DNA of 64,000 nucleotides from Croceivirga sp. GTDB taxonomy: Bacteria; Bacteroidota; Bacteroidia; Flavobacteriales; Flavobacteriaceae. Location: NCBI GenBank assembly GCA_028281025.1, contig JANQKR010000044.1, forward strand, positions 1 to 64,000, given 5' to 3'. Below are positions 1 through 64,000 of this stretch, piece by piece (positions within the stretch are counted from its first letter, which is position 1; each line of letters begins with the position of its first letter). Position numbers and translations under genes: made by a program. The notes under the pieces are model-generated. The model was not told where the DNA came from. It searched no databases and saw only the letters and a list, made by a program, of their open reading frames with translations.

Positions 1-105
1 CATCAACCATCAACCATCAACCATCAACCATCAACCATCAACCATCAACCATCAACCATCAACCATCAACCATCAACCATCAACCATCAACCATTAACCA
101 TTAAC
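1..105. repeat. Heptanucleotide tandem array (CATCAAC) in front of hisH
   Basis: Thirteen perfect head-to-tail copies of CATCAAC (1-91) are followed by two CATTAAC variants (92-105). The array is cut by the left edge, so its true length is unknown. It ends 8 bp before the hisH start codon and therefore lies in the leader of hisH. Copy-number change would alter upstream spacing, not a reading frame. It belongs to a family of 7-bp-period arrays found at seven other loci in this window. Confidence 0.95.
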
Positions 106-113
106 CTATTTTA

Positions 114-692
114 ATGAATCTGATTATTATCGATTACGGTGCCGGAAATATCCAAAGCATAAAATTTGCCTTTCAGCGGCTGGGTGTTGAGGCGATGTTG
201 AGCAACAATGCTGAAACCATAAGTAAGGCGGATAAAGTCATTTTTCCTGGTGTAGGTGAGGCAAGCAGTGCCATGGGCAAGCTTTGGGAAAGTGGATTAC
301 ATGATTTGATCCCCGATTTGACCCAACCCGTTCTGGGCATATGTTTGGGTATGCAATTGATGTGCAATTCATCAGAAGAAGGCAATACCAAAGGTTTGGA
401 AATTTTCGATGCAGATGTTGTAAAATTCAATTCTGGCCTTAAGGTACCCCAAATCGGCTGGAACAAGATTGAAAACCTTAAAGGAGAACTGTTCAATGGT
501 TTGAAGAATGACTTTATTTACTTGGTGCATAGTTTTTATGCCCCTAAGACGAATGAGGCTATCGCGACGAGTACGTATGGTCTGGAATATAGTGCTGCCC
601 TTCAGAAGGACAATTTCTATGGCGTTCAATTTCATCCGGAAAAGTCGGGCGAATACGGTTCCAAAATCCTTCAAAACTTTTTGAATCTCTAA
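114..692 (+). CDS. hisH: Imidazole glycerol phosphate synthase, glutamine amidotransferase subunit HisH
   Basis: Class I glutaminase subunit that releases ammonia from glutamine and passes it to HisF, giving imidazole glycerol phosphate and AICAR in histidine synthesis. The 192-residue length is normal. The nucleophile elbow GICLGMQ places Cys77, and the FHPEKSG segment supplies His174 and Glu176, completing the Cys-His-Glu triad; the oxyanion-type segment FPGVGE is at 44-49. The ATG at 114 lies just behind the heptamer array. The stop overlaps the next gene by one base (TAATG), and hisA, hisF and hisIE follow on the same strand, so it is part of the his operon. Confidence 0.97.
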   Translation: MNLIIIDYGAGNIQSIKFAFQRLGVEAMLSNNAETISKADKVIFPGVGEASSAMGKLWESGLHDLIPDLTQPVLGICLGMQLMCNSSEEGNTKGLEIFDADVVKFNSGLKVPQIGWNKIENLKGELFNGLKNDFIYLVHSFYAPKTNEAIATSTYGLEYSAALQKDNFYGVQFHPEKSGEYGSKILQNFLNL

Positions 693-1114
693 TGGAACAA
701 GCACTTGAAATAACAACGGATAAAAACAGGATCAATCTGGAATTTGTCCATGCGTATTTATCCACTACGTCCTATTGGGCCAAAGGGCGTTCCCTGGAGG
801 ATGTGAGGTTGTCCATTGCGAACTCTTTATGTTTTAGTTTGTTTTGCAAAGCATCAAATAGTCAAATCGGTTTTGCAAGGGTGGCCACGGATTATGTTGT
901 TTTTGCTTGGATAATGGATGTGTTTATTGCTGATGAATTTAAAGGTAAAGGCTATGGAAAAATGTTGGTAAATCAGATATTGAACCATCCCGATCTGCAA
1001 AATGTCAATGGTTTCGGTTTGCGTACAAATGATGCCCATGGTTTATATCGTCAATTTGGCTTCACTGAAATTCCTGACCCCAAAACTTGGATGTTTAAAA
1101 AGAACAAAAAATAA
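692..1114 (+). CDS. GNAT family N-acetyltransferase
   Basis: A 140-residue single-domain acetyltransferase of the GNAT fold. The acetyl-CoA pyrophosphate-binding segment KGKGYGKML (84-92) follows a typical beta-4 strand (WIMDVFIADEF). The C-terminal half ends with GLYRQFGF, the usual beta-5/beta-6 region. It overlaps hisH by one base and is probably translationally coupled to it, yet no role in histidine synthesis is known for this family. The substrate cannot be read from sequence; small molecules and protein N-termini are both possible. Confidence 0.88.
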   Translation: MEQALEITTDKNRINLEFVHAYLSTTSYWAKGRSLEDVRLSIANSLCFSLFCKASNSQIGFARVATDYVVFAWIMDVFIADEFKGKGYGKMLVNQILNHPDLQNVNGFGLRTNDAHGLYRQFGFTEIPDPKTWMFKKNKK

Positions 1115-1150
1115 ATAGGAAGTACTAAATAGGAAATCTGAAATAATTGA
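1113..1150. repeat. Degenerate heptamer array upstream of the first four-helix-bundle gene
   Basis: Reading in steps of seven gives AGGAAGT, ACTAAAT, AGGAAAT, CTGAAAT, AATTGAA, a degenerate 7-bp-period run directly in front of the ATG at 1153. The reverse complement of the array on the other side of the gene (1508-1541) contains GGAAGTT and GGAAATC units, so the two flanks are related in inverted orientation. Confidence 0.7.
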
Positions 1151-1152
1151 AG

Positions 1153-1508
1153 ATGAGTAACGAACTTAAAAATAGAACAAAGAGATTTGCCATTGACTGT
1201 TGGCATCTTTGTACTAAAATCCCAAAGTCCCTCGAGTATGATTCCTATGCTAGACAACTTCTAAGAAGCTCAAGCTCTGTTGCCGCAAATTATCGCGCTG
1301 CTTTACGTGGAAAATCTGATAAGGATTTTTTAAACGAACTGAGAATCGTAGAGGAGGAAGCTGATGAAAGTGTTTTCTGGTTAGAGCTTTTTATTGAAAT
1401 AGAGGATAAAAACAAGAAGAATTACGTAACATTTTAAAAGAAGGTGAAGAACTTCTGAAAATAACGGTTGCTTCCATTAATACCGTCAAAAAAAGAATGA
1501 ACCAATGA
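1153..1508 (+). pseudogene. Four-helix-bundle protein (S23/TIGR02436 type), frameshifted
   Basis: The open frame encodes SNELKNRTKRFAIDCWHLC... through LRSSSSVAANYRAA, the signature of the four-helix-bundle family first seen as a 23S rRNA intervening-sequence protein. The frame ends early at 1437. Shifting frame at the A5 run near 1402 restores a C-terminus (QEELRNILKEGEELL ... INTVKKRMNQ, stop 1506-1508) that matches the intact paralogue at 2946-3308. One missing A (A6 to A5) explains the break. ATG 1153 is preferred over TTG 1147. It is either a recent pseudogene, slippage-controlled, or a sequencing error. Confidence 0.8.
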
Positions 1509-1541
1509 TTTCCGATTTCCAACTTCCAATTTATGATTTAT
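1508..1541. repeat. Degenerate heptamer array upstream of hisA
   Basis: A 7-bp-period run (GATTTCC, GATTTCC, AACTTCC, AATTTAT, GATTTAT) fills the gap between the restored stop of the four-helix-bundle gene and the hisA ATG at 1543. It is the right-hand flank of that gene and is inverted relative to the left-hand flank. Confidence 0.75.
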
Positions 1542-1542
1542 T

Positions 1543-2322
1543 ATGAGAATCATTCCGGCGATAGATATTATTGATGGCAAATGTGTACGCCTGTCCAAAG
1601 GGGACTATGACACGAAGAAGGTGTACAATGAAAATCCTGTGGAGGTCGCAAAACAATTTCAGGACCACGGGATCCAATACCTACATTTGGTTGACCTGGA
1701 TGGGGCAAAATCCAAGCATATCGTCAACCATAAGGTTCTGGAACGGATTGCCACCAAGACCGATTTGAAAATTGACTTTGGGGGCGGGTTAAAAACGAAT
1801 GAGGATTTGCATATTGCCTTTGAAAGTGGCGCCCACCAAATTACGGGAGGGAGTATTGCAGTAAAGGATGAAGCTACTTTTTTGGGTTGGCTCAAAACCT
1901 ATGGTAGTGCTAAGATCATTCTTGGGGCGGACGCCAAAGATGGGAACATTGCCGTTTCCGGTTGGCAAGAGGAGTCCGAGCTACAACTGGTTCCATTTGT
2001 GAAAAAGTTTCAAAAAGAGGGGGTGCGGTATGTGATTTGTACCGATATTTCGAAGGACGGAATGTTGGAGGGGCCTTCGTTTGATGTCTACAAAGAGTTA
2101 TTGAATAAAACCAAAGTCATCAGAACTGAAATTGGCGGCAGTGGTGTTGTGGACATTGAGGAAAATGGCATCAAATTGATTGCAAGCGGTGGTATTTCAG
2201 CCTTGGAGGAATTACCAAAACTTAAGCAAATAGGTTGTGAAGGGGTGATTATTGGAAAGGCGATATACGAGAACAGGATATCCCTAAAGGAATTGGAAAA
2301 TTATAGAGTACAGTATGGATGA
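1543..2322 (+). CDS. hisA: ProFAR isomerase HisA
   Basis: TIM-barrel isomerase converting ProFAR to PRFAR, the Amadori step of histidine synthesis. The N-terminus [17 protein letters not shown] carries catalytic Asp8; the second acid is Asp130 in ILGADAKDG. The phosphate-binding signatures FGGGL (79-83) and ASGGIS (214-219) are present. At 259 residues it is about 18-20 longer than usual because of an extra segment around 190-209, between the [11 protein letters not shown] helix and strand IKLIASGG; see findings. It is followed by a DinB-like gene overlapping by 8 bp. Confidence 0.96.
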
Positions 2323-2833
2323 TATAGAACATTTTAAAGTCGAGTTTGTTCAGAATTGTTGCTTTCGAATGGATGAGAGTTTGCGAATGATCAAAATTGC
2401 CTTGCAACGGGTTTCCGAAACACAGGTCTGGCAGAAACCCAATTCGTCCTTGAACAGTATTGGCAACTTAATTTTGCATCTCTGCGGCAATATGACCCAA
2501 TATGGAATTGCCTCCTTGAAGGAAAGTGAAGATCACCGGGAAAGGGATAAGGAATTTACGGCCTCTGGCGGGTATACCAAGCAGCAGTTGCTTGCCCTTC
2601 TTGAAGAAACGGTGAATACCGTAAAAGATACCTTCAATAGCACCACTATTGAACGTTTTCTAAAACAAAAACAAGTACAGGGATTTCAGTTCTCCGGTAT
2701 TGGCAACTGTATCCATGTGGTCGAACATTTTTCATACCATACGGGACAGATTGCCTTTTGGGTCAAACAATTGCACAATGCGCAACTGGGGTTTTACGAT
2801 GGACATGATCTTACGATCTTGAATGAAGAATGA
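2315..2833 (+). CDS. DinB-like / DUF1572 family protein
   Basis: A 172-residue helical protein of the DinB/YfiT-type metalloenzyme superfamily. Candidate metal ligands are His49 in LILHLCGN and the late [16 protein letters not shown] segment, which is typical of the superfamily (His near the end of helix 3 and in helix 4). Family members are thiol-dependent transferases or of unknown function. The start overlaps hisA by 8 bp, implying coupled translation, although no histidine role is known. Its last codons and stop already fall inside the heptamer array that follows. Confidence 0.8.
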
Positions 2834-2909
2834 CGAATGATGAATCACGAATTATGAATGACGAATGATGAATCACTAATTATGAATGACGAATGATGAA
2901 TGACGAATG
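2822..2909. repeat. Heptamer array with 28-bp higher-order period, upstream of the second four-helix-bundle gene
   Basis: Strict 7-bp steps (ATGAAGA, ATGACGA, ATGATGA, ATCACGA, ATTATGA, then ATGACGA, ATGATGA, ATCACTA, ATTATGA, then ATGACGA, ATGATGA, ATGACGA) give a 28-bp higher-order repeat of four units. It overlaps the DinB stop codon. The segment AGAATGACGA at 2827 recurs as its reverse complement TCGTCATTCT on the far side of the four-helix-bundle gene (3311), so the two flanks are inverted repeats. Confidence 0.93.
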
Positions 2910-2945
2910 GATAATGTTGAATTTTGGAATTGGAATAAAGGAGCT

Positions 2946-3308
2946 ATGAACGACTTGAAAAAGCGCACTAAAGATTTTGCTTTTGAATGTTGGAAGCTGT
3001 GCAAAGAGTTCCCAAAGTCCAGGGAATACGATGCTTGGGTAAGGCAGCTTATTAGAAGTTCAAGCTCGGTAGGGGCTAATTACAGAGCTGCTTGCAGGGC
3101 AAAATCAGACAAAGATTTCATCAATAAGCTCAAAATAGTTGAAGAAGAGGTAGATGAAAGCATGTTTTGGTTAGAAATGTTGAAGAGAACAGAGGTAAGA
3201 AAACAAGATACTATTCAAAAATTGTGGGAAGAGGGGAATGAGCTTTTGGCCATAACCGTTAGTTCAATAAAAACAGTTAGAAAAAGGTTGAACCAGTCAA
3301 AACCATAA
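2946..3308 (+). CDS. Four-helix-bundle protein (S23/TIGR02436 type), intact paralogue
   Basis: About 120 residues from the ATG at 2946 (MNDLKKRTKDFAFECWKLC). An upstream in-frame ATG at 2907 lies in the heptamer array and is less likely. The family core RQLIRSSSSVGANYRAACRAKSD is complete, followed by the IVEEEVDESMFWLEML helix and a basic C-terminus. Members form helical bundles, sometimes pentameric; one subfamily (Avd) serves diversity-generating retroelements and others sit in rRNA intervening sequences, but most, as here, have no known partner. It is a paralogue of the broken copy at 1153 and is flanked by inverted heptamer arrays inside the his operon. Confidence 0.88.
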   Translation: MNDLKKRTKDFAFECWKLCKEFPKSREYDAWVRQLIRSSSSVGANYRAACRAKSDKDFINKLKIVEEEVDESMFWLEMLKRTEVRKQDTIQKLWEEGNELLAITVSSIKTVRKRLNQSKP

Positions 3309-3407
3309 CTCGTCATTCTAAACTCTAAATTAAAACCATGTTGAACCAATCAAAACCATAACTCGTCATTCTAAACTCTAAAATCTAAACTCTAAATTAA
3401 AACCATG
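3294..3407. repeat. Direct duplication with heptamer units carrying a decoy hisF start
   Basis: A block of roughly 50 bp (CAAAACCATAACTCGTCATT ... TTAAAACCATGTTGA) occurs twice in tandem, first at about 3298-3344 and again at about 3351-3408. The second copy has an extra 14 bp made of two heptamers (ATCTAA/ACTCTAA type). The second copy ends in the true hisF start at 3405. The first ends in a near-identical ATGTTGAACCA at 3339 that cannot read into hisF. Confidence 0.88.
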
Positions 3408-4160
3408 TTGACCAAACGAATCATACCCTGCCTTGACATCAAAGATGGTCGGACCGTAAAGGGGGTCAATTTTGTAGATCTGCGTGATGCTGGGGATCCG
3501 GTGGAATTGGCCCAACGCTATGCAGAAGAGGGAGCCGACGAACTGGTCTTTTTGGATATTTCCGCCACGGAACAAAAGCGAAAGACACTTGCGGATTTGG
3601 TCTATCATGTGGCGGAGAAACTCAATATTCCGTTTACCGTTGGGGGTGGAATTTCCTCTGTTGAAGATGTGGATATTTTACTGAAAAACGGGGCTGATAA
3701 GGTCTCCATCAATTCCTCGGCCGTAAAACGGCCCGAATTGATCAATGAACTGGTGGCCAAATTTGGTTCACAGTGCATAGTTGTGGCCATAGATGCCAAA
3801 CGAATCAACGGACAGTGGAAAGTACATTTGGTCGGGGGTAAAGTGCCAACCGAGTTGGATTTGTTCCAATGGGCCAATGAGGTGGAAAAACGTGGCGCTG
3901 GGGAAATTCTGTTTACCAGTATGAACCATGATGGCACAAAAAACGGATTTGCCAATGAAGCGCTGGCGCAACTTTCGGAAATGGTGAACATCCCATTGAT
4001 TGCTTCGGGGGGTGCCGGGGAAGTGGTTCATTTTACCGATACTTTTGTGCAAGGGAAGGCCGATGCCGCCTTGGCGGCAAGCGTTTTTCATTTTAAGGAA
4101 ATTGCCATTAAGGACTTAAAGCAGGAATTAAAAAAGGAAGGGATTCCGGTGAGAATATGA
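3405..4160 (+). CDS. hisF: Imidazole glycerol phosphate synthase, cyclase subunit HisF
   Basis: TIM-barrel cyclase that condenses PRFAR with ammonia from HisH to make imidazole glycerol phosphate and AICAR. Length 251 is canonical. Catalytic Asp11 ([10 protein letters not shown]) and Asp130 (VVAIDAKR) are present, as are VGGGI (79-83) and ASGGAG phosphate loops. ATG 3405 is chosen because [13 protein letters not shown] aligns with the family N-terminus; it lies at the end of a duplicated leader. A cupin gene and hisIE follow. Confidence 0.97.
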
Positions 4161-4252
4161 TGGTCATTGCTATATCTCGTCTTAGTTTATCAAAGAAAAG
4201 CAAGAACTTGGAAAACGAATGGGTTCCGCATGAAGTGTAACAAAGGAAGAAG

Positions 4253-4594
4253 ATGAAAACAACTAAGGAAAACAGCAGAAAATACGACTGGGGGAATAAC
4301 TGTTTAGGCTGGCATTTGGTGAATACCGAAGCGCTGAGCGTTATTCAGGAACTCATGCCACCGCATACGGCGGAGGTCAAGCACAAGCATTTGAACTGCC
4401 AACAATTTTTCTTTGTTCTTAAGGGTAAGGCGACCTTTGATGTAGAAGGTCAGATTGCCATTGTAAAAGCGAATGAAGGGATCCACATTCAGAAAAATCA
4501 AGTGCACCAGGTAAAGAACGAATCCGATAGCGATTTGGAGTTTGTTGTGATTTCGCAGCCCCACTCGCATAATGATAGGGAACCAATCGATTAA
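4253..4594 (+). CDS. Cupin-domain protein
   Basis: A 113-residue single cupin barrel. Motif 1 is visible as PPHTAEVKHKHLNCQQFFFVLKG (His pair and Glu/Gln positions for a metal), and motif 2 as HIQKNQVHQVKN. No second domain. Small cupins bind metals, sugars or act as isomerases; nothing identifies the ligand here. It lies between hisF and hisIE, with hisIE starting about 20 bp after its stop, so it is carried in the his transcript. Confidence 0.85.
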   Translation: MKTTKENSRKYDWGNNCLGWHLVNTEALSVIQELMPPHTAEVKHKHLNCQQFFFVLKGKATFDVEGQIAIVKANEGIHIQKNQVHQVKNESDSDLEFVVISQPHSHNDREPID

Positions 4595-4613
4595 TGTCTC
4601 CAATTTGAAAGAA

Positions 4614-5210
4614 ATGAAAATAGATTTTCAAAAAAACGGTAACGAGCTCGTACCGGCAATTGTTCAGGATGCCAAAACCAAAACCGTTCTCATGTTGGGC
4701 TATATGAACGAGGAAGCCCTTCAAATAACACAACAGACCAAAAAGGTCACTTTTTTTAGCCGTGGTAAGCAACGCCTATGGACGAAAGGGGAGGAGAGTG
4801 GTCATTTTTTGGAATTGGTGGATTTAAAAGTGGATTGTGACAACGATACGCTATTGGTGCGCGCCAATCCCGTAGGGCCAACGTGTCATAAAGGAACGGA
4901 CACCTGTTGGGGAGAGAAGAATGAACCGTCTTTTGGCTTTCTATCCCGATTGGAGGAAATTATCGCTTCCCGTAAGGAAAACCAGGAGGATCAAAAGAGT
5001 TATGTGGCATCACTGTTCCGAAAAGGAATCAATAAGATTGCCCAGAAAGTGGGCGAAGAAGCCGTGGAAACCGTTATTGAGGCCAAGGATAATGATGAAG
5101 AACTGTTTTTGAACGAAAGTGCGGATTTATTGTTCCACTATTTGATTTTATTACAAGCCAAGGGCTATTCATTGAAGGATGTTGTCAAAGTTCTGGAAAA
5201 CAGGCATTAA
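4614..5210 (+). CDS. hisIE: Bifunctional phosphoribosyl-AMP cyclohydrolase / phosphoribosyl-ATP pyrophosphohydrolase HisIE
   Basis: Performs the second and third steps of histidine synthesis. Residues 1-105 are the HisI cyclohydrolase, with VDCDNDTLLVRANPVGPTCH and later TDTCW supplying Asp and Cys metal ligands. Residues 107-199 are the HisE helical domain (FRKGINKIAQKVGEEAVETVIEA, the MazG-like Mg-binding acidic helix). ATG 4614 (MKIDFQKNG) matches the family N-terminus and is preceded by GAAAG; an upstream in-frame ATG at 4572 would overlap the cupin gene. It is the last his gene here. Confidence 0.95.
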   Translation: MKIDFQKNGNELVPAIVQDAKTKTVLMLGYMNEEALQITQQTKKVTFFSRGKQRLWTKGEESGHFLELVDLKVDCDNDTLLVRANPVGPTCHKGTDTCWGEKNEPSFGFLSRLEEIIASRKENQEDQKSYVASLFRKGINKIAQKVGEEAVETVIEAKDNDEELFLNESADLLFHYLILLQAKGYSLKDVVKVLENRH

Positions 5211-5240
5211 ATGGGGAGGGTTGGTACATGGGATTTATAA

Positions 5241-5348
5241 CTTCAAGTGTTTTCATTGGGGCAAAAGCGAAAGTGAAAATGTATCGGGAAGCCACAAGGT
5301 TTTGGAGGTTCTCGATACATCCTCCTTCGTTGGACACTCGAACTGACA
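5241..5348. repeat. Nested palindromic repeat, copy A (degenerate)
   Basis: Outer arms CTTCAAGTG (left) and CACTCGAACTGAC (right) enclose inner arms TATCGGGAA and TTCTCGATAC. It is the first of five copies of a 110-130-bp repeat family (A-E). It lies in the convergent gap after hisIE, beside copy B. Confidence 0.85.
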
Positions 5349-5390
5349 GTATCAACTTAATTCAAATTTCATGATTATCAATTTCATTGC

Positions 5391-5500
5391 GTCACTTCGA
5401 GTGTTTTCAATAGAGCGGAAGCGAAATTGAAAAAGTATCGAGAAGCCTTTCTGGCACAATGGTTCTCGATACATCCTCCTTTATCGGATACGCGAACTGA
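5391..5500. repeat. Nested palindromic repeat, copy B
   Basis: Outer arms GTCACTTCGAGTG and CGCGAACTGA, inner arms TATCGAGAA and TTCTCGATAC. The central segments GAGCGGAAGCGAAATTGAAA and GATACATCCTCCTT are shared with copies A and C. Copies A and B together occupy most of 5211-5509, which otherwise has no gene or recognisable promoter. Confidence 0.9.
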
Positions 5501-5509
5501 GGGATAGTA

Positions 5510-6232
5510 CTAATCCCTCTTCTGTATTCTGGAATCCCCAGTCAAACGTTGCCGAATGATTTCCGCATCTCCACGATAGTTGAGCGCACTATCCCCGGAG
5601 GCGTCAATATCAATGGTGCCATTGACGGACAGGTATGCCGAACTATCACCGCTCATGTCTATGGTAAGGTCTTCTACGGCCAGATCATAGTCTTTTATCG
5701 TACTATCGCCACTTAAATCCACATTGGCGGTTCCGGCAGTGCCAAATACATCTATGACGGAGTCTCCTTTTACATCAACGGACAAATTGTTCGTATCCAG
5801 TTCTCCATAAAAGCGGCTGTCGCCCAAAACGTCCACGGTAACCGTGTTCGCTACCAATAGGTTTTCCAATTCCACTGAGGAATCACCGGAAACCCGGTAC
5901 CGGGATATGTTGCGTGTTGTAATGTAGGCGTTCATAGTGGCATTCCCCCTTAGGGCGACGTTGTTTTCCAACCGGATTTTTAAGGTGTTCCCATCTTGGG
6001 AGACCCTTATTTTATTTTGGATGTTGTCATTGGCCTCAATTTCAATACGTTCTTCGGTTTCGGAAAAGGTAACAAAGGCATTAAAATCCCCGGAAAGTTC
6101 CAAAGCTTCGTAATTGGAAAAGGAGTATTGTCGGGTTGAAATGGTATCGGAAACCCGAATCGATTCGGTGTCACAAGAGGACACAAGTAATACGGTGGCC
6201 AAAATCAGGCCATGGATCAATGTTGATTTCAT
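5510..6232 (-). CDS. DUF2807 (head-GIN) lipoprotein
   Basis: A 240-residue predicted surface or periplasmic lipoprotein: signal peptide MKSTLIHGLILATVLLVSSC with Cys20 as the lipidation site. The body is a DUF2807 right-handed beta-helix in which a GDS motif recurs about every 18-21 residues (at least seven times: SGDSSVEL, LGDSRFYG, KGDSVIDV, SGDSTIKD, SGDSSAYL, SGDSALNY, TGDSRIQK). The family's function is unknown; it is often found with anti-sigma/ECF or adhesin-like genes, as here. Its own upstream region lacks the ECF-type site seen at its neighbours. Confidence 0.85.
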   Translation of the reverse strand: MKSTLIHGLILATVLLVSSCDTESIRVSDTISTRQYSFSNYEALELSGDFNAFVTFSETEERIEIEANDNIQNKIRVSQDGNTLKIRLENNVALRGNATMNAYITTRNISRYRVSGDSSVELENLLVANTVTVDVLGDSRFYGELDTNNLSVDVKGDSVIDVFGTAGTANVDLSGDSTIKDYDLAVEDLTIDMSGDSSAYLSVNGTIDIDASGDSALNYRGDAEIIRQRLTGDSRIQKRD

Positions 6233-6337
6233 TTTGATTGCTATTTAAAGGTTTATGCAGTAATTCGCCACCCTGAACGTTTGTACTGGGCACGGCCGCA
6301 GTGTGTTCCAGGGCCTCATTCAATTATGGCAATGTGA

Positions 6338-6356
6338 TTCCGAACCAAGTTCGGAA
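6338..6356. other. Short perfect inverted repeat
   Basis: TTCCGAAC-CAA-GTTCGGAA, an 8-bp perfect dyad with a 3-base loop, lies in the 270-bp gap between two minus-strand envelope genes. It has no T-tract, so it is more likely an operator or palindrome remnant than a terminator. The rest of the gap (6233-6502) shows nothing recognisable. Confidence 0.4.
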
Positions 6357-6502
6357 GGAGTATCAGCTATCCAGCGGAACGGGAATCCAACGCAAGGGAA
6401 CCGGAAAACGTCTTTCCCATCCTTGCGTAATATATACCTGGTTATTTATGGTGAACACCCGTAGGGTATTGATTGATTGTCGTTTTTTGATTGTTGTTTC
6501 CA

Positions 6503-7168
6503 TTAGTTCAATTGTTTTTTGTATCGATTCCTACCCATGTTAAAAATGCCCAGTTTGATTCCTATTTCACTGGTGAAACCATTGATACGGTCAATGGGGC
6601 TGTCGGTCAGTTCTATTTCACTGGAGAACCGGTATTTTACACCCGCTTCAATTTGTACGAATCTGGAAATATTGAAAAGGGCGCTCACCCCCGGTTCCAA
6701 TACAAAGACGGCATCCACATCGTCATCATCAAAATCCACATCCCCTCCATTGTTCACGGTGTCGCGGTCCACATAGCCCACGGCCCCTCCGCCTATGAAT
6801 ACGGGAAAGGAAAGGCTTACTGCCGATTTTCCAAAAAGGATGGGCTCTAAATGAAATCCGGCATAACCTGCAAGTAAATCGTCATTATCACCAGACCTTG
6901 GATTAAAAATGTTCTGTCTGGAATACACGCCCTTGGCCAAAAAGCCCACCTCAAATTGTTGATTGGCCACATAGGCTATCTTAAAGCCACCAACATAGGT
7001 ATCCTCGCCCTCAATTTCGCCGTAACCCAGGCTAAATCCCACATATACGCCGTGGACAACATTTCTTCTGTCGTTAAAAGTGATGTAATTGGCTTCATCA
7101 TCCTGTGCCCTTACAGCCAGGGAAAGGAGAAAGAGCAGTAGCAGGGTAATCGATTTTTGATTGTTCAT
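6503..7168 (-). CDS. Predicted outer-membrane beta-barrel protein
   Basis: A 221-residue secreted protein: signal peptide MNNQKSITLLLLFLLSLAVRAQ, then alternating hydrophobic/polar strands with glycine- and aromatic-rich turns (GVYVGFSLGYGEIEGEDTYVGGFKIAY), typical of a small 8- to 10-strand barrel. An acidic loop (GDVDFDDDDVDAV) sits between strands and could bind cations. The C-terminus (FTSEIGIKLGIF...) continues past the last strand with a basic tail. The family is not recognised beyond this. Its promoter carries the ECF-type site at 7219-7246, placing it in the local sigma regulon. Confidence 0.75.
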   Translation of the reverse strand: MNNQKSITLLLLFLLSLAVRAQDDEANYITFNDRRNVVHGVYVGFSLGYGEIEGEDTYVGGFKIAYVANQQFEVGFLAKGVYSRQNIFNPRSGDNDDLLAGYAGFHLEPILFGKSAVSLSFPVFIGGGAVGYVDRDTVNNGGDVDFDDDDVDAVFVLEPGVSALFNISRFVQIEAGVKYRFSSEIELTDSPIDRINGFTSEIGIKLGIFNMGRNRYKKQLN

Positions 7169-7218
7169 TATATTAGGTTTTTTGATTGATCTGCCCGATG
7201 ATTGGGCAGGTTTGTTCT

Positions 7219-7246
7219 AAAGACAACTAAATATCCAAAGGGTTGC
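7219..7246 (-). promoter_or_regulatory. ECF-type promoter of the outer-membrane protein gene
   Basis: Read on the minus strand: -35 GCAACC, exactly 16 bp, then -10 GTCTTT. The wider context TGCAACCCTTT-N11-TGTCTTTAG is the same as at the sigma gene's own promoter. The start codon at 7168 is about 50 bp downstream. It is one of six matching sites in this window. Confidence 0.75.
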
Positions 7247-7262
7247 ATTTTTCCGCTAAAAA

Positions 7263-8372
7263 TTATTCACGTAAGGTTATAATTCCCTTAACTCCATTGA
7301 TGCCAATGGTGCCGTTCATACTATCGCCATAGGTAGCATCTATCTTCCGCAATTTTCGTCCTTTGTCCAACATTTCGGAATTGACGTTTTCAAAGGATTT
7401 GGGCAAACGTACCACTCCCTGTTCCACGGTGGCCGTGAAGCGATGTGAAAAATCAGTGACCATAAGATTGATTTCGGAGGATTCCTGCTCTATGGAAAGA
7501 TTGGATACCGATTCTGCAATCCGTGCCACATTGAAATCGGCGATTTTCATCTTCATATCCGCACTTTTTGTCAAACGTTCCAGGTTCAAGGTGCTGAACT
7601 GTAAAGTACCATACATCTTGCCTACTTCGGCGAGTGAAATATCATCCTTATTGGAATACACTTCCAAGGAATTGATGGTGTTGATCTTCATGTCCGTACC
7701 ACTACTGTTCAAACGCAGGGTTTGGACGTCCTCCATATCCAGTTCCCCATTTTTAAGATTAAGATCGGCATATTCAATATTCCTGGCCCGTAGTTTTCCA
7801 AACTTCAGGATAATATCGGCCCTGGCCAGATTGTCGCCGATCCAAAGATCACCATGCTCGATCAAGGTGTTCAGGGGGCCACTCCATCCTTGCAGTACAA
7901 CATCCCCAAACCTATTGGTAACCTTAAGGGTTGCCTTTCGGGGCAAGAAGACCTCATAATCAATTTGCACATGGCTGCGATCAAAATCAATGGGATTGTT
8001 TCGGTTAAAGAAATCCGCAAACCATCCGGTATTTTTATTGATGATTTCCGAAACAACGCCCACATAATTCCCACCGGAAGTGAACTTGGGGCGAATACGA
8101 TCCAATAGATCCTCGGCATTGCTCCTCTTTCTGTGGTTCACCCGAATGGCCGTGGTGACCTTTACTTCGTCCTGATCCCATCCCGTAAGGGTAATGTTTC
8201 CGTATTTGTTTTCCAGGCGTAGCTCTCCGGCATTGGTAAGCGAAAAGCTTTTCTCCACGGTTTTGGAAACCCTCTCCTGCGCGGTACCCAAGTGTACCGA
8301 GAACAGCGCCAATGCCATCCAAAGTATTGTTTTATAAGGTGTAGCCATAATCTTCATCGGATTTTTTAGCAT
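7263..8372 (-). CDS. DUF4097-type adhesin-like protein, third gene of the ECF operon
   Basis: About 360 residues with a signal peptide (ATPYKTILWMALALFSVHLGTAQ) and a repetitive beta-rich body (LRLENKYGNITLTGWDQDEV, RFGDVVLQGWSGPLNTLIEHGDLWIGDNLA) typical of DUF4097/DUF2807 beta-helices. It is exported and probably remains in the envelope. It starts inside the anti-sigma gene (40-bp overlap from ATG 8372; ATGs at 8357 and 8348 are alternatives), so it is translated from the sigma/anti-sigma transcript. Its molecular role is unknown. Confidence 0.8.
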   Translation of the reverse strand: MLKNPMKIMATPYKTILWMALALFSVHLGTAQERVSKTVEKSFSLTNAGELRLENKYGNITLTGWDQDEVKVTTAIRVNHRKRSNAEDLLDRIRPKFTSGGNYVGVVSEIINKNTGWFADFFNRNNPIDFDRSHVQIDYEVFLPRKATLKVTNRFGDVVLQGWSGPLNTLIEHGDLWIGDNLARADIILKFGKLRARNIEYADLNLKNGELDMEDVQTLRLNSSGTDMKINTINSLEVYSNKDDISLAEVGKMYGTLQFSTLNLERLTKSADMKMKIADFNVARIAESVSNLSIEQESSEINLMVTDFSHRFTATVEQGVVRLPKSFENVNSEMLDKGRKLRKIDATYGDSMNGTIGINGVKGIITLRE

Positions 8373-8871
8373 CGTTTAGTTGTTGTAATAAATTCTCAAT
8401 AAGCTCAATACGCTTTTTGTAGTTGGCCACAATGGCCTCCAAGACACGCTCATTGTCCAGATTGTTTCGCATTTCCTCGCGAAGTGTTTCATACTCGGCA
8501 TCCAGTTCGTCCATAAAGGATAAAAACTCGGCCTTGTCCATTTCGGACAGATTGGGATTGTTCTGTACCAATTGTACCTGGTAGGAGACCAACCCTTTGT
8601 AGTGCATATCGATTTCCAACAGTTCTTTGGACACATACTGGGTTTCTGTGGTACCACCGCTTAAAACGGACAAGCCGATAAAACCTGCAATACCCAACAA
8701 CAGTACAATACTGGCCGCAATGCGTAGCACAGGCCGTTTCCATAGGGGAATTACCTTGGGTTCGGGTTGGTGCAGTTCTGCCGAGATATTCGCCCATAGT
8801 TTGGCACGGTCCGCTTTATGTTCATTGAACTGAGCGGCGTTTTCCCGAATATGTTTTTCAAAATTGTCCAT
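8332..8871 (-). CDS. Putative anti-sigma factor, single-pass membrane protein
   Basis: A 179-residue protein with a soluble N-terminal region (1-45), one membrane segment (about 48-70, LRIAASIVLLLGIAGFIGLSVL) and a C-terminal acidic coiled-coil-like region. This is the topology of Bacteroidota anti-sigma factors: a cytosolic N-terminus that binds the sigma factor and a periplasmic C-terminus. The start ATG overlaps the sigma gene's stop at 8871. The zinc anti-sigma HxxxCxxC motif is absent, so the assignment rests on position and topology. Confidence 0.75.
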   Translation of the reverse strand: MDNFEKHIRENAAQFNEHKADRAKLWANISAELHQPEPKVIPLWKRPVLRIAASIVLLLGIAGFIGLSVLSGGTTETQYVSKELLEIDMHYKGLVSYQVQLVQNNPNLSEMDKAEFLSFMDELDAEYETLREEMRNNLDNERVLEAIVANYKKRIELIENLLQQLNDAKKSDEDYGYTL

Positions 8872-9410
8872 TACAATGCTCGTATGATTTCCACTAATTT
8901 TTTCTTTGCCCTGTGGTATTGTGATTTGGAGGTACTTATCGAAATATCCAGTATCTCCCCAATCTCCACATGGTCATAGCCTTCAATCAGGTATAGGTTA
9001 ATAATCTGCTTATACCCTTCCGGTAACTGGGCAATGCCCCTTTTTACCTTCTGTACATCCACCGCATCGGCCTCCACGGGCTCCTCATCCGCCAGATGGA
9101 ACTCATGGGCCTCCATGGGCACCAAGGGCACTCGTTTGGCCCTAAGGTGGTTGATGCTTTTATTGATGACAATCCGTTTGAGCCAGGCCCCGAAACTGCT
9201 TTCATACTTAAAGCTGTTCAGCTTTTTAAAGGCATCCACAAAACTGTCCTGCACAATATCCTCGGCATCTTCCTTATTCCCCAAAAACCGAAGCCCCACA
9301 TTGAACATGGCATCTACATATAGGCTGTACAGCTCGTATTGCGAACTGGGATTGCCGGTCTTGCATTGTTCAACCAGGGTTTGATGTGTAAAGCGTATAT
9401 CGGTTTCCAA
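8871..9410 (-). CDS. RNA polymerase sigma factor, ECF subfamily
   Basis: A 179-residue two-domain sigma-70 factor. Region 2 spans about 20-95 with DAEDIVQDSFVDAFKKL (48-64) contacting core and the -10 element. Region 4 spans about 125-175 with LPEGYKQIINLYLIEGYDHVEIGEIL and helix STSKSQYHRAKKKL for the -35 element. No region 1 or 3, as expected for ECF factors. It is the first gene of an operon with the putative anti-sigma factor and DUF4097 protein. Its upstream site (9440-9467) matches five other promoters here, implying autoregulation. Confidence 0.95.
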   Translation of the reverse strand: METDIRFTHQTLVEQCKTGNPSSQYELYSLYVDAMFNVGLRFLGNKEDAEDIVQDSFVDAFKKLNSFKYESSFGAWLKRIVINKSINHLRAKRVPLVPMEAHEFHLADEEPVEADAVDVQKVKRGIAQLPEGYKQIINLYLIEGYDHVEIGEILDISISTSKSQYHRAKKKLVEIIRAL

Positions 9411-9439
9411 GGGTTTAGGTTGATGCCTTAGTTAGTACT

Positions 9440-9467
9440 AAAGACAAGTACAAAAGTAAAGGGTTGC
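9440..9467 (-). promoter_or_regulatory. ECF-type autoregulatory promoter of the sigma operon
   Basis: On the minus strand TGCAACCCTTT-N11-TGTCTTTAGTAC: -35 GCAACC at 9462-9467, 16-bp spacer, -10 GTCTTT at 9440-9445, about 30 bp before the start codon at 9410. AAC at -35 and GTC at -10 are the hallmarks of ECF promoters. Confidence 0.78.
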
Positions 9468-9540
9468 ACTTGGAAGGGAAAAAGCTCAAAAAAAGAGGGT
9501 GATAATAAAAATAGGGACAATTTATTCCCTTTGGTCAACT

Positions 9541-10335
9541 TTAATATCCTGCAAGCTTTAGAATCTCATTTGGGGCCAGGTTACTTAATGCTAAAATATT
9601 CTTACCGGATTTTTCCATGGCCTTTTTGATGACATAGTTTCCCGTACGATAGCCAATAGAGGTTCTACCATCGGGATGTTCAAACATCCATTCCTGATAA
9701 CTGGCATCCCTTGGTAAAGCCAATAGCTCTTTGACCCAATCATCGGCATTCACATGTTCGGGAATATGGTTGGCCTCAAATTCCTGACCCGTGTATTGTT
9801 CGGCAAATACTTCTGCCAGTCCTTCATTGACCATTGCGATAGCTATGCCGGGCTCAAATTTGTTATCCTGAATGGCCCAGCCCCGCACTAAATGGTGAAA
9901 CTCATGATAAACCGTAGATTTTAAACCTGCGTTGATAGCGCCCATGATACCACTGGGATGTGTATTGGATATTTGGATTAAAACCAGGGGAGGGGAATTT
10001 GATTCAGCTCGCCCGCTAACACCACCGACACTTTCCAGGTTCCAATCCACAATTTCGAGCTGTACTTGTATGCTGTCCGGTAAATTGGGCAAAAGGCTTC
10101 GCACCTCTTTTTCGGAATTCATCAAATACGCATGAATAAGCTCTTTTTCCGGTTGGGTAAATTGCACCTTTTCTTCCTGAAAAACGACATATAACGCGGA
10201 GGTTTCAGCGCTCCGTGTATTGAAGTTACAAGCAATGGTAAGTCCCACGGTTAGGGATAATATAAAACTCTTGGATAAGGATATCCTATATTTTTTCAGA
10301 AGACGACACCGGTCGGATAGCGTAAGAAAATGCAT
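9541..10335 (-). CDS. DUF2268-like zinc-protease lipoprotein
   Basis: A 264-residue protein with an N-terminal hydrophobic signal and a lipobox-like TIAC (Cys36), followed by a predicted gluzincin-type domain. The HExxH motif is HEFHH at 144-148 (STVYHEFHHLVRG), and NEGLAEVFAEQY downstream can supply the third zinc ligand (Glu). The C-terminal GYRTGNYVIKKAMEKSGKNIL matches DUF2268 'predicted Zn-dependent protease' proteins. It should act in the periplasm or at the outer membrane. Promoter site at 10360-10387 places it in the ECF regulon. Substrate unknown. Confidence 0.82.
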   Translation of the reverse strand: MHFLTLSDRCRLLKKYRISLSKSFILSLTVGLTIACNFNTRSAETSALYVVFQEEKVQFTQPEKELIHAYLMNSEKEVRSLLPNLPDSIQVQLEIVDWNLESVGGVSGRAESNSPPLVLIQISNTHPSGIMGAINAGLKSTVYHEFHHLVRGWAIQDNKFEPGIAIAMVNEGLAEVFAEQYTGQEFEANHIPEHVNADDWVKELLALPRDASYQEWMFEHPDGRTSIGYRTGNYVIKKAMEKSGKNILALSNLAPNEILKLAGY

Positions 10336-10359
10336 TGGGTTATTGAATTATTTAGTACT

Positions 10360-10387
10360 GAAGACAACAAAAAAGACAAAGCGTTAC
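10360..10387 (-). promoter_or_regulatory. ECF-type promoter of the zinc-protease gene
   Basis: On the minus strand: -35 GTAACG, 16 bp, -10 GTCTTC, with flanking context TGTAACGCTTT-N11-TGTCTTCAGTAC closely following the sigma operon promoter. The -10 lies about 25 bp upstream of the start codon at 10335. Confidence 0.7.
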
Positions 10388-10411
10388 ATGGAGAAGGGGA
10401 AAAGTGTGAAT

Positions 10412-10629
10412 TTAGGGGTTAGGGGTTAGGGGTTAGGGGTTAGGGGTTAAAAGTTAGAGGTACGAAGTTGGAAGTGGATGGTTGGAGGTTAATGGTTAGA
10501 AGTTAAAAGTTAAAAGTACGAGGTACGAAGTTGGAAGTACGAGGTTGGAAGTGGGTGGTTGGAGGTTAAGGGTTAAGAGTTAAGGGTTAAGGGTTAAGGG
10601 TTAAGAATTGGAGGTACGAAACGGGGAGT
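10412..10629. repeat. Long degenerate heptamer array with a telomere-like (TTAGGGG)5 core
   Basis: About thirty consecutive 7-bp units of consensus RRRGTTR/RRRGTAC fill this gap. It opens with five GGGGTTA copies (G4 tracts at 10415, 10422, 10429, 10436 and 10443), continues with GAAGTTG, GAAGTGG, GAGGTTA, AAAGTTA and GAGGTAC units, and contains a run of AGGGTTA units near 10565-10605. All units point the same way. The G4 tracts could form a quadruplex. It lies between the minus-strand protease promoter and the plus-strand regulator. From 10630 to 10779 nothing was recognised. Confidence 0.93.
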
Positions 10630-10782
10630 TGGATGTGTGATTATCTGGCGATAGGTTCAAACTCTCCAATTTCATCATAATGTGCTGTGATTCTGTAGTT
10701 GATGTGGAGTTCCACCCTCTTTCCGGTGAGAATGGATTCCTTCCGGGGCCTTTTATCGTACATTTGTGATAAACGATGAGTG

Positions 10783-11112
10783 ATGCGCATACGTACTGAA
10801 ATCTCCAGCAAATACATTAGTGAAACGGACTATGAGGTGGCCAAAATTGCCAATGCGCTGGCACATCCCGTACGGGTGGCCCTGGTCCGTTACCTTTCGG
10901 AAAAGAACCAGGGGAAAGGAGTTGACAATATCACCTGTAACAAGGATTTGGTGGAGATGTTCAACTATTCACAGTCCACCATTTCACAGCACGTCAAAAT
11001 TTTAAAGGAAGCGGGATTGTTTCTTACCGAACGACATGATAAGTTTACCCACTACGATATGAACTATGGGTTGCTGGAAAAATTTACCAAGGCCTTGAAC
11101 TCCCTAAATTAA
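10783..11112 (+). CDS. ArsR-type winged-helix transcriptional regulator
   Basis: About 109 residues, nearly all one winged-helix domain: IANALAHPVRVALVRYLSEKNQ (helix 1-2), NKDLVEMFNYSQSTISQHVKILKEAGLF (recognition helix around STISQHVKIL) and a beta wing TERHDKFTHYDMNY. The SQSTISQH..L..AGL segment is the ArsR signature. Metal-binding cysteine motifs of ArsR/SmtB (CxCxxC) are absent, so it probably senses something else or acts constitutively. ATG 10783 follows a GTG at 10780 that could also be used. It stands alone; targets are unknown. Confidence 0.88.
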   Translation: MRIRTEISSKYISETDYEVAKIANALAHPVRVALVRYLSEKNQGKGVDNITCNKDLVEMFNYSQSTISQHVKILKEAGLFLTERHDKFTHYDMNYGLLEKFTKALNSLN

Positions 11113-11392
11113 TAACAATTTAACGTATGAATTCTTGGTGCTTCAATTCTAATTTATAAATTCGTATATCGTTAATAGGCGATTTAATGAAAGCTGAATA
11201 GCTTGTTTTTGGATAAATGAAACTCTCTCTCAGATGGTATTTATCATTCCTGGGGAAGCAGGAATCCAAAAAGATAAAATGGATTCCGTAACAAGTACGG
11301 AATGACAAAGGGGCGTATACGATTTCTAAAAATCGAAACCATTTCAATGAAGTTGCCAATTTTTAAAAACAAACTATTTAAAAAGTAATCCT
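11113..11392. other. Intergenic stretch with one palindromic repeat
   Basis: The only recognisable element is at 11244-11306: left half TCATTCCTGG..GCAGGAATCCA, right half TGGATTCCGTA..TACGGAATGACA. It is an imperfect palindrome of the 'CATTCC...GGAATGAC' type found dispersed in many bacterial genomes and distinct from the TATCGAGAA family. Nothing else was seen between the ArsR gene and the phosphatase gene. Confidence 0.6.
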
Positions 11393-12268
11393 ATGCAAAA
11401 AACACCCTTTCTTGTCGTACTTCTCATAACTGGTTATGGCTTTGCACAAAGCCTGCACCCCCTGGAACCCGCCAAAAATCATTATTTGGAACTGCAACAA
11501 TTGGATGCCACCCCCAATGCGGAGCGCAGTGAAATGGACAAAAAGTCGTTTACGCCCAGTGAATACCGTTCGGTATCCCTTTCCTATATCCTGATGGCCC
11601 TGGCCTACTTGACCACCGAACAAGTCGAGGAATTAAAAAATAGCGTTGCTTTTCCGGCGAACAGTTCCGACCAGACCCAGGCCGAATTGGAATTTTTATT
11701 GGCATGGCAGGCAAAACGGACCGCAGCACAGGAAAAACGGGCGTCCCAGGTTTTGGCCCCCGTAGGCTACTGGCCCCATATGGATATTAAAAAAGAACAT
11801 GAACGCTATACTAAAAATGTAAGGGACCTCATGTTTGAGGGTAGGGAAGTGCTCGGCGAGGAATGCACCGCAGCCAACTACCCGGCTACATTTAAACTCT
11901 TACAGGGAGTGACCAAAGACATGCGTATCATGGAGTTTACCGTAAAATACCATCTATTGCGCGCCCGACCGTATGTGTTGGAACCCAAACTACAACCTTT
12001 GGCCATTATGGGTTCCCCTTCCTTTGCCAGTGGACATACCCTATGGGCTTATATACAAGCCTTTACATGGAGTGAGTTGGTACCCGAAAAACGCCAACAG
12101 TTTTTGGATTTAGCTTACGAAATAGGGGAATCCCGGGAGATTATGGGCATCCACTACCCCAGTGACGAGGAGGCTGCCAGGGTATTGGCACACGGCATGT
12201 TGACCGCAATGTGGTCCAATCCCAAGTTTCAGGGCGATTTAAAAGCGGCAAAGGGGGAATGGAAGTAA
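11393..12268 (+). CDS. PAP2-family phosphatase, class A acid phosphatase type
   Basis: A 291-residue secreted enzyme: signal peptide MQKTPFLVVLLITGYGFAQS, then an all-helical PAP2 domain with the three catalytic motifs in order: KYHLLRARP (KX6RP), PSFASGH (PSGH) and SREIMGIHYPSD (SRX5HX3D). These are the phosphate-binding and catalytic residues shared by class A non-specific acid phosphatases (PhoN-like) and vanadium haloperoxidases. The short length and periplasmic export favour a phosphomonoesterase. Monocistronic. Substrate not determinable from sequence. Confidence 0.88.
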   Translation: MQKTPFLVVLLITGYGFAQSLHPLEPAKNHYLELQQLDATPNAERSEMDKKSFTPSEYRSVSLSYILMALAYLTTEQVEELKNSVAFPANSSDQTQAELEFLLAWQAKRTAAQEKRASQVLAPVGYWPHMDIKKEHERYTKNVRDLMFEGREVLGEECTAANYPATFKLLQGVTKDMRIMEFTVKYHLLRARPYVLEPKLQPLAIMGSPSFASGHTLWAYIQAFTWSELVPEKRQQFLDLAYEIGESREIMGIHYPSDEEAARVLAHGMLTAMWSNPKFQGDLKAAKGEWK

Positions 12269-12401
12269 AATAGTTTAGTTTTTGTCGGGTAGTCGTTTTA
12301 TTTTAATTTGACTGATTTAGGTGCTTTCACCTGAAATATATTCCTTGTATACATTTCACCTTCCTAAATTATTGGAGGTTAGCATGTTTTGTGCAGGTAT
12401 A

Positions 12402-12881
12402 TCACACCAGTTTTCCGCTCGAAAGCAAAATGCCATCTTCATCGGAATAGATATAGTCTCCTGAAATGATTTCGGTTCCTTCGATTAGAAGTGTTTCCCC
12501 TTTGGACCCAACGTTTTGCTTTCTGCTTTTTACAGGACAGGTGCCTATGGCCTTGATTCCCACATCCATGGTTTTTATTACTTTGGAGTCCCGAATACAA
12601 CCGTAAATAATAATGCCTTCCCAGTCATTTTCATTGGCCAATGAAGCGATATTATCCCCCACCAGCGCACATCTTTTGGAACCACCGCCATCAACTACCA
12701 GCACTTTTCCCTTTCCGTTTTCCTCCAGTGTTTTCCGCAAATACGAATTGTCCTCGTATACTTTCAGCGTGACAACTTCCCCGTAAAAAGATGTTTTGCG
12801 GCCATAATTCTTTAATTCCAAATTCAATACTTTTAGCGCTGTCGTATGTTCATCCCATAGATCTGCTGTAACGATTTCCAT
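12402..12881 (-). CDS. RraA-like protein (RNase E regulator / HMG-aldolase fold)
   Basis: A 159-residue RraA-family protein. DGGGSKRCALVGD and YGCIRD carry the glycine-rich pocket and the Arg/Asp pair that, in family members with enzyme activity, bind Mg and oxaloacetate/HMG. Proteobacterial RraA inhibits RNase E; others are 4-hydroxy-4-methyl-2-oxoglutarate aldolases or oxaloacetate decarboxylases. Length and KxDVGIKAIGTCPVKS resemble true RraA. Monocistronic on the minus strand. Which activity applies here is not decided by sequence. Confidence 0.85.
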   Translation of the reverse strand: MEIVTADLWDEHTTALKVLNLELKNYGRKTSFYGEVVTLKVYEDNSYLRKTLEENGKGKVLVVDGGGSKRCALVGDNIASLANENDWEGIIIYGCIRDSKVIKTMDVGIKAIGTCPVKSRKQNVGSKGETLLIEGTEIISGDYIYSDEDGILLSSGKLV

Positions 12882-12981
12882 TTTATTTTCCTTAAGTGGT
12901 GCTCTTTTTTCGACGTACCTAGTCGCTCTCTAAAGATAACCAACTCCATTTGAGATTTGAAATTTGTTGTTTTATACATAA

Positions 12982-13091
12982 GTCACTTCGAGTGTTTTCA
13001 ATGGAGCGGAAGCGAAATTGAAAAGTATCGGGAAGCCTTTCGGGTACAACGGTTCTCGATACCTCCTCCTTCGTCGGACACTCGAACTGAC
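12982..13091. repeat. Nested palindromic repeat, copy C
   Basis: GTCACTTCGAGTG and CACTCGAACTGAC form the outer arms and TATCGGGAA / TTCTCGATAC the inner arms. It is close to a consensus copy and nearly identical over the centre to copy B. It lies between the divergent rraA-like and TonB-receptor genes, ending about 85 bp before the receptor's promoter. Confidence 0.9.
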
Positions 13092-13177
13092 ATATTGGTT
13101 TAAATTAAATTCTATAATTATCAACTATATGTTTTAGGCGCTATTGCCATCACCACAACTTAAATATTCCCTTCTAT

Positions 13178-13205
13178 GCAACCCTATGTTTTTTGACTTG
13201 TCTCT
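13178..13205 (+). promoter_or_regulatory. ECF-type promoter of the TonB receptor / DUF4249 operon
   Basis: -35 GCAACC at 13178-13183, 16-bp spacer, -10 GTCTCT from 13200; context TGCAACCCTAT-N11-TGTCTCTTAG. The expected transcript start near 13212 lies after the in-frame TTG at 13193, so the receptor must start at ATG 13247. Confidence 0.72.
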
Positions 13206-13246
13206 TAGCTAGTGAAAATAAGTTACAACCATCAAAAAACGACAAC

Positions 13247-15652
13247 ATGAGCAGTAAATCAGCAGTAAGTCCGGCAATCAAAACCACTATTTGGTTGCTG
13301 TGGCTTTATTTTTTGGGCTGTGCCTTGGCCATGGGCCAGACCAGTCACACCATTAGCGGTACCATTACCGACAAAAGCAATGGGGAGACCCTTTTTGGGG
13401 CTTCCGTATTCCTGGTCGGCACCACCATTGGTGGGGTCACCAATGAATATGGGTTTTATTCCATTACCGCCCCAGAAGGGGAGTATGTCCTGAACATCTC
13501 GTATATAGGTTATAATGATGTAAATATCAACATTAATTTAAACCAGGACTTAAATCAGGACATCGAGATTTCAGAGTTCTCTACCGCATTGGATGAGGTA
13601 GTGGTCACTGCCGAGGAACCCGAACGGGCCATTCTCCGCAAGCCCGAAATGAGCGTGGTAAAAATGAGTGTGGGTACCATCAAGCAAACCCCGGTGGTTT
13701 TGGGCGAAGTGGATGTTTTAAAGTCGCTCCAATTGCTGCCCGGGGTGTCCAACAATGGCGAAGGCACGGGAGGATTCCATGTAAGGGGTGGGGCACAGGA
13801 CCAAAACCTGATCTTGCTGGACGAGGCCATAATCTACAATACCTCCCATATGTTTGGTTTCTTTTCGGTTTTTAATGCCGATGCCATTAAAGATGTAAAA
13901 CTTTATAAAGGTGGTATTCCCGCACGATTTGGAGGGCGGGTTTCCTCGGTTCTGGACATTCGCCAAAAAGATGGGAACAGTAAAAACTTTGCGATGACCG
14001 GCGGTATTGGGATCATCTCCAGCCGATTGACCGCAGAGGGTCCTGTCTTTGGGGATAAGGGTTCCTTTTTGGTGGCCGGGCGTCGTTCCTATGTCGATTT
14101 GATTCTGGCCGCAGCTGGAGAGGACAACCGTGTTTCCTTTTACGATCTGAACCTGAAGACCAACTACAGCATCAATCGGAACAACAAACTCTTTTTAAGC
14201 GGTTATTTTGGTCGGGACGCCTTTGATTTTGCAGGCATTTTTGAAAATAGCTACGGCAATGGCTCGGGCAACTTGCGTTGGAACCATATTTTTAATGACC
14301 GTTTGTTTTCCAACCTTTCTGCCATTGTCAGTCGGTACGATTATGAATTGAACTTTGATCAGGACGATTTTGAATGGATATCCTCCATCACCAACTACAA
14401 CTTGAAGTATGATCTAAAGTATTATTTGAACGACCGATTTGCACTGGACTTTGGGGTCAATGGCATCTACTACGATTTTGATCCCGGACAGGTGGAACCC
14501 ACTTCCGACAGTTCTCCTGTGAATCCATTGCAACTGGACCAAAAGCGGGCCCTGGAAAGTGGGGCATATATCAATGCGGAACATAAATTAACGGACCGAT
14601 TGACGGCGCAATACGGGCTGCGCTATAGTGCCTTTTCCCGATTGGGAGGACAACCCATTACGGAATATGCCAATGGGCGGCCTGTGGTATACAATGAAGC
14701 TTTGGACATCTATGAACGGGGTGAGGCCATCGGGGAAACCGATTTTTCCAGAAGCGATGCCATAGAAACCTTTGGCAATTTTGAACCCCGGATCTCCCTG
14801 GCCTACCTCTTAAATGAGGACTCCTCCATAAAAGCCGGATTTTCAAGGGCAGCGCAGTACATTCATTTATTGAGCAATACCTCCTCCGTCACCCCTTTGG
14901 ACGTGTGGACACCCAGTGGTCCCTTCGTGGAACCACAATTGTCCAATCAATATGCCTTGGGCTATTTCCGCAATTTCCTGGATAAGACCTATTCCCTGGA
15001 AGTGGAGGCCTATTATAAAAACGTGGACAACCGTATTGATTATATTGATGGATCCGAACTGATCGGTCAGAATACCATTGAAACGGAAATCCTGAATGGC
15101 GAGATGCGCGCTTACGGTCTGGAACTCTTGCTTCGCAAAAATGAAGGCGATTTAACTGGATGGATTGCCTATACACTTTCCAAGTCCGAGCAACGCACTC
15201 CCGGTGGGAGTGCCGGGGGGCCGGGAATCAACAATGGGGACTGGTACAATACCTTTTTTGATCGCACCCATGACGTTTCCGTTTCAGGGGCCTACCGGTT
15301 GAACGACCAATGGAGTTTTGGGGCCAATTTAATTTTCCAGACCGGTAGACCGGTCACGTTTCCCAATGGGCAGTACCAATACGAAGATTTGTCCATTGCG
15401 AGCTATGCCCCTAGAAATTCGGATCGCTTGCCCGCCTACCACCGAGTGGATGCTTCGGTGACCTTTAAACCTAGAAAATATCAGAACAAACGCTTTAAGG
15501 GCGAATGGGTCCTGAGTGTCTATAACCTTTACCATAGAAAGAATGCAGCGGCAATTTCCTTTGGTCAGAACGTGGAAACCGGAGCCAATGAAGCGACCCG
15601 AACGGCCATTTTCGGCATTGTACCCTCAATAACCTACAATTTTAAATTTTAA
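13247..15652 (+). CDS. TonB-dependent outer-membrane receptor with carboxypeptidase-regulatory-like domain
   Basis: About 801 residues from ATG 13247, chosen because the promoter lies at 13178-13205. Signal peptide TTIWLLWLYFLGCALAMGQ; a CarboxypepD_reg-like domain (GTITDKSNGETLFGASVFLVGT..., about 30-115); a plug domain (LPGVSNNGEGTGGFHVRGGAQDQNLILLDEAIIYN... GGIPARFGGRVSSVLDI); and a long beta-barrel ending in the aromatic ITYNFKF. It lacks the long SusC insertions and has no SusD partner; instead it is followed after 3 bp by a DUF4249 lipoprotein, the usual partner for this receptor class. The substrate is unknown. Confidence 0.92.
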   Translation: MSSKSAVSPAIKTTIWLLWLYFLGCALAMGQTSHTISGTITDKSNGETLFGASVFLVGTTIGGVTNEYGFYSITAPEGEYVLNISYIGYNDVNININLNQDLNQDIEISEFSTALDEVVVTAEEPERAILRKPEMSVVKMSVGTIKQTPVVLGEVDVLKSLQLLPGVSNNGEGTGGFHVRGGAQDQNLILLDEAIIYNTSHMFGFFSVFNADAIKDVKLYKGGIPARFGGRVSSVLDIRQKDGNSKNFAMTGGIGIISSRLTAEGPVFGDKGSFLVAGRRSYVDLILAAAGEDNRVSFYDLNLKTNYSINRNNKLFLSGYFGRDAFDFAGIFENSYGNGSGNLRWNHIFNDRLFSNLSAIVSRYDYELNFDQDDFEWISSITNYNLKYDLKYYLNDRFALDFGVNGIYYDFDPGQVEPTSDSSPVNPLQLDQKRALESGAYINAEHKLTDRLTAQYGLRYSAFSRLGGQPITEYANGRPVVYNEALDIYERGEAIGETDFSRSDAIETFGNFEPRISLAYLLNEDSSIKAGFSRAAQYIHLLSNTSSVTPLDVWTPSGPFVEPQLSNQYALGYFRNFLDKTYSLEVEAYYKNVDNRIDYIDGSELIGQNTIETEILNGEMRAYGLELLLRKNEGDLTGWIAYTLSKSEQRTPGGSAGGPGINNGDWYNTFFDRTHDVSVSGAYRLNDQWSFGANLIFQTGRPVTFPNGQYQYEDLSIASYAPRNSDRLPAYHRVDASVTFKPRKYQNKRFKGEWVLSVYNLYHRKNAAAISFGQNVETGANEATRTAIFGIVPSITYNFKF

Positions 15653-15722
15653 AATATGGAATCCATCAGAATATATATCACCAGACTTCTGGGCATTTTA
15701 AAGGTTGAAAAATCAAAAAACC

Positions 15723-15852
15723 GTCAGTTCGAGTTTTTTCCTGTCAGGCTGAGCGCAGTCGAAGCCAAGGAAAAAGTATCGAGAACCAGGTTTTTGTTCC
15801 AAAAATTCGCTTCTCGATACAATCCCGAATACTCGGGATCACTCGAAGTGAC
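15723..15852. repeat. Nested palindromic repeat, copy D, at the 5' end of the DUF4249 gene
   Basis: Outer arms GTCAGTTCGAG and CACTCGAAGTGAC, inner arms TATCGAGAA and TTCTCGATAC, plus an extra small dyad TCCCGAATACTCGGGA. It sits between the receptor stop and the lipoprotein signal sequence, where no stop codon interrupts the frame. Its right end contains GTG 15848, the best start for the mature-looking signal peptide. Confidence 0.9.
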
Positions 15853-16698
15853 GAATTTTTATAGCAAATGGACAATTGGCATTTTTTTGCTCGCTATGCT
15901 AACCTCCTGTACCGATGTAGTGGATGTAGAAGTACAGAATGGTCCTGAACGCTTGGTCGTGGAGGCTTCCCTGGATTGGGAAAAGGGAACTCCCGGCAAT
16001 GTGCAGACCATCCAATTGCGAAAATCGACCCCATTTTTTGATACCAGCACCACAACCGATGTTACGGGAGCCTCCGTAGTGGTCACCAATGATAGCAACG
16101 GGACCCGCTTTGTTTTTGCGGACCAAAACAATGGTACCTACCAAACTACGACCTTTGAACCCATATTGGGGCAGTCCTATTCCCTTAGAATTGAGCATGA
16201 TGGTGAGGTCTACACCGCCAGGGAAACCATGACCCCAGTGACGGAGATTACCAATGTTTTCCAGGATCGTGAAGAAGGCTTTGATGATGAGGTCCTGGAG
16301 GTACATATCGTGTTCACCGATCCCCCTGAAGAGGGGAACAATTACCTGTTTCGGTTTCAGCGTCGAGGAGATCTACTGCCCGATTTGGAAGTGGCCGAAG
16401 ATGAATTTGTCAATGGCCGGGAAATTGATTGGTGGTACGAGATTGATGATGACGATGATGATCTGCTCCCTTTTGAGCCTGGGGATGTAGTGGATATTGA
16501 AATGTATGGTATTTCCACGCCCTACTACGATTACATCAAAATTTTGGTCGACCAATTGGGAGGGCAAGGCCTGTTTGAAACCACACCCGTGGCCGTAAAA
16601 GGCAATTGCATCAATGAAACGAATTCGGAGAACTACCCTTTTGGGTATTTCCGATTGACCGAAGTGGTCAAAACCAGTTACACCTTTGTGGAAGACGA

Positions 16699-16702
<4 letters not shown>
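15848..16702 (+). CDS. DUF4249 lipoprotein, TonB-receptor partner
   Basis: A 284-residue lipoprotein if started at GTG 15848: TNFYSKWTIGIFLLAMLTSC is a textbook signal with lipobox LTSC. The frame stays open back to ATG 15656, four bases after the receptor stop; that start adds 64 residues encoded mostly by palindromic repeat copy D and would bury the signal peptide. The body (VEVQNGPERLVVEASLDWEKGTPGNVQTIQLRKSTPFFD) is DUF4249, with an acidic run (EIDDDDDDLLPFEPGDV). Family members are co-transcribed with TonB receptors and thought to sit on the cell surface. Confidence 0.82.
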
Positions 16703-16805
<103 letters not shown>

Positions 16806-16833
16806 GGATTTAATATAATGAAACTATAAACGT

Positions 16834-16930
16834 GTCACTTCGAGTGATTCCAGGTATTCGGGATGGTATCGAGAAATGCAATACCAAAACCTCGTTCTCG
16901 ATACGCCTTCTCTTGAAAGACACTTGAACT
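16834..16930. repeat. Nested palindromic repeat, copy E
   Basis: Outer arms GTCACTTCGAGTG and CACTTGAACTTAC, inner arms TATCGAGAA and TTCTCGATAC. It is the most diverged in the centre. It lies directly after the heptamer array, so the 459-bp gap 16703-17161 holds, in order, an array, a palindrome, a hairpin and an ECF promoter. Confidence 0.85.
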
Positions 16931-16955
16931 TACGGTTTAGGTTGGTTTGATGTGG

Positions 16956-16990
16956 AAGTGTCGGGTTGCTAGCGCCCGGCACTTTTGTTG
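16956..16990 (+). terminator. Probable intrinsic terminator after the TonB/DUF4249 operon
   Basis: Stem AAGTGTCGGG / CCCGGCACTT (one G-U pair) with a 9-base loop, followed by TTGTTGTT. The T-tract is weak. It is the only good hairpin downstream of the DUF4249 gene. Confidence 0.5.
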
Positions 16991-17109
16991 TTCAAAACAA
17001 TTTTTATACCAAAAGGTATTAAAAGGTGGAATGCCGGGAGGATTTGTTATAGCCGGTCGTTAATCGTGTTAAAGAATTCTCAAAAATGACATCTTACACG
17101 CGGTTTGGT

Positions 17110-17137
17110 GCAACCCTAAAAAATACCATTTGTCCTT
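17110..17137 (+). promoter_or_regulatory. ECF-type promoter of the small secreted-protein gene
   Basis: -35 GCAACC at 17110-17115, 16 bp, -10 GTCCTT from 17132; context TGCAACCCTAA...TTTGTCCTTAAG. The start codon at 17162 is about 25 bp downstream of the -10. Confidence 0.72.
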
Positions 17138-17161
17138 AAGACATAACATAAAAAGAAAGTA

Positions 17162-17602
17162 ATGAAACGAATACTAACAACTGCAATTATCGGTATGGTA
17201 ACCCTTTTTTGCGCCAGTGCACAGGAGTACAAGGTCATCACCAGCGTAGAATCCATTGTTTCCAGTGGATTGGGTCGTTCACGAATCATCAATGCACAGG
17301 AAGATAAGGACTATAAGGAATATACCAGTGTCCAGACCGATGAGGACAATACCAGAAACAAGTCCAAGCGAGGTGATATCAGGGTCAAAAACTTTGAAGA
17401 GACCAAACTGTTGAACTTCTTTAACCTGGGGGGTATCCGCTTTCAGAATATCGCTGCCAATGATGCAGTGATTACCTCCATGATCAATGATATGATTTCC
17501 CAGGGATGGGAGTTGACCTTTGTGACCAGTGCCGTGGAGAGCAGCGCCGGGAAGGGTGATGATAATGGCATTTTTATCACACGATATATTTTTAAACGTT
17601 AG
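17162..17602 (+). CDS. Small secreted protein of unknown function
   Basis: A 146-residue protein with signal peptide MKRILTTAIIGMVTLFCASAQ and a compact alpha/beta body. The C-terminal half (SMINDMISQGWELTFVTSAVES...GIFITRYIFKR) has the 'MxxxGWEL' pattern of small DUF4177-like domains, a weak resemblance only. No lipobox, no cysteines after the signal. It stands alone, driven by an ECF-type promoter (17110-17137) and closed by a terminator (17629-17653). Likely periplasmic envelope-stress output; its function is not known. Confidence 0.75.
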   Translation: MKRILTTAIIGMVTLFCASAQEYKVITSVESIVSSGLGRSRIINAQEDKDYKEYTSVQTDEDNTRNKSKRGDIRVKNFEETKLLNFFNLGGIRFQNIAANDAVITSMINDMISQGWELTFVTSAVESSAGKGDDNGIFITRYIFKR

Positions 17603-17628
17603 GTTAGGTTGTTGATTGATTGAGAAAG

Positions 17629-17653
17629 CCTCCCGGGAACGGGAGGTTTTTTT
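17629..17653. terminator. Intrinsic terminator, convergent gap
   Basis: Stem CCTCCCG / CGGGAGG with loop GGAA, followed by seven T. It ends the secreted-protein transcript, and its T-tract reaches the stop codon of the convergent DUF1853 gene. Confidence 0.88.
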
Positions 17654-18453
17654 CACCACCAAACCACAAACACTTTTTCAATTGCCCCAGTGGACTTTCT
17701 TATCCAAAGCATCGGAGCATTCGCCTTGACCATGCTTAGATTAACCTCCAATACGGTTTCATAATGCGATTTCCAACCCACATTTTCATGGGGTGCGATC
17801 ACCCATTCCCGTTTTCTGGGAATGTAATAGTGATAATACCTGAATTCAGGTGTATTGAAATCATCAAATCGAAGCCATTTTCCTACAATGCAGCTGGTAT
17901 TCAAGGGGCGGATGGAAGCGTTTTCACCATAGGGTTCAAAAAGCTGGGCCTTAAAACAACATTGTTGTTCAATTTCGGTTGGGTCAATCCCCAAAGCTTC
18001 CCAATAAGGTGCCAAACTGTTATGGAACAGTAATGGCAACTGCTTTGCCTTGAGCTTGTCCAGTTTGGTATGGAACATATCCCTTCTGTTCGGCCCCATT
18101 AAACGGTAAATTGGTTCGGAAATTTCAGGGTTGATGATATAGAATTTATAGGCGAGTTCTATATGGATGTATTTTTGGGTGCTGGTATTTTTGAGAATAA
18201 AGTCCAATTCACCAATTCGGGTTTTCCCTTCATCAACAAGCACATTGGATAGGACAACTTCGTAATCTTGGGCCATACCCATCAAATGCTTGAATACATG
18301 CTCCATCTGATGGCCCAAACGGAGGTTTTCAGGGAAGTCAATTGCCGGAATCCCATCAACGGCCATCTCTGGAAAATCGAATTGGGTCAGCCCAAATTGT
18401 TGCTTGGCCCAAAGTGGTAAGGTATGGTAAAAACCATGTAGGATGGAATTCAT
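17653..18453 (-). CDS. DUF1853 family protein
   Basis: A 266-residue cytosolic protein. The conserved core is easily seen: LRLGHQMEHVFKHLM near the start, then GKTRIGELDFILKN and YIHIELAYKFYIINPE, followed by GPNRRDMFHTKLDKLKAKQLPLL. The GELDFIL...HIELAYKFY pattern (Glu-Asp, then Glu and Lys) resembles the active site of PD-(D/E)XK nucleases, so a nucleic-acid role is possible, but DUF1853 proteins have no established function. Monocistronic on the minus strand, sharing a terminator with the gene at 17162. Confidence 0.82.
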   Translation of the reverse strand: MNSILHGFYHTLPLWAKQQFGLTQFDFPEMAVDGIPAIDFPENLRLGHQMEHVFKHLMGMAQDYEVVLSNVLVDEGKTRIGELDFILKNTSTQKYIHIELAYKFYIINPEISEPIYRLMGPNRRDMFHTKLDKLKAKQLPLLFHNSLAPYWEALGIDPTEIEQQCCFKAQLFEPYGENASIRPLNTSCIVGKWLRFDDFNTPEFRYYHYYIPRKREWVIAPHENVGWKSHYETVLEVNLSMVKANAPMLWIRKSTGAIEKVFVVWW

Positions 18454-18630
18454 CCCGCTAAAATAGAGAAATGAAAATCTGAAGTTTTAAAGCATCAGGT
18501 AAAAAGTAAACCAATGGCTTTTACAAAATCACCCCCTCCTCGCGCTTTGTATAGGTTTCCTTTAACTTTCGGATACGTTAACTTTTCCTAAAATCCACTG
18601 ATGAAGTAAAATATGCCGTAATTTTAACAA

Positions 18631-19797
18631 ATGGCTATGGAACAGAAAAAAGGATTTCGCTTCACTACCTATGAAGCGCCCCATCTTTCTCCATTTGAAA
18701 AGCTTTTCGAAATTTTTCAGGAACTCATCACGCACACTTCGGGTGACTTTGATGAGGCCATAGAATGGCTGCACCAATTGGATGAGGAATACGAGCTTAC
18801 GGATGACGATTACACCATAGATGACTTCATTGAGGATTTAAAACGGAAAGGATATATCCGTGAAGAGTTTGAAGATGGTGACGGACAACCGGGAGAGCAA
18901 GGTGAAGAAGGGGATGAAGGCGATGGTCGTGGAGGGAAAATCAGCATGACGGCCAAATTGGAGCAAATGCTCCGCAAGCGTGCATTGGACCAAATTTTTG
19001 GTAAGATAAAACGCAGTGGCTCAGGAAATCATAAAACAGGCAAATTGGGACGGGGGGATGAACATTCCGGGGAGTTCCGGGAATATCGTTTTGGGGATGC
19101 CTTGGATCGGATTTCCATGACCGAAAGTTTGAAAAATGCACAAATCAATCACGGTATTGGGAATTTTTCGTTGGATGAAGGGGATTTGGTCGTAGAGGAT
19201 ACGGAATTCAAAGCCCAAATGAGCACGGTCTTGATGATCGATATTAGCCATAGTATGATTTTATACGGTGAGGATCGCATTACCCCCGCCAAAAAAGTCG
19301 CCATGGCCCTGGCCGAATTGATTACTACCCGTTATCCCAAGGATACCCTGGATATTTTGGTCTTTGGCAATGATGCCTGGCCCATAGCGATCAAGGAATT
19401 GCCCTATTTAAAAGTAGGGCCATACCACACCAATACCGTTGCCGGACTCCAATTGGCCATGGATATGCTTCGCCGTAAACGGAACACCAATAAACAAATA
19501 TTCATGATTACGGATGGGAAACCCAGTTGTTTACGGCTTCCCAATGGGGATTATTACAAAAACAGTGTGGGATTGGATGACTATATTGTGGAGAAATGCT
19601 ACCATATGGCGGCCCAGGCAAGAAAGCTACATATTCCCATTACGACTTTTATGATTGCCCAGGACCCCTATCTCATGCAGTTCATTAGGGAGTTTACCCA
19701 GGCGAATCGGGGAAAGGCCTTCTATACCGGACTGAAGGGATTGGGGGAAATGATTTTTGAAGATTACGAGAACAATAGGAAAAAAAGGATTAAGTAA
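18631..19797 (+). CDS. VWA-domain protein, partner of the AAA ATPase
   Basis: A 388-residue cytosolic protein. The N-terminal 100 residues are acidic and helical with a Gly/Asp/Glu-rich linker (about 80-103). A von Willebrand A domain follows from about 197; its MIDAS motif is DISHS (204-208), with later TDGKPS. The arrangement (VWA protein plus MoxR/ChlI-like ATPase next to it) is that of chelatase-type or MoxR-associated complexes, where the ATPase remodels or loads a metal-dependent client bound to the VWA protein. The client is unknown. No signal peptide. Confidence 0.82.
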   Translation: MAMEQKKGFRFTTYEAPHLSPFEKLFEIFQELITHTSGDFDEAIEWLHQLDEEYELTDDDYTIDDFIEDLKRKGYIREEFEDGDGQPGEQGEEGDEGDGRGGKISMTAKLEQMLRKRALDQIFGKIKRSGSGNHKTGKLGRGDEHSGEFREYRFGDALDRISMTESLKNAQINHGIGNFSLDEGDLVVEDTEFKAQMSTVLMIDISHSMILYGEDRITPAKKVAMALAELITTRYPKDTLDILVFGNDAWPIAIKELPYLKVGPYHTNTVAGLQLAMDMLRRKRNTNKQIFMITDGKPSCLRLPNGDYYKNSVGLDDYIVEKCYHMAAQARKLHIPITTFMIAQDPYLMQFIREFTQANRGKAFYTGLKGLGEMIFEDYENNRKKRIK

Positions 19798-19868
19798 TTA
19801 GTTGTTTGTTGATGGTTGTTGGTCCAAAATCACCAATGACCAAAACCGAACAACCAATAACTACAAAA
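19798..19868. repeat. Inverted pair of heptamer arrays in front of the AAA ATPase gene
   Basis: Left half: TTAGTTG, TTTGTTG, ATGGTTG, TTGGTCC. Right half: AAAATCA, CCAATGA, CCAAAAC, CGAACAA, CCAATAA, CTACAAA. The halves are in opposite orientation (GGTTGTTGGTC against the reverse complement of GACCAAAACCGAACAACC) and meet with no gene between them. Confidence 0.75.
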
Positions 19869-21332
19869 ATGAAAATAGAAAGCATCAAGACTTTTGGCGA
19901 CCTTAAAAAGGCGGGGTATCAACCCAAAGGCATCAAGGACGAATTGCGGAACAACCTTCGGGAAAAGATCAAGGCCGGGGAAAACGTGTTCACCGGGATT
20001 TGGGGCTATGAAAATTCGGTAATTCCAGAGTTGGAAAGGGCCATTTTATCACGGCATAACATCAATTTATTGGGACTCCGGGGGCAGGCCAAGACAAGAC
20101 TGGCACGTTTAATGGTCAACTTATTGGATGAATACATTCCCTTTGTGGAAGGTTCGGAAATTCATGACGACCCTTTTAACCCGATGAGTCGGTATGCCAA
20201 GGAACTGTTGGACGAAAAAGGGGACAGCACACCCATCTCATGGCTTTACAGGGAGGAACGCTTCTTTGAAAAACTGGCAACCCCGGATGTTACGGTGGCG
20301 GATTTGATAGGGGATGTGGATCCCATTAAAGCGGCCAACCTTAAATTGAGCTATGCCGATGATAGGGTTATCCATTTTGGGATGATACCAAGGGCCAACC
20401 GATCCATCTTTGTGATCAATGAACTGCCCGACCTTCAAGCAAGGATTCAAGTAGCCCTGTTCAACATACTGCAGGAAGGGGACGTACAGATTCGTGGCTT
20501 TAAACTACGTTTGCCTTTGGACGTGCAGTTCGTTTTTACGGCCAATCCGGAAGATTACACCAATAGGGGAAGTATTGTTACCCCGCTAAAGGATAGGATA
20601 GGCTCCCAAATTCTCACGCATTACCCCGAAAATTTGGAAACGGCCAAAAAAATTACCCAACAGGAAGCACAGTTGGATGCCAGACAGACCGAACATATCC
20701 ATGTACCGGATTTGGCCATGGACGTATTGGAACAAATTGGTTTTGAAGCCCGCCACAGTGAATATGTAGATGTCAAAAGTGGGGTGAGTGCCCGTATGAG
20801 CATTACCGCTTTTGAAAACCTGTTGAGTGCCGCGGAACGCCGTATGTTACTTTCCGGGGAAGGGAAAACGAGCATTCGATTAAGTGATTTTATGGGCGTG
20901 GTCCCTTCCATAACCGGAAAGATTGAATTGGTCTATGAAGGGGAACAGGAGGGAGCTGACTTTGTGGCGGAAACCCTATTGGAGGAAGCCATCAAATCCA
21001 TATTTCCCAAATTCTTTCCGAAAATAAGCAAGTTGGAAAAAAAGGATGCCGAAACCCCCTATGATGAATTGATTGCCTGGTTCTTTGATCAAGAAGGTTT
21101 TGAGTTATTGGATGAGGACACCGATGCCACCTACCAGAAAAAATTGAACTCCATTGGGCCGTTGAACCAACTGGTCGTAGACTATGGCGGGGATATTCCG
21201 GGAACGGATCGGAACTTTTTTAAGGAATTATTGCTTTGGGGCTTGGTGGCCCATAAAAAATTGAGCAAGTACCGCTTTGAAAAAGGGGTACAGTTCAAAG
21301 ACCTTTACGGAAGTTACATCAACGGACTCTAA
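19869..21332 (+). CDS. AAA+ ATPase, MoxR / magnesium-chelatase ChlI-like
   Basis: About 487 residues from ATG 19869 (MKIESIKTFGDLKKAG); an in-frame upstream start at 19806 lies within the repeat. The AAA+ core has a modified Walker A, GLRGQAKT (69-76), Walker B-like SIFVINELPDL, and sensor 1 FVFTANPEDYTNRG, then LKDRIGSQILTHYP, all typical of the magnesium-chelatase/MoxR clade. A C-terminal helical lid and extra domain follow. It is paired with the VWA protein 71 bp upstream. There are no chlorophyll or cobalamin genes nearby, so metal chelation of a porphyrin is not supported. Confidence 0.85.
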   Translation: MKIESIKTFGDLKKAGYQPKGIKDELRNNLREKIKAGENVFTGIWGYENSVIPELERAILSRHNINLLGLRGQAKTRLARLMVNLLDEYIPFVEGSEIHDDPFNPMSRYAKELLDEKGDSTPISWLYREERFFEKLATPDVTVADLIGDVDPIKAANLKLSYADDRVIHFGMIPRANRSIFVINELPDLQARIQVALFNILQEGDVQIRGFKLRLPLDVQFVFTANPEDYTNRGSIVTPLKDRIGSQILTHYPENLETAKKITQQEAQLDARQTEHIHVPDLAMDVLEQIGFEARHSEYVDVKSGVSARMSITAFENLLSAAERRMLLSGEGKTSIRLSDFMGVVPSITGKIELVYEGEQEGADFVAETLLEEAIKSIFPKFFPKISKLEKKDAETPYDELIAWFFDQEGFELLDEDTDATYQKKLNSIGPLNQLVVDYGGDIPGTDRNFFKELLLWGLVAHKKLSKYRFEKGVQFKDLYGSYINGL

Positions 21333-21465
21333 GGAGACGGTTGTCATGGCGACAAGGTCTCGATAAGGCCGGGGACAATGGGGAATCCTAACTAAAACTT
21401 GGATTTTCCAATTCTCCCTGCCATGCGGAATTGCGTTGAAAAGGTCTCCATTCATTGATGGGATA

Positions 21466-22686
21466 TCATTTCTTAAACGGGAATGCCTTGAAAAAGGTCA
21501 AGCTGCGCCATGCCCATTCCAAAGGGCCATAGGCAAAGTATTTCAGCCATACCTTACTGAGCCACATTTGGAAGGCAATAAATACAATGGCTATCAAAAA
21601 AGCATAGACCTGCCGCAATTCACCAATTAATCCCAGTCCCCATCCAAAAAGGATAAAGGTGAAAACAATACTTTGAAACACGTAGTTGGTCAACGCCATA
21701 CGGCCGTAGGGGGCGAACGTCCCAAGCCTTTTTTCCCATTTTCCCTTTCGAAACAGCATGGCAAAAATTGCAATGTACATTAGGGTCATTGCCGCATTGC
21801 CAATATCCATTGTGGTAAATCCGATCATGGCATTCCAGCTTTTTGAATTAAATTCCGTTCCCATACTTGCAAAGACCGCAGCCGCTGCCCCTATGGAAAC
21901 CACCAGGGCAATGGAAGAATAGATCAACACCCTTTTGGTGAATTTCCTTTCTTCCCTGAATCGTTTAAAGAAACCCAACCTACCGGCGTAGAGACCAACA
22001 AGAAAGAAGGCAAAGGTAAAATAGCCCCTTCCGAAAAATCCGTACTGATATTCTGCTTTATCCAAGTGGCCTTCCGTGGCGTTGGTGGCAAAAACATCCC
22101 ATAACGAACCATTTTTTAGCGTATCGTAATAAGCGAGGATTTTAGGGTCATCGGGATCCATATTGCTATCGCTAAAGATATTCTCGCCACCGGTGAGGTA
22201 AAATAGGATATACCGTGCCAATCCAAAAAACAGGAGCGTTGCAAATCCCAACACCCATTTGTTATTTACCTTATAGAACGGAATCAAAAAAATACCGAGT
22301 ACGGCATATACCGTAAGAATATCCCCCCGATAAAACAGACTATGTATAAAACCAATGGCCATCAAGAGGATCAAACGCCAAAAAAAACGACCTCCAAAAT
22401 ATCCCCCTCGCGTATGGGCATTATCCATTTGAATAAAAAAACTGAGTCCAAATAAGAAGGAAAACAAGGCCAGAAACTTTCCCCGAAGGAATATCCCGAT
22501 AAGGGCGTCAATTATATCGTCAATAATACCTTGATGAACCGCTTCATTGAAACTGGTCGGTACAGCGGACGCCATATAATTTTCGACTACATGGCAGATG
22601 ACAATTCCGGCAAGGGCAAAACCACGTAGGGCATCTATGATTTTTATGCGCTGAAAGGAATGGGCGGGGTTGATGGTGTTGGACAT
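21466..22686 (-). CDS. DUF418 membrane protein
   Basis: A 406-residue integral membrane protein with about nine to ten hydrophobic helices. N-terminal IIDALRGFALAGIVICHVVENY resembles the heparan-alpha-glucosaminide/acyltransferase-3-like start, and the C-terminal half (GRMALTNYVFQSIV...WLKYFAYGPLEWAWRSLTFF) is the DUF418 signature. Members are presumed membrane acyltransferase relatives or transporters; the function is unproven. The ECF-type site 22716-22743 is about 30 bp upstream, placing it in the sigma regulon. Confidence 0.88.
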   Translation of the reverse strand: MSNTINPAHSFQRIKIIDALRGFALAGIVICHVVENYMASAVPTSFNEAVHQGIIDDIIDALIGIFLRGKFLALFSFLFGLSFFIQMDNAHTRGGYFGGRFFWRLILLMAIGFIHSLFYRGDILTVYAVLGIFLIPFYKVNNKWVLGFATLLFFGLARYILFYLTGGENIFSDSNMDPDDPKILAYYDTLKNGSLWDVFATNATEGHLDKAEYQYGFFGRGYFTFAFFLVGLYAGRLGFFKRFREERKFTKRVLIYSSIALVVSIGAAAAVFASMGTEFNSKSWNAMIGFTTMDIGNAAMTLMYIAIFAMLFRKGKWEKRLGTFAPYGRMALTNYVFQSIVFTFILFGWGLGLIGELRQVYAFLIAIVFIAFQMWLSKVWLKYFAYGPLEWAWRSLTFFKAFPFKK

Positions 22687-22715
22687 GGGTGATTGTTTTT
22701 TGATTGTATTAGTGG

Positions 22716-22743
22716 TTAGACTTTGCTATGATCGGGATGTTAC
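22716..22743 (-). promoter_or_regulatory. ECF-type promoter of the DUF418 gene
   Basis: On the minus strand: -35 GTAACA, 16 bp, -10 GTCTAA. It keeps the AAC/GTC cores and the exact spacing but diverges in flanks, so it is the weakest of the six sites by sequence and supported mainly by position. Confidence 0.55.
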
Positions 22744-22798
22744 ACCTTTGCACGGTTTTTTGAAAGGTGTACCTTAGGGGAAGGTTAAGAACTCCAGA

Positions 22799-23878
22799 AT
22801 GGCAAGGAACAACAATAACATACGGAAAACACGGAGGGTATTTCGGTCAAAATCAAAGTTGGGCAAGGCTCCCGGGCATATCGGTTATGTGGGCCTTAAA
22901 GAGCGGACACCATCAAAGATCAGTTTATTGCAATACGATGCGGATACCATCAAGGAATCCCAAATTGATTCCCATGACATCACTTTTGCCGATGGCTTTT
23001 GCAGTCTGCTCAACATCATAGGAATTTCGGATGAAAGCTCGATTGATGGCATTGGCCGGTCCTTTAATCTGAACAACCTGCTCCTGGAGGATGTGATGGA
23101 TGCTTTTCAACGTCCAAAAATAGATGAGTATGACAACCACATTTTTGCCGTACTTAAAATGCTATATATCAATTCCGATCATAAAATCATTGTAGAGCAT
23201 ATTGCTTTGAACCTGGTTCCCCATGGGGTAATCCTTTTTCAGGAGACGGAAGAGGATGTTTTTGATGGGGTAAAGGAACGCATTGCCAAAAAGCATGGGC
23301 GGATACGGGCCAGGGGTGCGGATTACCTGTTCTTTGCCCTACTTGATGCCCTTGTGGACAACTATTATATGGTACTTGAAGATTATAGGGACCGCTTGGA
23401 ACTGTTGGAAGAAGAAGCCTATGGAAATCCCACGGACGAAACGGCCAGAAAGATCCAGATCCTAAAAAAGGAAATTCTTCGTATTCGAAAATGGGTCTTC
23501 CCCGCCAAGGAGATCATTGTTCGGTTGCTGCAAACGGAACATCCCTTAATGACAAAGGACACCAAGCTCTTTCTTCGGGACACCCTGGACCACTGTATTG
23601 AAATAAATGAGGACATTCAATTATATCGGGAAATGGCAACAAGTATCATGGAAATCTATATGACGCAGATCAGCAATAAGATGAACGAGGTAATGAAGGT
23701 ACTGACCGTGATTGCGGCCATTTTTATCCCATTGACCTTTTTGGCGGGCGTCTATGGGATGAACTTCGAGAACATACCGGAACTCCGGTTTGAGGATGGT
23801 TATTTTGTCCTATGGGGCGTGTTTCTTATCGTGGGAATAGGCTTGTTACTGTTCTTTAAGGGAAAGAAATGGTTGTGA
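22799..23878 (+). CDS. corA: CorA family magnesium/cobalt transporter
   Basis: A 359-residue inner-membrane divalent-cation channel. Residues 1-295 form the cytosolic alpha/beta funnel (DDITFADGFCSLLNIIG..., VLKMLYIN, long stalk helix ending MNEVMKVLTVIAAIFIPLTFLAGVYGMNF). Two C-terminal membrane helices flank the GMN selectivity motif (YGMNFENIPEL). The C-terminus ends with a basic GKKWL, as in CorA proteins. ATG 22799 gives a basic N-terminal tail (RKTRRVFRSKSK). Monocistronic; cations transported are probably Mg, Co or Ni. Confidence 0.93.
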   Translation: MARNNNNIRKTRRVFRSKSKLGKAPGHIGYVGLKERTPSKISLLQYDADTIKESQIDSHDITFADGFCSLLNIIGISDESSIDGIGRSFNLNNLLLEDVMDAFQRPKIDEYDNHIFAVLKMLYINSDHKIIVEHIALNLVPHGVILFQETEEDVFDGVKERIAKKHGRIRARGADYLFFALLDALVDNYYMVLEDYRDRLELLEEEAYGNPTDETARKIQILKKEILRIRKWVFPAKEIIVRLLQTEHPLMTKDTKLFLRDTLDHCIEINEDIQLYREMATSIMEIYMTQISNKMNEVMKVLTVIAAIFIPLTFLAGVYGMNFENIPELRFEDGYFVLWGVFLIVGIGLLLFFKGKKWL

Positions 23879-23939
23879 GCATTGCCTGCCGTTTAAAGCA
23901 AAAGACATCTTTTTTGTATTTTAAGGAAAACTTATCAAA

Positions 23940-24815
23940 GTGCCTTATTGGTTGTACATCCTTTTGGTGGTCCTTGGGATTTATCTGGTGATCAGCATGA
24001 TCCTCTATCTGATCCAGGATTATATGTTGTTCAAACCTGAGAAGCTTCCGGCGGATTTTCAGTTTGTTTATGAAAATCAGGTCACTGAAGAATACAATAT
24101 AGAAACCAGGGACGGCGCCGTGATCAATGGGCTCCATTTTAAATCGCCCAATCCCAAAGGGGTCGTATTTTATCTAAAGGGCAATTCCAAAAGTATTAAG
24201 GGCTGGGGCAAATTTGCCGTGGATTTCACCCGTCATAATTATGATGTGATCATGGTAGACTACAGGGGCTTTGGAAAAAGTACCGGTAAACGCACCCACA
24301 AGGCCATTAAACGCGATATGCAGGTGGTTTACAACAAAATCAAGGAAAAGGTCGCTGAGAAATATATCGTTCTTTACGGCCGTAGTTTGGGCTCCGGTTT
24401 TGCTGCTAAATTGGCGTCCATGAACAATCCAAGGATGTTGGTCCTGGATGCGCCCTACTACAGCTTGAGCAAAGTAGCCAAAAAATTCATCCCCTTTATG
24501 CCCATATCGCTTATCATAAAATTCCCAATTCCAACATACAAATGGTTGAAGTATGTCCAATGTCCCATTCATATTATCCATGGTACGGACGATCAATTGA
24601 TTCCCTACAAGAGCAGCGTAAAACTATCCAAGATCAACCCCAATAACACTACCTTGCATACGGTGATCGGGGGAGGGCATAAGGACCTGAACCAATTTGA
24701 AGCCTACCACAAAATGCTCTCGGACATTGTGAACTCCAAACCAGGAAAAATGGATTTAACGGGTTCCAGTATAGAATACGATTATGCAAAAAAGAAGCCT
24801 AAGGCAAAAGCTTAG
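23940..24815 (+). CDS. Alpha/beta hydrolase, membrane-anchored, first of a tandem pair
   Basis: A 291-residue hydrolase started at GTG 23940 (PYWLYILLVVLGIYLVISMILYLIQDYMLF is an N-terminal membrane anchor). The fold has oxyanion-turn VVFYLKGNSKS, nucleophile elbow YGRSLGSG, acid in IHGTDDQLIPY and His in GGGHKDLNQF. It belongs to the YqkD/BEM46-like esterases. It is paralogous to the next gene, which overlaps it by 32 bp, so the pair is co-translated. Substrates are unknown. Confidence 0.85.
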   Translation: MPYWLYILLVVLGIYLVISMILYLIQDYMLFKPEKLPADFQFVYENQVTEEYNIETRDGAVINGLHFKSPNPKGVVFYLKGNSKSIKGWGKFAVDFTRHNYDVIMVDYRGFGKSTGKRTHKAIKRDMQVVYNKIKEKVAEKYIVLYGRSLGSGFAAKLASMNNPRMLVLDAPYYSLSKVAKKFIPFMPISLIIKFPIPTYKWLKYVQCPIHIIHGTDDQLIPYKSSVKLSKINPNNTTLHTVIGGGHKDLNQFEAYHKMLSDIVNSKPGKMDLTGSSIEYDYAKKKPKAKA

Positions 24816-25647
24816 TTGGATACTTATCCCGCTAATTGCAGTATTTTTGGTGCTCATGGGGGTTTTAAAAGTATTTCAGGAAAAATTGATCTTCCTTCCT
24901 TCCAAACTCAATAAGGAGTACCAATTTCGTTTTGCTACGCCCTTTCAAGAGCTGTTTCTTGATACAGCGGACGGGGCGCAATTGAATGTCCTGCATTTTA
25001 AAGCGGAACATCCCAAAGGTGTTATCGTATATTTTCACGGGAATGCAGGGGACCTGTCACGTTGGGGTTTGGTTACCGAGCAATTTGTCCATAACGGATG
25101 GGACGTTCTGATCATGGACTATAGAACCTATGGGAAAAGTACCGGGGAGTTGAGTGAGGAAAACCTGCATAGGGATGCACAATTGGTTTATGACCACGCC
25201 AAAAGTAGGTTTCGAGAGGAAAACATTGCAGTGTACGGGCGTTCGTTGGGTTGTGCCATGGCAACGAAGTTGGCTTCGGCCAACACACCACAACAATTGA
25301 TCTTGGAGACCCCGTTTTATAGCTTGGAGGATATGGCCAAGCGTCGTTTCCCCTTTTTGCCCGCCAAATGGCTATTGGAATATCGTTTTGAGAACAACGC
25401 CAACATTGATGGGGTATCCTGTCCAATAACCATCTTTCAGGGAACGGCGGATTGTGTAGTGCCCTATGAATCGGCATTTGAGTTGTATCAACTTATTGCC
25501 CATAAGGAATCCCATTTTGTGGTCATTGACGGGGGAGGGCACAATAACTTATCGGATTTTAAATTGTACCACACCACGATAACCCAACTCCTAGGGCGCA
25601 AAAATGTTGGAGGAAAGGTAACGGTCCCCCCTGTCACAAACAATTGA
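24784..25647 (+). CDS. Alpha/beta hydrolase, membrane-anchored, second of a tandem pair
   Basis: A 287-residue BEM46-like hydrolase with an N-terminal membrane helix (LSWILIPLIAVFLVLMGVLKVF). The motifs mirror the neighbour: VIVYFHGNAGD, nucleophile elbow YGRSLGCA, acid in FQGTADCVVPYESA and His in DGGGHNNLSDF. Its start lies within the end of the preceding gene. Its last 57 bases overlap, tail to tail, the 3' end of cysM on the other strand, adding the tail [17 protein letters not shown]. Confidence 0.85.
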   Translation: MQKRSLRQKLSWILIPLIAVFLVLMGVLKVFQEKLIFLPSKLNKEYQFRFATPFQELFLDTADGAQLNVLHFKAEHPKGVIVYFHGNAGDLSRWGLVTEQFVHNGWDVLIMDYRTYGKSTGELSEENLHRDAQLVYDHAKSRFREENIAVYGRSLGCAMATKLASANTPQQLILETPFYSLEDMAKRRFPFLPAKWLLEYRFENNANIDGVSCPITIFQGTADCVVPYESAFELYQLIAHKESHFVVIDGGGHNNLSDFKLYHTTITQLLGRKNVGGKVTVPPVTNN

Positions 25648-26478
25648 AACAATGGTCCCACTTTCAATTTCATTCGCAATCCGAAGGGCAATGGTCGCGG
25701 CACCGCCGCTGCTCATTCCTGAGAAGATGCCTTCTTCCTTTGCCAGTCGCTTTGCCATTTGCACTGCTTCGGTTTCCGAGACATAGCGAATCGTATCAAT
25801 TTTGGAGGCGTCATAGATACTGGGTACATATTCGGGTGACCATTTTCGAATTCCGGGAATCCGGGAGCCTTCCTCAGGCTGCACCCCTATGATACGGACA
25901 TCGGTTTTTTGCTCTTTTAAATAGGTGGATGTGCCGGTTATGGTACCGGTAGTTCCCATACTGCTCACAAAATGGGTGATTTGTCCATCGGTGGCCTTCC
26001 ATATTTCCGGTCCAGTGGTTTTGTAATGGGCCTTCCAATTGTCCTCGTTGCCAAATTGGTCCAACATCACATACCCTTCATTCCTTACTTTGTCCACTAC
26101 ATAATCCCGGGCGCCCTCTATTCCAATATCGGCAGGGGTAAGGGTGACTTTTGCCCCATAGGCCTGCATGGTCTGTATCCGTTCCTTGGTGGAATTTTCG
26201 GGCATGACCAGTTCAATATCAAGCCCATAAACCCCGGCGATCATGGCCAGGGCTATTCCTGTATTGCCACTGGTGGCCTCAATCAGTTTGGAGGTAGCAT
26301 CAAAATCACCGCGCTCCAGTCCACTCCTGATCATGTTCAAAGCCGGACGATCTTTGACACTTCCCCCCGGATTTTGTCCCTCCAGTTTAAAGTACAACTT
26401 TACGTTGGGGTTGGTGTTCAATACTTTGGACTCCACCAAAGGGGTATTTCCGACCAATTCTAAAATAGGGTTAGACAT
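25591..26478 (-). CDS. cysM: Cysteine synthase (O-acetylserine sulfhydrylase B type)
   Basis: A 295-residue PLP-dependent beta-replacement enzyme making cysteine from O-acetylserine and sulfide or thiosulfate. PLP Lys42 lies in [11 protein letters not shown]; the phosphate loop is [11 protein letters not shown] and the substrate loop TSGNTGIA. The shorter length and lack of a long C-terminal tail favour CysM over CysK. It is directly downstream of the cysE gene (8-bp overlap), forming a two-gene cysteine operon. Its 3' end overlaps the convergent hydrolase gene by 57 bp. Confidence 0.93.
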
Positions 26479-27259
26479 GTGCTGTTTTTATTTTGATTTC
26501 CGGGGTATGGAAGACCGTGGAATTTGGTGGTACAGAGCTGGTGAGCCATGCGTTTCCACCTATGATGGTATTTTCACCAATGACCGTGTCCCCTCCTAAA
26601 ATGGTGGCATTGGCATAAATGGTGACATTGGATTCTATGGTGGGATGTCTTTTTATGTCCTTAAGGGATTTCTCAACATACAAGGCCCCCAAAGTAACAC
26701 CCTGGTACACCTTTACATGGTCTTTGATCACAGCAGTTTCCCCAATAACGACTCCTGTAGCATGATCAATAAAGAAGGCTTTGCCAATTTGTGCACCAGG
26801 ATTGATGTCCACGCCCGTCTGCCGGTGTGCATATTCCGTCATTAAACGGGGAACCATGGGGAAACCCACTTTATAGAGCTCATGGGCCAATCGGTAGATG
26901 GCAATGGCGTAAAAACCGGGGTAGGCCATATATACCTCTTCAATGGATAGGGAAGCCGGATCACAGTTTCGGATGGCCTCGGCGTCCAGATTTAAGTTTT
27001 CCAGAATATGGGGAAGTTGCCCAACGTAACGTTCCCAAACCTTACTACATGGTTTGTGGGATTCCCAACAGGCCAGTGCGATCAAATCACTAAAAAGCGA
27101 TTCCAGCACATCCAGGTTTTCCTCTAAAGGGGTGTTGGTATCAAAGAGGGTATAAAACAGCTTATCGGTAAACTTCTCGGCAATCCTTTTCAACCTATAG
27201 TCTAAATAGGGTTGTTTCTTGTGAAGTTTAAGTTGATTGATGATTTGTTGTTTGTCCAT
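26471..27259 (-). CDS. cysE: Serine O-acetyltransferase (EpsC type)
   Basis: Acetyl-CoA-dependent serine acetyltransferase, first step of cysteine synthesis. ATG 27259 ([15 protein letters not shown]) gives 262 residues; an upstream frame to 27313 is probably untranslated. An N-terminal helical domain (1-140) precedes the left-handed beta-helix with hexapeptides ([30 protein letters not shown]...[18 protein letters not shown]). The catalytic His lies in DHATG. The C-terminal tail (EIKIKTAHV) ends in the usual region for docking O-acetylserine sulfhydrylase. It overlaps cysM by 8 bp. Confidence 0.92.
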
Positions 27260-27351
27260 TTTTAACTTTGTAACTCGTCTTGATGCTAAAAGTAGCCATT
27301 TGCGTACGCACAAATGGTTAACTTTAACCTAAAATCTATAGTAGTAGGATT

Positions 27352-28029
27352 ATGCAACACATTACAGCAGAAACGTTGGATTTTTTAAGAAAGCTTGCCA
27401 AAAACAATACCAAGGATTGGTTTACCGAACATAAGCCAACTTTTAAGGCCTTGGAAGCGGACGTGAAATCATTTTTTGAATCCCTTAAGGAACTCATGGG
27501 GAAACACGATCATATTGAACGGCTAAAAGTGTTCCGAATATATCGCGATGTGCGGTTTTCCAAAGATAAAACACCGTATAAGTCCCAGTTTTCGGCGTCG
27601 TTTAGTAGGGCAGGGGCGGCATTGCGGGGAGGCTACTACATTTGTATAAAACCTGGGGAATCCTTTATTGCCACGGGTTTTTGGGACCCCAATAAAGAAG
27701 ATCTTTTCAGGATTAGAAAGGAGTTGGAGTTGGATGCCGATGAATTTAGGAAAGTAATTTCCAAGACGGACTTTAAGGCGATATGGGGTGAGCTTCAGGG
27801 GGATGGCGTGAAGACGGCGCCCAAAGGATTTGACAAAGAGGACCCCAATATCGATCTGATCAAGAAAAAACAGTTCATCTTTGTCCGAAATTTTACGGAT
27901 AAGGAAGTGCTATCAGAAAACTTCATTGCTGAGGTGGACAAATCATTCAGGGCCATTCGGCCTTATTTTGACATCATGAGCAACATCCTGACCACCAATC
28001 TCAATGGGGAATCACTCATAGACCAGTGA
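27352..28029 (+). CDS. DUF2461 (TIGR02453) protein
   Basis: A 225-residue cytosolic protein. The conserved features are FLRKLAKNNTKDWFTEHKPTF at the N-terminus, RIYRDVRFSKDKTPYKSQF, a glycine-rich GGYYICIKPGESFIATGFW and a C-terminal RAIRPYFDIM. The RxxRDxRFSxDKxPYK motif is diagnostic. The family is widespread with no established biochemical role. Its 3' end overlaps the convergent gene at 28012 by 18 bp. Confidence 0.9.
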   Translation: MQHITAETLDFLRKLAKNNTKDWFTEHKPTFKALEADVKSFFESLKELMGKHDHIERLKVFRIYRDVRFSKDKTPYKSQFSASFSRAGAALRGGYYICIKPGESFIATGFWDPNKEDLFRIRKELELDADEFRKVISKTDFKAIWGELQGDGVKTAPKGFDKEDPNIDLIKKKQFIFVRNFTDKEVLSENFIAEVDKSFRAIRPYFDIMSNILTTNLNGESLIDQ

Positions 28030-28425
28030 AACGGATTCCAATAGTTGCATCTGGTCCTTCAATCGGTTAATGACCATATTCATCATTCGCTTGTTGAGGG
28101 CAGAGGAGTTTTTGATATAGGTCTTGTATTCCTCCACGGTAAATTGCCCGATGATCATTCCCTTAAGGGAGTTTCTGAATTTAATGTCCTTTTGGATGGA
28201 TTTTTCGATATACTCCAACCTTTTTTCCACGGACAGTTCGTAATATTTGTTCTTGTGTTTTCCGATGTAGTTTTTGAAAGCTTCAATCAAAAGCATGTTT
28301 TGAAACTTAATGATCGGTCGCAAAGTTACATTTTGAAAATACTCGTCATCAGTAGTGTCCGCGTGGACTTTGGCTTTCTGTAACACTGGACGAATTTTCA
28401 AAAGGTGGGATGACCTTGTGTCCAT
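28012..28425 (-). CDS. Conserved flavobacterial protein (often labelled glyoxalase)
   Basis: A 137-residue helical, basic protein from ATG 28425 (MDTRSSHLLKIRPVLQKAK); the frame is open to 28536 but the added residues look non-coding. The block EFNVTLRPIIKFQNMLLIEAFKNYI...LEYIEKSIQKDIKFRNSLKGMIIGQFTVEEYKTYIKNSSALNKRM is strongly conserved in related flavobacteria. Although such proteins are often named glyoxalase, the vicinal-oxygen-chelate motif is not visible, so that name is doubtful. Monocistronic; function unknown. Confidence 0.78.
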   Translation of the reverse strand: MDTRSSHLLKIRPVLQKAKVHADTTDDEYFQNVTLRPIIKFQNMLLIEAFKNYIGKHKNKYYELSVEKRLEYIEKSIQKDIKFRNSLKGMIIGQFTVEEYKTYIKNSSALNKRMMNMVINRLKDQMQLLESVSLVYE

Positions 28426-28661
28426 ATTGGTAGTTTTATTAAGAAGTGATTTAAACTTTTTGGATTGAAGCGAAAATTGATGGCTTTCTGCCCAGATAAA
28501 GGCTTTTTTGGGCTGCATAGCCGGGCTACGCCGCAAGAAAAAGACAAAATATGGGTGTCAAACAGCATTTTTAGCCAATTTGAAAAAGTCTAAAACACTT
28601 CTAAAATTACATATTACAATTGCGATTACTAAAACGGTAGGATTTAGTTTTCAACGAGGAT
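28426..28661. other. Intergenic stretch, no feature seen
   Basis: Upstream of the minus-strand gene 28012-28425 and before the small frame at 28662. It holds an AT-rich leader and a short G/C-rich segment (CATAGCCGGGCTACGCCGC, 28517-28535). No repeat of either family, no clear promoter and no RNA gene was recognised. Confidence 0.4.
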
Positions 28662-28823
28662 ATGAACAAAAAACAAGACCATTCGCGGCAAATGGATCGA
28701 TTTGAAAAAGGGATGTGGACCTTAGCACGGAACAGATCAAGTGTTACGGCCCGGGGTATGTTTTTGGATTGGAACATCAAGTCCTTGCCCAAGATGGAAG
28801 TTTTTCCAAATATGTATCTTTAG
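28662..28823 (+). CDS. Possible 53-residue basic protein
   Basis: ATG 28662 to TAG 28821 encodes 53 residues, rich in Arg/Lys/Met (NKKQDHSRQMDRFEKGMW, then ARNRSSVTARGMFLDW), ending 21 bases before the DUF72 gene. The frame is open and its composition is protein-like, but no family is recognised. It could be a small real gene, the tail of a decayed one, or chance. The last codons overlap a TATCTTTA segment that may serve as the DUF72 promoter. Confidence 0.3.
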   Translation: MNKKQDHSRQMDRFEKGMWTLARNRSSVTARGMFLDWNIKSLPKMEVFPNMYL

Positions 28824-28844
28824 CCCTAACCTAGAATCTTACGT

Positions 28845-29741
28845 ATGAAATTTGGAAAAGTGGATAATCCCGAGCTTATAGATTTTTCTTTTCCCGAGGA
28901 CCACCCGAGCACAGCGGCCGTATTGGCCAACACTGGTGAAAACCAAAAATTGAACGTCTATGTTGGGTGCGCAAAATGGAACAGACAGGATCTTAAGAAT
29001 TTTTACCCAAGGGGAACAAAGGATGAATTGGGGTACTACTCCTCACAATTCAACTGCATTGAACTGAATGCTACATTTTATCGCCTGTTCCCAGCAGAGC
29101 AGTTTTCAAAATGGTACGACAAAACCCCAAGTGGATTCAGGTTTTTTCCAAAATTGTCCCAGGATATCAGTCATCTAAGGCGTTTAAATGAAAAGGTCTA
29201 TCCTTTTGTCGATGCCTATTTGGATGCCGCGAGTAATCTAAAGGAAAAATTGGGGACCATTTTTTTGCAGATGCACAACAATTTTGGTCCTAAAAATTGG
29301 GATCGGGTAGTCCGTTTTGTGGAATATTGGCCCAAGGAATTTCCCCTGGCCATTGAATTTAGGCATACGGACTGGTTCAATGATGCCAAGGTGGCCGAAG
29401 AACTCTACCATTTGCTGGAGGAGAATACGATGGCCAATGTGCTTGTTGATACTGCGGGGCGCAGGGATTTAATGCATATGCGATTGACGAACAACGAGGC
29501 GTTCATAAGGTATGTTGGGGCGAACCATGTATCGGATTACCCCAGATTGGACGATTGGGTACAAAGATTGAAGTCCTGGTCAGCTTTGGGACTGTCCAAC
29601 ATCCACTTTTTTGTCCATCAAAATCTAGAGGTGGAGTCTCCGTTGTTATCGGCCTACATCATAGACAATCTAAATCAAGAGCTCGGGATAGACCTTAAGA
29701 TACCCCAAACCTTGGGAGGTGGGCAAAAAGGGTTGTTCTAA
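28845..29741 (+). CDS. DUF72 (YecE-like) protein
   Basis: A 298-residue TIM-barrel-like protein. Diagnostic stretches are VYVGCAKWNRQDLKNFYP, FNCIELNATFYRLFPAEQFSKWYDKTPSGFRFFPKLSQDISH, and PLAIEFRHTDWFND near the middle, then the NVLVDTAGR and YVGANH segments. The family resembles endonuclease IV/xylose-isomerase barrels but has no established activity. Its 3' end overlaps the phosphatidylserine decarboxylase gene by 4 bp, tail to tail. Confidence 0.9.
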   Translation: MKFGKVDNPELIDFSFPEDHPSTAAVLANTGENQKLNVYVGCAKWNRQDLKNFYPRGTKDELGYYSSQFNCIELNATFYRLFPAEQFSKWYDKTPSGFRFFPKLSQDISHLRRLNEKVYPFVDAYLDAASNLKEKLGTIFLQMHNNFGPKNWDRVVRFVEYWPKEFPLAIEFRHTDWFNDAKVAEELYHLLEENTMANVLVDTAGRRDLMHMRLTNNEAFIRYVGANHVSDYPRLDDWVQRLKSWSALGLSNIHFFVHQNLEVESPLLSAYIIDNLNQELGIDLKIPQTLGGGQKGLF

Positions 29742-30649
29742 TAACGCATCCCAACCTCTACAAAAGTGTTTTTCTTATGGAACTGGGGTGGCCTGGGAGC
29801 GGCCATACAACAGGTGGAGCCTAAATAGAACAATGCCAATTGGTCCAGTTTTCCAATACTGTTGCCGCACTGTACTTTTTCACTCAATTCAATGGTGCCC
29901 ACAGCGGGCCCTCCAACAATGGATAGGTACCACGTCCTTCCCAAATCGTCCGTTATATCCACATTATAGCGTTCATTTCGGAATGCGGGCAAGGAAGGGT
30001 CCTGTTTATAAATCCAAGGTCGTAAAACCACCAAGTCGCCCGGCACGTGCTGGATCCGGGTTATGGTGCCATCAATGGGGGAGTGGATACGGTGGTAGTT
30101 CTTGTTATGCAAAAAGACATTTGTAAATGTATAATTGGCCGGAATGATCCCTTCTTTCAAGCCAAATACCGTTGCCACATGCCGTATATCGCATTTTACT
30201 TGGGCCGCTTGGAGTTGATGTAATTTTCCTTCTTCACAAAGTAGGCCTTCGCAGGGCCAGACCCATTCACTACCGGTCTTTGGAATCTCCTTAAATTCCC
30301 GGATAAAGAAGTCCTGAAAACATTCAAAATCACGCTTTTCAAATGGGGGCTTGAATTTTTCCAGGTAATTGGAGTCCGTATAGTTGATTTTGATGTAAGG
30401 ACCAATGAAATATTTGGATATGGGTTTGTTATAAACCGACGCGTACCATTTGGAAACGCTTTTTTGGAGGTTGCTGGGCAAATTTCCCCAAACGGTTATG
30501 GAGAGGAATTGGTAAAAATAAGCCCGCCATTTGGGGACTTTGAACACGGTAAAGGTAGGGTCTGAATAATGCGCTGATGAGACGTCCATTTTTTGGTGAT
30601 GTTTAGCTTTTGCCCTTTCAAGGTATCTTATCCGCAATACCATTCCCAA
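29738..30649 (-). CDS. psd: Phosphatidylserine decarboxylase
   Basis: Membrane-associated pyruvoyl enzyme that makes phosphatidylethanolamine. Residues are 303 from ATG 30649, or 283 from ATG 30589 (MDVSSAHYSDP), which is plausible. The middle contains FQDFFIREFK and HNKNYHRIHSPIDGTI, the YHRxHSPxxG substrate loop. Near the end FYLGSTCCM carries the LGST self-cleavage site that yields the alpha subunit with an N-terminal pyruvoyl from Ser. Monocistronic, convergent with the DUF72 gene. The CDP-alcohol synthase partner is not in this window. Confidence 0.9.
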   Translation of the reverse strand: MGMVLRIRYLERAKAKHHQKMDVSSAHYSDPTFTVFKVPKWRAYFYQFLSITVWGNLPSNLQKSVSKWYASVYNKPISKYFIGPYIKINYTDSNYLEKFKPPFEKRDFECFQDFFIREFKEIPKTGSEWVWPCEGLLCEEGKLHQLQAAQVKCDIRHVATVFGLKEGIIPANYTFTNVFLHNKNYHRIHSPIDGTITRIQHVPGDLVVLRPWIYKQDPSLPAFRNERYNVDITDDLGRTWYLSIVGGPAVGTIELSEKVQCGNSIGKLDQLALFYLGSTCCMAAPRPPQFHKKNTFVEVGMRY

Positions 30650-30747
30650 TGAATTAAGAAAACTTTATTCCAAGGTTAACATTTTTTAGATTATGTCATT
30701 TTTCCATAGTGGAATCGAATTTGGTAGGCCAGCAGGGTTTTAATTAA

Positions 30748-30755
30748 TAATTTTG
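30748..30755 (+). promoter_or_regulatory. Possible housekeeping promoter element of the thioesterase gene
   Basis: TAATTTTG fits the flavobacterial -7 consensus TAnnTTTG and lies 16 bases before the start codon at 30771. No TTG element at the expected -33 distance was found, so support is partial. Confidence 0.3.
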
Positions 30756-30770
30756 ATTAAAAATACATCC

Positions 30771-31178
30771 ATGAAGTTTCATACCCGAAAGTGGGTCAAG
30801 CCGGAAGATTTAAATGCCAACGGAACCTTATTTGCGGGCCGTGTTTTGGCATGGCTGGATGAGCAGGCGGTCATCTACGGCATCATTCAATTGGAGAATA
30901 AAAAGGTGGTCACCAAGTATATGTCCGAAATTAACTTCATGAGTACCGCCGTTCAAGGCGATATCATTGAAATTGGTATCGAGGTCACCAAGTTTGGCCA
31001 TAGTTCGCTGACCTTGAATTGTGAGGTGCGCAACAAAATGAACCATGAGACCATTGTTACCGTGGACAATGTGATTTTGGTCAATCTTGATGAAAATGGG
31101 AAACCTACACCGCATGGCAAGACTAAGGTGGAATATGTAAAGGACCGTTTGGAAAAACAGGCCAATCAACTACCCTGA
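30771..31178 (+). CDS. Acyl-CoA thioesterase (hotdog fold)
   Basis: A 135-residue single hotdog domain from ATG 30771 (MKFHTRKWVKPEDLNANG). NANGTLFAGRVLAWLDEQAVIYG is the YciA/cytosolic acyl-CoA hydrolase signature, with the catalytic Asn/Asp region at the start of the central helix, followed by the strand SEINFMSTAVQGDIIEIGIEVTKFG. These enzymes hydrolyse medium- to long-chain acyl-CoA in the cytosol. Monocistronic; no neighbour indicates a pathway. Confidence 0.9.
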   Translation: MKFHTRKWVKPEDLNANGTLFAGRVLAWLDEQAVIYGIIQLENKKVVTKYMSEINFMSTAVQGDIIEIGIEVTKFGHSSLTLNCEVRNKMNHETIVTVDNVILVNLDENGKPTPHGKTKVEYVKDRLEKQANQLP

Positions 31179-31671
31179 ATCCGGTGATCATCGTCTAAAC
31201 CTCACCCCATACCCTCAAAAGGGTTCCCAACGCATCGCTAAATCCGCTTCATGCCATCTGTTCTTTCCCTATGTGGATAAGGCCACCATTTGTTTCATGA
31301 ATGCGTGGAACAGATGTGATATATCAATGGTTTTTTGAAACACAATACAATGTATAATAAATGTTTACCTAACTTCAATTAAACAAATACATAACAAATA
31401 ATTGTCTTTTTCCAGTATGGGATTCACAGTATTGGTGGCTTTCCTTAGTGTTCTCCGTTAACAAATAACAAGATAGGACAACAAAGGCCTAAGGGATGGC
31501 AAGGCTTCATTTCAGGGTCAAAAGTTTTAGACCTACAAATAAGGCATTTTGACAACAAAAAACCGCCAGTAGGTAACAATTAGTTGGATACACTACGTGA
31601 AATGAAGAGTTTTAAAATTATAATAACCAGGTTGTTAGACTTTTCTGACAATTGGAATAATTTGAACTACT
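31179..31671. other. 493-bp leader region upstream of the phosphorelay operon
   Basis: The gap contains the inverted pair CATCTGTTC (31254-31262) and GAACAGATG (31309-31317), 46 bases apart, with a smaller interior palindrome region around GTGGATAAGGCCACC. The rest is AT-rich and without an open frame of note. A structured leader or operator is possible. A stop codon in frame (31663-31665) lies only two codons before the kinase's TTG start. Confidence 0.45.
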
Positions 31672-33399
31672 TTGGACACTAGGGAACTACTCACACAATT
31701 GGAAAAGCTGGAATATGGGTTGGATAGCTTTTCTTTTACGGAACTAAAAAGTTCTGAAGCCTCAAGACTTAAAAAATCCTTTGAATCCTTCAAAATTGGT
31801 TTGGAGGAAAAAGTATTTGGAATGCCCGGGGGACCCGTGGAATCGCAAAAAACTACTGCGGGTTACGACCAGGTTGCTACCGAAAGCAAATTGATTGCCA
31901 ATGTAAGCCATGAGATCAGAACACCACTCAATGGAATTATTGGGTTTTTGGACCTGCTGAAAGAGACCCCATTATCCCATCACCAAAATGAACTTGTCAA
32001 TGCCATGGATGGTGCTTCAAAAAACCTTCTGGGGCTCATTAATCAGTTATTGGAATTTTCCAGTTTGGCGTCTGGGCAGGAAAAATTTGAACGGGTTCCC
32101 TTCAATCCCGCTAATTTGATCAATGAGGTGGCTTTTTTGTGTAAAACCCTGATCAACGGGAAGAGCGTTGCACTTTTGGTGAACTATGATGAACGTATTC
32201 CAAAAAACCTTTTGGGAGACCCTTCCAAATTGTCCCAGGTCTTATTGAACCTCGTGGGGAATGCGGTGAAGTTTGTGGAAGAAGGGGAAATACAATTGGA
32301 AGTCAACCTAAAGGAGGAGAAAAGCAAACGGTTGTTCCTGGAATTCATTATCAGCGATACTGGAGTAGGAATTGCCAACGAAAACCTTAAGCATATTTTT
32401 GAGAGCTACAAACAAGCAGAACCCTCAACGAAACTGAAATATGGTGGTTCCGGCCTTGGATTAAGTATTGTTAAGGAAATCATTGAAAAACAGCATGGCT
32501 GTATAGCGGTTTCCAGTGCATTGGGTATTGGCACCACCTTTAAGGTTGTTCTACCTTTTGACAAGGTGGCCTCCGTCCCCGCACCATCCGACCCCAAAAA
32601 TTTGGAGGACAACTTTGATATTTCCAAAAAGGCCATATTGGTATTTGAGGATGACGCACTTACCCAAAGATTAATGCGGAACAGGTTGGAGCAGTGGGGG
32701 TGTAAGCCCTATATAGCCGAAAACGAGGTTTATGGTCTGCAACTCTTAAAAAATCACAACATCGATCTTGTCCTTTTGGATATGCACCTTCCTGGATCAA
32801 ATGGTTTGGAGATCGTTAAAAGGATCCGAAAGAGCAAGGAATACGCAAATTTGCCCATTATTATCCTTTCCGGTGATGCCTACAGCCATAAAGAAGATGT
32901 GTTCCATGATCTGGAAATCAATGACTTTATCCTTAAACCCTACAATTCCGATGAATTGCGCGAAAAAATATATACCAACAGTCAGCATAGGAATCGGGAA
33001 GTTGCGCATACAGCTTCTAAAAAAGAACAAAGGACAGCAGGTACCAAACCAATTGACCTTGATCCGTTGTTACAGGAATGTCTGGGTAAAACGGAACTGT
33101 TGGATGAACTTGTGCGGTTGTTTGAGCAAAATATCCTGGAATTTATCGGGAAGACCAAAATGTATTTACAAAGCGGGAATTTACAGGGCGTGGGATTCGC
33201 TGCACATAAGATAAAATCGTGCTTAAAGATGTTACATGCCAATAGGCTGATCGGCATTTGCGAAGAGATGATCTTGGAATGTAGGACAACCAATAATATC
33301 GAACATCTTAAAGGGCTTTTTGAAGATTTCGTAGGCGAATACCCCAAAATTGAGAAAGCTATGGAAGAGGAGATAAGACGAATTAAACACGAGCTGTAA
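31672..33399 (+). CDS. Soluble hybrid histidine kinase (HisKA-HATPase-REC-HPt)
   Basis: A 575-residue cytosolic phosphorelay kinase without membrane helices. A short N-terminal region (1-65) has no recognised sensor domain. HisKA follows with phospho-acceptor His80 (NVSHEIRTPLNG), HATPase (LSQVLLNLVGNAVKFV, IISDTGVGI, GGSGLGLSIVKEII), a receiver with Asp370 (LLLDMHLPGSNG) and a C-terminal HPt with His512 (AAHKIKSCLKML). TTG 31672 is the only start near the 5' end; an in-frame TGA precedes it by two codons. It is the first gene of the six-gene operon. Confidence 0.88.
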   Translation: MDTRELLTQLEKLEYGLDSFSFTELKSSEASRLKKSFESFKIGLEEKVFGMPGGPVESQKTTAGYDQVATESKLIANVSHEIRTPLNGIIGFLDLLKETPLSHHQNELVNAMDGASKNLLGLINQLLEFSSLASGQEKFERVPFNPANLINEVAFLCKTLINGKSVALLVNYDERIPKNLLGDPSKLSQVLLNLVGNAVKFVEEGEIQLEVNLKEEKSKRLFLEFIISDTGVGIANENLKHIFESYKQAEPSTKLKYGGSGLGLSIVKEIIEKQHGCIAVSSALGIGTTFKVVLPFDKVASVPAPSDPKNLEDNFDISKKAILVFEDDALTQRLMRNRLEQWGCKPYIAENEVYGLQLLKNHNIDLVLLDMHLPGSNGLEIVKRIRKSKEYANLPIIILSGDAYSHKEDVFHDLEINDFILKPYNSDELREKIYTNSQHRNREVAHTASKKEQRTAGTKPIDLDPLLQECLGKTELLDELVRLFEQNILEFIGKTKMYLQSGNLQGVGFAAHKIKSCLKMLHANRLIGICEEMILECRTTNNIEHLKGLFEDFVGEYPKIEKAMEEEIRRIKHEL

Positions 33400-33780
33400 A
33401 TGGATAAGCGAAAACTCCTTTTGGCAGAAGATGACCAAATGTTGGCCTCACTCTTAAAATATCGTCTTGAGCGTGATGGTTATGAGGTTGTTATTGAGTT
33501 CGATGGTAGGTCGGTCAAGGAGAACCTTGAAGTTGCCATACCCGATATTGTTATTTCGGATATCATGATGCCCTATTTTTCTGGAATAGAATTGGTGGAT
33601 TATGTTCGGAACAAACTGAATTCGGATGTGCCAATTATTTTGATTTCAGCAGCATCAAACGATGAAAATATAGTAAGTGCCTTTGAAATGGGAGCGAACG
33701 ATTTTATTGCAAAGCCGGTTAGCCCATCTGAATTGATGGTAAGGGTATCAAGGGAAATCAAAAGACATTATTGCACATAA
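33400..33780 (+). CDS. Stand-alone receiver-domain response regulator
   Basis: A 126-residue single receiver domain: acidic pocket Glu10/Asp11/Asp12, phospho-acceptor Asp54 (VISDIMMPYFSG), Ser83 (ILISAAS) and Lys105 (FIAKPVSP) are all present. No output domain, so it signals by protein contact. It starts on the base after the kinase stop, making it the likely phosphate acceptor from the HPt domain. The HEAT-repeat gene begins inside its last codons, hinting that the HEAT protein or the glycosyltransferase complex is the target. Confidence 0.88.
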   Translation: MDKRKLLLAEDDQMLASLLKYRLERDGYEVVIEFDGRSVKENLEVAIPDIVISDIMMPYFSGIELVDYVRNKLNSDVPIILISAASNDENIVSAFEMGANDFIAKPVSPSELMVRVSREIKRHYCT

Positions 33781-35852
33781 CTAAACCAACATACCAAATC
33801 TTAACCATTCTGGGCATCCCAAAAATCCATACGGACCTGCTTTGGGACCTGACCTTTTTGTTTTTGGTCCTGGGGGGACTTTATTTCGTTTTTGTATTCT
33901 TTTTTAGGAACAAGTTGTCCCGGCTAAGGTTAAAAACAAAAGGAAAACGCCAGGAACTGGCACCCATAATCAGTAATTTTTTGTTCCATAGTCCAGAAGA
34001 CCCAAAGGATGAACAGAAGGAATATGTACAATTAAAAATTAGGATTAGGGAATACCTGAACGATCGGTCCTTTAGAAAAATCATTTCCCAAATTCTTTTT
34101 GATCTACAAAAAGACGTGGCCGGTGGTACCAGGGAGCGTTTATTTAAACTGTACAAACAACTGGAACTCCATCATGATTCCTTTCAGAAACTGGAAAGTT
34201 GGCGTTGGGAAACCGTTGCCCAGGGCATTTTGGAACTCTCTGAAATGGAAGTTGAAGAGTCCTATCAACTAATTCAAAAGTTTATCAATGACCGCCGGAG
34301 TGTAGTGCGCAAACAAGCGGAACTGGCTACCGTGGGATTGCGAAAGGATGGCATAGATTTTTTATTGGATACCACCAGGCACCCCATTAGTGAATGGCAA
34401 CAGTTAAAGCTCATTGAGACCTTGGGGAAAATAAAAAACTACCGGCCTCCCCAATTCAAAGCCTGGTTATTGTCCCAAAATAAGGATGTGGTCCTTTTTG
34501 CCCTTCGTCTCATAAAGCATTACAACCAAAAAGGGGCCGAAGCCTCAATCAAGGAATTGGTAAAACACAAGAACGATGAGATAAAAACAGCGGCCATACA
34601 GTGTATTGTCGATTTCAACTTTGTGAGCGCCTTGGGTACGCTCAAAAAGGTGTTTTGGAAAAGCTCCAACATGGTCAAAATCAACATTCTCAATGCGGTA
34701 GCTTCTTTGGGGTCGGCATATGATATTCTGTTTTTGGAAGAAGTAGCCTCAAAGGAAAGCAGTTTCATTATCGTTGGGAAAGCACAAAGTACCATAAATA
34801 CCATAAAGCCGGAGACGGTCTTACCATCCAAGGATATCCTAAAGGTATCCCATGATGAAGGTAAAAAAGGGTCTTTTTCCAAAATGGACGGAGAAGATAC
34901 CGAGAACAAGGTCGATGCTATTGACGTTACCTATGAGGAAGTGTTGCAAAGCCCCCCAGAAACCATTGAGGTTGAGGACATAGAGTTTTATGATGCCATA
35001 GAAATGCCCGAGCCCAAGAATAAAACGCACCCGGTCGAACCCATAACCCCTGCGTTTGAGTTGCAACCGATTGAAGAGGGTTATGGAAATTCAATAGACC
35101 AGTTGTTGGGGGTATTGCCATCCATTGGTGAGGATTTGGATTCCAGCGCTTTGATAAAAGGTTATGACAGCATTTCGGATTTGGAAAAATCACAACTTGT
35201 AGAGCGATTGGAGGAATTTGCCGATGAACGGGAACTTCCATTATTGGAGCATATTGCCGAAAATGAGTCCAACTCGGAACTGCGTTTCAAAGCCTTTAAG
35301 GCAATGCGGTCAATTAAGCAAAGTGTCCCAATGGATAAGGGAGGGGATCTTCCAGCAAAGGGAACGGAACTACCATTGGAGCAGCAAAGCATTTTTTATG
35401 CCCTTTACCAGTACGCTTCGGACTTGGATTCCAAACTCATCCTCTTAAAGGAACTTATGGATGTTGGGGACGAAAAGGAAATACCATTTTTAAAAAGTCT
35501 TTTGGCCATATCCAATGGCGTCCTCTTAAAAACCGTGCGTAAGGCGCTCGATAAACTCGAAAATAAGAGTTTGGTACAAGAAGTAACCTTGTCCGATGAA
35601 CCACCTGAAGCTCCAAAGGAAATGGATGGTAATGGGAATACGGGTCGTGTTCAAAACGAGGATGGCCAGAAAAGGGATTTGGAAGATGACGAACGTATTC
35701 CTTTGGAACTTTTGTTCCTGTATGAGGAACTTGGCATAAAAGCTGCCAAAAAGGAAGGACAGGATACGTTCCCATTTGACTTTGAACTGTCCGAAGAATT
35801 CTTCCTAGGGGGTTCCAGGGATGCACAAAACGGAAAAAAAGATTATGAATAG
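33771..35852 (+). CDS. Membrane-anchored HEAT-repeat protein
   Basis: A 693-residue protein started at TTG 33771, overlapping the receiver gene by 10 bp; no earlier ATG exists in frame. One membrane helix (about 25-45, LLWDLTFLFLVLGGLYFVFVFFF) is followed by a basic stretch and a large cytosolic region rich in alpha-helical repeats (ELATVGLRKDGIDFLL..., EIKTAAIQCIVDFNFVSALG), then an acidic low-complexity linker and further HEAT-like repeats near 490-600. It looks like a scaffold linking the receiver to the membrane glycosyltransferase that follows. No enzyme motif is seen. Confidence 0.78.
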   Translation: MHITKPTYQILTILGIPKIHTDLLWDLTFLFLVLGGLYFVFVFFFRNKLSRLRLKTKGKRQELAPIISNFLFHSPEDPKDEQKEYVQLKIRIREYLNDRSFRKIISQILFDLQKDVAGGTRERLFKLYKQLELHHDSFQKLESWRWETVAQGILELSEMEVEESYQLIQKFINDRRSVVRKQAELATVGLRKDGIDFLLDTTRHPISEWQQLKLIETLGKIKNYRPPQFKAWLLSQNKDVVLFALRLIKHYNQKGAEASIKELVKHKNDEIKTAAIQCIVDFNFVSALGTLKKVFWKSSNMVKINILNAVASLGSAYDILFLEEVASKESSFIIVGKAQSTINTIKPETVLPSKDILKVSHDEGKKGSFSKMDGEDTENKVDAIDVTYEEVLQSPPETIEVEDIEFYDAIEMPEPKNKTHPVEPITPAFELQPIEEGYGNSIDQLLGVLPSIGEDLDSSALIKGYDSISDLEKSQLVERLEEFADERELPLLEHIAENESNSELRFKAFKAMRSIKQSVPMDKGGDLPAKGTELPLEQQSIFYALYQYASDLDSKLILLKELMDVGDEKEIPFLKSLLAISNGVLLKTVRKALDKLENKSLVQEVTLSDEPPEAPKEMDGNGNTGRVQNEDGQKRDLEDDERIPLELLFLYEELGIKAAKKEGQDTFPFDFELSEEFFLGGSRDAQNGKKDYE

Positions 35853-37275
35853 TGGGGTATTTGACATATTCGTAGAGTACATGAACATTATTTTTTTGGT
35901 GTTCTCCACAGTGCTGTTCTCCATGTTCAGTATTATGGGTTATCTATCTGCCCGTAATTCCATCCACTATCGAAACAAAAACAGTTTTGGGGATTTGTCC
36001 AAGGTAATGGCATCACCTCTGGCCCCTTCCATAACCATTATAGCCCCGGCTTTCAATGAAGGGATGACCATTGTGGAAAATGTGCGGTCGCTACTGTCCC
36101 TAAAATATGTGAATTATGAGGTAATGGTGGTCAATGACGGGAGCAAGGACGACACTTTGGAAAAACTGATCGGTGCTTTTCATCTGGAAAAAATTGAATA
36201 TGCCATGGACCCCAATTGGAAATCCAAGCCCGTCCGGGGCATTTATAAGTCCAACCAAAAAAGTTTTTCCAAGCTAACGGTCATCGACAAGGAAAACGGA
36301 GGCAAATCAGATGCCTTAAATACTGGGGTCTACCTTTCTGAAAACAGGTATGTAGGTTGTATTGATGTGGATTGCCTATTGCAGCCGGACGCACTGCTCC
36401 ATGTGGTCAAGTCGTTTTCACAACGATCGCAGAAAAGGGTCATTGCTGTTGGCGGTGTCATTAGGGTAGCCAATTCCTGTACCATTTCCGGGGGTACCCT
36501 GGAAGAAATTAATTTGCCTAAAAATTGGCTCGCCAAATTTCAATTATTGGAATATACGCGTTCCTTTTTGCTGGGTAGGATGGCCTGGGGAAGGATAGAT
36601 AGTTTGCTGATCATCTCGGGGGCCTTTGGCTTTTTTGATCGGGAGATCGCCCTGGCCGTTGGCGGATATGATACCAATACGGTAGGGGAGGACATGGAAA
36701 TTGTTTTTAGGATGCGGAGGTATATGCATGATGAGGACATTCCATATACCATTGAGTATATTCCAGACCCACTTTGCTGGACGGAAGTACCGGAAAGCTT
36801 AAAGGTTTTGGTGAAGCAAAGGGATAGATGGTCCCGCGGTAACCTGGAAACACTTAAAAAGCACAAGGACATGTTCTTTAATCCCAAGTACGGGAGATTG
36901 GGAATGTTGAGTTATCCCTATTGGTTCTTCTATGAATGGATGTCGCCCATTTTGGAGTTCCTGGGATTCTTTTCCATCATCCTGTTTTACATTTTAGGGA
37001 TTTTGAACTGGGAATTCTTTTTGGCCATCACACTGGCCATCTACACCTTTAGCGTGATGTTCTCTTTTTACGCAATCCTATGGGATGTGTATTCCTACAA
37101 TCAATACAGCAAGACCAAAGACATCCTGATCTTGATGTTCTGCGCCATTGTAGAACCTTTTTTCTTTCATCCCATAGTGGTATGGTCCGCGATAAAAGGG
37201 AATTACAAAAAACTGTTCAAAATACAATCCGGTTGGGGTGCAATGACCCGAAAAGGGTTTAGTAAAGCTACATAA
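35821..37275 (+). CDS. Processive GT2 glycosyltransferase (PgaC/NfrB-like)
   Basis: A 484-residue membrane glycosyltransferase. N-terminal membrane helix (about 20-43), then a GT-A domain with MVVNDGSKDD, DVD (182-184), acid in TVGEDMEI (287-293) and QRDRW (333-337), the QxxRW motif of processive synthases. Three or more C-terminal membrane helices follow. This layout fits poly-N-acetylglucosamine, N4-glycan or hyaluronan-type polymerases. It overlaps the HEAT gene by 32 bp; ATG 35845 is an alternative start. No PilZ or MshEN domain is visible, so regulation by the phosphorelay is inferred. Confidence 0.88.
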   Translation: MHKTEKKIMNSGVFDIFVEYMNIIFLVFSTVLFSMFSIMGYLSARNSIHYRNKNSFGDLSKVMASPLAPSITIIAPAFNEGMTIVENVRSLLSLKYVNYEVMVVNDGSKDDTLEKLIGAFHLEKIEYAMDPNWKSKPVRGIYKSNQKSFSKLTVIDKENGGKSDALNTGVYLSENRYVGCIDVDCLLQPDALLHVVKSFSQRSQKRVIAVGGVIRVANSCTISGGTLEEINLPKNWLAKFQLLEYTRSFLLGRMAWGRIDSLLIISGAFGFFDREIALAVGGYDTNTVGEDMEIVFRMRRYMHDEDIPYTIEYIPDPLCWTEVPESLKVLVKQRDRWSRGNLETLKKHKDMFFNPKYGRLGMLSYPYWFFYEWMSPILEFLGFFSIILFYILGILNWEFFLAITLAIYTFSVMFSFYAILWDVYSYNQYSKTKDILILMFCAIVEPFFFHPIVVWSAIKGNYKKLFKIQSGWGAMTRKGFSKAT

Positions 37276-39608
37276 TGGAGATAAAGACCAACATAAAAAA
37301 AACACGGACCTTAAAGGATTTCACCAGAATCCTTATTGGTTTTGTCTGCGCGCTTTTTGTGCTCTCCATGTATCAGCAATTCAGCCTTTTTCACGGAGGG
37401 GTCATTGACAGGCCTTTGAACAGGACCCTTCTTTTACTGTTGGTAAATCACTTGGGTTTCGCAGCAGTACTCTCATTTGTCCTTTTATTGGTGTTCCGTT
37501 TCCTGGAACGCAGTAAGCCTGGTACTGGGTTTAGGGGATCAATAGCGCTTTTTTCCACTTTTTTGCTATTCGAGGTCCTTTTGATCGAAAACTTTATCCG
37601 CAATTATTCGATGCTGCATATCACCGACTTTCAATCTGGGTTTTCATTGACGCTAAGCAATACCATTATCCTAAAATTTGTACTGGTCATCCTGGGTATT
37701 GGACTACTTTATTTTTTGTTCTATAAGCTTTCTGCGTTTTTAAACCCCTTTATTGGCAAAATGTATCCTTTTACCATCATCCTTTTTTTGCTGGCATTAA
37801 GTACATCGGTTACCGAGAAAAGTCCGATCAATCAAAATAAGACCTTAAGTTTTATCTCGGAAACTGCGGACTATCTTCTGGATTTTAATACCTATGAAGG
37901 CAAGGAATATCCGTTGCTAAAGGAATGGGAAAAAGATGATTTGTTTGTTGAACATTTTACCTCCAATGCCCATTCCCCAAATATTGTTATAGTGGTATGG
38001 GATGGTCTCAGGCCCGAATTTCTCAGGGAAGGTAAATTTGCGGGATTTACCCCGTTTCTGGATTCCATTACCCAAAAATCCTTGTATTGGAATCGTTTTT
38101 TGGCCAATTCCACTTCAACGACCGATGCGGTCACCAATATTCTGGGGTCCTTGCCCCAGGGCGAAAATGGGTTTATGGCCCTGGAAAACTCGGCAAATAG
38201 AAATACGCTCTTTGGTCTTTTAAAGCAGAACAACTACAACACCGGGTTCTATTTTGGGGGGAACGCCTCCTTGAACAATATGGACAGGTTTCTGAATGAG
38301 GAACAAGTGGATATTGTTTTGGACAAATCAAGGTTCAGTAATAGCTATGTACTTCAGGAAGCGGATCGGGCGGGGGTCACTTTGGGATATCCCGATGGGG
38401 AACTGTACAAAAAATGGGGTTCGTCCTATTTTGCCTCGAATCAGCCCAAAATTGAGTTTTTTCTGAATTTAAGTACGACCAAACCTTTCTCCATTCCGGA
38501 TTCCGACTACTATGAATCATGGGTCGAAAAGGCTTTTGATACCATGAAATTCGATGGAAAACAAAAGCGGTTTGTCAAAAAGAATGTCGATTTGTTTGCG
38601 GCAATGAACTATACAGATGATGCCCTTGGGAAACTCTTCAAGATGTACGCATTGACGAAGGATGCCGGGAATACCATTTTTGTGGTTACCGGTAGTGGAA
38701 AAAACTATCTGCCCATTGAAAATCCATTACAACAATATCAAGTGCCCTTAGTGATTTACAGTACACTGTTAAAGCAAGGAATGGAATTCAATAATCTGGC
38801 TTCGCATCACGATATAGCCCCTAGTTTATTGAGTTTGCTACGGCAGCAGCACGGTTTTGAGCTACCACAAAAAAGCGCTTGGTTGGGAAACGGACTGTTG
38901 CGGGAGGATGGCAAAGTGGTTTTGTCAATAGCCAATAATGGAGTCAAGGCACTGGTATACAACGGTCATTTTGTCAAAGGCCGAAAAGTTGCAGGAATAG
39001 GGGATACCCTGGAACTTTTAACTCCCAACGATTCCGTAAAAGGACGGCTCAAGAAAGAATTAAAGTTTTTTAAGGCCATTAATTCATATGTGACCAAGGA
39101 GAATAAAATCCTTCCTAGGGACCTGGCGGTCTATGAGAGCGGTAAAAAACAGTTCACCAAGGAAGAAATGGTTTGGATAAGCAGTGTTTTCAATGGAAGG
39201 AATTATGACAATGCCTATAACAGCGCCAGGGAATTGGCCCATGATGGGAATTATGACAAGGCATTGCTTTTATCCGCCTACATCCTGGACAATGTTCCAG
39301 GCCATATTGATGCCTTGATATTACAAGGAAGGATACATGCCTGGAAGAAGCATTACAATAAATCCATCATGCTTTTGGAAAAGGCCGTTGACCTCCATCC
39401 TTTTTATCAAGATGCCTATGGAGCGTTGTTGGATGTGTATTATTGGTCGGGAAACAACTCAAGGGCGTCCAGGATATATGAACAAATGAAGGAGAACAAT
39501 ATTGAAACCGTTGAGCTGATCAAAAAAGTGGAACGCTGTATGAACCGAATGGGAAAAATTCAAAATGTGGAAAAAAACCAAATAACGGGTATTCAGTTTC
39601 AGGAGTAA
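37275..39608 (+). CDS. Alkaline-phosphatase-fold membrane transferase with C-terminal TPRs
   Basis: A 777-residue protein. Residues 1-200 contain about five membrane helices. The extracytoplasmic domain has a sulfatase/LTA-synthase-like active site: NIVIVVWDGLRPEFL (metal-binding Asp), STSTTDAVTNILGSLP with a candidate nucleophilic Thr, and a late ASHHDIAPSLLSLL (metal His/Asp). Such enzymes transfer phosphoglycerol or phosphoethanolamine, or hydrolyse sulfate esters. A TPR tail (about 650-770) follows, unusual for this family and probably for docking. Overlaps its neighbours by one base each. Confidence 0.8.
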   Translation: MEIKTNIKKTRTLKDFTRILIGFVCALFVLSMYQQFSLFHGGVIDRPLNRTLLLLLVNHLGFAAVLSFVLLLVFRFLERSKPGTGFRGSIALFSTFLLFEVLLIENFIRNYSMLHITDFQSGFSLTLSNTIILKFVLVILGIGLLYFLFYKLSAFLNPFIGKMYPFTIILFLLALSTSVTEKSPINQNKTLSFISETADYLLDFNTYEGKEYPLLKEWEKDDLFVEHFTSNAHSPNIVIVVWDGLRPEFLREGKFAGFTPFLDSITQKSLYWNRFLANSTSTTDAVTNILGSLPQGENGFMALENSANRNTLFGLLKQNNYNTGFYFGGNASLNNMDRFLNEEQVDIVLDKSRFSNSYVLQEADRAGVTLGYPDGELYKKWGSSYFASNQPKIEFFLNLSTTKPFSIPDSDYYESWVEKAFDTMKFDGKQKRFVKKNVDLFAAMNYTDDALGKLFKMYALTKDAGNTIFVVTGSGKNYLPIENPLQQYQVPLVIYSTLLKQGMEFNNLASHHDIAPSLLSLLRQQHGFELPQKSAWLGNGLLREDGKVVLSIANNGVKALVYNGHFVKGRKVAGIGDTLELLTPNDSVKGRLKKELKFFKAINSYVTKENKILPRDLAVYESGKKQFTKEEMVWISSVFNGRNYDNAYNSARELAHDGNYDKALLLSAYILDNVPGHIDALILQGRIHAWKKHYNKSIMLLEKAVDLHPFYQDAYGALLDVYYWSGNNSRASRIYEQMKENNIETVELIKKVERCMNRMGKIQNVEKNQITGIQFQE

Positions 39609-40816
39609 TGGGTAAACGCTTTATTTATATGGTATTTATTGGGCTTGGTTGTTTTTGGGTACGATCCCAGGGAATAACCGACCCAGATAGCTCCTTTTTA
39701 AGTGCCCGAAATATTGCTTTTGAAGGCAACCGGGCCGTTGCCAGGGATTCCCTGGAACAAATTCTGGCAGCATATCCGGATTATACCGATGCGGCCATTC
39801 TCATTGCAAAGACGTACACTTGGGACAAAGACTATAATGAAGCCCGAAAGCGTTTTAATCGAATACTATCGGTAAAGCGACAAAAAAGGGAGGCCTGGTT
39901 GTCGGCCATAAAGAATGAGCTGTATTCCAAAAACCTGAATATTGCCCTTGGGCTTTCGAATAAGGCCCTAATATACCTTCGTGAAGATAAGGCCATTGAG
40001 GAATTGCGTAGTCAAGTTGTTTTCGAATTGAATAAAAAGCCTCCTATCCAGGAAAAGCTGAAAGAGGAAAACAAAAACCTGAAACGAAAAAACGGTATTT
40101 CCGTTTCAACGACCATTGAAGTCTTCGATGTTGTTTTTGACGCCATGTACGAAACCTCCGTAACATACCAGACCCAAACCAAACTTGGACAAATCCTGCC
40201 CAGGATCAATTACGCCCAAAGATTTAACCAAACCGGAACCCAGTTTGAAATGGATATCTATCCCACCATTTCCAAAACGTTCCATGGATATGTGAATTAC
40301 GGGTATTCCAATGCGGTCATATTTCCCAAACACAGGGCAGGATTGGAACTCTATGCGGAGTTGCCCAAAGCGTTTGAGGTGTCCCTTGGGGCCAGACATG
40401 TGCGGTTTACGGCAAACAATGCCACCATTTTTACGGGGTCCTTTGGGATGTACAGAGGGAACTATTATGTGTCGGCTAGGCCTTTTGTTTCGGTTAGGAA
40501 TGATGGACAAATGGGTTGGGCAGGGAACGTTTTGGCAAGAAAATACGGAAAGGATGGCAATCATTTTTTTGGCGTTCGGGCGACCTATGGCTTCGATTCC
40601 GAGTTGAACCAGCTTATTGTGGATGGCGAATTGCTTTCCGCCACCCAATTGTTCCTGGAAACCCAAATGTTGAACCTGGAATATCAGTTTGCCGACAAAA
40701 ACGACATAGGGCTGTATACTTTAAATGCAGGGGTGAGACGACAAGAACTCTTTTTTGATTCCGGCAACTTCTTTTGGGGCGTTTCCTTTGGACTTCGGTA
40801 CCAATTTCGTTTTTGA
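39608..40816 (+). CDS. YaiO-type outer-membrane beta-barrel with periplasmic TPRs
   Basis: A 402-residue secreted protein: signal peptide MGKRFIYMVFIGLGCFWVRSQ; TPR-like repeats (about 25-160, YTDAAILIAKTYTWDKDYNEARKRF); then a 16-strand-like barrel with the YaiO pattern (YGYSNAVIFPKHRAGLELYAELPKAFEVSLGARHVRF) ending FGLRYQFRF. It is the probable outer-membrane exit channel for the polymer made by the GT2, as PgaA or NfrA are for theirs. Last gene of the operon; it follows the AP-fold gene with a one-base overlap. Confidence 0.85.
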   Translation: MGKRFIYMVFIGLGCFWVRSQGITDPDSSFLSARNIAFEGNRAVARDSLEQILAAYPDYTDAAILIAKTYTWDKDYNEARKRFNRILSVKRQKREAWLSAIKNELYSKNLNIALGLSNKALIYLREDKAIEELRSQVVFELNKKPPIQEKLKEENKNLKRKNGISVSTTIEVFDVVFDAMYETSVTYQTQTKLGQILPRINYAQRFNQTGTQFEMDIYPTISKTFHGYVNYGYSNAVIFPKHRAGLELYAELPKAFEVSLGARHVRFTANNATIFTGSFGMYRGNYYVSARPFVSVRNDGQMGWAGNVLARKYGKDGNHFFGVRATYGFDSELNQLIVDGELLSATQLFLETQMLNLEYQFADKNDIGLYTLNAGVRRQELFFDSGNFFWGVSFGLRYQFRF

Positions 40817-40946
40817 ACGAATTTTCCTATTTAAAAGTTCACAACAACTTTTGTGTACTTCACCACAAAATATTGTCATTGCATAATGTTTGGGATATGT
40901 TAGCGTTAATCATGTAGCACCCGAATTAAAAACCTAATCTACCACT

Positions 40947-41045
40947 ATGTTATACGATACGTACGGAGAGGAATATTTAGCATTCTTACAGGAGCTAAAT
41001 GAAATTTTGAGTATGAATGAACTGGCAGAGCTGGATTATTTATAA
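40947..41045 (+). CDS. Micro-ORF 1, acidic 32-residue peptide
   Basis: ATG 40947 to TAA 41043 encodes 32 residues: MLYDTYGEEYLAFLQELNEI then LSMNELAELDYL. It is strongly acidic and amphipathic. It resembles the next micro-ORF (YLAFLQELNEIL against YINFINDLNEIL), so both are likely real and arose by tandem duplication. It lies between the YaiO gene and rpoD in a gap with its own terminator. No signal peptide or known family; a protein-binding or antitoxin-like role is only a guess. Confidence 0.55.
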   Translation: MLYDTYGEEYLAFLQELNEILSMNELAELDYL

Positions 41046-41065
41046 ACTGCCCTAAACCGAAAGCT

Positions 41066-41167
41066 ATGGAGCGACAGAATCAAGAAAACAGTGCATACAT
41101 TAATTTCATCAATGATTTGAATGAAATTCTAACAGACTACAACATCTCACAACTGAATTGTTCTTAA
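41066..41167 (+). CDS. Micro-ORF 2, 33-residue peptide paralogous to micro-ORF 1
   Basis: ATG 41066 to TAA 41165 encodes 33 residues: MERQNQENSAYINFINDLNE then ILTDYNISQLNCS. The shared core is Y-[LI]-x-F-[LI]-x-[ED]-L-N-E-I-L, with a conserved acidic/asparagine follow-up. It starts 20 bases after micro-ORF 1 stops and is followed within 20 bases by a strong terminator, which supports expression as a short bicistronic message. Confidence 0.55.
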   Translation: MERQNQENSAYINFINDLNEILTDYNISQLNCS

Positions 41168-41185
41168 GTTTAGATGTTTATCAAT

Positions 41186-41219
41186 AAAAAAGGGGCTTCA
41201 AAACTGAAGCCCCTTTTTT
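41186..41219. terminator. Bidirectional intrinsic terminator
   Basis: Perfect stem AAAAAAGGGGCTTC / GAAGCCCCTTTTTT around a 6-base loop. It ends the micro-ORF transcript on the plus strand and rpoD on the minus strand. Confidence 0.93.
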
Positions 41220-41220
41220 A

Positions 41221-42084
41221 TTACCCCAAATACGATTTCAAGATTTTGCACTTAGAACTATGTCTCAATTTTCGAATGGCCTTTTCCCTAATTTGTCTCA
41301 CCCGTTCCCTGGTCAGATCAAAAGTACTCCCAATTTCCTCCAGGGTCATGGAAGGCTGTTCTCCAATCCCGTAATATAGACGAACAACATCGGCTTCCCT
41401 GGGGGAAAGGGTGTCCAGGGCCCGATTTATTTCCGTGTTCAGTGATTCATGCATCAATTCCTTATCCGGACGCGGGGATTCCCCTGCTTTCATGACGTCG
41501 TATAGATTGGAATCCTCCCCTTCTTTTAAGGGAGCATCCATGGATACATGACGCCCGGTATTTTTCATGCTTTGCTTTACTTCGGTGACCGTCATGTCCA
41601 ATTCTTTGGCAATTTCCTCCGCAGAAGGAGGTCTTTCATGGGCCTGTTCCAAATAGGAAAACGTTTTTTTGATCTTATTGATGGAACCGATCTTGTTCAA
41701 TGGCAAACGCACCACCCTGGATTGTTCCGCCAATGCCTGTAATATGGACTGGCGGATCCACCATACCGCATATGAAATGAACTTAAAACCACGTGTTTCA
41801 TCAAAACGTTTGGCAGCCTTGACCAGACCTACATTGCCTTCATTGATCAAATCAGGCAAGGTCAATCCTTGATTCTGATATTGCTTGGCAACGGAAACAA
41901 CAAATCGAAGGTTGGCATTGGTCAGCTTTTCCAGGGCAGCTTGGTCCCCTCTTTTAATTCTTTGGGCCAGTTCCACCTCTTCATCGGCCGTTATCAATTC
42001 TATTTTGCTTATGTCTTGTAGGTATTTGTCTAGGGATTTGGATTCACGGTTGGTTACTTGTTTAATGATTTTAAGTTGCCTCAT
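41221..42084 (-). CDS. rpoD: Primary sigma factor RpoD/SigA, Bacteroidota type
   Basis: The housekeeping sigma factor, 287 residues from ATG 42084 ([25 protein letters not shown]), the usual Bacteroidota start; an in-frame ATG at 42120 adds 12 residues and is less likely. Region 1.2/2 ([27 protein letters not shown]...[38 protein letters not shown]), 2.4 ([15 protein letters not shown]), region 3 and region 4.2 ([28 protein letters not shown]) are complete. It lacks the long region 1.1, as in this phylum. Confidence 0.96.
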
Positions 42085-42271
42085 TCGTGTTCTGGGTTTA
42101 GTGTGTATATAAGCTCTCATTATACATTTTTAACGCGGCAATTCCAAACGGAATCATGTAATCTTTTCAAAAAATTATCAGTAGTATTTTACGGTACTTG
42201 AATTCGGCTATTGTTAATAGTATTTTGATATTAAAGGGCAGGTAGTTTTTCGTGCCAATTTAAAAATCGCC

Positions 42272-42279
42272 TAATTTTG
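42272..42279 (+). promoter_or_regulatory. Possible housekeeping promoter element of the helicase gene
   Basis: TAATTTTG matches the flavobacterial -7 element TAnnTTTG, about 40 bp before the TTG start at 42320. The -33 TTG is not clear. The remainder of 42085-42319 (divergent from rpoD) is AT-rich with no other recognised element. Confidence 0.35.
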
Positions 42280-42319
42280 TAAGGTTTTTTATTCATCTGC
42301 CTAAACCCACGATATCGAC

Positions 42320-43831
42320 TTGGAGCTACAAAAAGAAGTTGCCGGAAAAAAACTTTATGACTACCAAAAGGAGGATTTGGAAAAAATCTTCGCGGAATTG
42401 GCCAAGTTGCCCGAGGGTAGCAATATTTTATATCAGCTTCCCACCGGAGGGGGCAAGACCGTTGTTTTTTCGGAGATAACGCGAAGGTACATTGAGACCA
42501 CCAAAAAGAAGGTGGTCGTGCTTACCCATAGGATCGAATTGAGTTTCCAGACATCCCGGATGCTTCACGGTTTTGGTGTCACCAACAAAATCATCAACAG
42601 TGATGTAAAGGAGCTCAATGACCAGGACGAATATATGTGCTTTGTGGCCATGGTGGAGACATTGAACAACAGGCTTCAGGAAGAAAAGGTGAAAATCAAC
42701 AACATTGGGTTGGTCATCATTGATGAAGCGCATTACAACTCCTTCCGAAAACTGTTCAAGTACTTTGAACACGCAACAATTCTAGGGGTTACGGCTACCC
42801 CGTTGAGTTCCAACATTAAATTGCCCATGAAGGACCACTATAAAAAGTTGATTGTGGGCAAGTCCATTAAATCCTTAATAGCGAACGGATATTTGGCCAA
42901 AGCGGATCTGTATAACTATGATGTTAGCCTTAAAAGTTTAAAACTTGGAATTCACGGTGATTATACGGTAAAATCCTCAGATGAGTTTTACGGCAACCAC
43001 AATATGCTGGGCAAGTTGGTAACTGCTTATGAGGAAGTGGCCAAAGGCACTAAGACGCTTATCTTTAACAATGGTATCAATACCTCCTTTTACGTGTACG
43101 AGACCTTTAAAAAGGCCGGTTATGATATCAGACATTTGGACAATAGAAATACGGCTTCCGAACGTAGGGAAATATTGGATTGGTTTGCCCAAACCCCCAA
43201 CGCCATCCTAACTTCGGTAAGTATCCTGACAACGGGTTTTGACGAACCGACAGTGGAATCCATCATCCTAAATAGGGCTACCCGTTCATTGACCCTATAT
43301 TTTCAAATGATCGGACGTGGTTCCAGGATCCTTCCCAATAAGAGCGGGTTCAAAGTGATTGATCTGGGGAACAATATTGCCCGTTTCGGACCCTGGGACG
43401 AGCCTTTGGATTGGCAGGAGATTTTCCATTTCCCGGATTTTTACTTGGAAAACATCAAGAATGATGAGGAAATAGAAAAGGAGTTCATCTATGAAATGCC
43501 AGATGAACTCAAGGCAAAATTTGCCAAATCGGAGAATATCAATTTTGATGTAAAGGAAGAATACAAAAAGGTATTCGAAGAGGGCAAAAAATCCAAACTC
43601 GTATTGGAACGGAGCATAGAGCAGCACGCGCAGATTTGTGTTGAGAACAGCGAGGATATTTTTGATGCCCGTATCCTGGCAAAGGCCTTAAAAGAGGAAA
43701 TTGCATTTCGGGTAAAACAGTATTCGTATTGTATTATGAACAATACCAAGAATTACAAGGAATGGCTGGAAGAGGATTATGAACGGAAGTTACGCTCCAG
43801 GATATCCAAAAAGTTTGCACAGCAGATGTAG
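42320..43831 (+). CDS. SF2 DEAD/DEAH-box helicase (SSL2/Rad25-like)
   Basis: A 503-residue superfamily 2 ATPase begun at TTG 42320 (MELQKEVAGKKLYDYQ). Motif I is LPTGGGKT, motif II DEAH (IIDEAHYNSF), motif III VTATP, and the second RecA lobe has SILTTGFDEPTVESII and motif VI QMIGRGSR. Architecture matches bacterial 'SSL2' helicases often annotated as type III restriction-like, but no methyltransferase or nuclease domain is fused or adjacent. The C-terminal helical region (360-503) is family-specific. Probably a DNA- or RNA-repair or housekeeping helicase. Confidence 0.88.
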   Translation: MELQKEVAGKKLYDYQKEDLEKIFAELAKLPEGSNILYQLPTGGGKTVVFSEITRRYIETTKKKVVVLTHRIELSFQTSRMLHGFGVTNKIINSDVKELNDQDEYMCFVAMVETLNNRLQEEKVKINNIGLVIIDEAHYNSFRKLFKYFEHATILGVTATPLSSNIKLPMKDHYKKLIVGKSIKSLIANGYLAKADLYNYDVSLKSLKLGIHGDYTVKSSDEFYGNHNMLGKLVTAYEEVAKGTKTLIFNNGINTSFYVYETFKKAGYDIRHLDNRNTASERREILDWFAQTPNAILTSVSILTTGFDEPTVESIILNRATRSLTLYFQMIGRGSRILPNKSGFKVIDLGNNIARFGPWDEPLDWQEIFHFPDFYLENIKNDEEIEKEFIYEMPDELKAKFAKSENINFDVKEEYKKVFEEGKKSKLVLERSIEQHAQICVENSEDIFDARILAKALKEEIAFRVKQYSYCIMNNTKNYKEWLEEDYERKLRSRISKKFAQQM

Positions 43832-43834
43832 TTC

Positions 43835-45070
43835 ATGAAAAGACTTCTTGTCATTGGCCATATTTGGCCCGAGCCTACTACCACTGCCGCGGGAAATCGG
43901 ATGCTACAGCTTTTGAGGGCTTTTTTGGACAGGGATTATGAAATTACTTTTGCTTCGGTAGCAGTACGGACCGAATACTCCCATGACCTGACCACAATGG
44001 GCATTGAAGAAGTATCCATAAGGCTCAATCATAGCAGTTTTGAAGATTGGGTCAAAAAGAAAAACCCGGATATTGTGGTGTTTGACCGATTCATGGTCGA
44101 GGAACAATTTGGTTGGCGAATAGCTGAAAGCTGTCCAAATGCCTTAAGGGTGTTAAATACCGAAGATTTACATTCCCTAAGGGAATATCGGAAAGTATGC
44201 TTGAAAGGGGACAGCACATTTGCCACAACGGATTGGCTGCAACAGGATAAGACCAAACGTGAAGTGGCCAGTATCTTCCGTTCAGATCTCACCTTATTGG
44301 TATCCTCTTTTGAGAAAAGCCTCCTCCAAGAGGCAACGGGAATGGGCGAAAGCCTTTTGTGGTGTTTGCCCTTTATGCTTGAAGAAATAAGTGAGGCACA
44401 CAGGGCTACTTGGCCCAGTTTTGAGGAGCGTTTGGATTTCATTTCCTATGGCAATGGAAAACATGCCCCCAATGTAGATTCCTTTGCCTACTTAAAAAAG
44501 GTTATCTGGCCAATGATCAGAAGGGAATTGCCCGAAACAAGACTCCATATATATGGGGCTTACCTGCCACAACAAGTTAAGGACATGCACCGGTCCAAAG
44601 ATGGGATTTTGGTCCACGGTTGGACCCCGGATTTGGAAAAAAAGGTGGAACAGGCCCGTATGGTGTTGGCTCCCTTGCGTTTTGGCGCTGGAATTAAGGG
44701 AAAATTGGCTGTGGCCATGCAATGTGGCACGCCCAGCATAACTACGGATATAGGAAAAGAAGGAATGGCCATGAGCTCGGCCTGGGCCGGTTTTATTGCT
44801 GATGACCCCAAGGATTTTGCCCAACGAGCTGTAGCACTCTATCAAGAAAAAAGGATTTGGCAAGAGGCCCAACAAGAAGGGATACAACTTATCAATACCA
44901 ACTATAATCGGGAACTTCTGGCAGAAAAGCTTTTCAAAAAAGTGAACCTAATGCTACAAAACCTTGAGGACCATCGGAATAAAAATGTAATAGGCACCTT
45001 GTTGCACCACCAAACCATGAACGCCACAAAATATATGGGGAAGTGGATCGAGGAAAAAAATAAAAGCTAA
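43835..45070 (+). CDS. Glycosyltransferase, GT4/GT1-like (GT-B fold)
   Basis: A 411-residue cytosolic glycosyltransferase of GT-B type. N-terminal LLVIGHIWPEPTTTAAGNRMLQLLRAF is the acceptor-side Rossmann start. The donor domain near the C-terminus has VHGWTPDLEKKVEQARMVLAPLRFGAGIKGKLAVAMQCGTPSITTDIGKEGM, the usual GT4 EX7E-like region (with Gly-Lys rather than the first Glu). It follows the helicase by 3 bp and may be co-transcribed, though no polysaccharide genes are adjacent. It overlaps the next gene's 3' end by 4 bp. Confidence 0.75.
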   Translation: MKRLLVIGHIWPEPTTTAAGNRMLQLLRAFLDRDYEITFASVAVRTEYSHDLTTMGIEEVSIRLNHSSFEDWVKKKNPDIVVFDRFMVEEQFGWRIAESCPNALRVLNTEDLHSLREYRKVCLKGDSTFATTDWLQQDKTKREVASIFRSDLTLLVSSFEKSLLQEATGMGESLLWCLPFMLEEISEAHRATWPSFEERLDFISYGNGKHAPNVDSFAYLKKVIWPMIRRELPETRLHIYGAYLPQQVKDMHRSKDGILVHGWTPDLEKKVEQARMVLAPLRFGAGIKGKLAVAMQCGTPSITTDIGKEGMAMSSAWAGFIADDPKDFAQRAVALYQEKRIWQEAQQEGIQLINTNYNRELLAEKLFKKVNLMLQNLEDHRNKNVIGTLLHHQTMNATKYMGKWIEEKNKS

Positions 45071-46233
45071 CTTTTGTATGTCACTGCTTTGCGAACCTCT
45101 TCCACGGTTTTTGCGCCCAATTGCACCATATTGTTCTTTAGATCGTCCATGAGGATATGGGCTACATGATCACTCCCATATTTTCCCAATGCGCATACGC
45201 CATGGATGAACGGCCTACCGACAAAAACAAAATCGGCCCCAAGATATAGCGCGCGCATGGCGTCCAATCCTGTACGTATACCACTATCGAACAGTATGGG
45301 TACTTTTCCTTTTACGGTTTTAACAATGCCGGGCAATGCTTCAATGGCGGGAACAGCACCGTTAAACTGTCTCCCTCCATGGTTGGAAACATAAACGCCA
45401 TCCAATCCTACTTCAACCGCTTTTGAGGCGTCATTAGGATTTAGGATTCCCTTGAGCACAATTGGGCCCTCCCAAATATCCCGTAATTCCTTGCAATATT
45501 CCCAGTCCAATGTGCCACCCAATCGATTGCCAACAAATCCACTAACAAACTTCATGTCGTTGGTATTGGTGTAATGTTCCACGGTTCTAAGTCGGGGTAA
45601 CCCCCTACGAATCGTATGGTAACCCCATACAGGGTTGGTGATGCCTTGCCAAATTAGTTTAGGGGTAATCTTGGGTGGAATGGCCAGCCCTGCCTTTTTG
45701 CTACGCTCACGCCTACTGGCCATTGGGACGTCCGCGGTAACCACCAGCGCACGGAATCCTGAATTCCTGGCTCGTTCCAACAAGGAATCCCTAATATCTT
45801 TATCCTTAGGGGGATACAACTGAAACCACCCCATGTCCCCAACTTTTGGACCAATGGTTTCCGGGGTTTCCGTAGCTACGGTACTTAAGCAATACGGGAT
45901 TTGCACTCGATTGGCAGTTAAGGCCAGGTACTGTTCAACTTTGGGCCAGAGTAATCCAGTCAATCCAACAGGTGCGATTCCAATTGGGGCACTGTATTTT
46001 TTGCCAAAAAGCTCGGTTTCAATGCTTGCTTCCAGGAAACCTTTGCAAAACCTGGGCAGGAAACGGATTTTTTCAAAAGCGTTTTGATTGGCCTGTAGCA
46101 GACTTTCGTCTCCTGTTCCGGAATCAAGGTATTCCCAAGCCACATTTGGAATACGTTTTTTGGCTTTTTGGGCGATATCCACAATTCTGGGATATGCATT
46201 TGAATAATATTCCAATTTCTTGTTATAGGACAC
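45067..46233 (-). CDS. FMN-dependent alpha-hydroxy-acid dehydrogenase (LldD-like)
   Basis: A 388-residue TIM-barrel flavoenzyme. Signatures: YLDSGTGDESLLQANQNAFEKIRFLPRFC at the N-terminus, the flavin-binding IAPVGLTGLLWP, catalytic His in VSNHGGRQFNGAVP (SNHGGRQ) and the FMN-phosphate loops DSGIRTGLDAMRALYLGADFVFVGRPF. Most likely an L-lactate or related 2-hydroxyacid dehydrogenase passing electrons to quinone; the substrate arginines are not assignable without a model. It is oriented as the first gene of a set of minus-strand genes together with the DgcN/DgcA-like pair upstream. Confidence 0.92.
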   Translation of the reverse strand: MSYNKKLEYYSNAYPRIVDIAQKAKKRIPNVAWEYLDSGTGDESLLQANQNAFEKIRFLPRFCKGFLEASIETELFGKKYSAPIGIAPVGLTGLLWPKVEQYLALTANRVQIPYCLSTVATETPETIGPKVGDMGWFQLYPPKDKDIRDSLLERARNSGFRALVVTADVPMASRRERSKKAGLAIPPKITPKLIWQGITNPVWGYHTIRRGLPRLRTVEHYTNTNDMKFVSGFVGNRLGGTLDWEYCKELRDIWEGPIVLKGILNPNDASKAVEVGLDGVYVSNHGGRQFNGAVPAIEALPGIVKTVKGKVPILFDSGIRTGLDAMRALYLGADFVFVGRPFIHGVCALGKYGSDHVAHILMDDLKNNMVQLGAKTVEEVRKAVTYKS

Positions 46234-46268
46234 GATGCTTAATTGGGTTCTTAGGTAAAATCCGGTTT

Positions 46269-47303
46269 TTATGATTTTAAAATGGCATTGACCAATTTCT
46301 CCACACCAAAACGAACGACGTCCGTTGTGGGCAATTTTGTACTACTTTCAATTTCCTCCATCTTTTTTTCTGCTTCAGATGCATTCAATCCTACTGTATT
46401 TAGGGCAATCCCAATGGTCTTTGCGGTATTTTGGGAACCGCAAACCTTGGCAACGGCCTCATTCAGTTGAATGAACCCATCCAATGGGGGTATGGGAATA
46501 TGGGAAACCGGATAACGTAAATGGGAATAGGCGGCCTTATGGCACATTATGAGATGTGTGGGCTGTGATCCCCGCAATAGGGGCAGGGTGGCCGTACTAC
46601 CGGGATGTGCCAAGGAACCTTGTCCTTCAATAATGATAATGTCATTATGGGCCTGTTCCAAAACGGCCTGTTCAACGGCACCGGCCGCTTGGTCCACTTT
46701 AATGGCATCCAATGGAATCCCATTACCCATGAGTGTAATTCCAATTTGCCCCGTAGGGACAAACCCAACTTTTACTCCTTTTTCCCTTAGGGCGGCATAC
46801 AGCTCCAGACCGGCCGTCATTTTACCGGCTGCCATATCCGTACCGACCATTAAAATCCGTTGGTTCTTTAGTTCAGCTGCTTTTGCCGTTGCAATGGGAT
46901 AAGCGTGTTGCGGCTTACGAACATCCCAGATGGTATTCTGCCTCACTAAATGTCCAAAGCGGGCATTGAGGTCGTCGTGAAGGCCATTGATCAAGGAAAG
47001 GCCATTTTCCAGGGCATGGGAAACCGGGCCATCCCATTCTGCCGGAAAACGACCGCCACTTGGGGCGATTCCCAATACCATTATTTCAGCTCCCAATTGG
47101 ACGGCTTCATCCACAGTGGCCACAACTGGAATGGAATAGGGGAGCCCTACAGCTTCCGATACGGATTTTCCCTCGTAATTGGAATCAATCACACAAACAA
47201 TGGGATGTTTGGAGAAACGCATAAGTCCAAATCCCATTTTGCCGGAGTCATTATCCAGCGCACCTTCCATAAAAATGGCAAGTTTCTGGTGGTGTTCAAA
47301 CAT
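46269..47303 (-). CDS. DUF1611 (DgcN-like) protein, possible D-glutamate N-acetyltransferase
   Basis: A 344-residue cytosolic protein with an N-terminal Rossmann-like part (PIVCVIDSNYEGK..., EIMVLGIAPSGGRFPAEW) and a P-loop-like LMVGTDMAAGKMTAGLELYAALREKGVKVGFVPTGQIGIT. DUF1611 is the family of DgcN, which in marine bacteria acetylates D-glutamate ahead of racemisation. Directly beside it is an enolase-superfamily gene of the DgcA type (6-bp gap). The function here is inferred from that pairing; it is equally possible that it acts on another D-amino acid. Confidence 0.75.
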   Translation of the reverse strand: MFEHHQKLAIFMEGALDNDSGKMGFGLMRFSKHPIVCVIDSNYEGKSVSEAVGLPYSIPVVATVDEAVQLGAEIMVLGIAPSGGRFPAEWDGPVSHALENGLSLINGLHDDLNARFGHLVRQNTIWDVRKPQHAYPIATAKAAELKNQRILMVGTDMAAGKMTAGLELYAALREKGVKVGFVPTGQIGITLMGNGIPLDAIKVDQAAGAVEQAVLEQAHNDIIIIEGQGSLAHPGSTATLPLLRGSQPTHLIMCHKAAYSHLRYPVSHIPIPPLDGFIQLNEAVAKVCGSQNTAKTIGIALNTVGLNASEAEKKMEEIESSTKLPTTDVVRFGVEKLVNAILKS

Positions 47304-47309
47304 TTGAAT

Positions 47310-48347
47310 CTATATTTTGAATTTGCCACCATGCCCGGGAACATCAAGGGGCATGGTAATTTCATTGACTAGGGGTGCACCTTCGCAGGGATCGGGATTT
47401 AGGTTTAGATGGGAATCCAGATCAATATGATCTAATATACCCGAGACCGCAGCCCCTGCAGCAATGGATATGGAGGTTTCCCCCATACAGCCGATCATGG
47501 TTTTTAGTCCAAAAGCATTGGCCGTGGCAATAATGCGCAATGCACCTGTAACTCCGCCACACTTCATCAATTTCATATTCACACCATCCACGGCATGGGC
47601 CCATTTGGGAATATCCGTTGCAAAACGGCAGCTTTCATCCAGAAAAATGGGCAAGGGGCGGTTTTTGTAAAGTTCTGGTAAAAAAGCCTCCTCGCCTTCC
47701 TTTAAGGGTTGTTCAACATAGGCACACTCCCTATCGGCAAGCCATTTCATCATATGTATGGCATCTTTAAGGTTCCAGCCGCCATTGGCATCCACACGAA
47801 TGGAGATGGGGTAGTTTTTGTGGTATGCCAATACTTCCCGGTACATGGCTTTGTCCGCTTCCATCCCTTCGGGATTTCCCAGTTTCACTTTGAGGGTTCG
47901 AATTCCATCCTGTTCCAAAATAAGGGGCAAGCGCTCTTTGGCCTCTTCAGGGGCCATTATCCCCAAAGTAATGGAGGTAGGCTTACTTGGTTTTGAAAAT
48001 CCCAATAATCGATACAGGGGCATTTGCGCTTGCTTGGCTTTTAGGTCCCAAAGTGCCATATCCAATGCTGCAAGGGCACAAGGCGCTATATCGGAAGCAA
48101 TTGCCATATCGTATACGATTTGTGGACTTGATAGATCCAATGTATCCTTTACAAATCGTTCCAGATGTGCTTGCGCTTCTTCGGCCGTAGCTGCCCCTTC
48201 GGAGGCTCCGGGGGAAGTCTCTCCCAGGCCAACATAAGTTCCATCGGAAACCGAAACAAATAGATTGTGCTGCCCATCCCTGACACCCCGGCTAATGCGT
48301 AGGGGAAATCTTTTCTTCAAATACCTAATTTCATAGGAAACCTTCAT
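47310..48347 (-). CDS. Enolase-superfamily dipeptide epimerase / N-acetyl-amino-acid racemase (DgcA-like)
   Basis: A 345-residue muconate-lactonizing-type enolase homologue. Capping domain 1-120, then a barrel with KVKLG (Lys base), DANGGW, the VEQPLKEGEE metal acid, DESCRF and KLMKCGGVTGAL (second Lys), consistent with L-Ala-D/L-Glu epimerase or N-acyl-amino-acid racemase. It lies directly upstream of the DUF1611 gene; together they match the DgcN-DgcA arrangement for D-glutamate use. The murein-peptide epimerase role (YcjG-like) is the main alternative. Confidence 0.85.
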   Translation of the reverse strand: MKVSYEIRYLKKRFPLRISRGVRDGQHNLFVSVSDGTYVGLGETSPGASEGAATAEEAQAHLERFVKDTLDLSSPQIVYDMAIASDIAPCALAALDMALWDLKAKQAQMPLYRLLGFSKPSKPTSITLGIMAPEEAKERLPLILEQDGIRTLKVKLGNPEGMEADKAMYREVLAYHKNYPISIRVDANGGWNLKDAIHMMKWLADRECAYVEQPLKEGEEAFLPELYKNRPLPIFLDESCRFATDIPKWAHAVDGVNMKLMKCGGVTGALRIIATANAFGLKTMIGCMGETSISIAAGAAVSGILDHIDLDSHLNLNPDPCEGAPLVNEITMPLDVPGHGGKFKI

Positions 48348-48422
48348 AATAAATCAATCTCTTGACTAGTAAATATATGCCTACTTGTTAAATTTGAACT
48401 GATTTCATCCAATTATTTATGT

Positions 48423-48545
48423 ATGAGGGGAGACAACACCATCATTTATATTATTGCCATTGTTATTGTACTTCACTTTATAGTTGGAATTGGCTACCTA
48501 CTCTATAAACTGACCAAAAAAAGTAAGAATGGGCGTACAAATTGA
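48423..48545 (+). CDS. 40-residue single-pass membrane protein
   Basis: ATG 48423 to TGA 48543 encodes MRGDNTIIYIIAIVIVLHFI followed by VGIGYLLYKLTKKSKNGRTN: one strongly hydrophobic helix (about 7-29) with a basic C-terminal tail. It overlaps the ung start (48529) by 17 bp, so it is likely co-translated with it. No family is recognised; the composition and organisation argue for a real gene. Confidence 0.6.
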   Translation: MRGDNTIIYIIAIVIVLHFIVGIGYLLYKLTKKSKNGRTN

Positions 48546-49194
48546 ACTATCTTGGAAAGCGCAACTGCAACGTGAGTTTGAGAAAGACTATTTTGTGGCG
48601 TTGACCCACTTTGTAAAAAAAGAGTATCAAACCACTACGTGTTATCCTAAGGGAAGGGACATTTTTGCCGCATTTGACCATTGCCCTTTCCATGGGACCA
48701 AAGTGGTCATTATTGGACAGGATCCCTATCACGGGCCCAATCAAGCAAATGGTCTTTGTTTTTCCGTAAAGGATGGAATTCCCCATCCACCGTCCCTGGT
48801 CAATATTTTTAAGGAGATAAAGGTAGATGTTGGGACCCCTTATCCCACAAGTGGAAATCTGGAGCGTTGGGCATCACAGGGGGTACTGCTCCTAAATGCC
48901 ACATTGACCGTAAGGGCCCATCAAGCAGGAAGTCATCAAAACAAGGGATGGGAACGGTTCACGGATGCTGTGATCCAAACGGTTTCCAACAATTTGGAGG
49001 GGGTCGTCTTTTTACTTTGGGGTGGTTTTGCAAAAAAGAAGGCGGCATTGATCAATACCTCCAAGCATTATATCCTTACATCCGGTCACCCTTCCCCCTT
49101 AAGTGCCAACAGGGGGCTTTGGTTTGGAAACGGCCACTTTGGTAAAACCAATGAACTCTTAGGACAAATGGGAAAATCGTTAATAACATGGTGA
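48529..49194 (+). CDS. ung: Uracil-DNA glycosylase
   Basis: Family 1 UDG excising uracil from DNA. The 221-residue sequence contains the water-activating loop VVIIGQDPYHG, the Phe-bearing PHPPSLVNIFKEI segment and the leucine/minor-groove loop TSGHPSPLSANRG. ATG 48529 (MGVQIELSWKAQL) lies inside the end of the small membrane-protein gene, which suggests translational coupling. A receiver-domain gene follows 83 bp later. Confidence 0.95.
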   Translation: MGVQIELSWKAQLQREFEKDYFVALTHFVKKEYQTTTCYPKGRDIFAAFDHCPFHGTKVVIIGQDPYHGPNQANGLCFSVKDGIPHPPSLVNIFKEIKVDVGTPYPTSGNLERWASQGVLLLNATLTVRAHQAGSHQNKGWERFTDAVIQTVSNNLEGVVFLLWGGFAKKKAALINTSKHYILTSGHPSPLSANRGLWFGNGHFGKTNELLGQMGKSLITW

Positions 49195-49277
49195 ATTATT
49201 AAAATTCTGACATTTGTTAAAATTTAAAGAAAAAGATTACGTTTGCTACTATTATAAGCTAAGAAATTTCTGATAAC

Positions 49278-49682
49278 GTGGGCAAACCTAGATCTGTTTT
49301 ATTGGTGGATGATGATAATACCACAAACTTCCTCAATACATTTTTTGTCAAGCAGGTGGACTCTTCCATTGAAATCAATGTAGTGGGCAATGGTCAGGAG
49401 GCAATCGATTTTTTGACTTTAAATGGAAAGGCCGACTTGATGCCGTGTTTGCTCATTTTGGATACGAATATGCCGGTAATGAATGGTTGGGAATTTTTGG
49501 AGGCATTTGAACAAAAGTTTGATTCGGCCCTCAAAAAGAATATTGTAATTGTGATGTTGACCTCTTTGGATATTGACCATGCGGTACAGCGGGCCATGGA
49601 TATGCCCAATGTTTCCGATACGGCTCAAAAACCGCTTTCCGATCTCCAGTTTCGGGCCCTTATCAAGAAACATTTTTACTAG
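49278..49682 (+). CDS. Single-domain response regulator
   Basis: A 134-residue receiver domain begun at GTG 49278. Acidic pocket DDD (VLLVDDDNTTNF), phospho-acceptor in LLILDTNMPVMNGWEF, Thr in MLTSLD and the usual Lys in AQKPLS are present. The LDTNMPxMNGWEF pattern is typical of small Bacteroidota CheY-like proteins that partner sensor kinases elsewhere on the chromosome. No adjacent kinase. Its 3' end overlaps the next minus-strand gene by 4 bp. Confidence 0.85.
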   Translation: MGKPRSVLLVDDDNTTNFLNTFFVKQVDSSIEINVVGNGQEAIDFLTLNGKADLMPCLLILDTNMPVMNGWEFLEAFEQKFDSALKKNIVIVMLTSLDIDHAVQRAMDMPNVSDTAQKPLSDLQFRALIKKHFY

Positions 49683-50530
49683 TGTTCCCAAATAATATCG
49701 GAAGGCTTGATGGTTCCGCTTAGAAGGCCCAATGATTCCAATTTTTCCAAAACATGCTCCAATACATCCGCAGAAAGCTGTTGTTGTGACCAAACCGTTA
49801 AGGATAACCATTCCCTGATGTCCTCCAAACGCTGGCCATAGCCATTGGCAAAAGTTCTATCGATACTTGGTATCTGTTTAAATTCCAGCGTATAGCTATT
49901 GATGACTTCTAAAATGTGCCGGACCAATGCCTTATTGTTTTCCAAAAAGCGCAGGTTTCCCGCTATAACAAAACAAGGCCAAGGCGTAGGGCAGTCCCCA
50001 AGCCTTTTAAAGGTACCTTCATCAACCAATGGTTTTGTCGTAAAGTGTTCCCACATGAAATAATCGGCCTTGCCCTCACCTAAGGCCTTGATGGCCCCAT
50101 TCAGGTGATCGATCACCTCAAATTTCAGTTTTGTGGTATCCCATCCCTGGCTTTGGGCGTGTACAAATGCCATTAAGTGGCTTCCACTGCCATACCTACT
50201 AATGGCGGCCCTTTTACCCTCAAGTTCTTGGATGGTCTGTAGCTTACTTTTCCCATCCACATGAATTCCCCAGAGTAGGGGGGATGCAACGTAGGTTTGT
50301 ACAATCTTGCTTGGGTTTCCTTCGGAGATGCTCTTAACGATACCTTCGGTAAGGATAATGGCCAAATCCGTTTCGCCATGTTGTAGCAGTTTACCCATCT
50401 TCCCCGTTCCTTCGGGAACATCCTTCCAAACTACGTCAATTCCCCTTTCCTTGAAGGCGCCTTCCTCAATGGCAAAATGCCAAGGGAGGTTAAAATGTTC
50501 TGGAACACCACAGACGTTAACCGTTTTCAT
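49679..50530 (-). CDS. Cytosolic substrate-binding-like protein (SsuA/THI5 fold)
   Basis: A 283-residue protein of the periplasmic-binding-protein type II superfamily (GVPEHFNLPWHFAIEEGAFKERGIDV..., ILTEGIVKSISEGNPSKIVQTYV), but with no signal peptide and no ABC transporter genes nearby. That leaves a cytosolic ligand-binding or enzyme role, as in THI5/MqnA-like relatives. It overlaps the ppk1 stop by 14 bp and is therefore co-transcribed with polyphosphate kinase. The ligand is not predictable from the sequence. Confidence 0.7.
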   Translation of the reverse strand: MKTVNVCGVPEHFNLPWHFAIEEGAFKERGIDVVWKDVPEGTGKMGKLLQHGETDLAIILTEGIVKSISEGNPSKIVQTYVASPLLWGIHVDGKSKLQTIQELEGKRAAISRYGSGSHLMAFVHAQSQGWDTTKLKFEVIDHLNGAIKALGEGKADYFMWEHFTTKPLVDEGTFKRLGDCPTPWPCFVIAGNLRFLENNKALVRHILEVINSYTLEFKQIPSIDRTFANGYGQRLEDIREWLSLTVWSQQQLSADVLEHVLEKLESLGLLSGTIKPSDIIWEH

Positions 50531-52571
50531 TCAGTTTTGTTTTTAGATAATCGTAAATGGCATATTGCGACCGTAATCCAGGTTCCCCAATCCTTCCCTG
50601 TACTTTTTTATTGCTGTCCTCCCCGTCCAGAACCCTTGCTTTTACGGTATCATTGAGCTGTAGCTCCAAAATATCCTTAAGCTCTTGAAAAATCTCCTTA
50701 TCCAGGATAGGGGTCAGTACTTCTATTCTCCTGTCCAAATTCCGGGTCATCCAATCCGCCGAACCAATATACATGATTTCGGCTCCACCGTTTTCAAACA
50801 GATAGATCCTACCATGTTCCAAATAACGGTCAATGATACTGGTGATATGTATGGGCCTTTCCCCTTTGACCACTTCTTCATTGGACCTCGGCAGCAAACA
50901 GCAAAACCCACGGACCAATAACCTAATTTCCACTCCTGCCTCACTGGCCCGGTACAACGCTTTGATCATTTTGGAATCTTCCAGACTGTTCATCTTAATG
51001 GTAATTTTCCCCATTCTTCCGGCATGTGCATGGGCAATTTCCTGTTGGATCAAATCCAAAAAGGTAATCCTGGTCGTGAAGGGCGACACCAATAGGTATT
51101 TCAATTTGGGAATGATTAATTGGCGTTCCAATACTTTAAATACCTGGTTCAAATCCTTGGTTATTTGGGCATTGGCGGTAAAAAGGCCATGATCACAGTA
51201 GATTTTTGCGGTCTTTGCATTAAAATTTCCCGTACCTATAAAGGCAAAACGTTGTACCTCCCCTTCAACGACCCGTTCTACCAAAGCAACTTTGGAATGC
51301 ACTTTAATGTTTGGAACGCTGTAGAGTACGGTTGCGCCATGTTGTTCAAAAGTTCGGCCCCATTTAATATTGTTTTGCTCATCAAACCTGGCTTGCGCCT
51401 CTACGAAAAGGACCACTTCCTTTCCGTTTTTTAAGGCTCTTAGCAAGGAATCGGTCAATGCCGAAGTCTTTGCAATCCTGTAAAGGGACATTTTTATGCT
51501 TCGAACGGTAGGTGATTCCGCTGCGGAACGAACAAAGTTCTCCACCATGCCAAATTCCTGGTAAGGAAAATGGACCAATTGGTCTTTTTTAAGGATGCTT
51601 TCAAAAATATCATCCGTAAAAGAGAGAATGGGGTGTGGTAGGGGTGCCTTTTCTTCGTAGGACAAATGGCTGTGGTCGGGAGGGATCGGAAAGCTAAAAA
51701 AATCGGACATATTGTGGTATTTTCCTCCCAATACCATATCTGCTTCCCCCAAATCCAGGGACGCTGTAATACTGTTTTTTAAAGCTTCGGGCATGTTTCC
51801 ATCGTAAAGCAAACGCGTAGGTTGTCCGGATTGCCGTTTGCCCAACGATTGGTATATTTTTTCCACCAATTCGGTGTTCGTATAGTCATCCTCAAGGTAC
51901 AGCTCAGCATCCCTGGACATTTTTATGGAGTAAGCGCCCAAAATGGTTTGATGCGGCACCAATTTATGGGCGTTCATTTTAATGATATCATCCAAAAAAA
52001 GATAATTGTGTCCCTCCCCGGGAATCTCAAAAAAACGACCGCAGGCCTTTGTGGGTATATTGGTAACCGAAAAATCCCTTTCGCCCAAGTACAGGACCAG
52101 GTACAACTCCCCATCTTCCAGATTGGCGTAATTCAGAATATCAATGATCTTACAGTGCTGGGCTATTTCGGTATCGAACAATTGTCCTACATATTCTTTT
52201 TGGGTAGTGTTCAGTTCTGCGGTTTGTCGTATAAATATGTGATGCTTTCTAAGTTCCCCTAAGGTCCTTGCTATGATACTCCCAAAAAGTTCTTGTTGTT
52301 TTGCGACCGTCTTTAGGATAAACTTTAATTTTTTGTTGGGTTTGAGTACCAGTTTCTTCCGTAGCTGTTTATCCACATTTTTCAACTGCCGCAACTGTGA
52401 AATCCTTACTTTGAAATATTCATCCAAATTCGAGGAAAAAATGGCCAGGAATTTTAACCGCTCCAAAAGGGGGACATCTTTGCTATCAGCCTCCAACAAG
52501 ACACGTTCGTTAAAATACAGCCAATTGATATCCCGATTTTTTAGGGGTCTTTCCATATCTTGTTTTTTCAA
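50517..52571 (-). CDS. ppk1: Polyphosphate kinase 1
   Basis: A 684-residue membrane-associated kinase that makes polyphosphate from ATP. The N-terminal helical domain (NRDINWLYFNERVLLEAD), head domain and two phospholipase-D-like halves are present; the catalytic region VHSKVALVERVVEGEVQRFAFIGTGNFN carries the autophosphorylated His, and YIGSADWMTRNLDRRIEVLTPI is the second signature. Length matches PPK1, not PPK2. A nucleoside phosphorylase gene lies upstream, and the cytosolic binding-protein-like gene downstream in the same direction. Confidence 0.94.
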   Translation of the reverse strand: MKKQDMERPLKNRDINWLYFNERVLLEADSKDVPLLERLKFLAIFSSNLDEYFKVRISQLRQLKNVDKQLRKKLVLKPNKKLKFILKTVAKQQELFGSIIARTLGELRKHHIFIRQTAELNTTQKEYVGQLFDTEIAQHCKIIDILNYANLEDGELYLVLYLGERDFSVTNIPTKACGRFFEIPGEGHNYLFLDDIIKMNAHKLVPHQTILGAYSIKMSRDAELYLEDDYTNTELVEKIYQSLGKRQSGQPTRLLYDGNMPEALKNSITASLDLGEADMVLGGKYHNMSDFFSFPIPPDHSHLSYEEKAPLPHPILSFTDDIFESILKKDQLVHFPYQEFGMVENFVRSAAESPTVRSIKMSLYRIAKTSALTDSLLRALKNGKEVVLFVEAQARFDEQNNIKWGRTFEQHGATVLYSVPNIKVHSKVALVERVVEGEVQRFAFIGTGNFNAKTAKIYCDHGLFTANAQITKDLNQVFKVLERQLIIPKLKYLLVSPFTTRITFLDLIQQEIAHAHAGRMGKITIKMNSLEDSKMIKALYRASEAGVEIRLLVRGFCCLLPRSNEEVVKGERPIHITSIIDRYLEHGRIYLFENGGAEIMYIGSADWMTRNLDRRIEVLTPILDKEIFQELKDILELQLNDTVKARVLDGEDSNKKVQGRIGEPGLRSQYAIYDYLKTKLNENG

Positions 52572-52609
52572 AAATATGGATTAGCTGGACGGTCAAGTTA
52601 AAGCTAGTG

Positions 52610-53476
52610 TTAAGTAAGGAGTTCCAAACTTAGTTTGATCAGGGAATCCACCGTTTTTAGAGGATTTTTGGAGAAGGTCCCCAAGGGCCGATTGGCCAGG
52701 ATGGCATTTAGGGACACTGCCCTATGACCTAAGAGCTTGGAGAGTCCATAGATGGTGGCCGTTTCCATTTCCAAATTGGTAATGGAGTTGTCCTGGTAGC
52801 GAAATGAAGCCAATTTGGAATGGAAGTCCGTCAATTTTTGTTTCAGTCGCAATTCCCGTCCCTGAGGGCCGTAAAACCCAGCATTGGTCAGGGTTGTGCC
52901 CAATCGTATACGATTTGATTCGAATTGTTTTTCCAGTTCTTGATGGCATATTGCGGTGTAGGGAACAATGCCTTTGTCCGTCCAACCCAAATGGGCAATT
53001 AAGGATTGGGTCATTTCATCAATTTCCACATGCTCCTTTTCGTAGAAATGGAGAATACCGTCCAATCCAATGGCATAATGGGACAATAAAAAGGAATCCA
53101 CGGGGATATCGGGCTGCAATGCCCCAGAGGTACCGATACGAACAATATCAAGGGTGTTGCCGGTTGGTTTGATTTCACGAGTTGAAAAATCAATATTGAC
53201 CAAAGCGTCCAATTCGTTCAAAACGATATCAATATTCCCGGTACCTATACCTGTGGAAAGGACGGTCAATCTTTTCCCATTGAGCATACCGGTATGTGTT
53301 AGGAACTCCCGCTTTTGCTTTTTGAGCTCGATAGTGTCAAAATACCGGGATACCTGTTGGACGCGGTTAGGGTCACCCACAACAATGACCGTAGGGGCAA
53401 TATCCTCCGGAAGTAGGTTTAGATGATAAATGCTACCATCAGCATTCAAGATCAGCTCAGACTCGCCAATGGGCAT
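52610..53476 (-). CDS. Nucleoside phosphorylase (uridine phosphorylase-like)
   Basis: A 288-residue NP-I family enzyme catalysing phosphorolysis of nucleosides. GDPNRVQQVSRYFD (phosphate-binding Arg), the GTGNIDIVLNELDAL segment, GTSGALQPDIPVDSF and the late NLEMETATIYGLSKLLGHRAVSLNAILANR (purine/uracil pocket, MExxxxx) are all visible. The EMETAT segment favours uridine phosphorylase over purine-nucleoside phosphorylase. It starts just after the DUF1835 gene on the same strand, and probably shares its transcript. Confidence 0.88.
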   Translation of the reverse strand: MPIGESELILNADGSIYHLNLLPEDIAPTVIVVGDPNRVQQVSRYFDTIELKKQKREFLTHTGMLNGKRLTVLSTGIGTGNIDIVLNELDALVNIDFSTREIKPTGNTLDIVRIGTSGALQPDIPVDSFLLSHYAIGLDGILHFYEKEHVEIDEMTQSLIAHLGWTDKGIVPYTAICHQELEKQFESNRIRLGTTLTNAGFYGPQGRELRLKQKLTDFHSKLASFRYQDNSITNLEMETATIYGLSKLLGHRAVSLNAILANRPLGTFSKNPLKTVDSLIKLSLELLT

Positions 53477-53488
53477 ACAGTAACGAAG

Positions 53489-54427
53489 TTACAGTTTTAA
53501 AATACGATCGGTTTCTGTATTGTAAAGGAAATTGTATTTAAGGGCACCGCCCAAATAATAGTCCTCGTCCCTTAACTGGGAATAGTAGTTTTCCCTCTTT
53601 TCCAAAATCGCTTTTCCCTTGGTGGATAAACGAACAGGGTTAAAAGAGGAAAACAGGGGCTTTAAGGTGGTGATCATCCGTTCGTACTGGGAGTCCCCAA
53701 AACCGTAAAAACCTTGGTTTTGAAGTATTTTACCAATCAAATCCCTTTTGGACTTTGGTTTTTGTTCCCTTGCGACGCCCAAAACCGTGTTTTCAACAGC
53801 GTTGAGACCGTTCTTTATTGTTGGAAAACGTTGCAAATGCGCCTTTATCGCTTCGGATAAGTACTTAAACTGAAAGCTGTCAAAATCAGCTAGGTTCTCC
53901 AGTCGCATGGGATTGTCACTACAGTACAATTGCCAAACGTAATCGGCGTATTCAATATCGTCCTGGGACAAAATGATACGTCGCTCATAAATCTCGGTGA
54001 GCTGCTCGTCCGACAGCTCATTGAGGCCATAGAGACGTTCGGTATTGTCCTCCTTTCCACTACAGACCAATGAGATTTCCGCGTGACGCCGATAGGTTTT
54101 CAGCCAGCTAAGGACCGCGAGCATATTGATCTGGCAAAATAGGTCATATTCAAACCAAAGTACAATTTGGTCCTGTTGCTTGTGACTGCACAGGGAACGG
54201 TATTCCTTCAAGGTTTTCTCTACGAACCAGGATTTGCTGATGCGGTAGTTTTTGTTCAAAAACTCAAATCTCGTTTTCCAGAATGATTCACTACCTACGC
54301 TACTGAGCGTTTTACCCTCGCATAGCATCTCCCTCCAGGTAACAATGTCACCTTTAAAGGGAAGCGTTTTTAATCTTTCGGTGAAACTATCCCCGTTGGT
54401 AATGTGCAACAGTGATTTCATTTTCAA
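53489..54427 (-). CDS. DUF1835 domain protein
   Basis: A 312-residue cytosolic protein. N-terminal LLHITNGDSFTERLKTLPFKGDIVTWREMLCEGKTL and the WRGD-like WREMLCEG segment, then LWFEYDLFCQINMLAVLSWL and the DDIEYADYVWQLYCSDNP block are the DUF1835 core. No catalytic motif is known for the family. It stands first on its strand before the nucleoside phosphorylase (12-bp gap). Function unknown. Confidence 0.85.
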   Translation of the reverse strand: MKMKSLLHITNGDSFTERLKTLPFKGDIVTWREMLCEGKTLSSVGSESFWKTRFEFLNKNYRISKSWFVEKTLKEYRSLCSHKQQDQIVLWFEYDLFCQINMLAVLSWLKTYRRHAEISLVCSGKEDNTERLYGLNELSDEQLTEIYERRIILSQDDIEYADYVWQLYCSDNPMRLENLADFDSFQFKYLSEAIKAHLQRFPTIKNGLNAVENTVLGVAREQKPKSKRDLIGKILQNQGFYGFGDSQYERMITTLKPLFSSFNPVRLSTKGKAILEKRENYYSQLRDEDYYLGGALKYNFLYNTETDRILKL

Positions 54428-54563
54428 GTGTTGTTTCGTTGGTTAGAAAATTAAAAGTAAGATTTAAAGGAAGAAAACAAAAATATTTCCTTTAAAAGGT
54501 TGGTTAATGAACGATAAATTTAACAGTTGGTCGATTATAATTGACTAATTACTACCTATTTAA

Positions 54564-54893
54564 CTATCCACCAACCCGTTTTACGGAAAATCCCTTATCG
54601 GTTAGGAATTTCATGATCTTATCCCGAAAATCGCCCTGGATAATAATGGTTTCGTTTTTATGACTCCCTCCAACCCCCAATAAGGTTTGCAGGGATTTGG
54701 TGAGTTTTTTGAAATCGGACGGTGCCCCATTGTATCCTTCCAAAATGGTTACTGGTTTTCCCTTTCGTTTTTCGTACTTGCAAATAATGGGCTCGTCCTG
54801 CAACCAAAACTCCGTCTTTTTTTCCCCTTCCTGTCCGGTTTCATGGGGGACATGGTCCGGAAAAAGGTTTTTAAGTTGGTCCTTTAGATCCAT
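54564..54893 (-). CDS. SUI1/eIF1-like translation factor (YciH type)
   Basis: A 109-residue protein. The C-terminal SUI1 domain is clear: KRKGKPVTILEGYNGAPSDFKKLTKSLQTLLGVGGSHKNETIIIQGDFRDKIMKFLTDKGF, with the GGS and IQGD loops of the family. It acts, by analogy with YciH, in start-codon selection on the ribosome, though its role in bacteria is not fully established. It lies 2 bp after the stop of the 2OG-oxygenase gene and in the same direction, so the two are probably co-transcribed. Confidence 0.88.
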   Translation of the reverse strand: MDLKDQLKNLFPDHVPHETGQEGEKKTEFWLQDEPIICKYEKRKGKPVTILEGYNGAPSDFKKLTKSLQTLLGVGGSHKNETIIIQGDFRDKIMKFLTDKGFSVKRVGG

Positions 54894-54895
54894 AA

Positions 54896-55846
54896 CTATT
54901 TTTTTACCAGCCCCAATTCTATTAAACGTTCATTTAGATAATCACCTGCCGTAGTATCCTCAAATTGTTTTGGATGGGCTTCATCTATGCAGTTTTCCAA
55001 GCAATTCAGCGACATTTCACTGATTGGATGCATGAAAAAAGGAATCGAGTAGCGGGAAGTTCCCCAAAGTTCCCTGGGGGGATTCACCACCTGGTGGATG
55101 GTCGATTTCAATTTATTGTTGGTTAAACGGGAAAGCATATCTCCCACATTGATCATCAGTTCATCCGGTCTGGCGATGGCATCCACCCAATTTCCTTGAT
55201 GATCCTTTACTTGCAATCCCTTGCCATGGGCACCCATTAAAAGGGTAATAAGGTTAATGTCCCCATGGGCCGCTGCCCTAACGGCATTTTTTGGTTCTTC
55301 GGTAATGGGAGGGTAATGTATGGGCCGGAGAATGGAATTCCCATTTTTGATATATTGGTCAAAATAGGTCTCTTCCAAGTCCAAATGCAGTGCCAGGGCC
55401 CTTAATACATATTGCGCCGTCTTCTCCAACATTTTGTAGGCTTCTTTTCCAACGGCATTGAAATCGGCAAGTTCCTCTACGGTCACGTTTTCCGGATATT
55501 CCTTTGCCAGTTTGGGATCGTTCTCCACATATTGTCCAAAATGCCAAAATTCCTTTAAATCCCCCTCTTTTCGTCCTTTGGCATGTTCCTTTCCAAATGA
55601 GGTATAGCCCCGTTGCCCACCAATTCCCGCTATTTCGTACTTGTCTTTGGTTTGCTGTGGCAATCCAAAGAAATGTTTTATCTCTTCGTAGAGTTTTTCG
55701 ACCAGTTCATTGGACAGGAAATGACCGCTTAAGGCCACAAAGCCAATATCCTCAAAAGCTGCTCCAATTTCTTGAACAAATTTTTCCTTTTTGTCAGGGT
55801 CATCCGATAAAAAATCCCCTAGGTGAACACTTGGTATGGCACTCAT
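54896..55846 (-). CDS. 2-oxoglutarate/Fe(II)-dependent dioxygenase (isopenicillin N synthase-like)
   Basis: About 316 residues from ATG 55846 (MSAIPSVHLGDFLSDD). N-terminal DIOX_N domain (FVQEIGAAFEDIGFVALSGHFL), then the double-stranded beta-helix with the metal triad in AAHGDINLITLLMGA (HxD) and the distal His in STIHQVVNPP, and the 2OG-binding RYSIPFFMHP (RxS). These enzymes hydroxylate or desaturate small molecules. No beta-lactam genes accompany it. ATG 55846 is chosen because upstream residues lack homology; the divergent E1 gene lies 79 bp away. Confidence 0.9.
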   Translation of the reverse strand: MSAIPSVHLGDFLSDDPDKKEKFVQEIGAAFEDIGFVALSGHFLSNELVEKLYEEIKHFFGLPQQTKDKYEIAGIGGQRGYTSFGKEHAKGRKEGDLKEFWHFGQYVENDPKLAKEYPENVTVEELADFNAVGKEAYKMLEKTAQYVLRALALHLDLEETYFDQYIKNGNSILRPIHYPPITEEPKNAVRAAAHGDINLITLLMGAHGKGLQVKDHQGNWVDAIARPDELMINVGDMLSRLTNNKLKSTIHQVVNPPRELWGTSRYSIPFFMHPISEMSLNCLENCIDEAHPKQFEDTTAGDYLNERLIELGLVKK

Positions 55847-55925
55847 GGTTCTTTGTTTTTTGCTTACCTTCAAAAGTAAGCAATCTTACCCTTTTTACTA
55901 CTTTTGGGTACATAACAACAACTAT

Positions 55926-57905
55926 ATGCGCTACCATATTGGGGATTTGAACCCAGAAGAATTGCTCCGGCTCTACGGACGTATGCTAAAGCCTAGAATG
56001 ATAGAGGAAAAGATGTTGATTCTGCTTCGGCAGGGTAAGGTTCCCAAATGGTTCAGTGGAATGGGACAGGAGGCCATATCCGTTGGCGTTGCCTCTGCCC
56101 TCAAGGACTCTGAGTACATCCTTCCCATGCATCGAAACCTTGGGGTGTTCACCACACGCAATGTTCCTTTAAAACGACTTTTCGCGCAATGGCAAGGGAA
56201 GGCCGGCGGATTTACAAAAGGAAGGGACAGAAGCTTTCATTTTGGCAGTCAAGAACATAAAATTGTTGGGATGATTTCCCATTTAGGGCCACAACTTGGG
56301 GTCGCCAACGGAATAGCACTGGCTGATTTAATTCGAAAAAAGAAAAGGGTCACCGCAGTTTTTACGGGGGAAGGAGCAACCAGTGAAGGGGATTTTCACG
56401 AAGCATTGAACGTGGCCTCCGTATGGAACCTGCCCATTTTGTTTTGTATCGAAAACAATGGTTATGGCCTGTCCACGCCTACCAGGGAACAATACAATTG
56501 TGAACATTTGGCGGACAGGGCAAAGGGATACGGGATAGAAGGTAGGATCATTGAAGGAAACAATATTTTGGAAGTCTACACAAAGGTCAATGAACTCTGT
56601 AAGGCCTTAAGAAAACGACCACGGCCCGTACTTCTTGAGTTCAAGACCTTCCGTATGCGTGGGCATGAGGAAGCCAGCGGCATCAAATATGTACCGGGAA
56701 AAACAATTAAGGAATGGGCCAAAAAAGATCCCATAGCCAATTTTGAAGCCTTTTTATTGAAGCAGGGTATCTTGAACGATAAGAAAATAGAGAAGCTCAA
56801 AACGGATTATATGGAGGAAATCAACACCAGCCTAAAGGTGGCTTTTGATGAGGATCCGGTTGTCTTTAATGGAAAAAAGGAGTTGGATGACATCTATCAA
56901 AAAACTGAAAATGAACCCATTGAACCCGGCGCGTTGGATACCCGGGAAATCCGTTTTGTGGATGCGGTATCCCAGGGTTTACGGCAATCGATGGAAGAGC
57001 ACAGTGAATTGGTCCTTATGGGACAGGACATTGCGGAATATGGGGGAGTGTTTAAAATAACCGACGGTTTTGTAAAGGAATTTGGCAGAAATAGGGTTCG
57101 GAATACCCCTATTTGCGAATCCGTTATTGTGTCCACGGCAATGGGCCTCTCCATCAACTCCATGAAGGCGGTAGTGGAAATGCAATTCGCCGATTTCGTA
57201 AGCAGTGGGTTTAACCCTATTGTCAACTACTTGGCAAAAATTCATTACCGTTGGGGACAAAATGCAGATGTGGTCATACGAATGCCGTGTGGTGGAGGGG
57301 TGGGTGCCGGCCCCTTCCATTCCCAGACCAATGAAGCCTGGTTTACCAAAACCCCTGGACTTAAAGTGGTGTATCCCGCATTTCCTGCAGATGCAAAGGG
57401 ACTGTTGACCGCCAGTATCAATGATCCCAATCCGGTATTGTTCTTTGAGCACAAAGGACTTTACCGCAGTATTTCCGGTGATGTACCAGAGGCGTATTAC
57501 ACCTTGCCACTGGGTAAGGCCTCCCTTTTGAAGGAGGGAAATGATGTTTCAATCGTTACCTTTGGTGCTGGCGTACATTGGGCTTTGGAAACCTTGGAAC
57601 GGCATTCCAATATCTCAGCGGATTTAATTGACCTACGAACTTTGGCCCCATTGGATACCGAAACAATATACCAATCGGTTCAAAAAACGGGCAAGCTCAT
57701 CATACTGCAGGAAGATACGCTTTTTGGAGGGGTGGCAAGTGACATTTCCGCAATGGTTACGGAACATTGCTTTGAATATTTGGATGGCCCGATCAAAAGG
57801 GTGGCAAGTTTGGATACTCCGGTTCCTTTTGCCAAAAGTTTGGAAGAGGGTTTTTTGCCTAAAAAACGTTTTGAGGATGACTTATTGGAACTCCTGGCCT
57901 ATTAG
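55926..57905 (+). CDS. 2-oxoacid dehydrogenase E1, fused alpha and beta subunits
   Basis: About 660 residues from ATG 55926 (MRYHIGDLNPEELLRLY); the open frame upstream to 55836 overlaps the divergent dioxygenase start. Alpha half (1-340): TPP site VFTGEGATSEGDFHEALNVASVWNLPILFCIENNGYG (GDG...N-type motif). Beta half (350-660): VLMGQDIAEYGGVFKITDGF and GPIKRVASLDTPVPFAKSLEEGFLP. It is typical of Bacteroidota fused E1 of the branched-chain (2-oxoisovalerate) or pyruvate complex; the RYSFHFGS and MRGHEEASG segments fit branched-chain substrate. E2/E3 genes are not adjacent. Confidence 0.9.
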   Translation: MRYHIGDLNPEELLRLYGRMLKPRMIEEKMLILLRQGKVPKWFSGMGQEAISVGVASALKDSEYILPMHRNLGVFTTRNVPLKRLFAQWQGKAGGFTKGRDRSFHFGSQEHKIVGMISHLGPQLGVANGIALADLIRKKKRVTAVFTGEGATSEGDFHEALNVASVWNLPILFCIENNGYGLSTPTREQYNCEHLADRAKGYGIEGRIIEGNNILEVYTKVNELCKALRKRPRPVLLEFKTFRMRGHEEASGIKYVPGKTIKEWAKKDPIANFEAFLLKQGILNDKKIEKLKTDYMEEINTSLKVAFDEDPVVFNGKKELDDIYQKTENEPIEPGALDTREIRFVDAVSQGLRQSMEEHSELVLMGQDIAEYGGVFKITDGFVKEFGRNRVRNTPICESVIVSTAMGLSINSMKAVVEMQFADFVSSGFNPIVNYLAKIHYRWGQNADVVIRMPCGGGVGAGPFHSQTNEAWFTKTPGLKVVYPAFPADAKGLLTASINDPNPVLFFEHKGLYRSISGDVPEAYYTLPLGKASLLKEGNDVSIVTFGAGVHWALETLERHSNISADLIDLRTLAPLDTETIYQSVQKTGKLIILQEDTLFGGVASDISAMVTEHCFEYLDGPIKRVASLDTPVPFAKSLEEGFLPKKRFEDDLLELLAY

Positions 57906-58000
57906 TTTTTTATAAGCGCCCTTTTTTCGACAAATTGATGTGATGTGGAAAACCATTGTTGCAGTTTTTGCGTATGTACCAATAGTATAATCCAAACGAT

Positions 58001-58486
58001 ATGATAAGAAAAACAAGTATTTTGCTAGGGGTGTTCACAATTTTGCTGGGGTCCTGTACCATCACCAAGTCTGTGCGTTCCCAACGCAATTTGTTCAGTG
58101 GCACGTGGTCCCTGGACAATATTAGGTATGAAAACAACACCGGAAACTTTCAGGCCGTTCTATTTGATGATGCCAAGGACATCTGTTTTGAGGGGAGCGA
58201 ATGGTTTTTTAGGGACAATAACAGTACCGGACGATATACCATAAAAGGTGGATCTCTATGTCAAGGTGGGGATAGGTACATTCGTTGGTCCGTTATTGAG
58301 CCTGCACAAAACTACAGTAGCCAATTACAGTTCAAATTCATTGATGAGAAGTATAAGGACATTTCTGGCGGAGTAGGGTACCGATTGAATATTACCAGTC
58401 TGGACGAACAACAAATGGTATTAAAGTCCAATGCAAATGTTGATGGTGAATTGGTCACCATTGTTTACGAATTTTCAAAAAAATAA
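58001..58486 (+). CDS. Lipocalin-like lipoprotein
   Basis: A 161-residue lipoprotein: signal MIRKTSILLGVFTILLGSC with Cys19 in the lipobox LGSC. The body (FSGTWSLDNIRYENNTGNFQAVLFDDAKDICFEGSEWFF) is a small lipocalin-type beta-barrel beginning with the GTW signature, seen widely in Bacteroidota as 'lipocalin family protein'. The ligand is unknown. It is followed after 3 bp by an OmpA-family lipoprotein gene, so the two are co-expressed at the outer membrane. Confidence 0.82.
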   Translation: MIRKTSILLGVFTILLGSCTITKSVRSQRNLFSGTWSLDNIRYENNTGNFQAVLFDDAKDICFEGSEWFFRDNNSTGRYTIKGGSLCQGGDRYIRWSVIEPAQNYSSQLQFKFIDEKYKDISGGVGYRLNITSLDEQQMVLKSNANVDGELVTIVYEFSKK

Positions 58487-58489
58487 AAA

Positions 58490-59182
58490 ATGAACATCAA
58501 GCTTAAAAAAGGAATCTCATACGGAATGATCGTACTACTATTGGTTAGTTGTAGTGCCGTAAAAAATGCCAACAAAGCACAGAAAGGTGGTGCCATTGGT
58601 GCCGCAGGCGGTGCGGTAATTGGAGGAATCATTGGGAACAATGTCGGAAAGGGAAATACGGTCCTTGGCGCGATCATTGGTGCCGCCGTGGGCGGTGCCG
58701 CAGGGGGCTATATTGGAAGTAGGATGGACCGCCAGGCAGAGCGGATCGAGGAAGAAATACCGGGTGCGGAAGTACAACGTGTTGGTGAAGGGATCAACGT
58801 AACCTTTACCCAGGACGCCGGTGTTTTCTTTGACACCAACAAAGCCGATGTCAAGGGAAGCTCCGCCGAAACGCTCAATAAGTTGGCTGACATTTTTAGG
58901 GAATACCCAAAGTCCAATATTTTGGTTGAAGGGCACACGGACAGTGCCGGTTCCGAGGAATACAATCTTGGACTGTCACAAAAAAGGGCAGAGTCCGTTA
59001 CCCAGTATTTGATATCACAAGGTATCAGTTCATCCCGACTCACCACCAAATGGTATGGTGAGACACAACCCAGGGAAAGCAATGAAACGGCAGCGGGAAA
59101 GGCCAAAAATCGCAGGGTGGAACTGGCCATTGTGGCCAGTGACTCACTAAAAGAGGAAGCCTACGAGAATACCAAAGGATAA
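58490..59182 (+). CDS. OmpA-family lipoprotein with glycine zipper
   Basis: A 230-residue lipoprotein: signal with lipobox VSCS (Cys21). A glycine-zipper segment (GAIGAAGGAVIGGIIGNNVG...GAIIGAAVGGAAGGYIG, about 36-80) precedes the peptidoglycan-binding OmpA domain (FDTNKADVKGSSAETLNKLADIFREYPKSNILVEGHTDSAGSEEYNLGLSQKRAESV, 105-225), with the Asp and Arg that bind diaminopimelate. Such YiaD-type proteins link the outer membrane to the cell wall. It is co-transcribed with the lipocalin-like gene and closed by a terminator at 59221-59258. Confidence 0.93.
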   Translation: MNIKLKKGISYGMIVLLLVSCSAVKNANKAQKGGAIGAAGGAVIGGIIGNNVGKGNTVLGAIIGAAVGGAAGGYIGSRMDRQAERIEEEIPGAEVQRVGEGINVTFTQDAGVFFDTNKADVKGSSAETLNKLADIFREYPKSNILVEGHTDSAGSEEYNLGLSQKRAESVTQYLISQGISSSRLTTKWYGETQPRESNETAAGKAKNRRVELAIVASDSLKEEAYENTKG

Positions 59183-59220
59183 GATCGTGTTATAGAACTC
59201 GTCTTGGGTTTGTATTGATA

Positions 59221-59258
59221 AAAGAAATCCCGGATTTTTTCCGGGATTTTTCTTTTTT
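59221..59258 (+). terminator. Intrinsic terminator after the OmpA-family gene
   Basis: Stem AAATCCCGG / CCGGGATTT with a 7-base loop, followed by TTTCTTTTTT. It isolates the polyketide operon starting at 59277. A TATCTTTT element right after it (59263-59270) may be that operon's promoter. Confidence 0.9.
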
Positions 59259-59276
59259 AAAGTATCTTTTGGCTAC

Positions 59277-60398
59277 ATGCAGCAAAACGTAATAATTGTG
59301 GGGGGTGGCCTAGCCGGGCTTACCGCATCCATTTTGCTCTCCAAGGCCGGTATTGAGGTATTGGTCATTGAGAAAAACCCGTATCCCAACCATAAAGTCT
59401 GTGGGGAATATGTCTCCAATGAGGTCCGGCCCTTATTGGAGGGTTTGGGCCTTGATATAAAGGCGCTGGGGGCTGTGGATATCAAGTCCTTTTCCTTGAG
59501 TACACTTACGGGCAAATGCATTGATGTTAAATTGGCCTTGGGCGGTTTTGGGGTAAGCCGTTATGCATTGGACAATGCCCTGTACCATTTGGCACTCGAA
59601 AGTGGGGTGGAGTTTGCCTTTGAAACGGTAACCGACATTGTTTTTGAAGATGATTCTTTTAACATAACATCGGATAACGGTCACTATCAGGCATCCGTGG
59701 TGCTTGGTTGTTATGGAAAACGTTCAAATTTGGACAAAAAACTAAATCGGGGTTTTTTAAAACAGCAATCGCCCTGGCTTGGTGTCAAGTGTCATTATCG
59801 TTTAGCTGACTTTCCTTCGGATAGGGTAGAACTGCACAGCTTTTATGGGGGTTATGGAGGACTGTCCAAAACGGAACAAGGTTCGGTGAACTTTTGTTAT
59901 TTGGCCAATTATGCAAGCTTTAAAAAGTACCGAAACATTGCAGAGTTCAACCGAAACATTGTTTCTCAAAACCGTTATCTAAAGCAGTTTTTGGAAAAAG
60001 CAGAACCCGTTTTTGAAAAACCTCTAAGCATTGCCCAAATATCATTTGCCTCAAAAACCATTGTGGACAACCATGTTTTGTACTGTGGGGATAGTGCAGG
60101 CTTAATACATCCGCTGTGCGGCAATGGGATGGCGATGGCCATTCATGCTGGAAAAATTGCGTCGTCCTGTGCCATTCGGTTCCTTACCGAGAAGGGGTAT
60201 CGGAGAGTGGATATGGAGTACGATTATACCAATTTATGGAAAGCGACCTTTGCGAAACGTTTACGGTATGGCCGGTATATTCAAAAGCTTTTATTAAATC
60301 CTAAACTAGCGGATGTGATTTTTTCAATTATCCCAAAATCCCAAAGAATTATCAACCCGATCATCCAAAGAACCCATGGAAAGCCTATCTTAGTGTAA
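59277..60398 (+). CDS. FAD-dependent oxidoreductase (geranylgeranyl-reductase-like), first gene of the type III PKS operon
   Basis: A 373-residue flavoprotein of the GGR/hydroxylase type. GxGxxG dinucleotide site VIIVGGGLAGLTASILLSKAGIEVLVIEKNPYP, the NHKVCGEYVS motif after it, and the second FAD motif YCGDSAGLIHPLCGNGMAMAIHAG are all present. In polyketide loci such enzymes hydroxylate or oxidise the aromatic product. Stop and next start overlap by one base (TAATG). It is the first of at least six coupled genes. Confidence 0.85.
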   Translation: MQQNVIIVGGGLAGLTASILLSKAGIEVLVIEKNPYPNHKVCGEYVSNEVRPLLEGLGLDIKALGAVDIKSFSLSTLTGKCIDVKLALGGFGVSRYALDNALYHLALESGVEFAFETVTDIVFEDDSFNITSDNGHYQASVVLGCYGKRSNLDKKLNRGFLKQQSPWLGVKCHYRLADFPSDRVELHSFYGGYGGLSKTEQGSVNFCYLANYASFKKYRNIAEFNRNIVSQNRYLKQFLEKAEPVFEKPLSIAQISFASKTIVDNHVLYCGDSAGLIHPLCGNGMAMAIHAGKIASSCAIRFLTEKGYRRVDMEYDYTNLWKATFAKRLRYGRYIQKLLLNPKLADVIFSIIPKSQRIINPIIQRTHGKPILV

Positions 60399-61105
60399 TG
60401 GATATTTCCATTAGAAGTTCGGAGGTTGAGCTTATGGATCGGCCAGGACTGGATAAGAAGTCCCTCACCAACGCGCTAAAAGACATCAATTTTTGCAATA
60501 CTTGGCTTGGTGGTTACCGTTTGACCATAAATGCCGTCCTTGATTTGGTCAAATCGGATAGGAAAAAATCGTATACGATTTTGGATGTAGGATGTGGGGA
60601 CGGGGAAATGCTGCGAAAACTGTCAAAAACACTCCATGACAAAGGTATTTCCCACCGCCTTCTGGGTATCGATATCAATAAGACCATTTTAGGGATTGCG
60701 GAAGAGAAATCCCAGGATTTTTTGGATATCGGATACCGATATAGCGATATTTTGACCGATGATTCCCTGGACTGTGACATTTTGTTGTGCACGTTGACCC
60801 TGCACCATCTTAAGCAGGAGGAAATTCCCCTTTTCTTAAATCGATTTGTGGCCATTGCCCGTGTTGGAGTGGTCATCAACGATTTGCAACGGAGTAGGGC
60901 CGCCCATTTTTTGTTCAAAATCTTCCGGGCCGTTTTTTTAAAATCCAAAATTGCCAAGAATGATGGTTTGGTATCCATTAGGCGAGCTTTTAAAAAGGAA
61001 GAACTCTTAGGAATGTCCAAACAGATTGCCGGGGCCTCACATCGGATTTCATGGAAATGGGCCTTTCGCTATGTTTGGATACTTAAACCGCAATTGCAGG
61101 GATAA
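60398..61105 (+). CDS. SAM-dependent methyltransferase, class I
   Basis: A 235-residue methyltransferase. Motif I TILDVGCGDGEMLRKLS, an adenine-contacting acidic residue in LGIDINK, motif IV ILLCTLTLHHLKQEE and a later VVINDLQRS are clear; the C-terminal lid is short. No DNA- or protein-specific domain is fused, so the substrate is likely the small-molecule product of the next gene. It overlaps the FAD gene by one base and precedes the type III PKS by 6 bp. Confidence 0.85.
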   Translation: MDISIRSSEVELMDRPGLDKKSLTNALKDINFCNTWLGGYRLTINAVLDLVKSDRKKSYTILDVGCGDGEMLRKLSKTLHDKGISHRLLGIDINKTILGIAEEKSQDFLDIGYRYSDILTDDSLDCDILLCTLTLHHLKQEEIPLFLNRFVAIARVGVVINDLQRSRAAHFLFKIFRAVFLKSKIAKNDGLVSIRRAFKKEELLGMSKQIAGASHRISWKWAFRYVWILKPQLQG

Positions 61106-61111
61106 CGACGT

Positions 61112-62167
61112 ATGGGTGAAGCAAAAATTATTGGAGTGTCCAAAGCACTTCCCAAATATTCGAGGACTACCAAGGAGATTATCCCTTTTGTCAATCTATG
61201 GCTTGGCGACCAAGAAGAGCGTTTTCGAAGAAAGGTGGTCAAAATTTTTGAAGGGGCAGGTGTGGACAAACGATATGGTATCATGTCCATAGAAGAGGTG
61301 TTTACGGCCACATCTTTTGAGGATAAAAACCGTGTTTACGCCCAAGCAGCAAAGGAATTGGGAACAAAGGCCTTGAAATCCGCCCTAAAGGATTCCAATT
61401 GGGAGCCGGACTCCCTGGATTACATCATTACGGTAAGTTGCACGGGTATTATGATTCCTTCCTTGGATGCCTACTTGGTGAATGCCCTACAACTACGACA
61501 GGATATCGTAAGGCTTCCGGTTACTGAAATGGGTTGCGCTGCCGGAGTCTCCGGAATGATCTATGCCGCAAACTTTTTACGGTCCAATCCCGGTAAACGG
61601 GCAGCAATAATTGCTCTGGAAAGCCCAACGGCGACCTTTCAACTGAATGATTATTCCATGGCCAATATGGTTAGTGCCGCAATTTTTGGTGATGGAGCGG
61701 CCTGTGTGCTGTTATCATCCAGAACGTCGGATAAGGGGCCAAAAATAGTGGGTGAAGGCATGTACCATTTTTATGATGCCATAGGAATGATGGGCTTTGA
61801 TTTGACCAATACCGGGCTTAAAATGATTCTGGATCCAAAGGTTCCCGAGACCATAGAAGAACATTTTCCACTTTTGACCAATCCGTTTTTGGAAGGACTG
61901 GGCTCAACAATTGAAAGGGTAAACCACCTTATTTTTCACCCGGGCGGAAGAAAGATCGTGCAAACCGTTGAAGCGTTGTTTGGAAAATTGGGCAAGAATA
62001 TAGATTTGACCCGGAAGGTCCTCAGGGAATACGGGAACATGAGCAGTGCGACCGTACTCTATGTACTGGAGGAATTTATGAAAAAGGACGTACCAAAAGG
62101 CCAACAGGGGTTGATTTTAAGTTTTGGACCCGGTTTTTCCGCCCAACGTGTTTTAATTGAATGGTAA
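61112..62167 (+). CDS. Type III polyketide synthase (chalcone-synthase-like)
   Basis: A 351-residue homodimeric thiolase-fold enzyme that extends an acyl starter with malonyl units without an acyl-carrier protein. The catalytic triad is Cys142 (EMGCAAGVSGM), His276 (IFHPGGRK) and Asn309 (REYGNMSSAT). The C-terminal GPGFSAQRVLIEW matches the family. It resembles alkylresorcinol/alkylpyrone synthases more than plant CHS. Starter and chain length cannot be read from sequence. It is the biosynthetic core of the operon. Confidence 0.93.
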   Translation: MGEAKIIGVSKALPKYSRTTKEIIPFVNLWLGDQEERFRRKVVKIFEGAGVDKRYGIMSIEEVFTATSFEDKNRVYAQAAKELGTKALKSALKDSNWEPDSLDYIITVSCTGIMIPSLDAYLVNALQLRQDIVRLPVTEMGCAAGVSGMIYAANFLRSNPGKRAAIIALESPTATFQLNDYSMANMVSAAIFGDGAACVLLSSRTSDKGPKIVGEGMYHFYDAIGMMGFDLTNTGLKMILDPKVPETIEEHFPLLTNPFLEGLGSTIERVNHLIFHPGGRKIVQTVEALFGKLGKNIDLTRKVLREYGNMSSATVLYVLEEFMKKDVPKGQQGLILSFGPGFSAQRVLIEW

Positions 62168-62958
62168 TGGCAGCAATCACCAAAGGGCAACCGTGGGCAT
62201 TGATTTTGGGGGGCAGTACCGGACTGGGGCTGGCCACGGCCAAAAAGTTGGGATCGGAGGGCTTTAATATTATAGTTATTCATAGGGACAGAAAATATGA
62301 TTTAGAGCAAATTAAATCCTCTTTCCAAGAAATTACTTTACATAATGTACAATGTGTGGGCTTTAATATGGATGCCACCAACCCAGACAGACAAAAGGGC
62401 CTGGTACAAGAAATCAGGACCGTTTTAAAAGGCGGTAAAGTAAAGGTTTTGGTCCATAGTATTGCGAAGGGAAATGTAAAACCGATGTATGCCGCTGGGA
62501 CCGGTGAATTGGAAGGTCAGGATTTTCAATTGACCATTCAGGCCATGGCCACAAGTTTGTATGACTGGATCAAACTGCTGGTGAAGGATCAAGTCTTTTC
62601 CAAAGATGCCAGGGTTATTGCCTTTACCAGTGAGGGAAGTACAAAAGTTTGGCCAAACTACGCGGCTGTCTCCGCAGCAAAAGCGGCAATTGAAGCAATA
62701 GTTCGGAGTATTGCCTTGGAGTTTGCGCCTTTAGGGCTAAAGGCCAATTGTATACAGGCAGGTGTTACGGATACCAAATCCCTGCGATTGATTCCTGGCA
62801 GTGATCAATTGATTCAGGAAACCCTTCGTCGAAATCCAAATAAAAGGTTGACCACTCCGGAAGATGTGGCCAATGTGGTATATTTATTAAGCACTCCCGA
62901 AGCTTCCTGGATCACGGGTACAGTGATTAAGGTGGACGGCGGGGAAAGCCTTCAATAA
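62161..62958 (+). CDS. SDR-family reductase, FabI-like (enoyl-ACP reductase type)
   Basis: A 265-residue reductase (ATG 62161; ATG 62167 also fits TAATG coupling). Cofactor loop GGSTGLGLATAKKL, an NMDAT segment, and the catalytic YAAVSAAK: Tyr then six residues then Lys, the Y-x6-K spacing that distinguishes FabI enoyl reductases from classical Y-x3-K SDRs. A canonical Y-x3-K reading is not available here. It probably reduces an enoyl-ACP for a dedicated fatty-acyl starter. Confidence 0.82.
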   Translation: MVMAAITKGQPWALILGGSTGLGLATAKKLGSEGFNIIVIHRDRKYDLEQIKSSFQEITLHNVQCVGFNMDATNPDRQKGLVQEIRTVLKGGKVKVLVHSIAKGNVKPMYAAGTGELEGQDFQLTIQAMATSLYDWIKLLVKDQVFSKDARVIAFTSEGSTKVWPNYAAVSAAKAAIEAIVRSIALEFAPLGLKANCIQAGVTDTKSLRLIPGSDQLIQETLRRNPNKRLTTPEDVANVVYLLSTPEASWITGTVIKVDGGESLQ

Positions 62959-63398
62959 TGACAGCAGAGGAAATCATTGGCCATTTACCGTACGACTACC
63001 CTTTTCTTTTTGTGGACGCCTTGAATAAGGTCGATGGGGAAGGTTGTGAGGGACAATATACCTTTCGGTCGGATTTGCCCTTTTATCAAGGGCATTTCAA
63101 GACCCTTCCCGTAACGCCCGGGGTCATTTTAACGGAATGCTGCGCGCAGATTGGTTTGGTTTGTCTGGGAATCCATCTCATGGGGGAAGAACTGGATACT
63201 TCCGCTCAAGTAGCGCTTTCAAGTACTCAGATGGATTTTCTGCTACCGGTGTTCCCCAACGAAACGGTAACCGTTTTTTCCGAAAAAATCTATTTTCGGT
63301 TCCATAAACTAAAATGTAAGGTATCCATGCGAAATAGCGCAGGAAAAACGGTCTGCAAAGGCGTTCTTTCCGGAATGTTCAAAATCAAGGCAACATGA
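62958..63398 (+). CDS. 3-hydroxyacyl-ACP dehydratase, FabZ-like
   Basis: A 146-residue single hotdog domain with FabZ signatures: LPYDYPFLFVDALNKV, then FYQGHFKTLPVTPGVILTECCAQIG (catalytic His in GHF and Glu in TECCAQ). It is shorter than FabA and lacks isomerase features. It overlaps the SDR start/stop region and the beta-ketoacyl synthase by one to four bases, so all are one operon. Confidence 0.87.
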   Translation: MTAEEIIGHLPYDYPFLFVDALNKVDGEGCEGQYTFRSDLPFYQGHFKTLPVTPGVILTECCAQIGLVCLGIHLMGEELDTSAQVALSSTQMDFLLPVFPNETVTVFSEKIYFRFHKLKCKVSMRNSAGKTVCKGVLSGMFKIKAT

Positions 63399-64000
63399 AG
63401 AATAGGGTGGTAGTGACTGGGATGGGGGTATGTGCGCCCAATGGAATAGGATTGGCAGCCTTTACAGAATCGCTCTCCAGAGGAAAATCCGGAATTGAAT
63501 GCATTGACAAACTAAAAGAACTAAAGTTTTCATGTCAAATAGCTGGTTTGCCTAATATTAGTGTGGTAAATTTAAATGATTACTTTACTAATGTTCAATT
63601 GAAGGGATTAAACTCCAATGGGCTTGTCTATGGGGTTATTGCCGGAATGGATGCCTGGAAAGATGCCGGTTTACGAATTGCTGATGCTCCGGACTGGGAC
63701 AGCGGAACCGTTTTTGGAACGGGCATCCTAGGGGTGGATAAATTTCGGGAAGCCATTTATAAGGTCGATGCCGGTGAGGTAAGGCGCTTGGGAAGCACTA
63801 CCGTTATACAGACCATGGCCAGTGGCATTAGCGCCTTTTTGGGAGGTAGATTGGGATTGGGGAATCAAGTTACGACCAATTCATCGGCATGTACCACAGG
63901 TACGGAAGCCGTATTGATGGGGTATGATGCCATTGCGAATGGAAAGGCAAAACGGATGCTGGTAGGGAGTTGTAGTGATAGTGGACCTTACGTTTGGGGT
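63395..64000 (+). CDS. Beta-ketoacyl-ACP synthase, FabF-like (cut by the window end)
   Basis: The first 202 residues of a KAS II-type enzyme from ATG 63395 (NRVVVTGMGVCAPNGIGLAAF). Active-site Cys166 lies in NSSACTTGTEAV; the usual second His pair is beyond the edge. The start overlaps the FabZ-like stop (ATGA). With the FabI- and FabZ-like genes it completes a small dedicated fatty-acid elongation set next to the type III PKS. Confidence 0.88.
   Translation, partial: MKNRVVVTGMGVCAPNGIGLAAFTESLSRGKSGIECIDKLKELKFSCQIAGLPNISVVNLNDYFTNVQLKGLNSNGLVYGVIAGMDAWKDAGLRIADAPDWDSGTVFGTGILGVDKFREAIYKVDAGEVRRLGSTTVIQTMASGISAFLGGRLGLGNQVTTNSSACTTGTEAVLMGYDAIANGKAKRMLVGSCSDSGPYVWG

Follow-up and report, generated by a model that had tools for sequence, protein, structure and literature searches.

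Putative receiver-linked operon for a synthase-dependent exopolysaccharide in Croceivirga sp., with a degenerate AP-fold protein

The window, as we call the whole stretch analysed, comprises 64,000 nucleotides of a Croceivirga sp. contig; its closest named loci in a GT2 tree point to the family Flavobacteriaceae and the phylum Bacteroidota. At 31672-40816 of its plus strand lie six consecutive genes, all open in the ORF check, for a hybrid histidine kinase, a stand-alone receiver, a HEAT protein, a GT2, an AP-fold protein and a YaiO barrel (Table 1). An earlier note had placed six genes here and taken them for a polysaccharide synthesis and export operon with overlaps of 1-32 bp or none. The open frames and Pfam domains confirm the genes, and their set is consistent with a synthase-dependent glycan operon. 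The spacing stands in part: the kinase and receiver genes abut (0 bp between them), receiver and HEAT genes overlap by 10 bp, and the GT2 with AP-fold and AP-fold with YaiO genes by 1 bp each; the 32 bp between HEAT and GT2 genes requires the upstream ATG at 35821 as start, and shrinks to 8 bp with the start at 35845. We favour the latter start because the GT2 relative in locus L033 begins at the matching Met. Of 22 other genomes matched, 20 were fetched at length (all except G017 and G053); the complete block recurs in 10 of these, with a shortened kinase gene in 2 more, and is therefore more than chance.

Table 1. Features of the six-gene block in the window
Feature	Position	Strand	Basis
Hybrid histidine kinase (TTG start; conserved N-terminal segment, HisKA, HATPase, receiver, HPt)	31672..33399	+	Pfam, residue table, hydropathy
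HisKA His80 of kinase	31909-31911	+	residue table
Asp370 of kinase receiver domain	32779-32781	+	residue table
HPt His512 of kinase	33205-33207	+	residue table
Stand-alone receiver, no output domain	33400..33780	+	Pfam Response_reg
Phospho-Asp54 of stand-alone receiver	33559-33561	+	residue alignment
Membrane-anchored HEAT protein (TM helix, then HEAT solenoid, linker, second stretch)	33771..35852	+	Pfam HEAT_2
Single TM helix of HEAT protein, residues ~27-45, basic C-side	33849-33905	+	hydropathy
Processive-type GT2	35845..37275	+	Pfam GT2 families
GT2 D-x-D	36364-36372	+	motif alignment
GT2 GED	36685-36693	+	motif alignment
GT2 QRDRW	36817-36831	+	motif alignment
Five-TM LtaS-fold (AP superfamily) protein, C-terminal TPRs, degenerate active site	37275..39608	+	Pfam Sulfatase, residues, model, Foldseek, hydropathy
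Asp243 replacing Glu of intact relatives	38001..38003	+	residue alignment
Thr282 at nucleophile position, still Thr	38118..38120	+	residue alignment
Thr402 replacing His of THEPF-type motif	38478..38480	+	residue alignment
Ser474-Gly475 at AP metal pair site, replacing Asp-His	38694..38699	+	residue alignment
TPR helices of AP-fold protein, residues 629-767 (kept in L056)	39159..39575	+	structure model
YaiO protein: TPRs near N terminus, then outer-membrane beta-barrel (about 40091-40813)	39608..40816	+	PF19413, TIGR04390, TPR_19

The hybrid kinase with receiver and HPt, as read earlier, is recovered by Pfam (HisKA, HATPase_c, Response_reg and Hpt), the Hpt match lying barely above its cut-off (24.9 vs 24.6 bits); hydropathy gave no TM segment. 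Pfam likewise upholds the stand-alone receiver, in which it finds no DNA-binding domain. Asp54 is kept in 59 of 63 aligned receivers and Lys105 in all 63. Kinase residues were compared in 21 rows of the window type, with distant kinases left out. In three loci (L042, L043 and L054) the kinase core is gone and the HPt retained, and the HPt His has become Tyr in L045, the sole fetched locus without receiver and synthase, where receiver, GT2, AP-fold and YaiO genes are all missing. These losses and retentions fit a dedicated relay, and support the HPt as a presumed dedicated part of the system. The distant kinase of L044 has no Hpt match.

The DxD, ED and QxxRW motifs of the GT2, invariant in 13 aligned rows, and its likeness to PgaC bear out the processive GT2 of the earlier note; TM segments are seen by hydropathy. 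Of the four E. coli GT2s set beside it, PgaC is the closest (29.7% over 300 aa), and PgaC_IcaA (TIGR03937) is the best NCBIfam model, with 152.2 bits below its equivalog cut-off of 422.3. The resemblance to PgaCA and NfrB/NfrA suggested earlier thus holds for PgaC and is weaker for NfrB, which BLASTP left unmatched at E 0.01; NfrB was rejected as the nearest GT2. The window GT2 is the sole match at E 0.001 in its own genome, and natural GT2-AP fusions occur in 8 loci. The barrel with TPRs was rightly assigned to YaiO: PF19413 (2.9e-59, 200.4 bits vs cut-off 23.9), TIGR04390 (2.4e-52, 178.2 bits vs cut-off 32) and TPR_19 all match. It is the sole YaiO match of its genome; E. coli YaiO itself was matched by neither BLASTP nor our own YaiO profile.

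HEAT_2 and an N-terminal TM helix agree with the membrane HEAT protein claimed before. This helix is present in 37 of 38 HEAT rows with a mostly basic C side, from which we infer that the solenoid is cytoplasmic and lies beside the GT2 domain. The model of residues 1-359 (pLDDT 85.1) finds its best fold matches in armadillo, alphaRep and HEAT-like proteins, and the protein carries SEWQQ and WLxSxN motifs. Among the best 80 of 391 GT2 relatives, a sample of named loci centred on this GT2 subfamily and including several possibly mislabelled metagenome bins, HEAT adjoins GT2 in 76; in the remaining 4 the contig breaks off at the GT2. With our own profiles, 13 of these 80 loci lacked a YaiO match inside 8 kb, and 13 lacked a receiver inside 6 kb (5 of the latter, L055, L057, L077, L093 and L109, are cut off by the contig end); YaiO and receiver are hence not universal in the set. 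The receiver-HEAT-GT2 set is common in Bacteroidota and also occurs on a Mesorhizobium plasmid and in records labelled Terriglobia and Gemmatimonadetes. A record of Paenibacillus (L125), a Gram-positive in which outer-membrane export cannot apply, has a HEAT-GT2 pair with no receiver found nearby.

Co-occurrence of HEAT and YaiO across Bacteroidota, a check proposed by the earlier note, was examined in a phylum draw counted as 396 genomes; Fisher values from it are rough, since the own genome is seemingly already among 395. About 30 rows (one 6.6e-6, others weaker than 1.2e-4) were left out of the proximity table. The association was found: of 61 strong HEAT hits, 51 have YaiO no more than 7 kb away, and 9 of the remaining 10 adjoin a GT2. 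All 53 genomes with strong HEAT hits, the own genome among them, carry YaiO, vs 40 of 343 others, counts which ignore common descent. Conversely, 40 of 97 YaiO hits in the draw have no listed HEAT nearby. Judged by sequence, receiver, HEAT and PgaC-like GT2, often with YaiO, form a conserved unit; the data support HEAT as the constant partner of the GT2, with the receiver often joining them.

Could the GT2 instead make a short lipid-linked or cell-wall (teichoic-acid-like) glycan, the AP-fold protein being a pathway remnant and YaiO exporting something else? The LtaS-like relatives of the AP-fold protein, the HEAT-GT2 pair in Gram-positive Paenibacillus and the occurrence of YaiO without HEAT would suit such a pathway. 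Yet PgaC_IcaA gives the best NCBIfam score (152 bits, cut-off 422), QxxRW is present, and YaiO and HEAT go together in the phylum draw, so that we hold this to be quite improbable. Another proposal makes HEAT a fixed assembly scaffold or chaperone for GT2, with the receiver docking other proteins or acting as a phosphate sink and with control being transcriptional or via substrate supply. HEAT-type solenoids are general docking surfaces, as the fold matches illustrate, and because 13 of 80 loci show no receiver within 6 kb (5 at contig ends), HEAT may serve without one. Against this, the phospho-Asp survives in 59 of 63 receiver rows, the receiver has no DNA-binding domain, and the HPt is kept where the kinase core is lost; retention of both Asp and HPt fits a live phospho-input beside the synthase. 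We consider the scaffold proposal unlikely.

The AP-fold membrane protein with TPRs was correctly seen in part. Its LtaS-like fold (Foldseek TM-scores, scaled to target length, of 0.72 for LtaP and 0.69 for LtaS), five TM segments and TPR helices stand, with TPR_19 slightly under its Pfam cut-off (24.2 of 25); a working transferase does not. The catalytic set E, T/S, H, D-H, as seen in an alignment of LtaS-type chains with L040, an intact relative, reads D, T, T, S-G in the window. Formylglycine sulfatases carry C/S-x-P/A-x-R, a motif absent from the nucleophile region NSTSTTDAV. On its residues, sulfatase or phosphotransferase activity of the predicted protein was rejected, and with it the idea that it adds phosphoglycerol or phosphoethanolamine or removes sulfate. 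Among 41 rows, 27 have an intact site, 13 (the window and 12 relatives) a degenerate one and 1 no domain; in L056 the AP domain is absent in frame and the TPR helices are kept. The degenerate domain is under purifying selection (dN/dS 0.118 and 0.091 vs two close relatives). This, together with retained Thr282 and His511, would suit an enzyme still working through Thr282, Asp243 and His511 with another metal site. The metal-pair Asp and THEPF-type His are, however, absent in 13 of 13 degenerate rows, L033-L035 of the same genus have no Thr at the nucleophile column, and L056 dispenses with the whole domain; we regard such an enzyme as very improbable and read the window protein as a putative pseudoenzyme adaptor. 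All 13 degenerate rows fall into one clade of the AP tree (SH-aLRT 99; L056, without the domain, left out), and one origin is therefore claimed; several independent losses of catalysis were rejected. The GT2 tree needs 3 changes of AP state, a conflict that may stem from operon swaps or long-branch attraction.

For bacterial matrix synthases of this kind, the best-known switch is c-di-GMP; control via PilZ or a similar receptor is usual in synthase-dependent systems, not universal. Profile search of the own genome for these two families gave 0 matches to GGDEF and 0 to PilZ, so that the usual control was not found here. In the phylum draw GGDEF occurs in 6 of 52 other HEAT genomes vs 197 of 343 without strong HEAT (counts ignore common descent).

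We suggest, with a probability of about 0.6, that the operon encodes a synthase-dependent exopolysaccharide system in which phosphorylation via receiver and HEAT replaces c-di-GMP and an AP-fold pseudoenzyme serves as link. The stand-alone receiver would be phosphorylated by this kinase, or by any other that feeds the HPt, and would dock on the HEAT solenoid. HEAT would then hold or gate the cytosolic GT2 domain; by this presumed switching, phosphorylation would take the place of c-di-GMP as allosteric switch. The nascent polymer would pass through the GT2 channel and be handed across the periplasm to the barrel by two sets of TPRs, one in the AP-fold pseudoenzyme and one in YaiO. In relatives with intact AP, a lipid probably donates a phosphoglycerol- or phosphoethanolamine-type group to the chain; in the window lineage this chemistry would have been lost and the protein retained in a structural or regulatory linking role. 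Counted against the proposal were the non-universal YaiO and receiver, the non-exclusive YaiO, GGDEF in six HEAT genomes, the Hpt-less L044, the Paenibacillus pair and the retained Thr282 and His511. Somewhat short of even odds, we place the broader idea that receiver-HEAT-GT2 is a separate widespread class of processive glycan synthases, gated by a phosphorylated receiver through the membrane-anchored HEAT protein and used mostly where c-di-GMP is absent, with the window AP a dead TPR link across the envelope.

Synthase-dependent exopolysaccharide systems combine a membrane processive GT2 bearing DxD, ED and QxxRW with a TPR-linked outer-membrane barrel; both are found here, the barrel as YaiO with TPRs. 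PgaA is a TPR-bearing outer-membrane barrel, and PgaABCD/IcaABCD thus resemble the window in this and in the processive-type GT2; they differ in that the six include neither a PgaB- nor a PgaD-like gene, TIGR03937 scores below its cut-off, the barrel is of the YaiO family, and receiver and HEAT are the partners. LtaS has five TM segments, and LtaS/LtaP share with the window protein an AP domain behind TM helices; unlike them, the latter has extra C-terminal TPRs and has lost the metal pair and one His. BcsG belongs to the AP superfamily, and our own AP profile gave no match to it. Type II Bcs (BcsA-BcsG-BcsC, phosphoethanolamine cellulose), which the earlier note did not mention, is the known arrangement with such a modifying partner; BcsG is described as associating with BcsA, and BcsC as bearing TPRs in the periplasm (PMC11379886). 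It resembles the window in its GT2, adjoining membrane-anchored transferase-type protein and TPR barrel; in contrast, no BcsB-like gene is among the six, the genome has no PilZ match, and the AP site of the window protein has degenerated. NfrBA-YbcH of E. coli (the phage N4 receptor glycan) likewise joins a GT2 and an outer-membrane protein; excerpts of its two descriptions give a secreted glycan under allosteric control and a c-di-GMP-controlled NfrB with an MshEN domain (PMC8669469, PMC8669472). In the window GT2 MshEN is unmatched, solely GT2-type Pfam models appearing at E 0.1. PbgA/YejM is among the Foldseek matches of the AP model. To our knowledge it has no TPRs, and its task is different; it is a precedent, and likeness in function is not implied. 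It belongs to the AP superfamily, sits in the inner membrane and is reported to lack the catalytic residues of that family (PMC7018646).

Full-text literature searches, viewed at title and abstract-start level and with most subscription papers outside their scope, brought no description of this system to our notice. The own genome and 46 of 52 other HEAT genomes in the draw have no GGDEF match, which leaves a gap in the account of exopolysaccharide control in such Bacteroidota. The AP-fold protein offers a traced case of an enzyme apparently eroded to a structural part, with intact, degenerate and domain-deleted forms at the same operon position. If HEAT and receiver are the switch, control of exopolysaccharide in such Bacteroidota would be directly testable by a few deletions.

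The earlier note had described six genes in a row, and all six were recovered as open reading frames in their places (see the table below). The domains claimed for their products were confirmed by Pfam, with an Hpt score barely above the cut-off; hydropathy found no transmembrane (TM) segment in the kinase. The GT2 start listed is the most likely one, because the relative in L033 (L-numbers denote loci fetched from other genomes) begins at the matching Met; the overlap with the HEAT gene would then be 8 bp. The operon is followed by a sigma-70 factor gene, a relative of which is present in 13 of 20 fetched loci. Past this and helicase-like genes lies a group 1 glycosyltransferase gene, recorded as neighbourhood only. 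Elsewhere in the window, an FAD oxidoreductase gene stands together with a chalcone-synthase-like (type III polyketide synthase) gene, and a pigment or lipid pathway is possible for the pair.

Coordinates of the operon genes, their neighbours and related loci
Feature	Locus	Position	Strand
Hybrid kinase	window	31672-33399	+
Receiver	window	33400-33780	+
HEAT	window	33771-35852	+
GT2	window	35845-37275	+
AP-fold	window	37275-39608	+
YaiO	window	39608-40816	+
Sigma-70 factor	window	41221-42120	opposite
Group 1 glycosyltransferase	window	43835-45070	
FAD oxidoreductase and chalcone-synthase-like	window	59277-62167	
Reduced operon, same genus	L045	5610-8202	
Two tandem sets, Flavobacterium omnivorum	L071	8445-19154	
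HEAT-GT2 pair, Paenibacillus record	L125	8830-11338	
Four-gene row, Mesorhizobium ciceri plasmid	L130	6632-11284	

The receiver-HEAT-GT2 core, often joined by YaiO, is a conserved gene unit. Named genomes were scanned with the GT2 alignment, and in 70 of the best 80 of 391 loci our own profile placed HEAT within 500 bases of GT2 on the same strand. In six of the ten misses (L116, L122, L124, L127, L129, L130) Pfam recognises a HEAT_2 protein immediately upstream of GT2, and in four (L057, L077, L093, L109) GT2 sits at a contig edge, so that HEAT stands beside GT2 in all 76 judgeable loci. In the same 80 loci, own profiles detected the receiver within 6 kb in 67, YaiO within 8 kb also in 67, and AP in 25. 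Because this sample is centred on the window's GT2 subfamily, HEAT is the starting point that escapes this bias. A phylum draw of 395 Bacteroidota genomes contained 61 strong HEAT matches (at least 47 bits), 51 of them with a YaiO match within 7 kb; among the remaining ten, GT2 is next door in nine, eight of these with a receiver too, and in L177 HEAT is alone in the fetched stretch. YaiO was present in 53/53 strong-HEAT genomes, own genome counted, versus 40/343 others (Fisher about 1e-40, kinship ignored). Six of the 32 tabulated weaker HEAT matches lie near YaiO, and YaiO also extends beyond this set, 40 of its 97 matches having no tabulated HEAT match nearby.

Several variants of the unit were encountered. 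L100, L103, L105, L106 and L108 have two tandem GT2 genes after HEAT, and the YaiO protein encoded next is about 950-1030 aa long; in L103 its gene runs off the contig. Flavobacterium omnivorum carries receiver-HEAT-GT2-AP-YaiO and then HEAT-GT2-YaiO. The Mesorhizobium plasmid has receiver, TPR protein, HEAT and GT2 in a row, the TPR protein matching YaiO weakly, at 26.6 bits against a cut-off of 23.9. The Paenibacillus pair belongs to a Gram-positive, which has no outer membrane, a hint that HEAT goes with the synthase and not with export.

A search of relatives gave HEAT in 23 of 60 genomes, own genome counted, and 20 of the 22 others were fetched at length. All six genes are in order in 10 of these 20 loci. 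L042 and L043 have six genes with the kinase gene shortened, L037 is cut by a contig end, the L046 and L047 loci gave no kinase match, and L044, L048, L049 and L050 hold smaller or rearranged sets. Flanked by the same neighbours, L045 retains only the kinase and a C-terminal HEAT part; this locus has no receiver, GT2, AP or YaiO (HEAT alone was sought genome-wide).

The AP-fold protein had been read as an enzyme that could add phosphoglycerol or phosphoethanolamine or remove sulfate, and this reading fails for the window. The model (pLDDT 85.4, pTM 0.83) consists of an N-terminal membrane part, for which hydropathy gives five TM segments, an AP domain and TPRs; it is closest to LtaP, LtaS and the Vibrio protein 3lxq, and the intact relative L040 aligns to LtaS-type chains at Glu, Thr, His and Asp-His. 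The window has SG instead of DH, Asp instead of Glu and Thr instead of His, with Thr282 and His511 retained. Among 41 sequences, counting the window and 40 relatives, the catalytic set is kept in 27 (Ser for Thr in L046) and lost in 13 including the window, while L056 (Kriegella) has no AP domain in frame and retains TM helices and TPRs. All 13 degenerate rows are without the DH Asp and the THEPF-type His; other positions vary, Glu being kept in L034 and L052, and the second His in L041, L052, L053 and L055. These 13 rows form one clade in the AP tree; on the GT2 tree, degeneration would take three changes. Purifying selection acts on the gene: dN/dS against L031 and L032 is 0.118 and 0.091 for the AP domain, 0.050 and 0.054 for the TPR part. 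We infer a structural role for the window's protein. A membrane protein of the AP superfamily that lacks the catalytic residues usual for the family has a published precedent in PbgA (PMC7018646). Because natural GT2-AP fusions exist (L049, L062, L065, L070, L074, L078, L089, L168; sites intact in the seven tabulated, L168 being outside the table), AP would act beside GT2, much like BcsG beside BcsA (PMC11379886).

As for known systems, GT2, with its motifs intact, is closest to PgaC among the four E. coli proteins compared (PgaC, YaiP, BcsA, NfrB). Its score does not reach PgaC/IcaA equivalog status, and by the features tested the operon is a member of neither Pga nor Nfr; of the Bcs components, BcsB and PilZ are missing from it. 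E. coli YaiO was matched neither by our own YaiO profile nor by BLASTP, and the link to it rests on the Pfam YaiO model, which does match in E. coli. NfrB is controlled by c-di-GMP, according to PMC8669469 and PMC8669472. The window's genome gave no match for GGDEF or PilZ, with the same searches matching in 8 and 5 of 14 control genomes, respectively; GGDEF occurs in 203 of 395 phylum-draw genomes, but just 6 of the other 52 HEAT genomes in the draw have it.

The receiver keeps its phospho-Asp in 59/63 rows and Lys in 63/63. In the model of HEAT residues 1-359 (pLDDT 85.1), a single long helix at the N terminus leads into an all-helical solenoid resembling armadillo, alphaRep and HEAT-like structures. 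Hydropathy places a membrane anchor in 37/38 rows, and since in most rows basic residues lie C-terminal of it, the solenoid would be cytosolic by the positive-inside rule. The HPt His is kept in 20/21 window-type kinase rows; it is Tyr in L045, coinciding with the absence of receiver, GT2, AP and YaiO from that locus. L042, L043 and L054 (Pareuzebyella, remnant split over two ORFs) have lost the kinase core and its receiver, and the N-terminal segment and HPt with its His remain. One genome in which the HPt His and the receiver went together, and three that kept the HPt, point to a probably dedicated HPt-to-receiver step, against which counts the distant kinase of L044, where no Hpt match was found. 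The signal would then pass from HPt to the receiver, to HEAT and to GT2. The operon probably works like a synthase-dependent exopolysaccharide system, with a predicted polymer that would be exported via YaiO.
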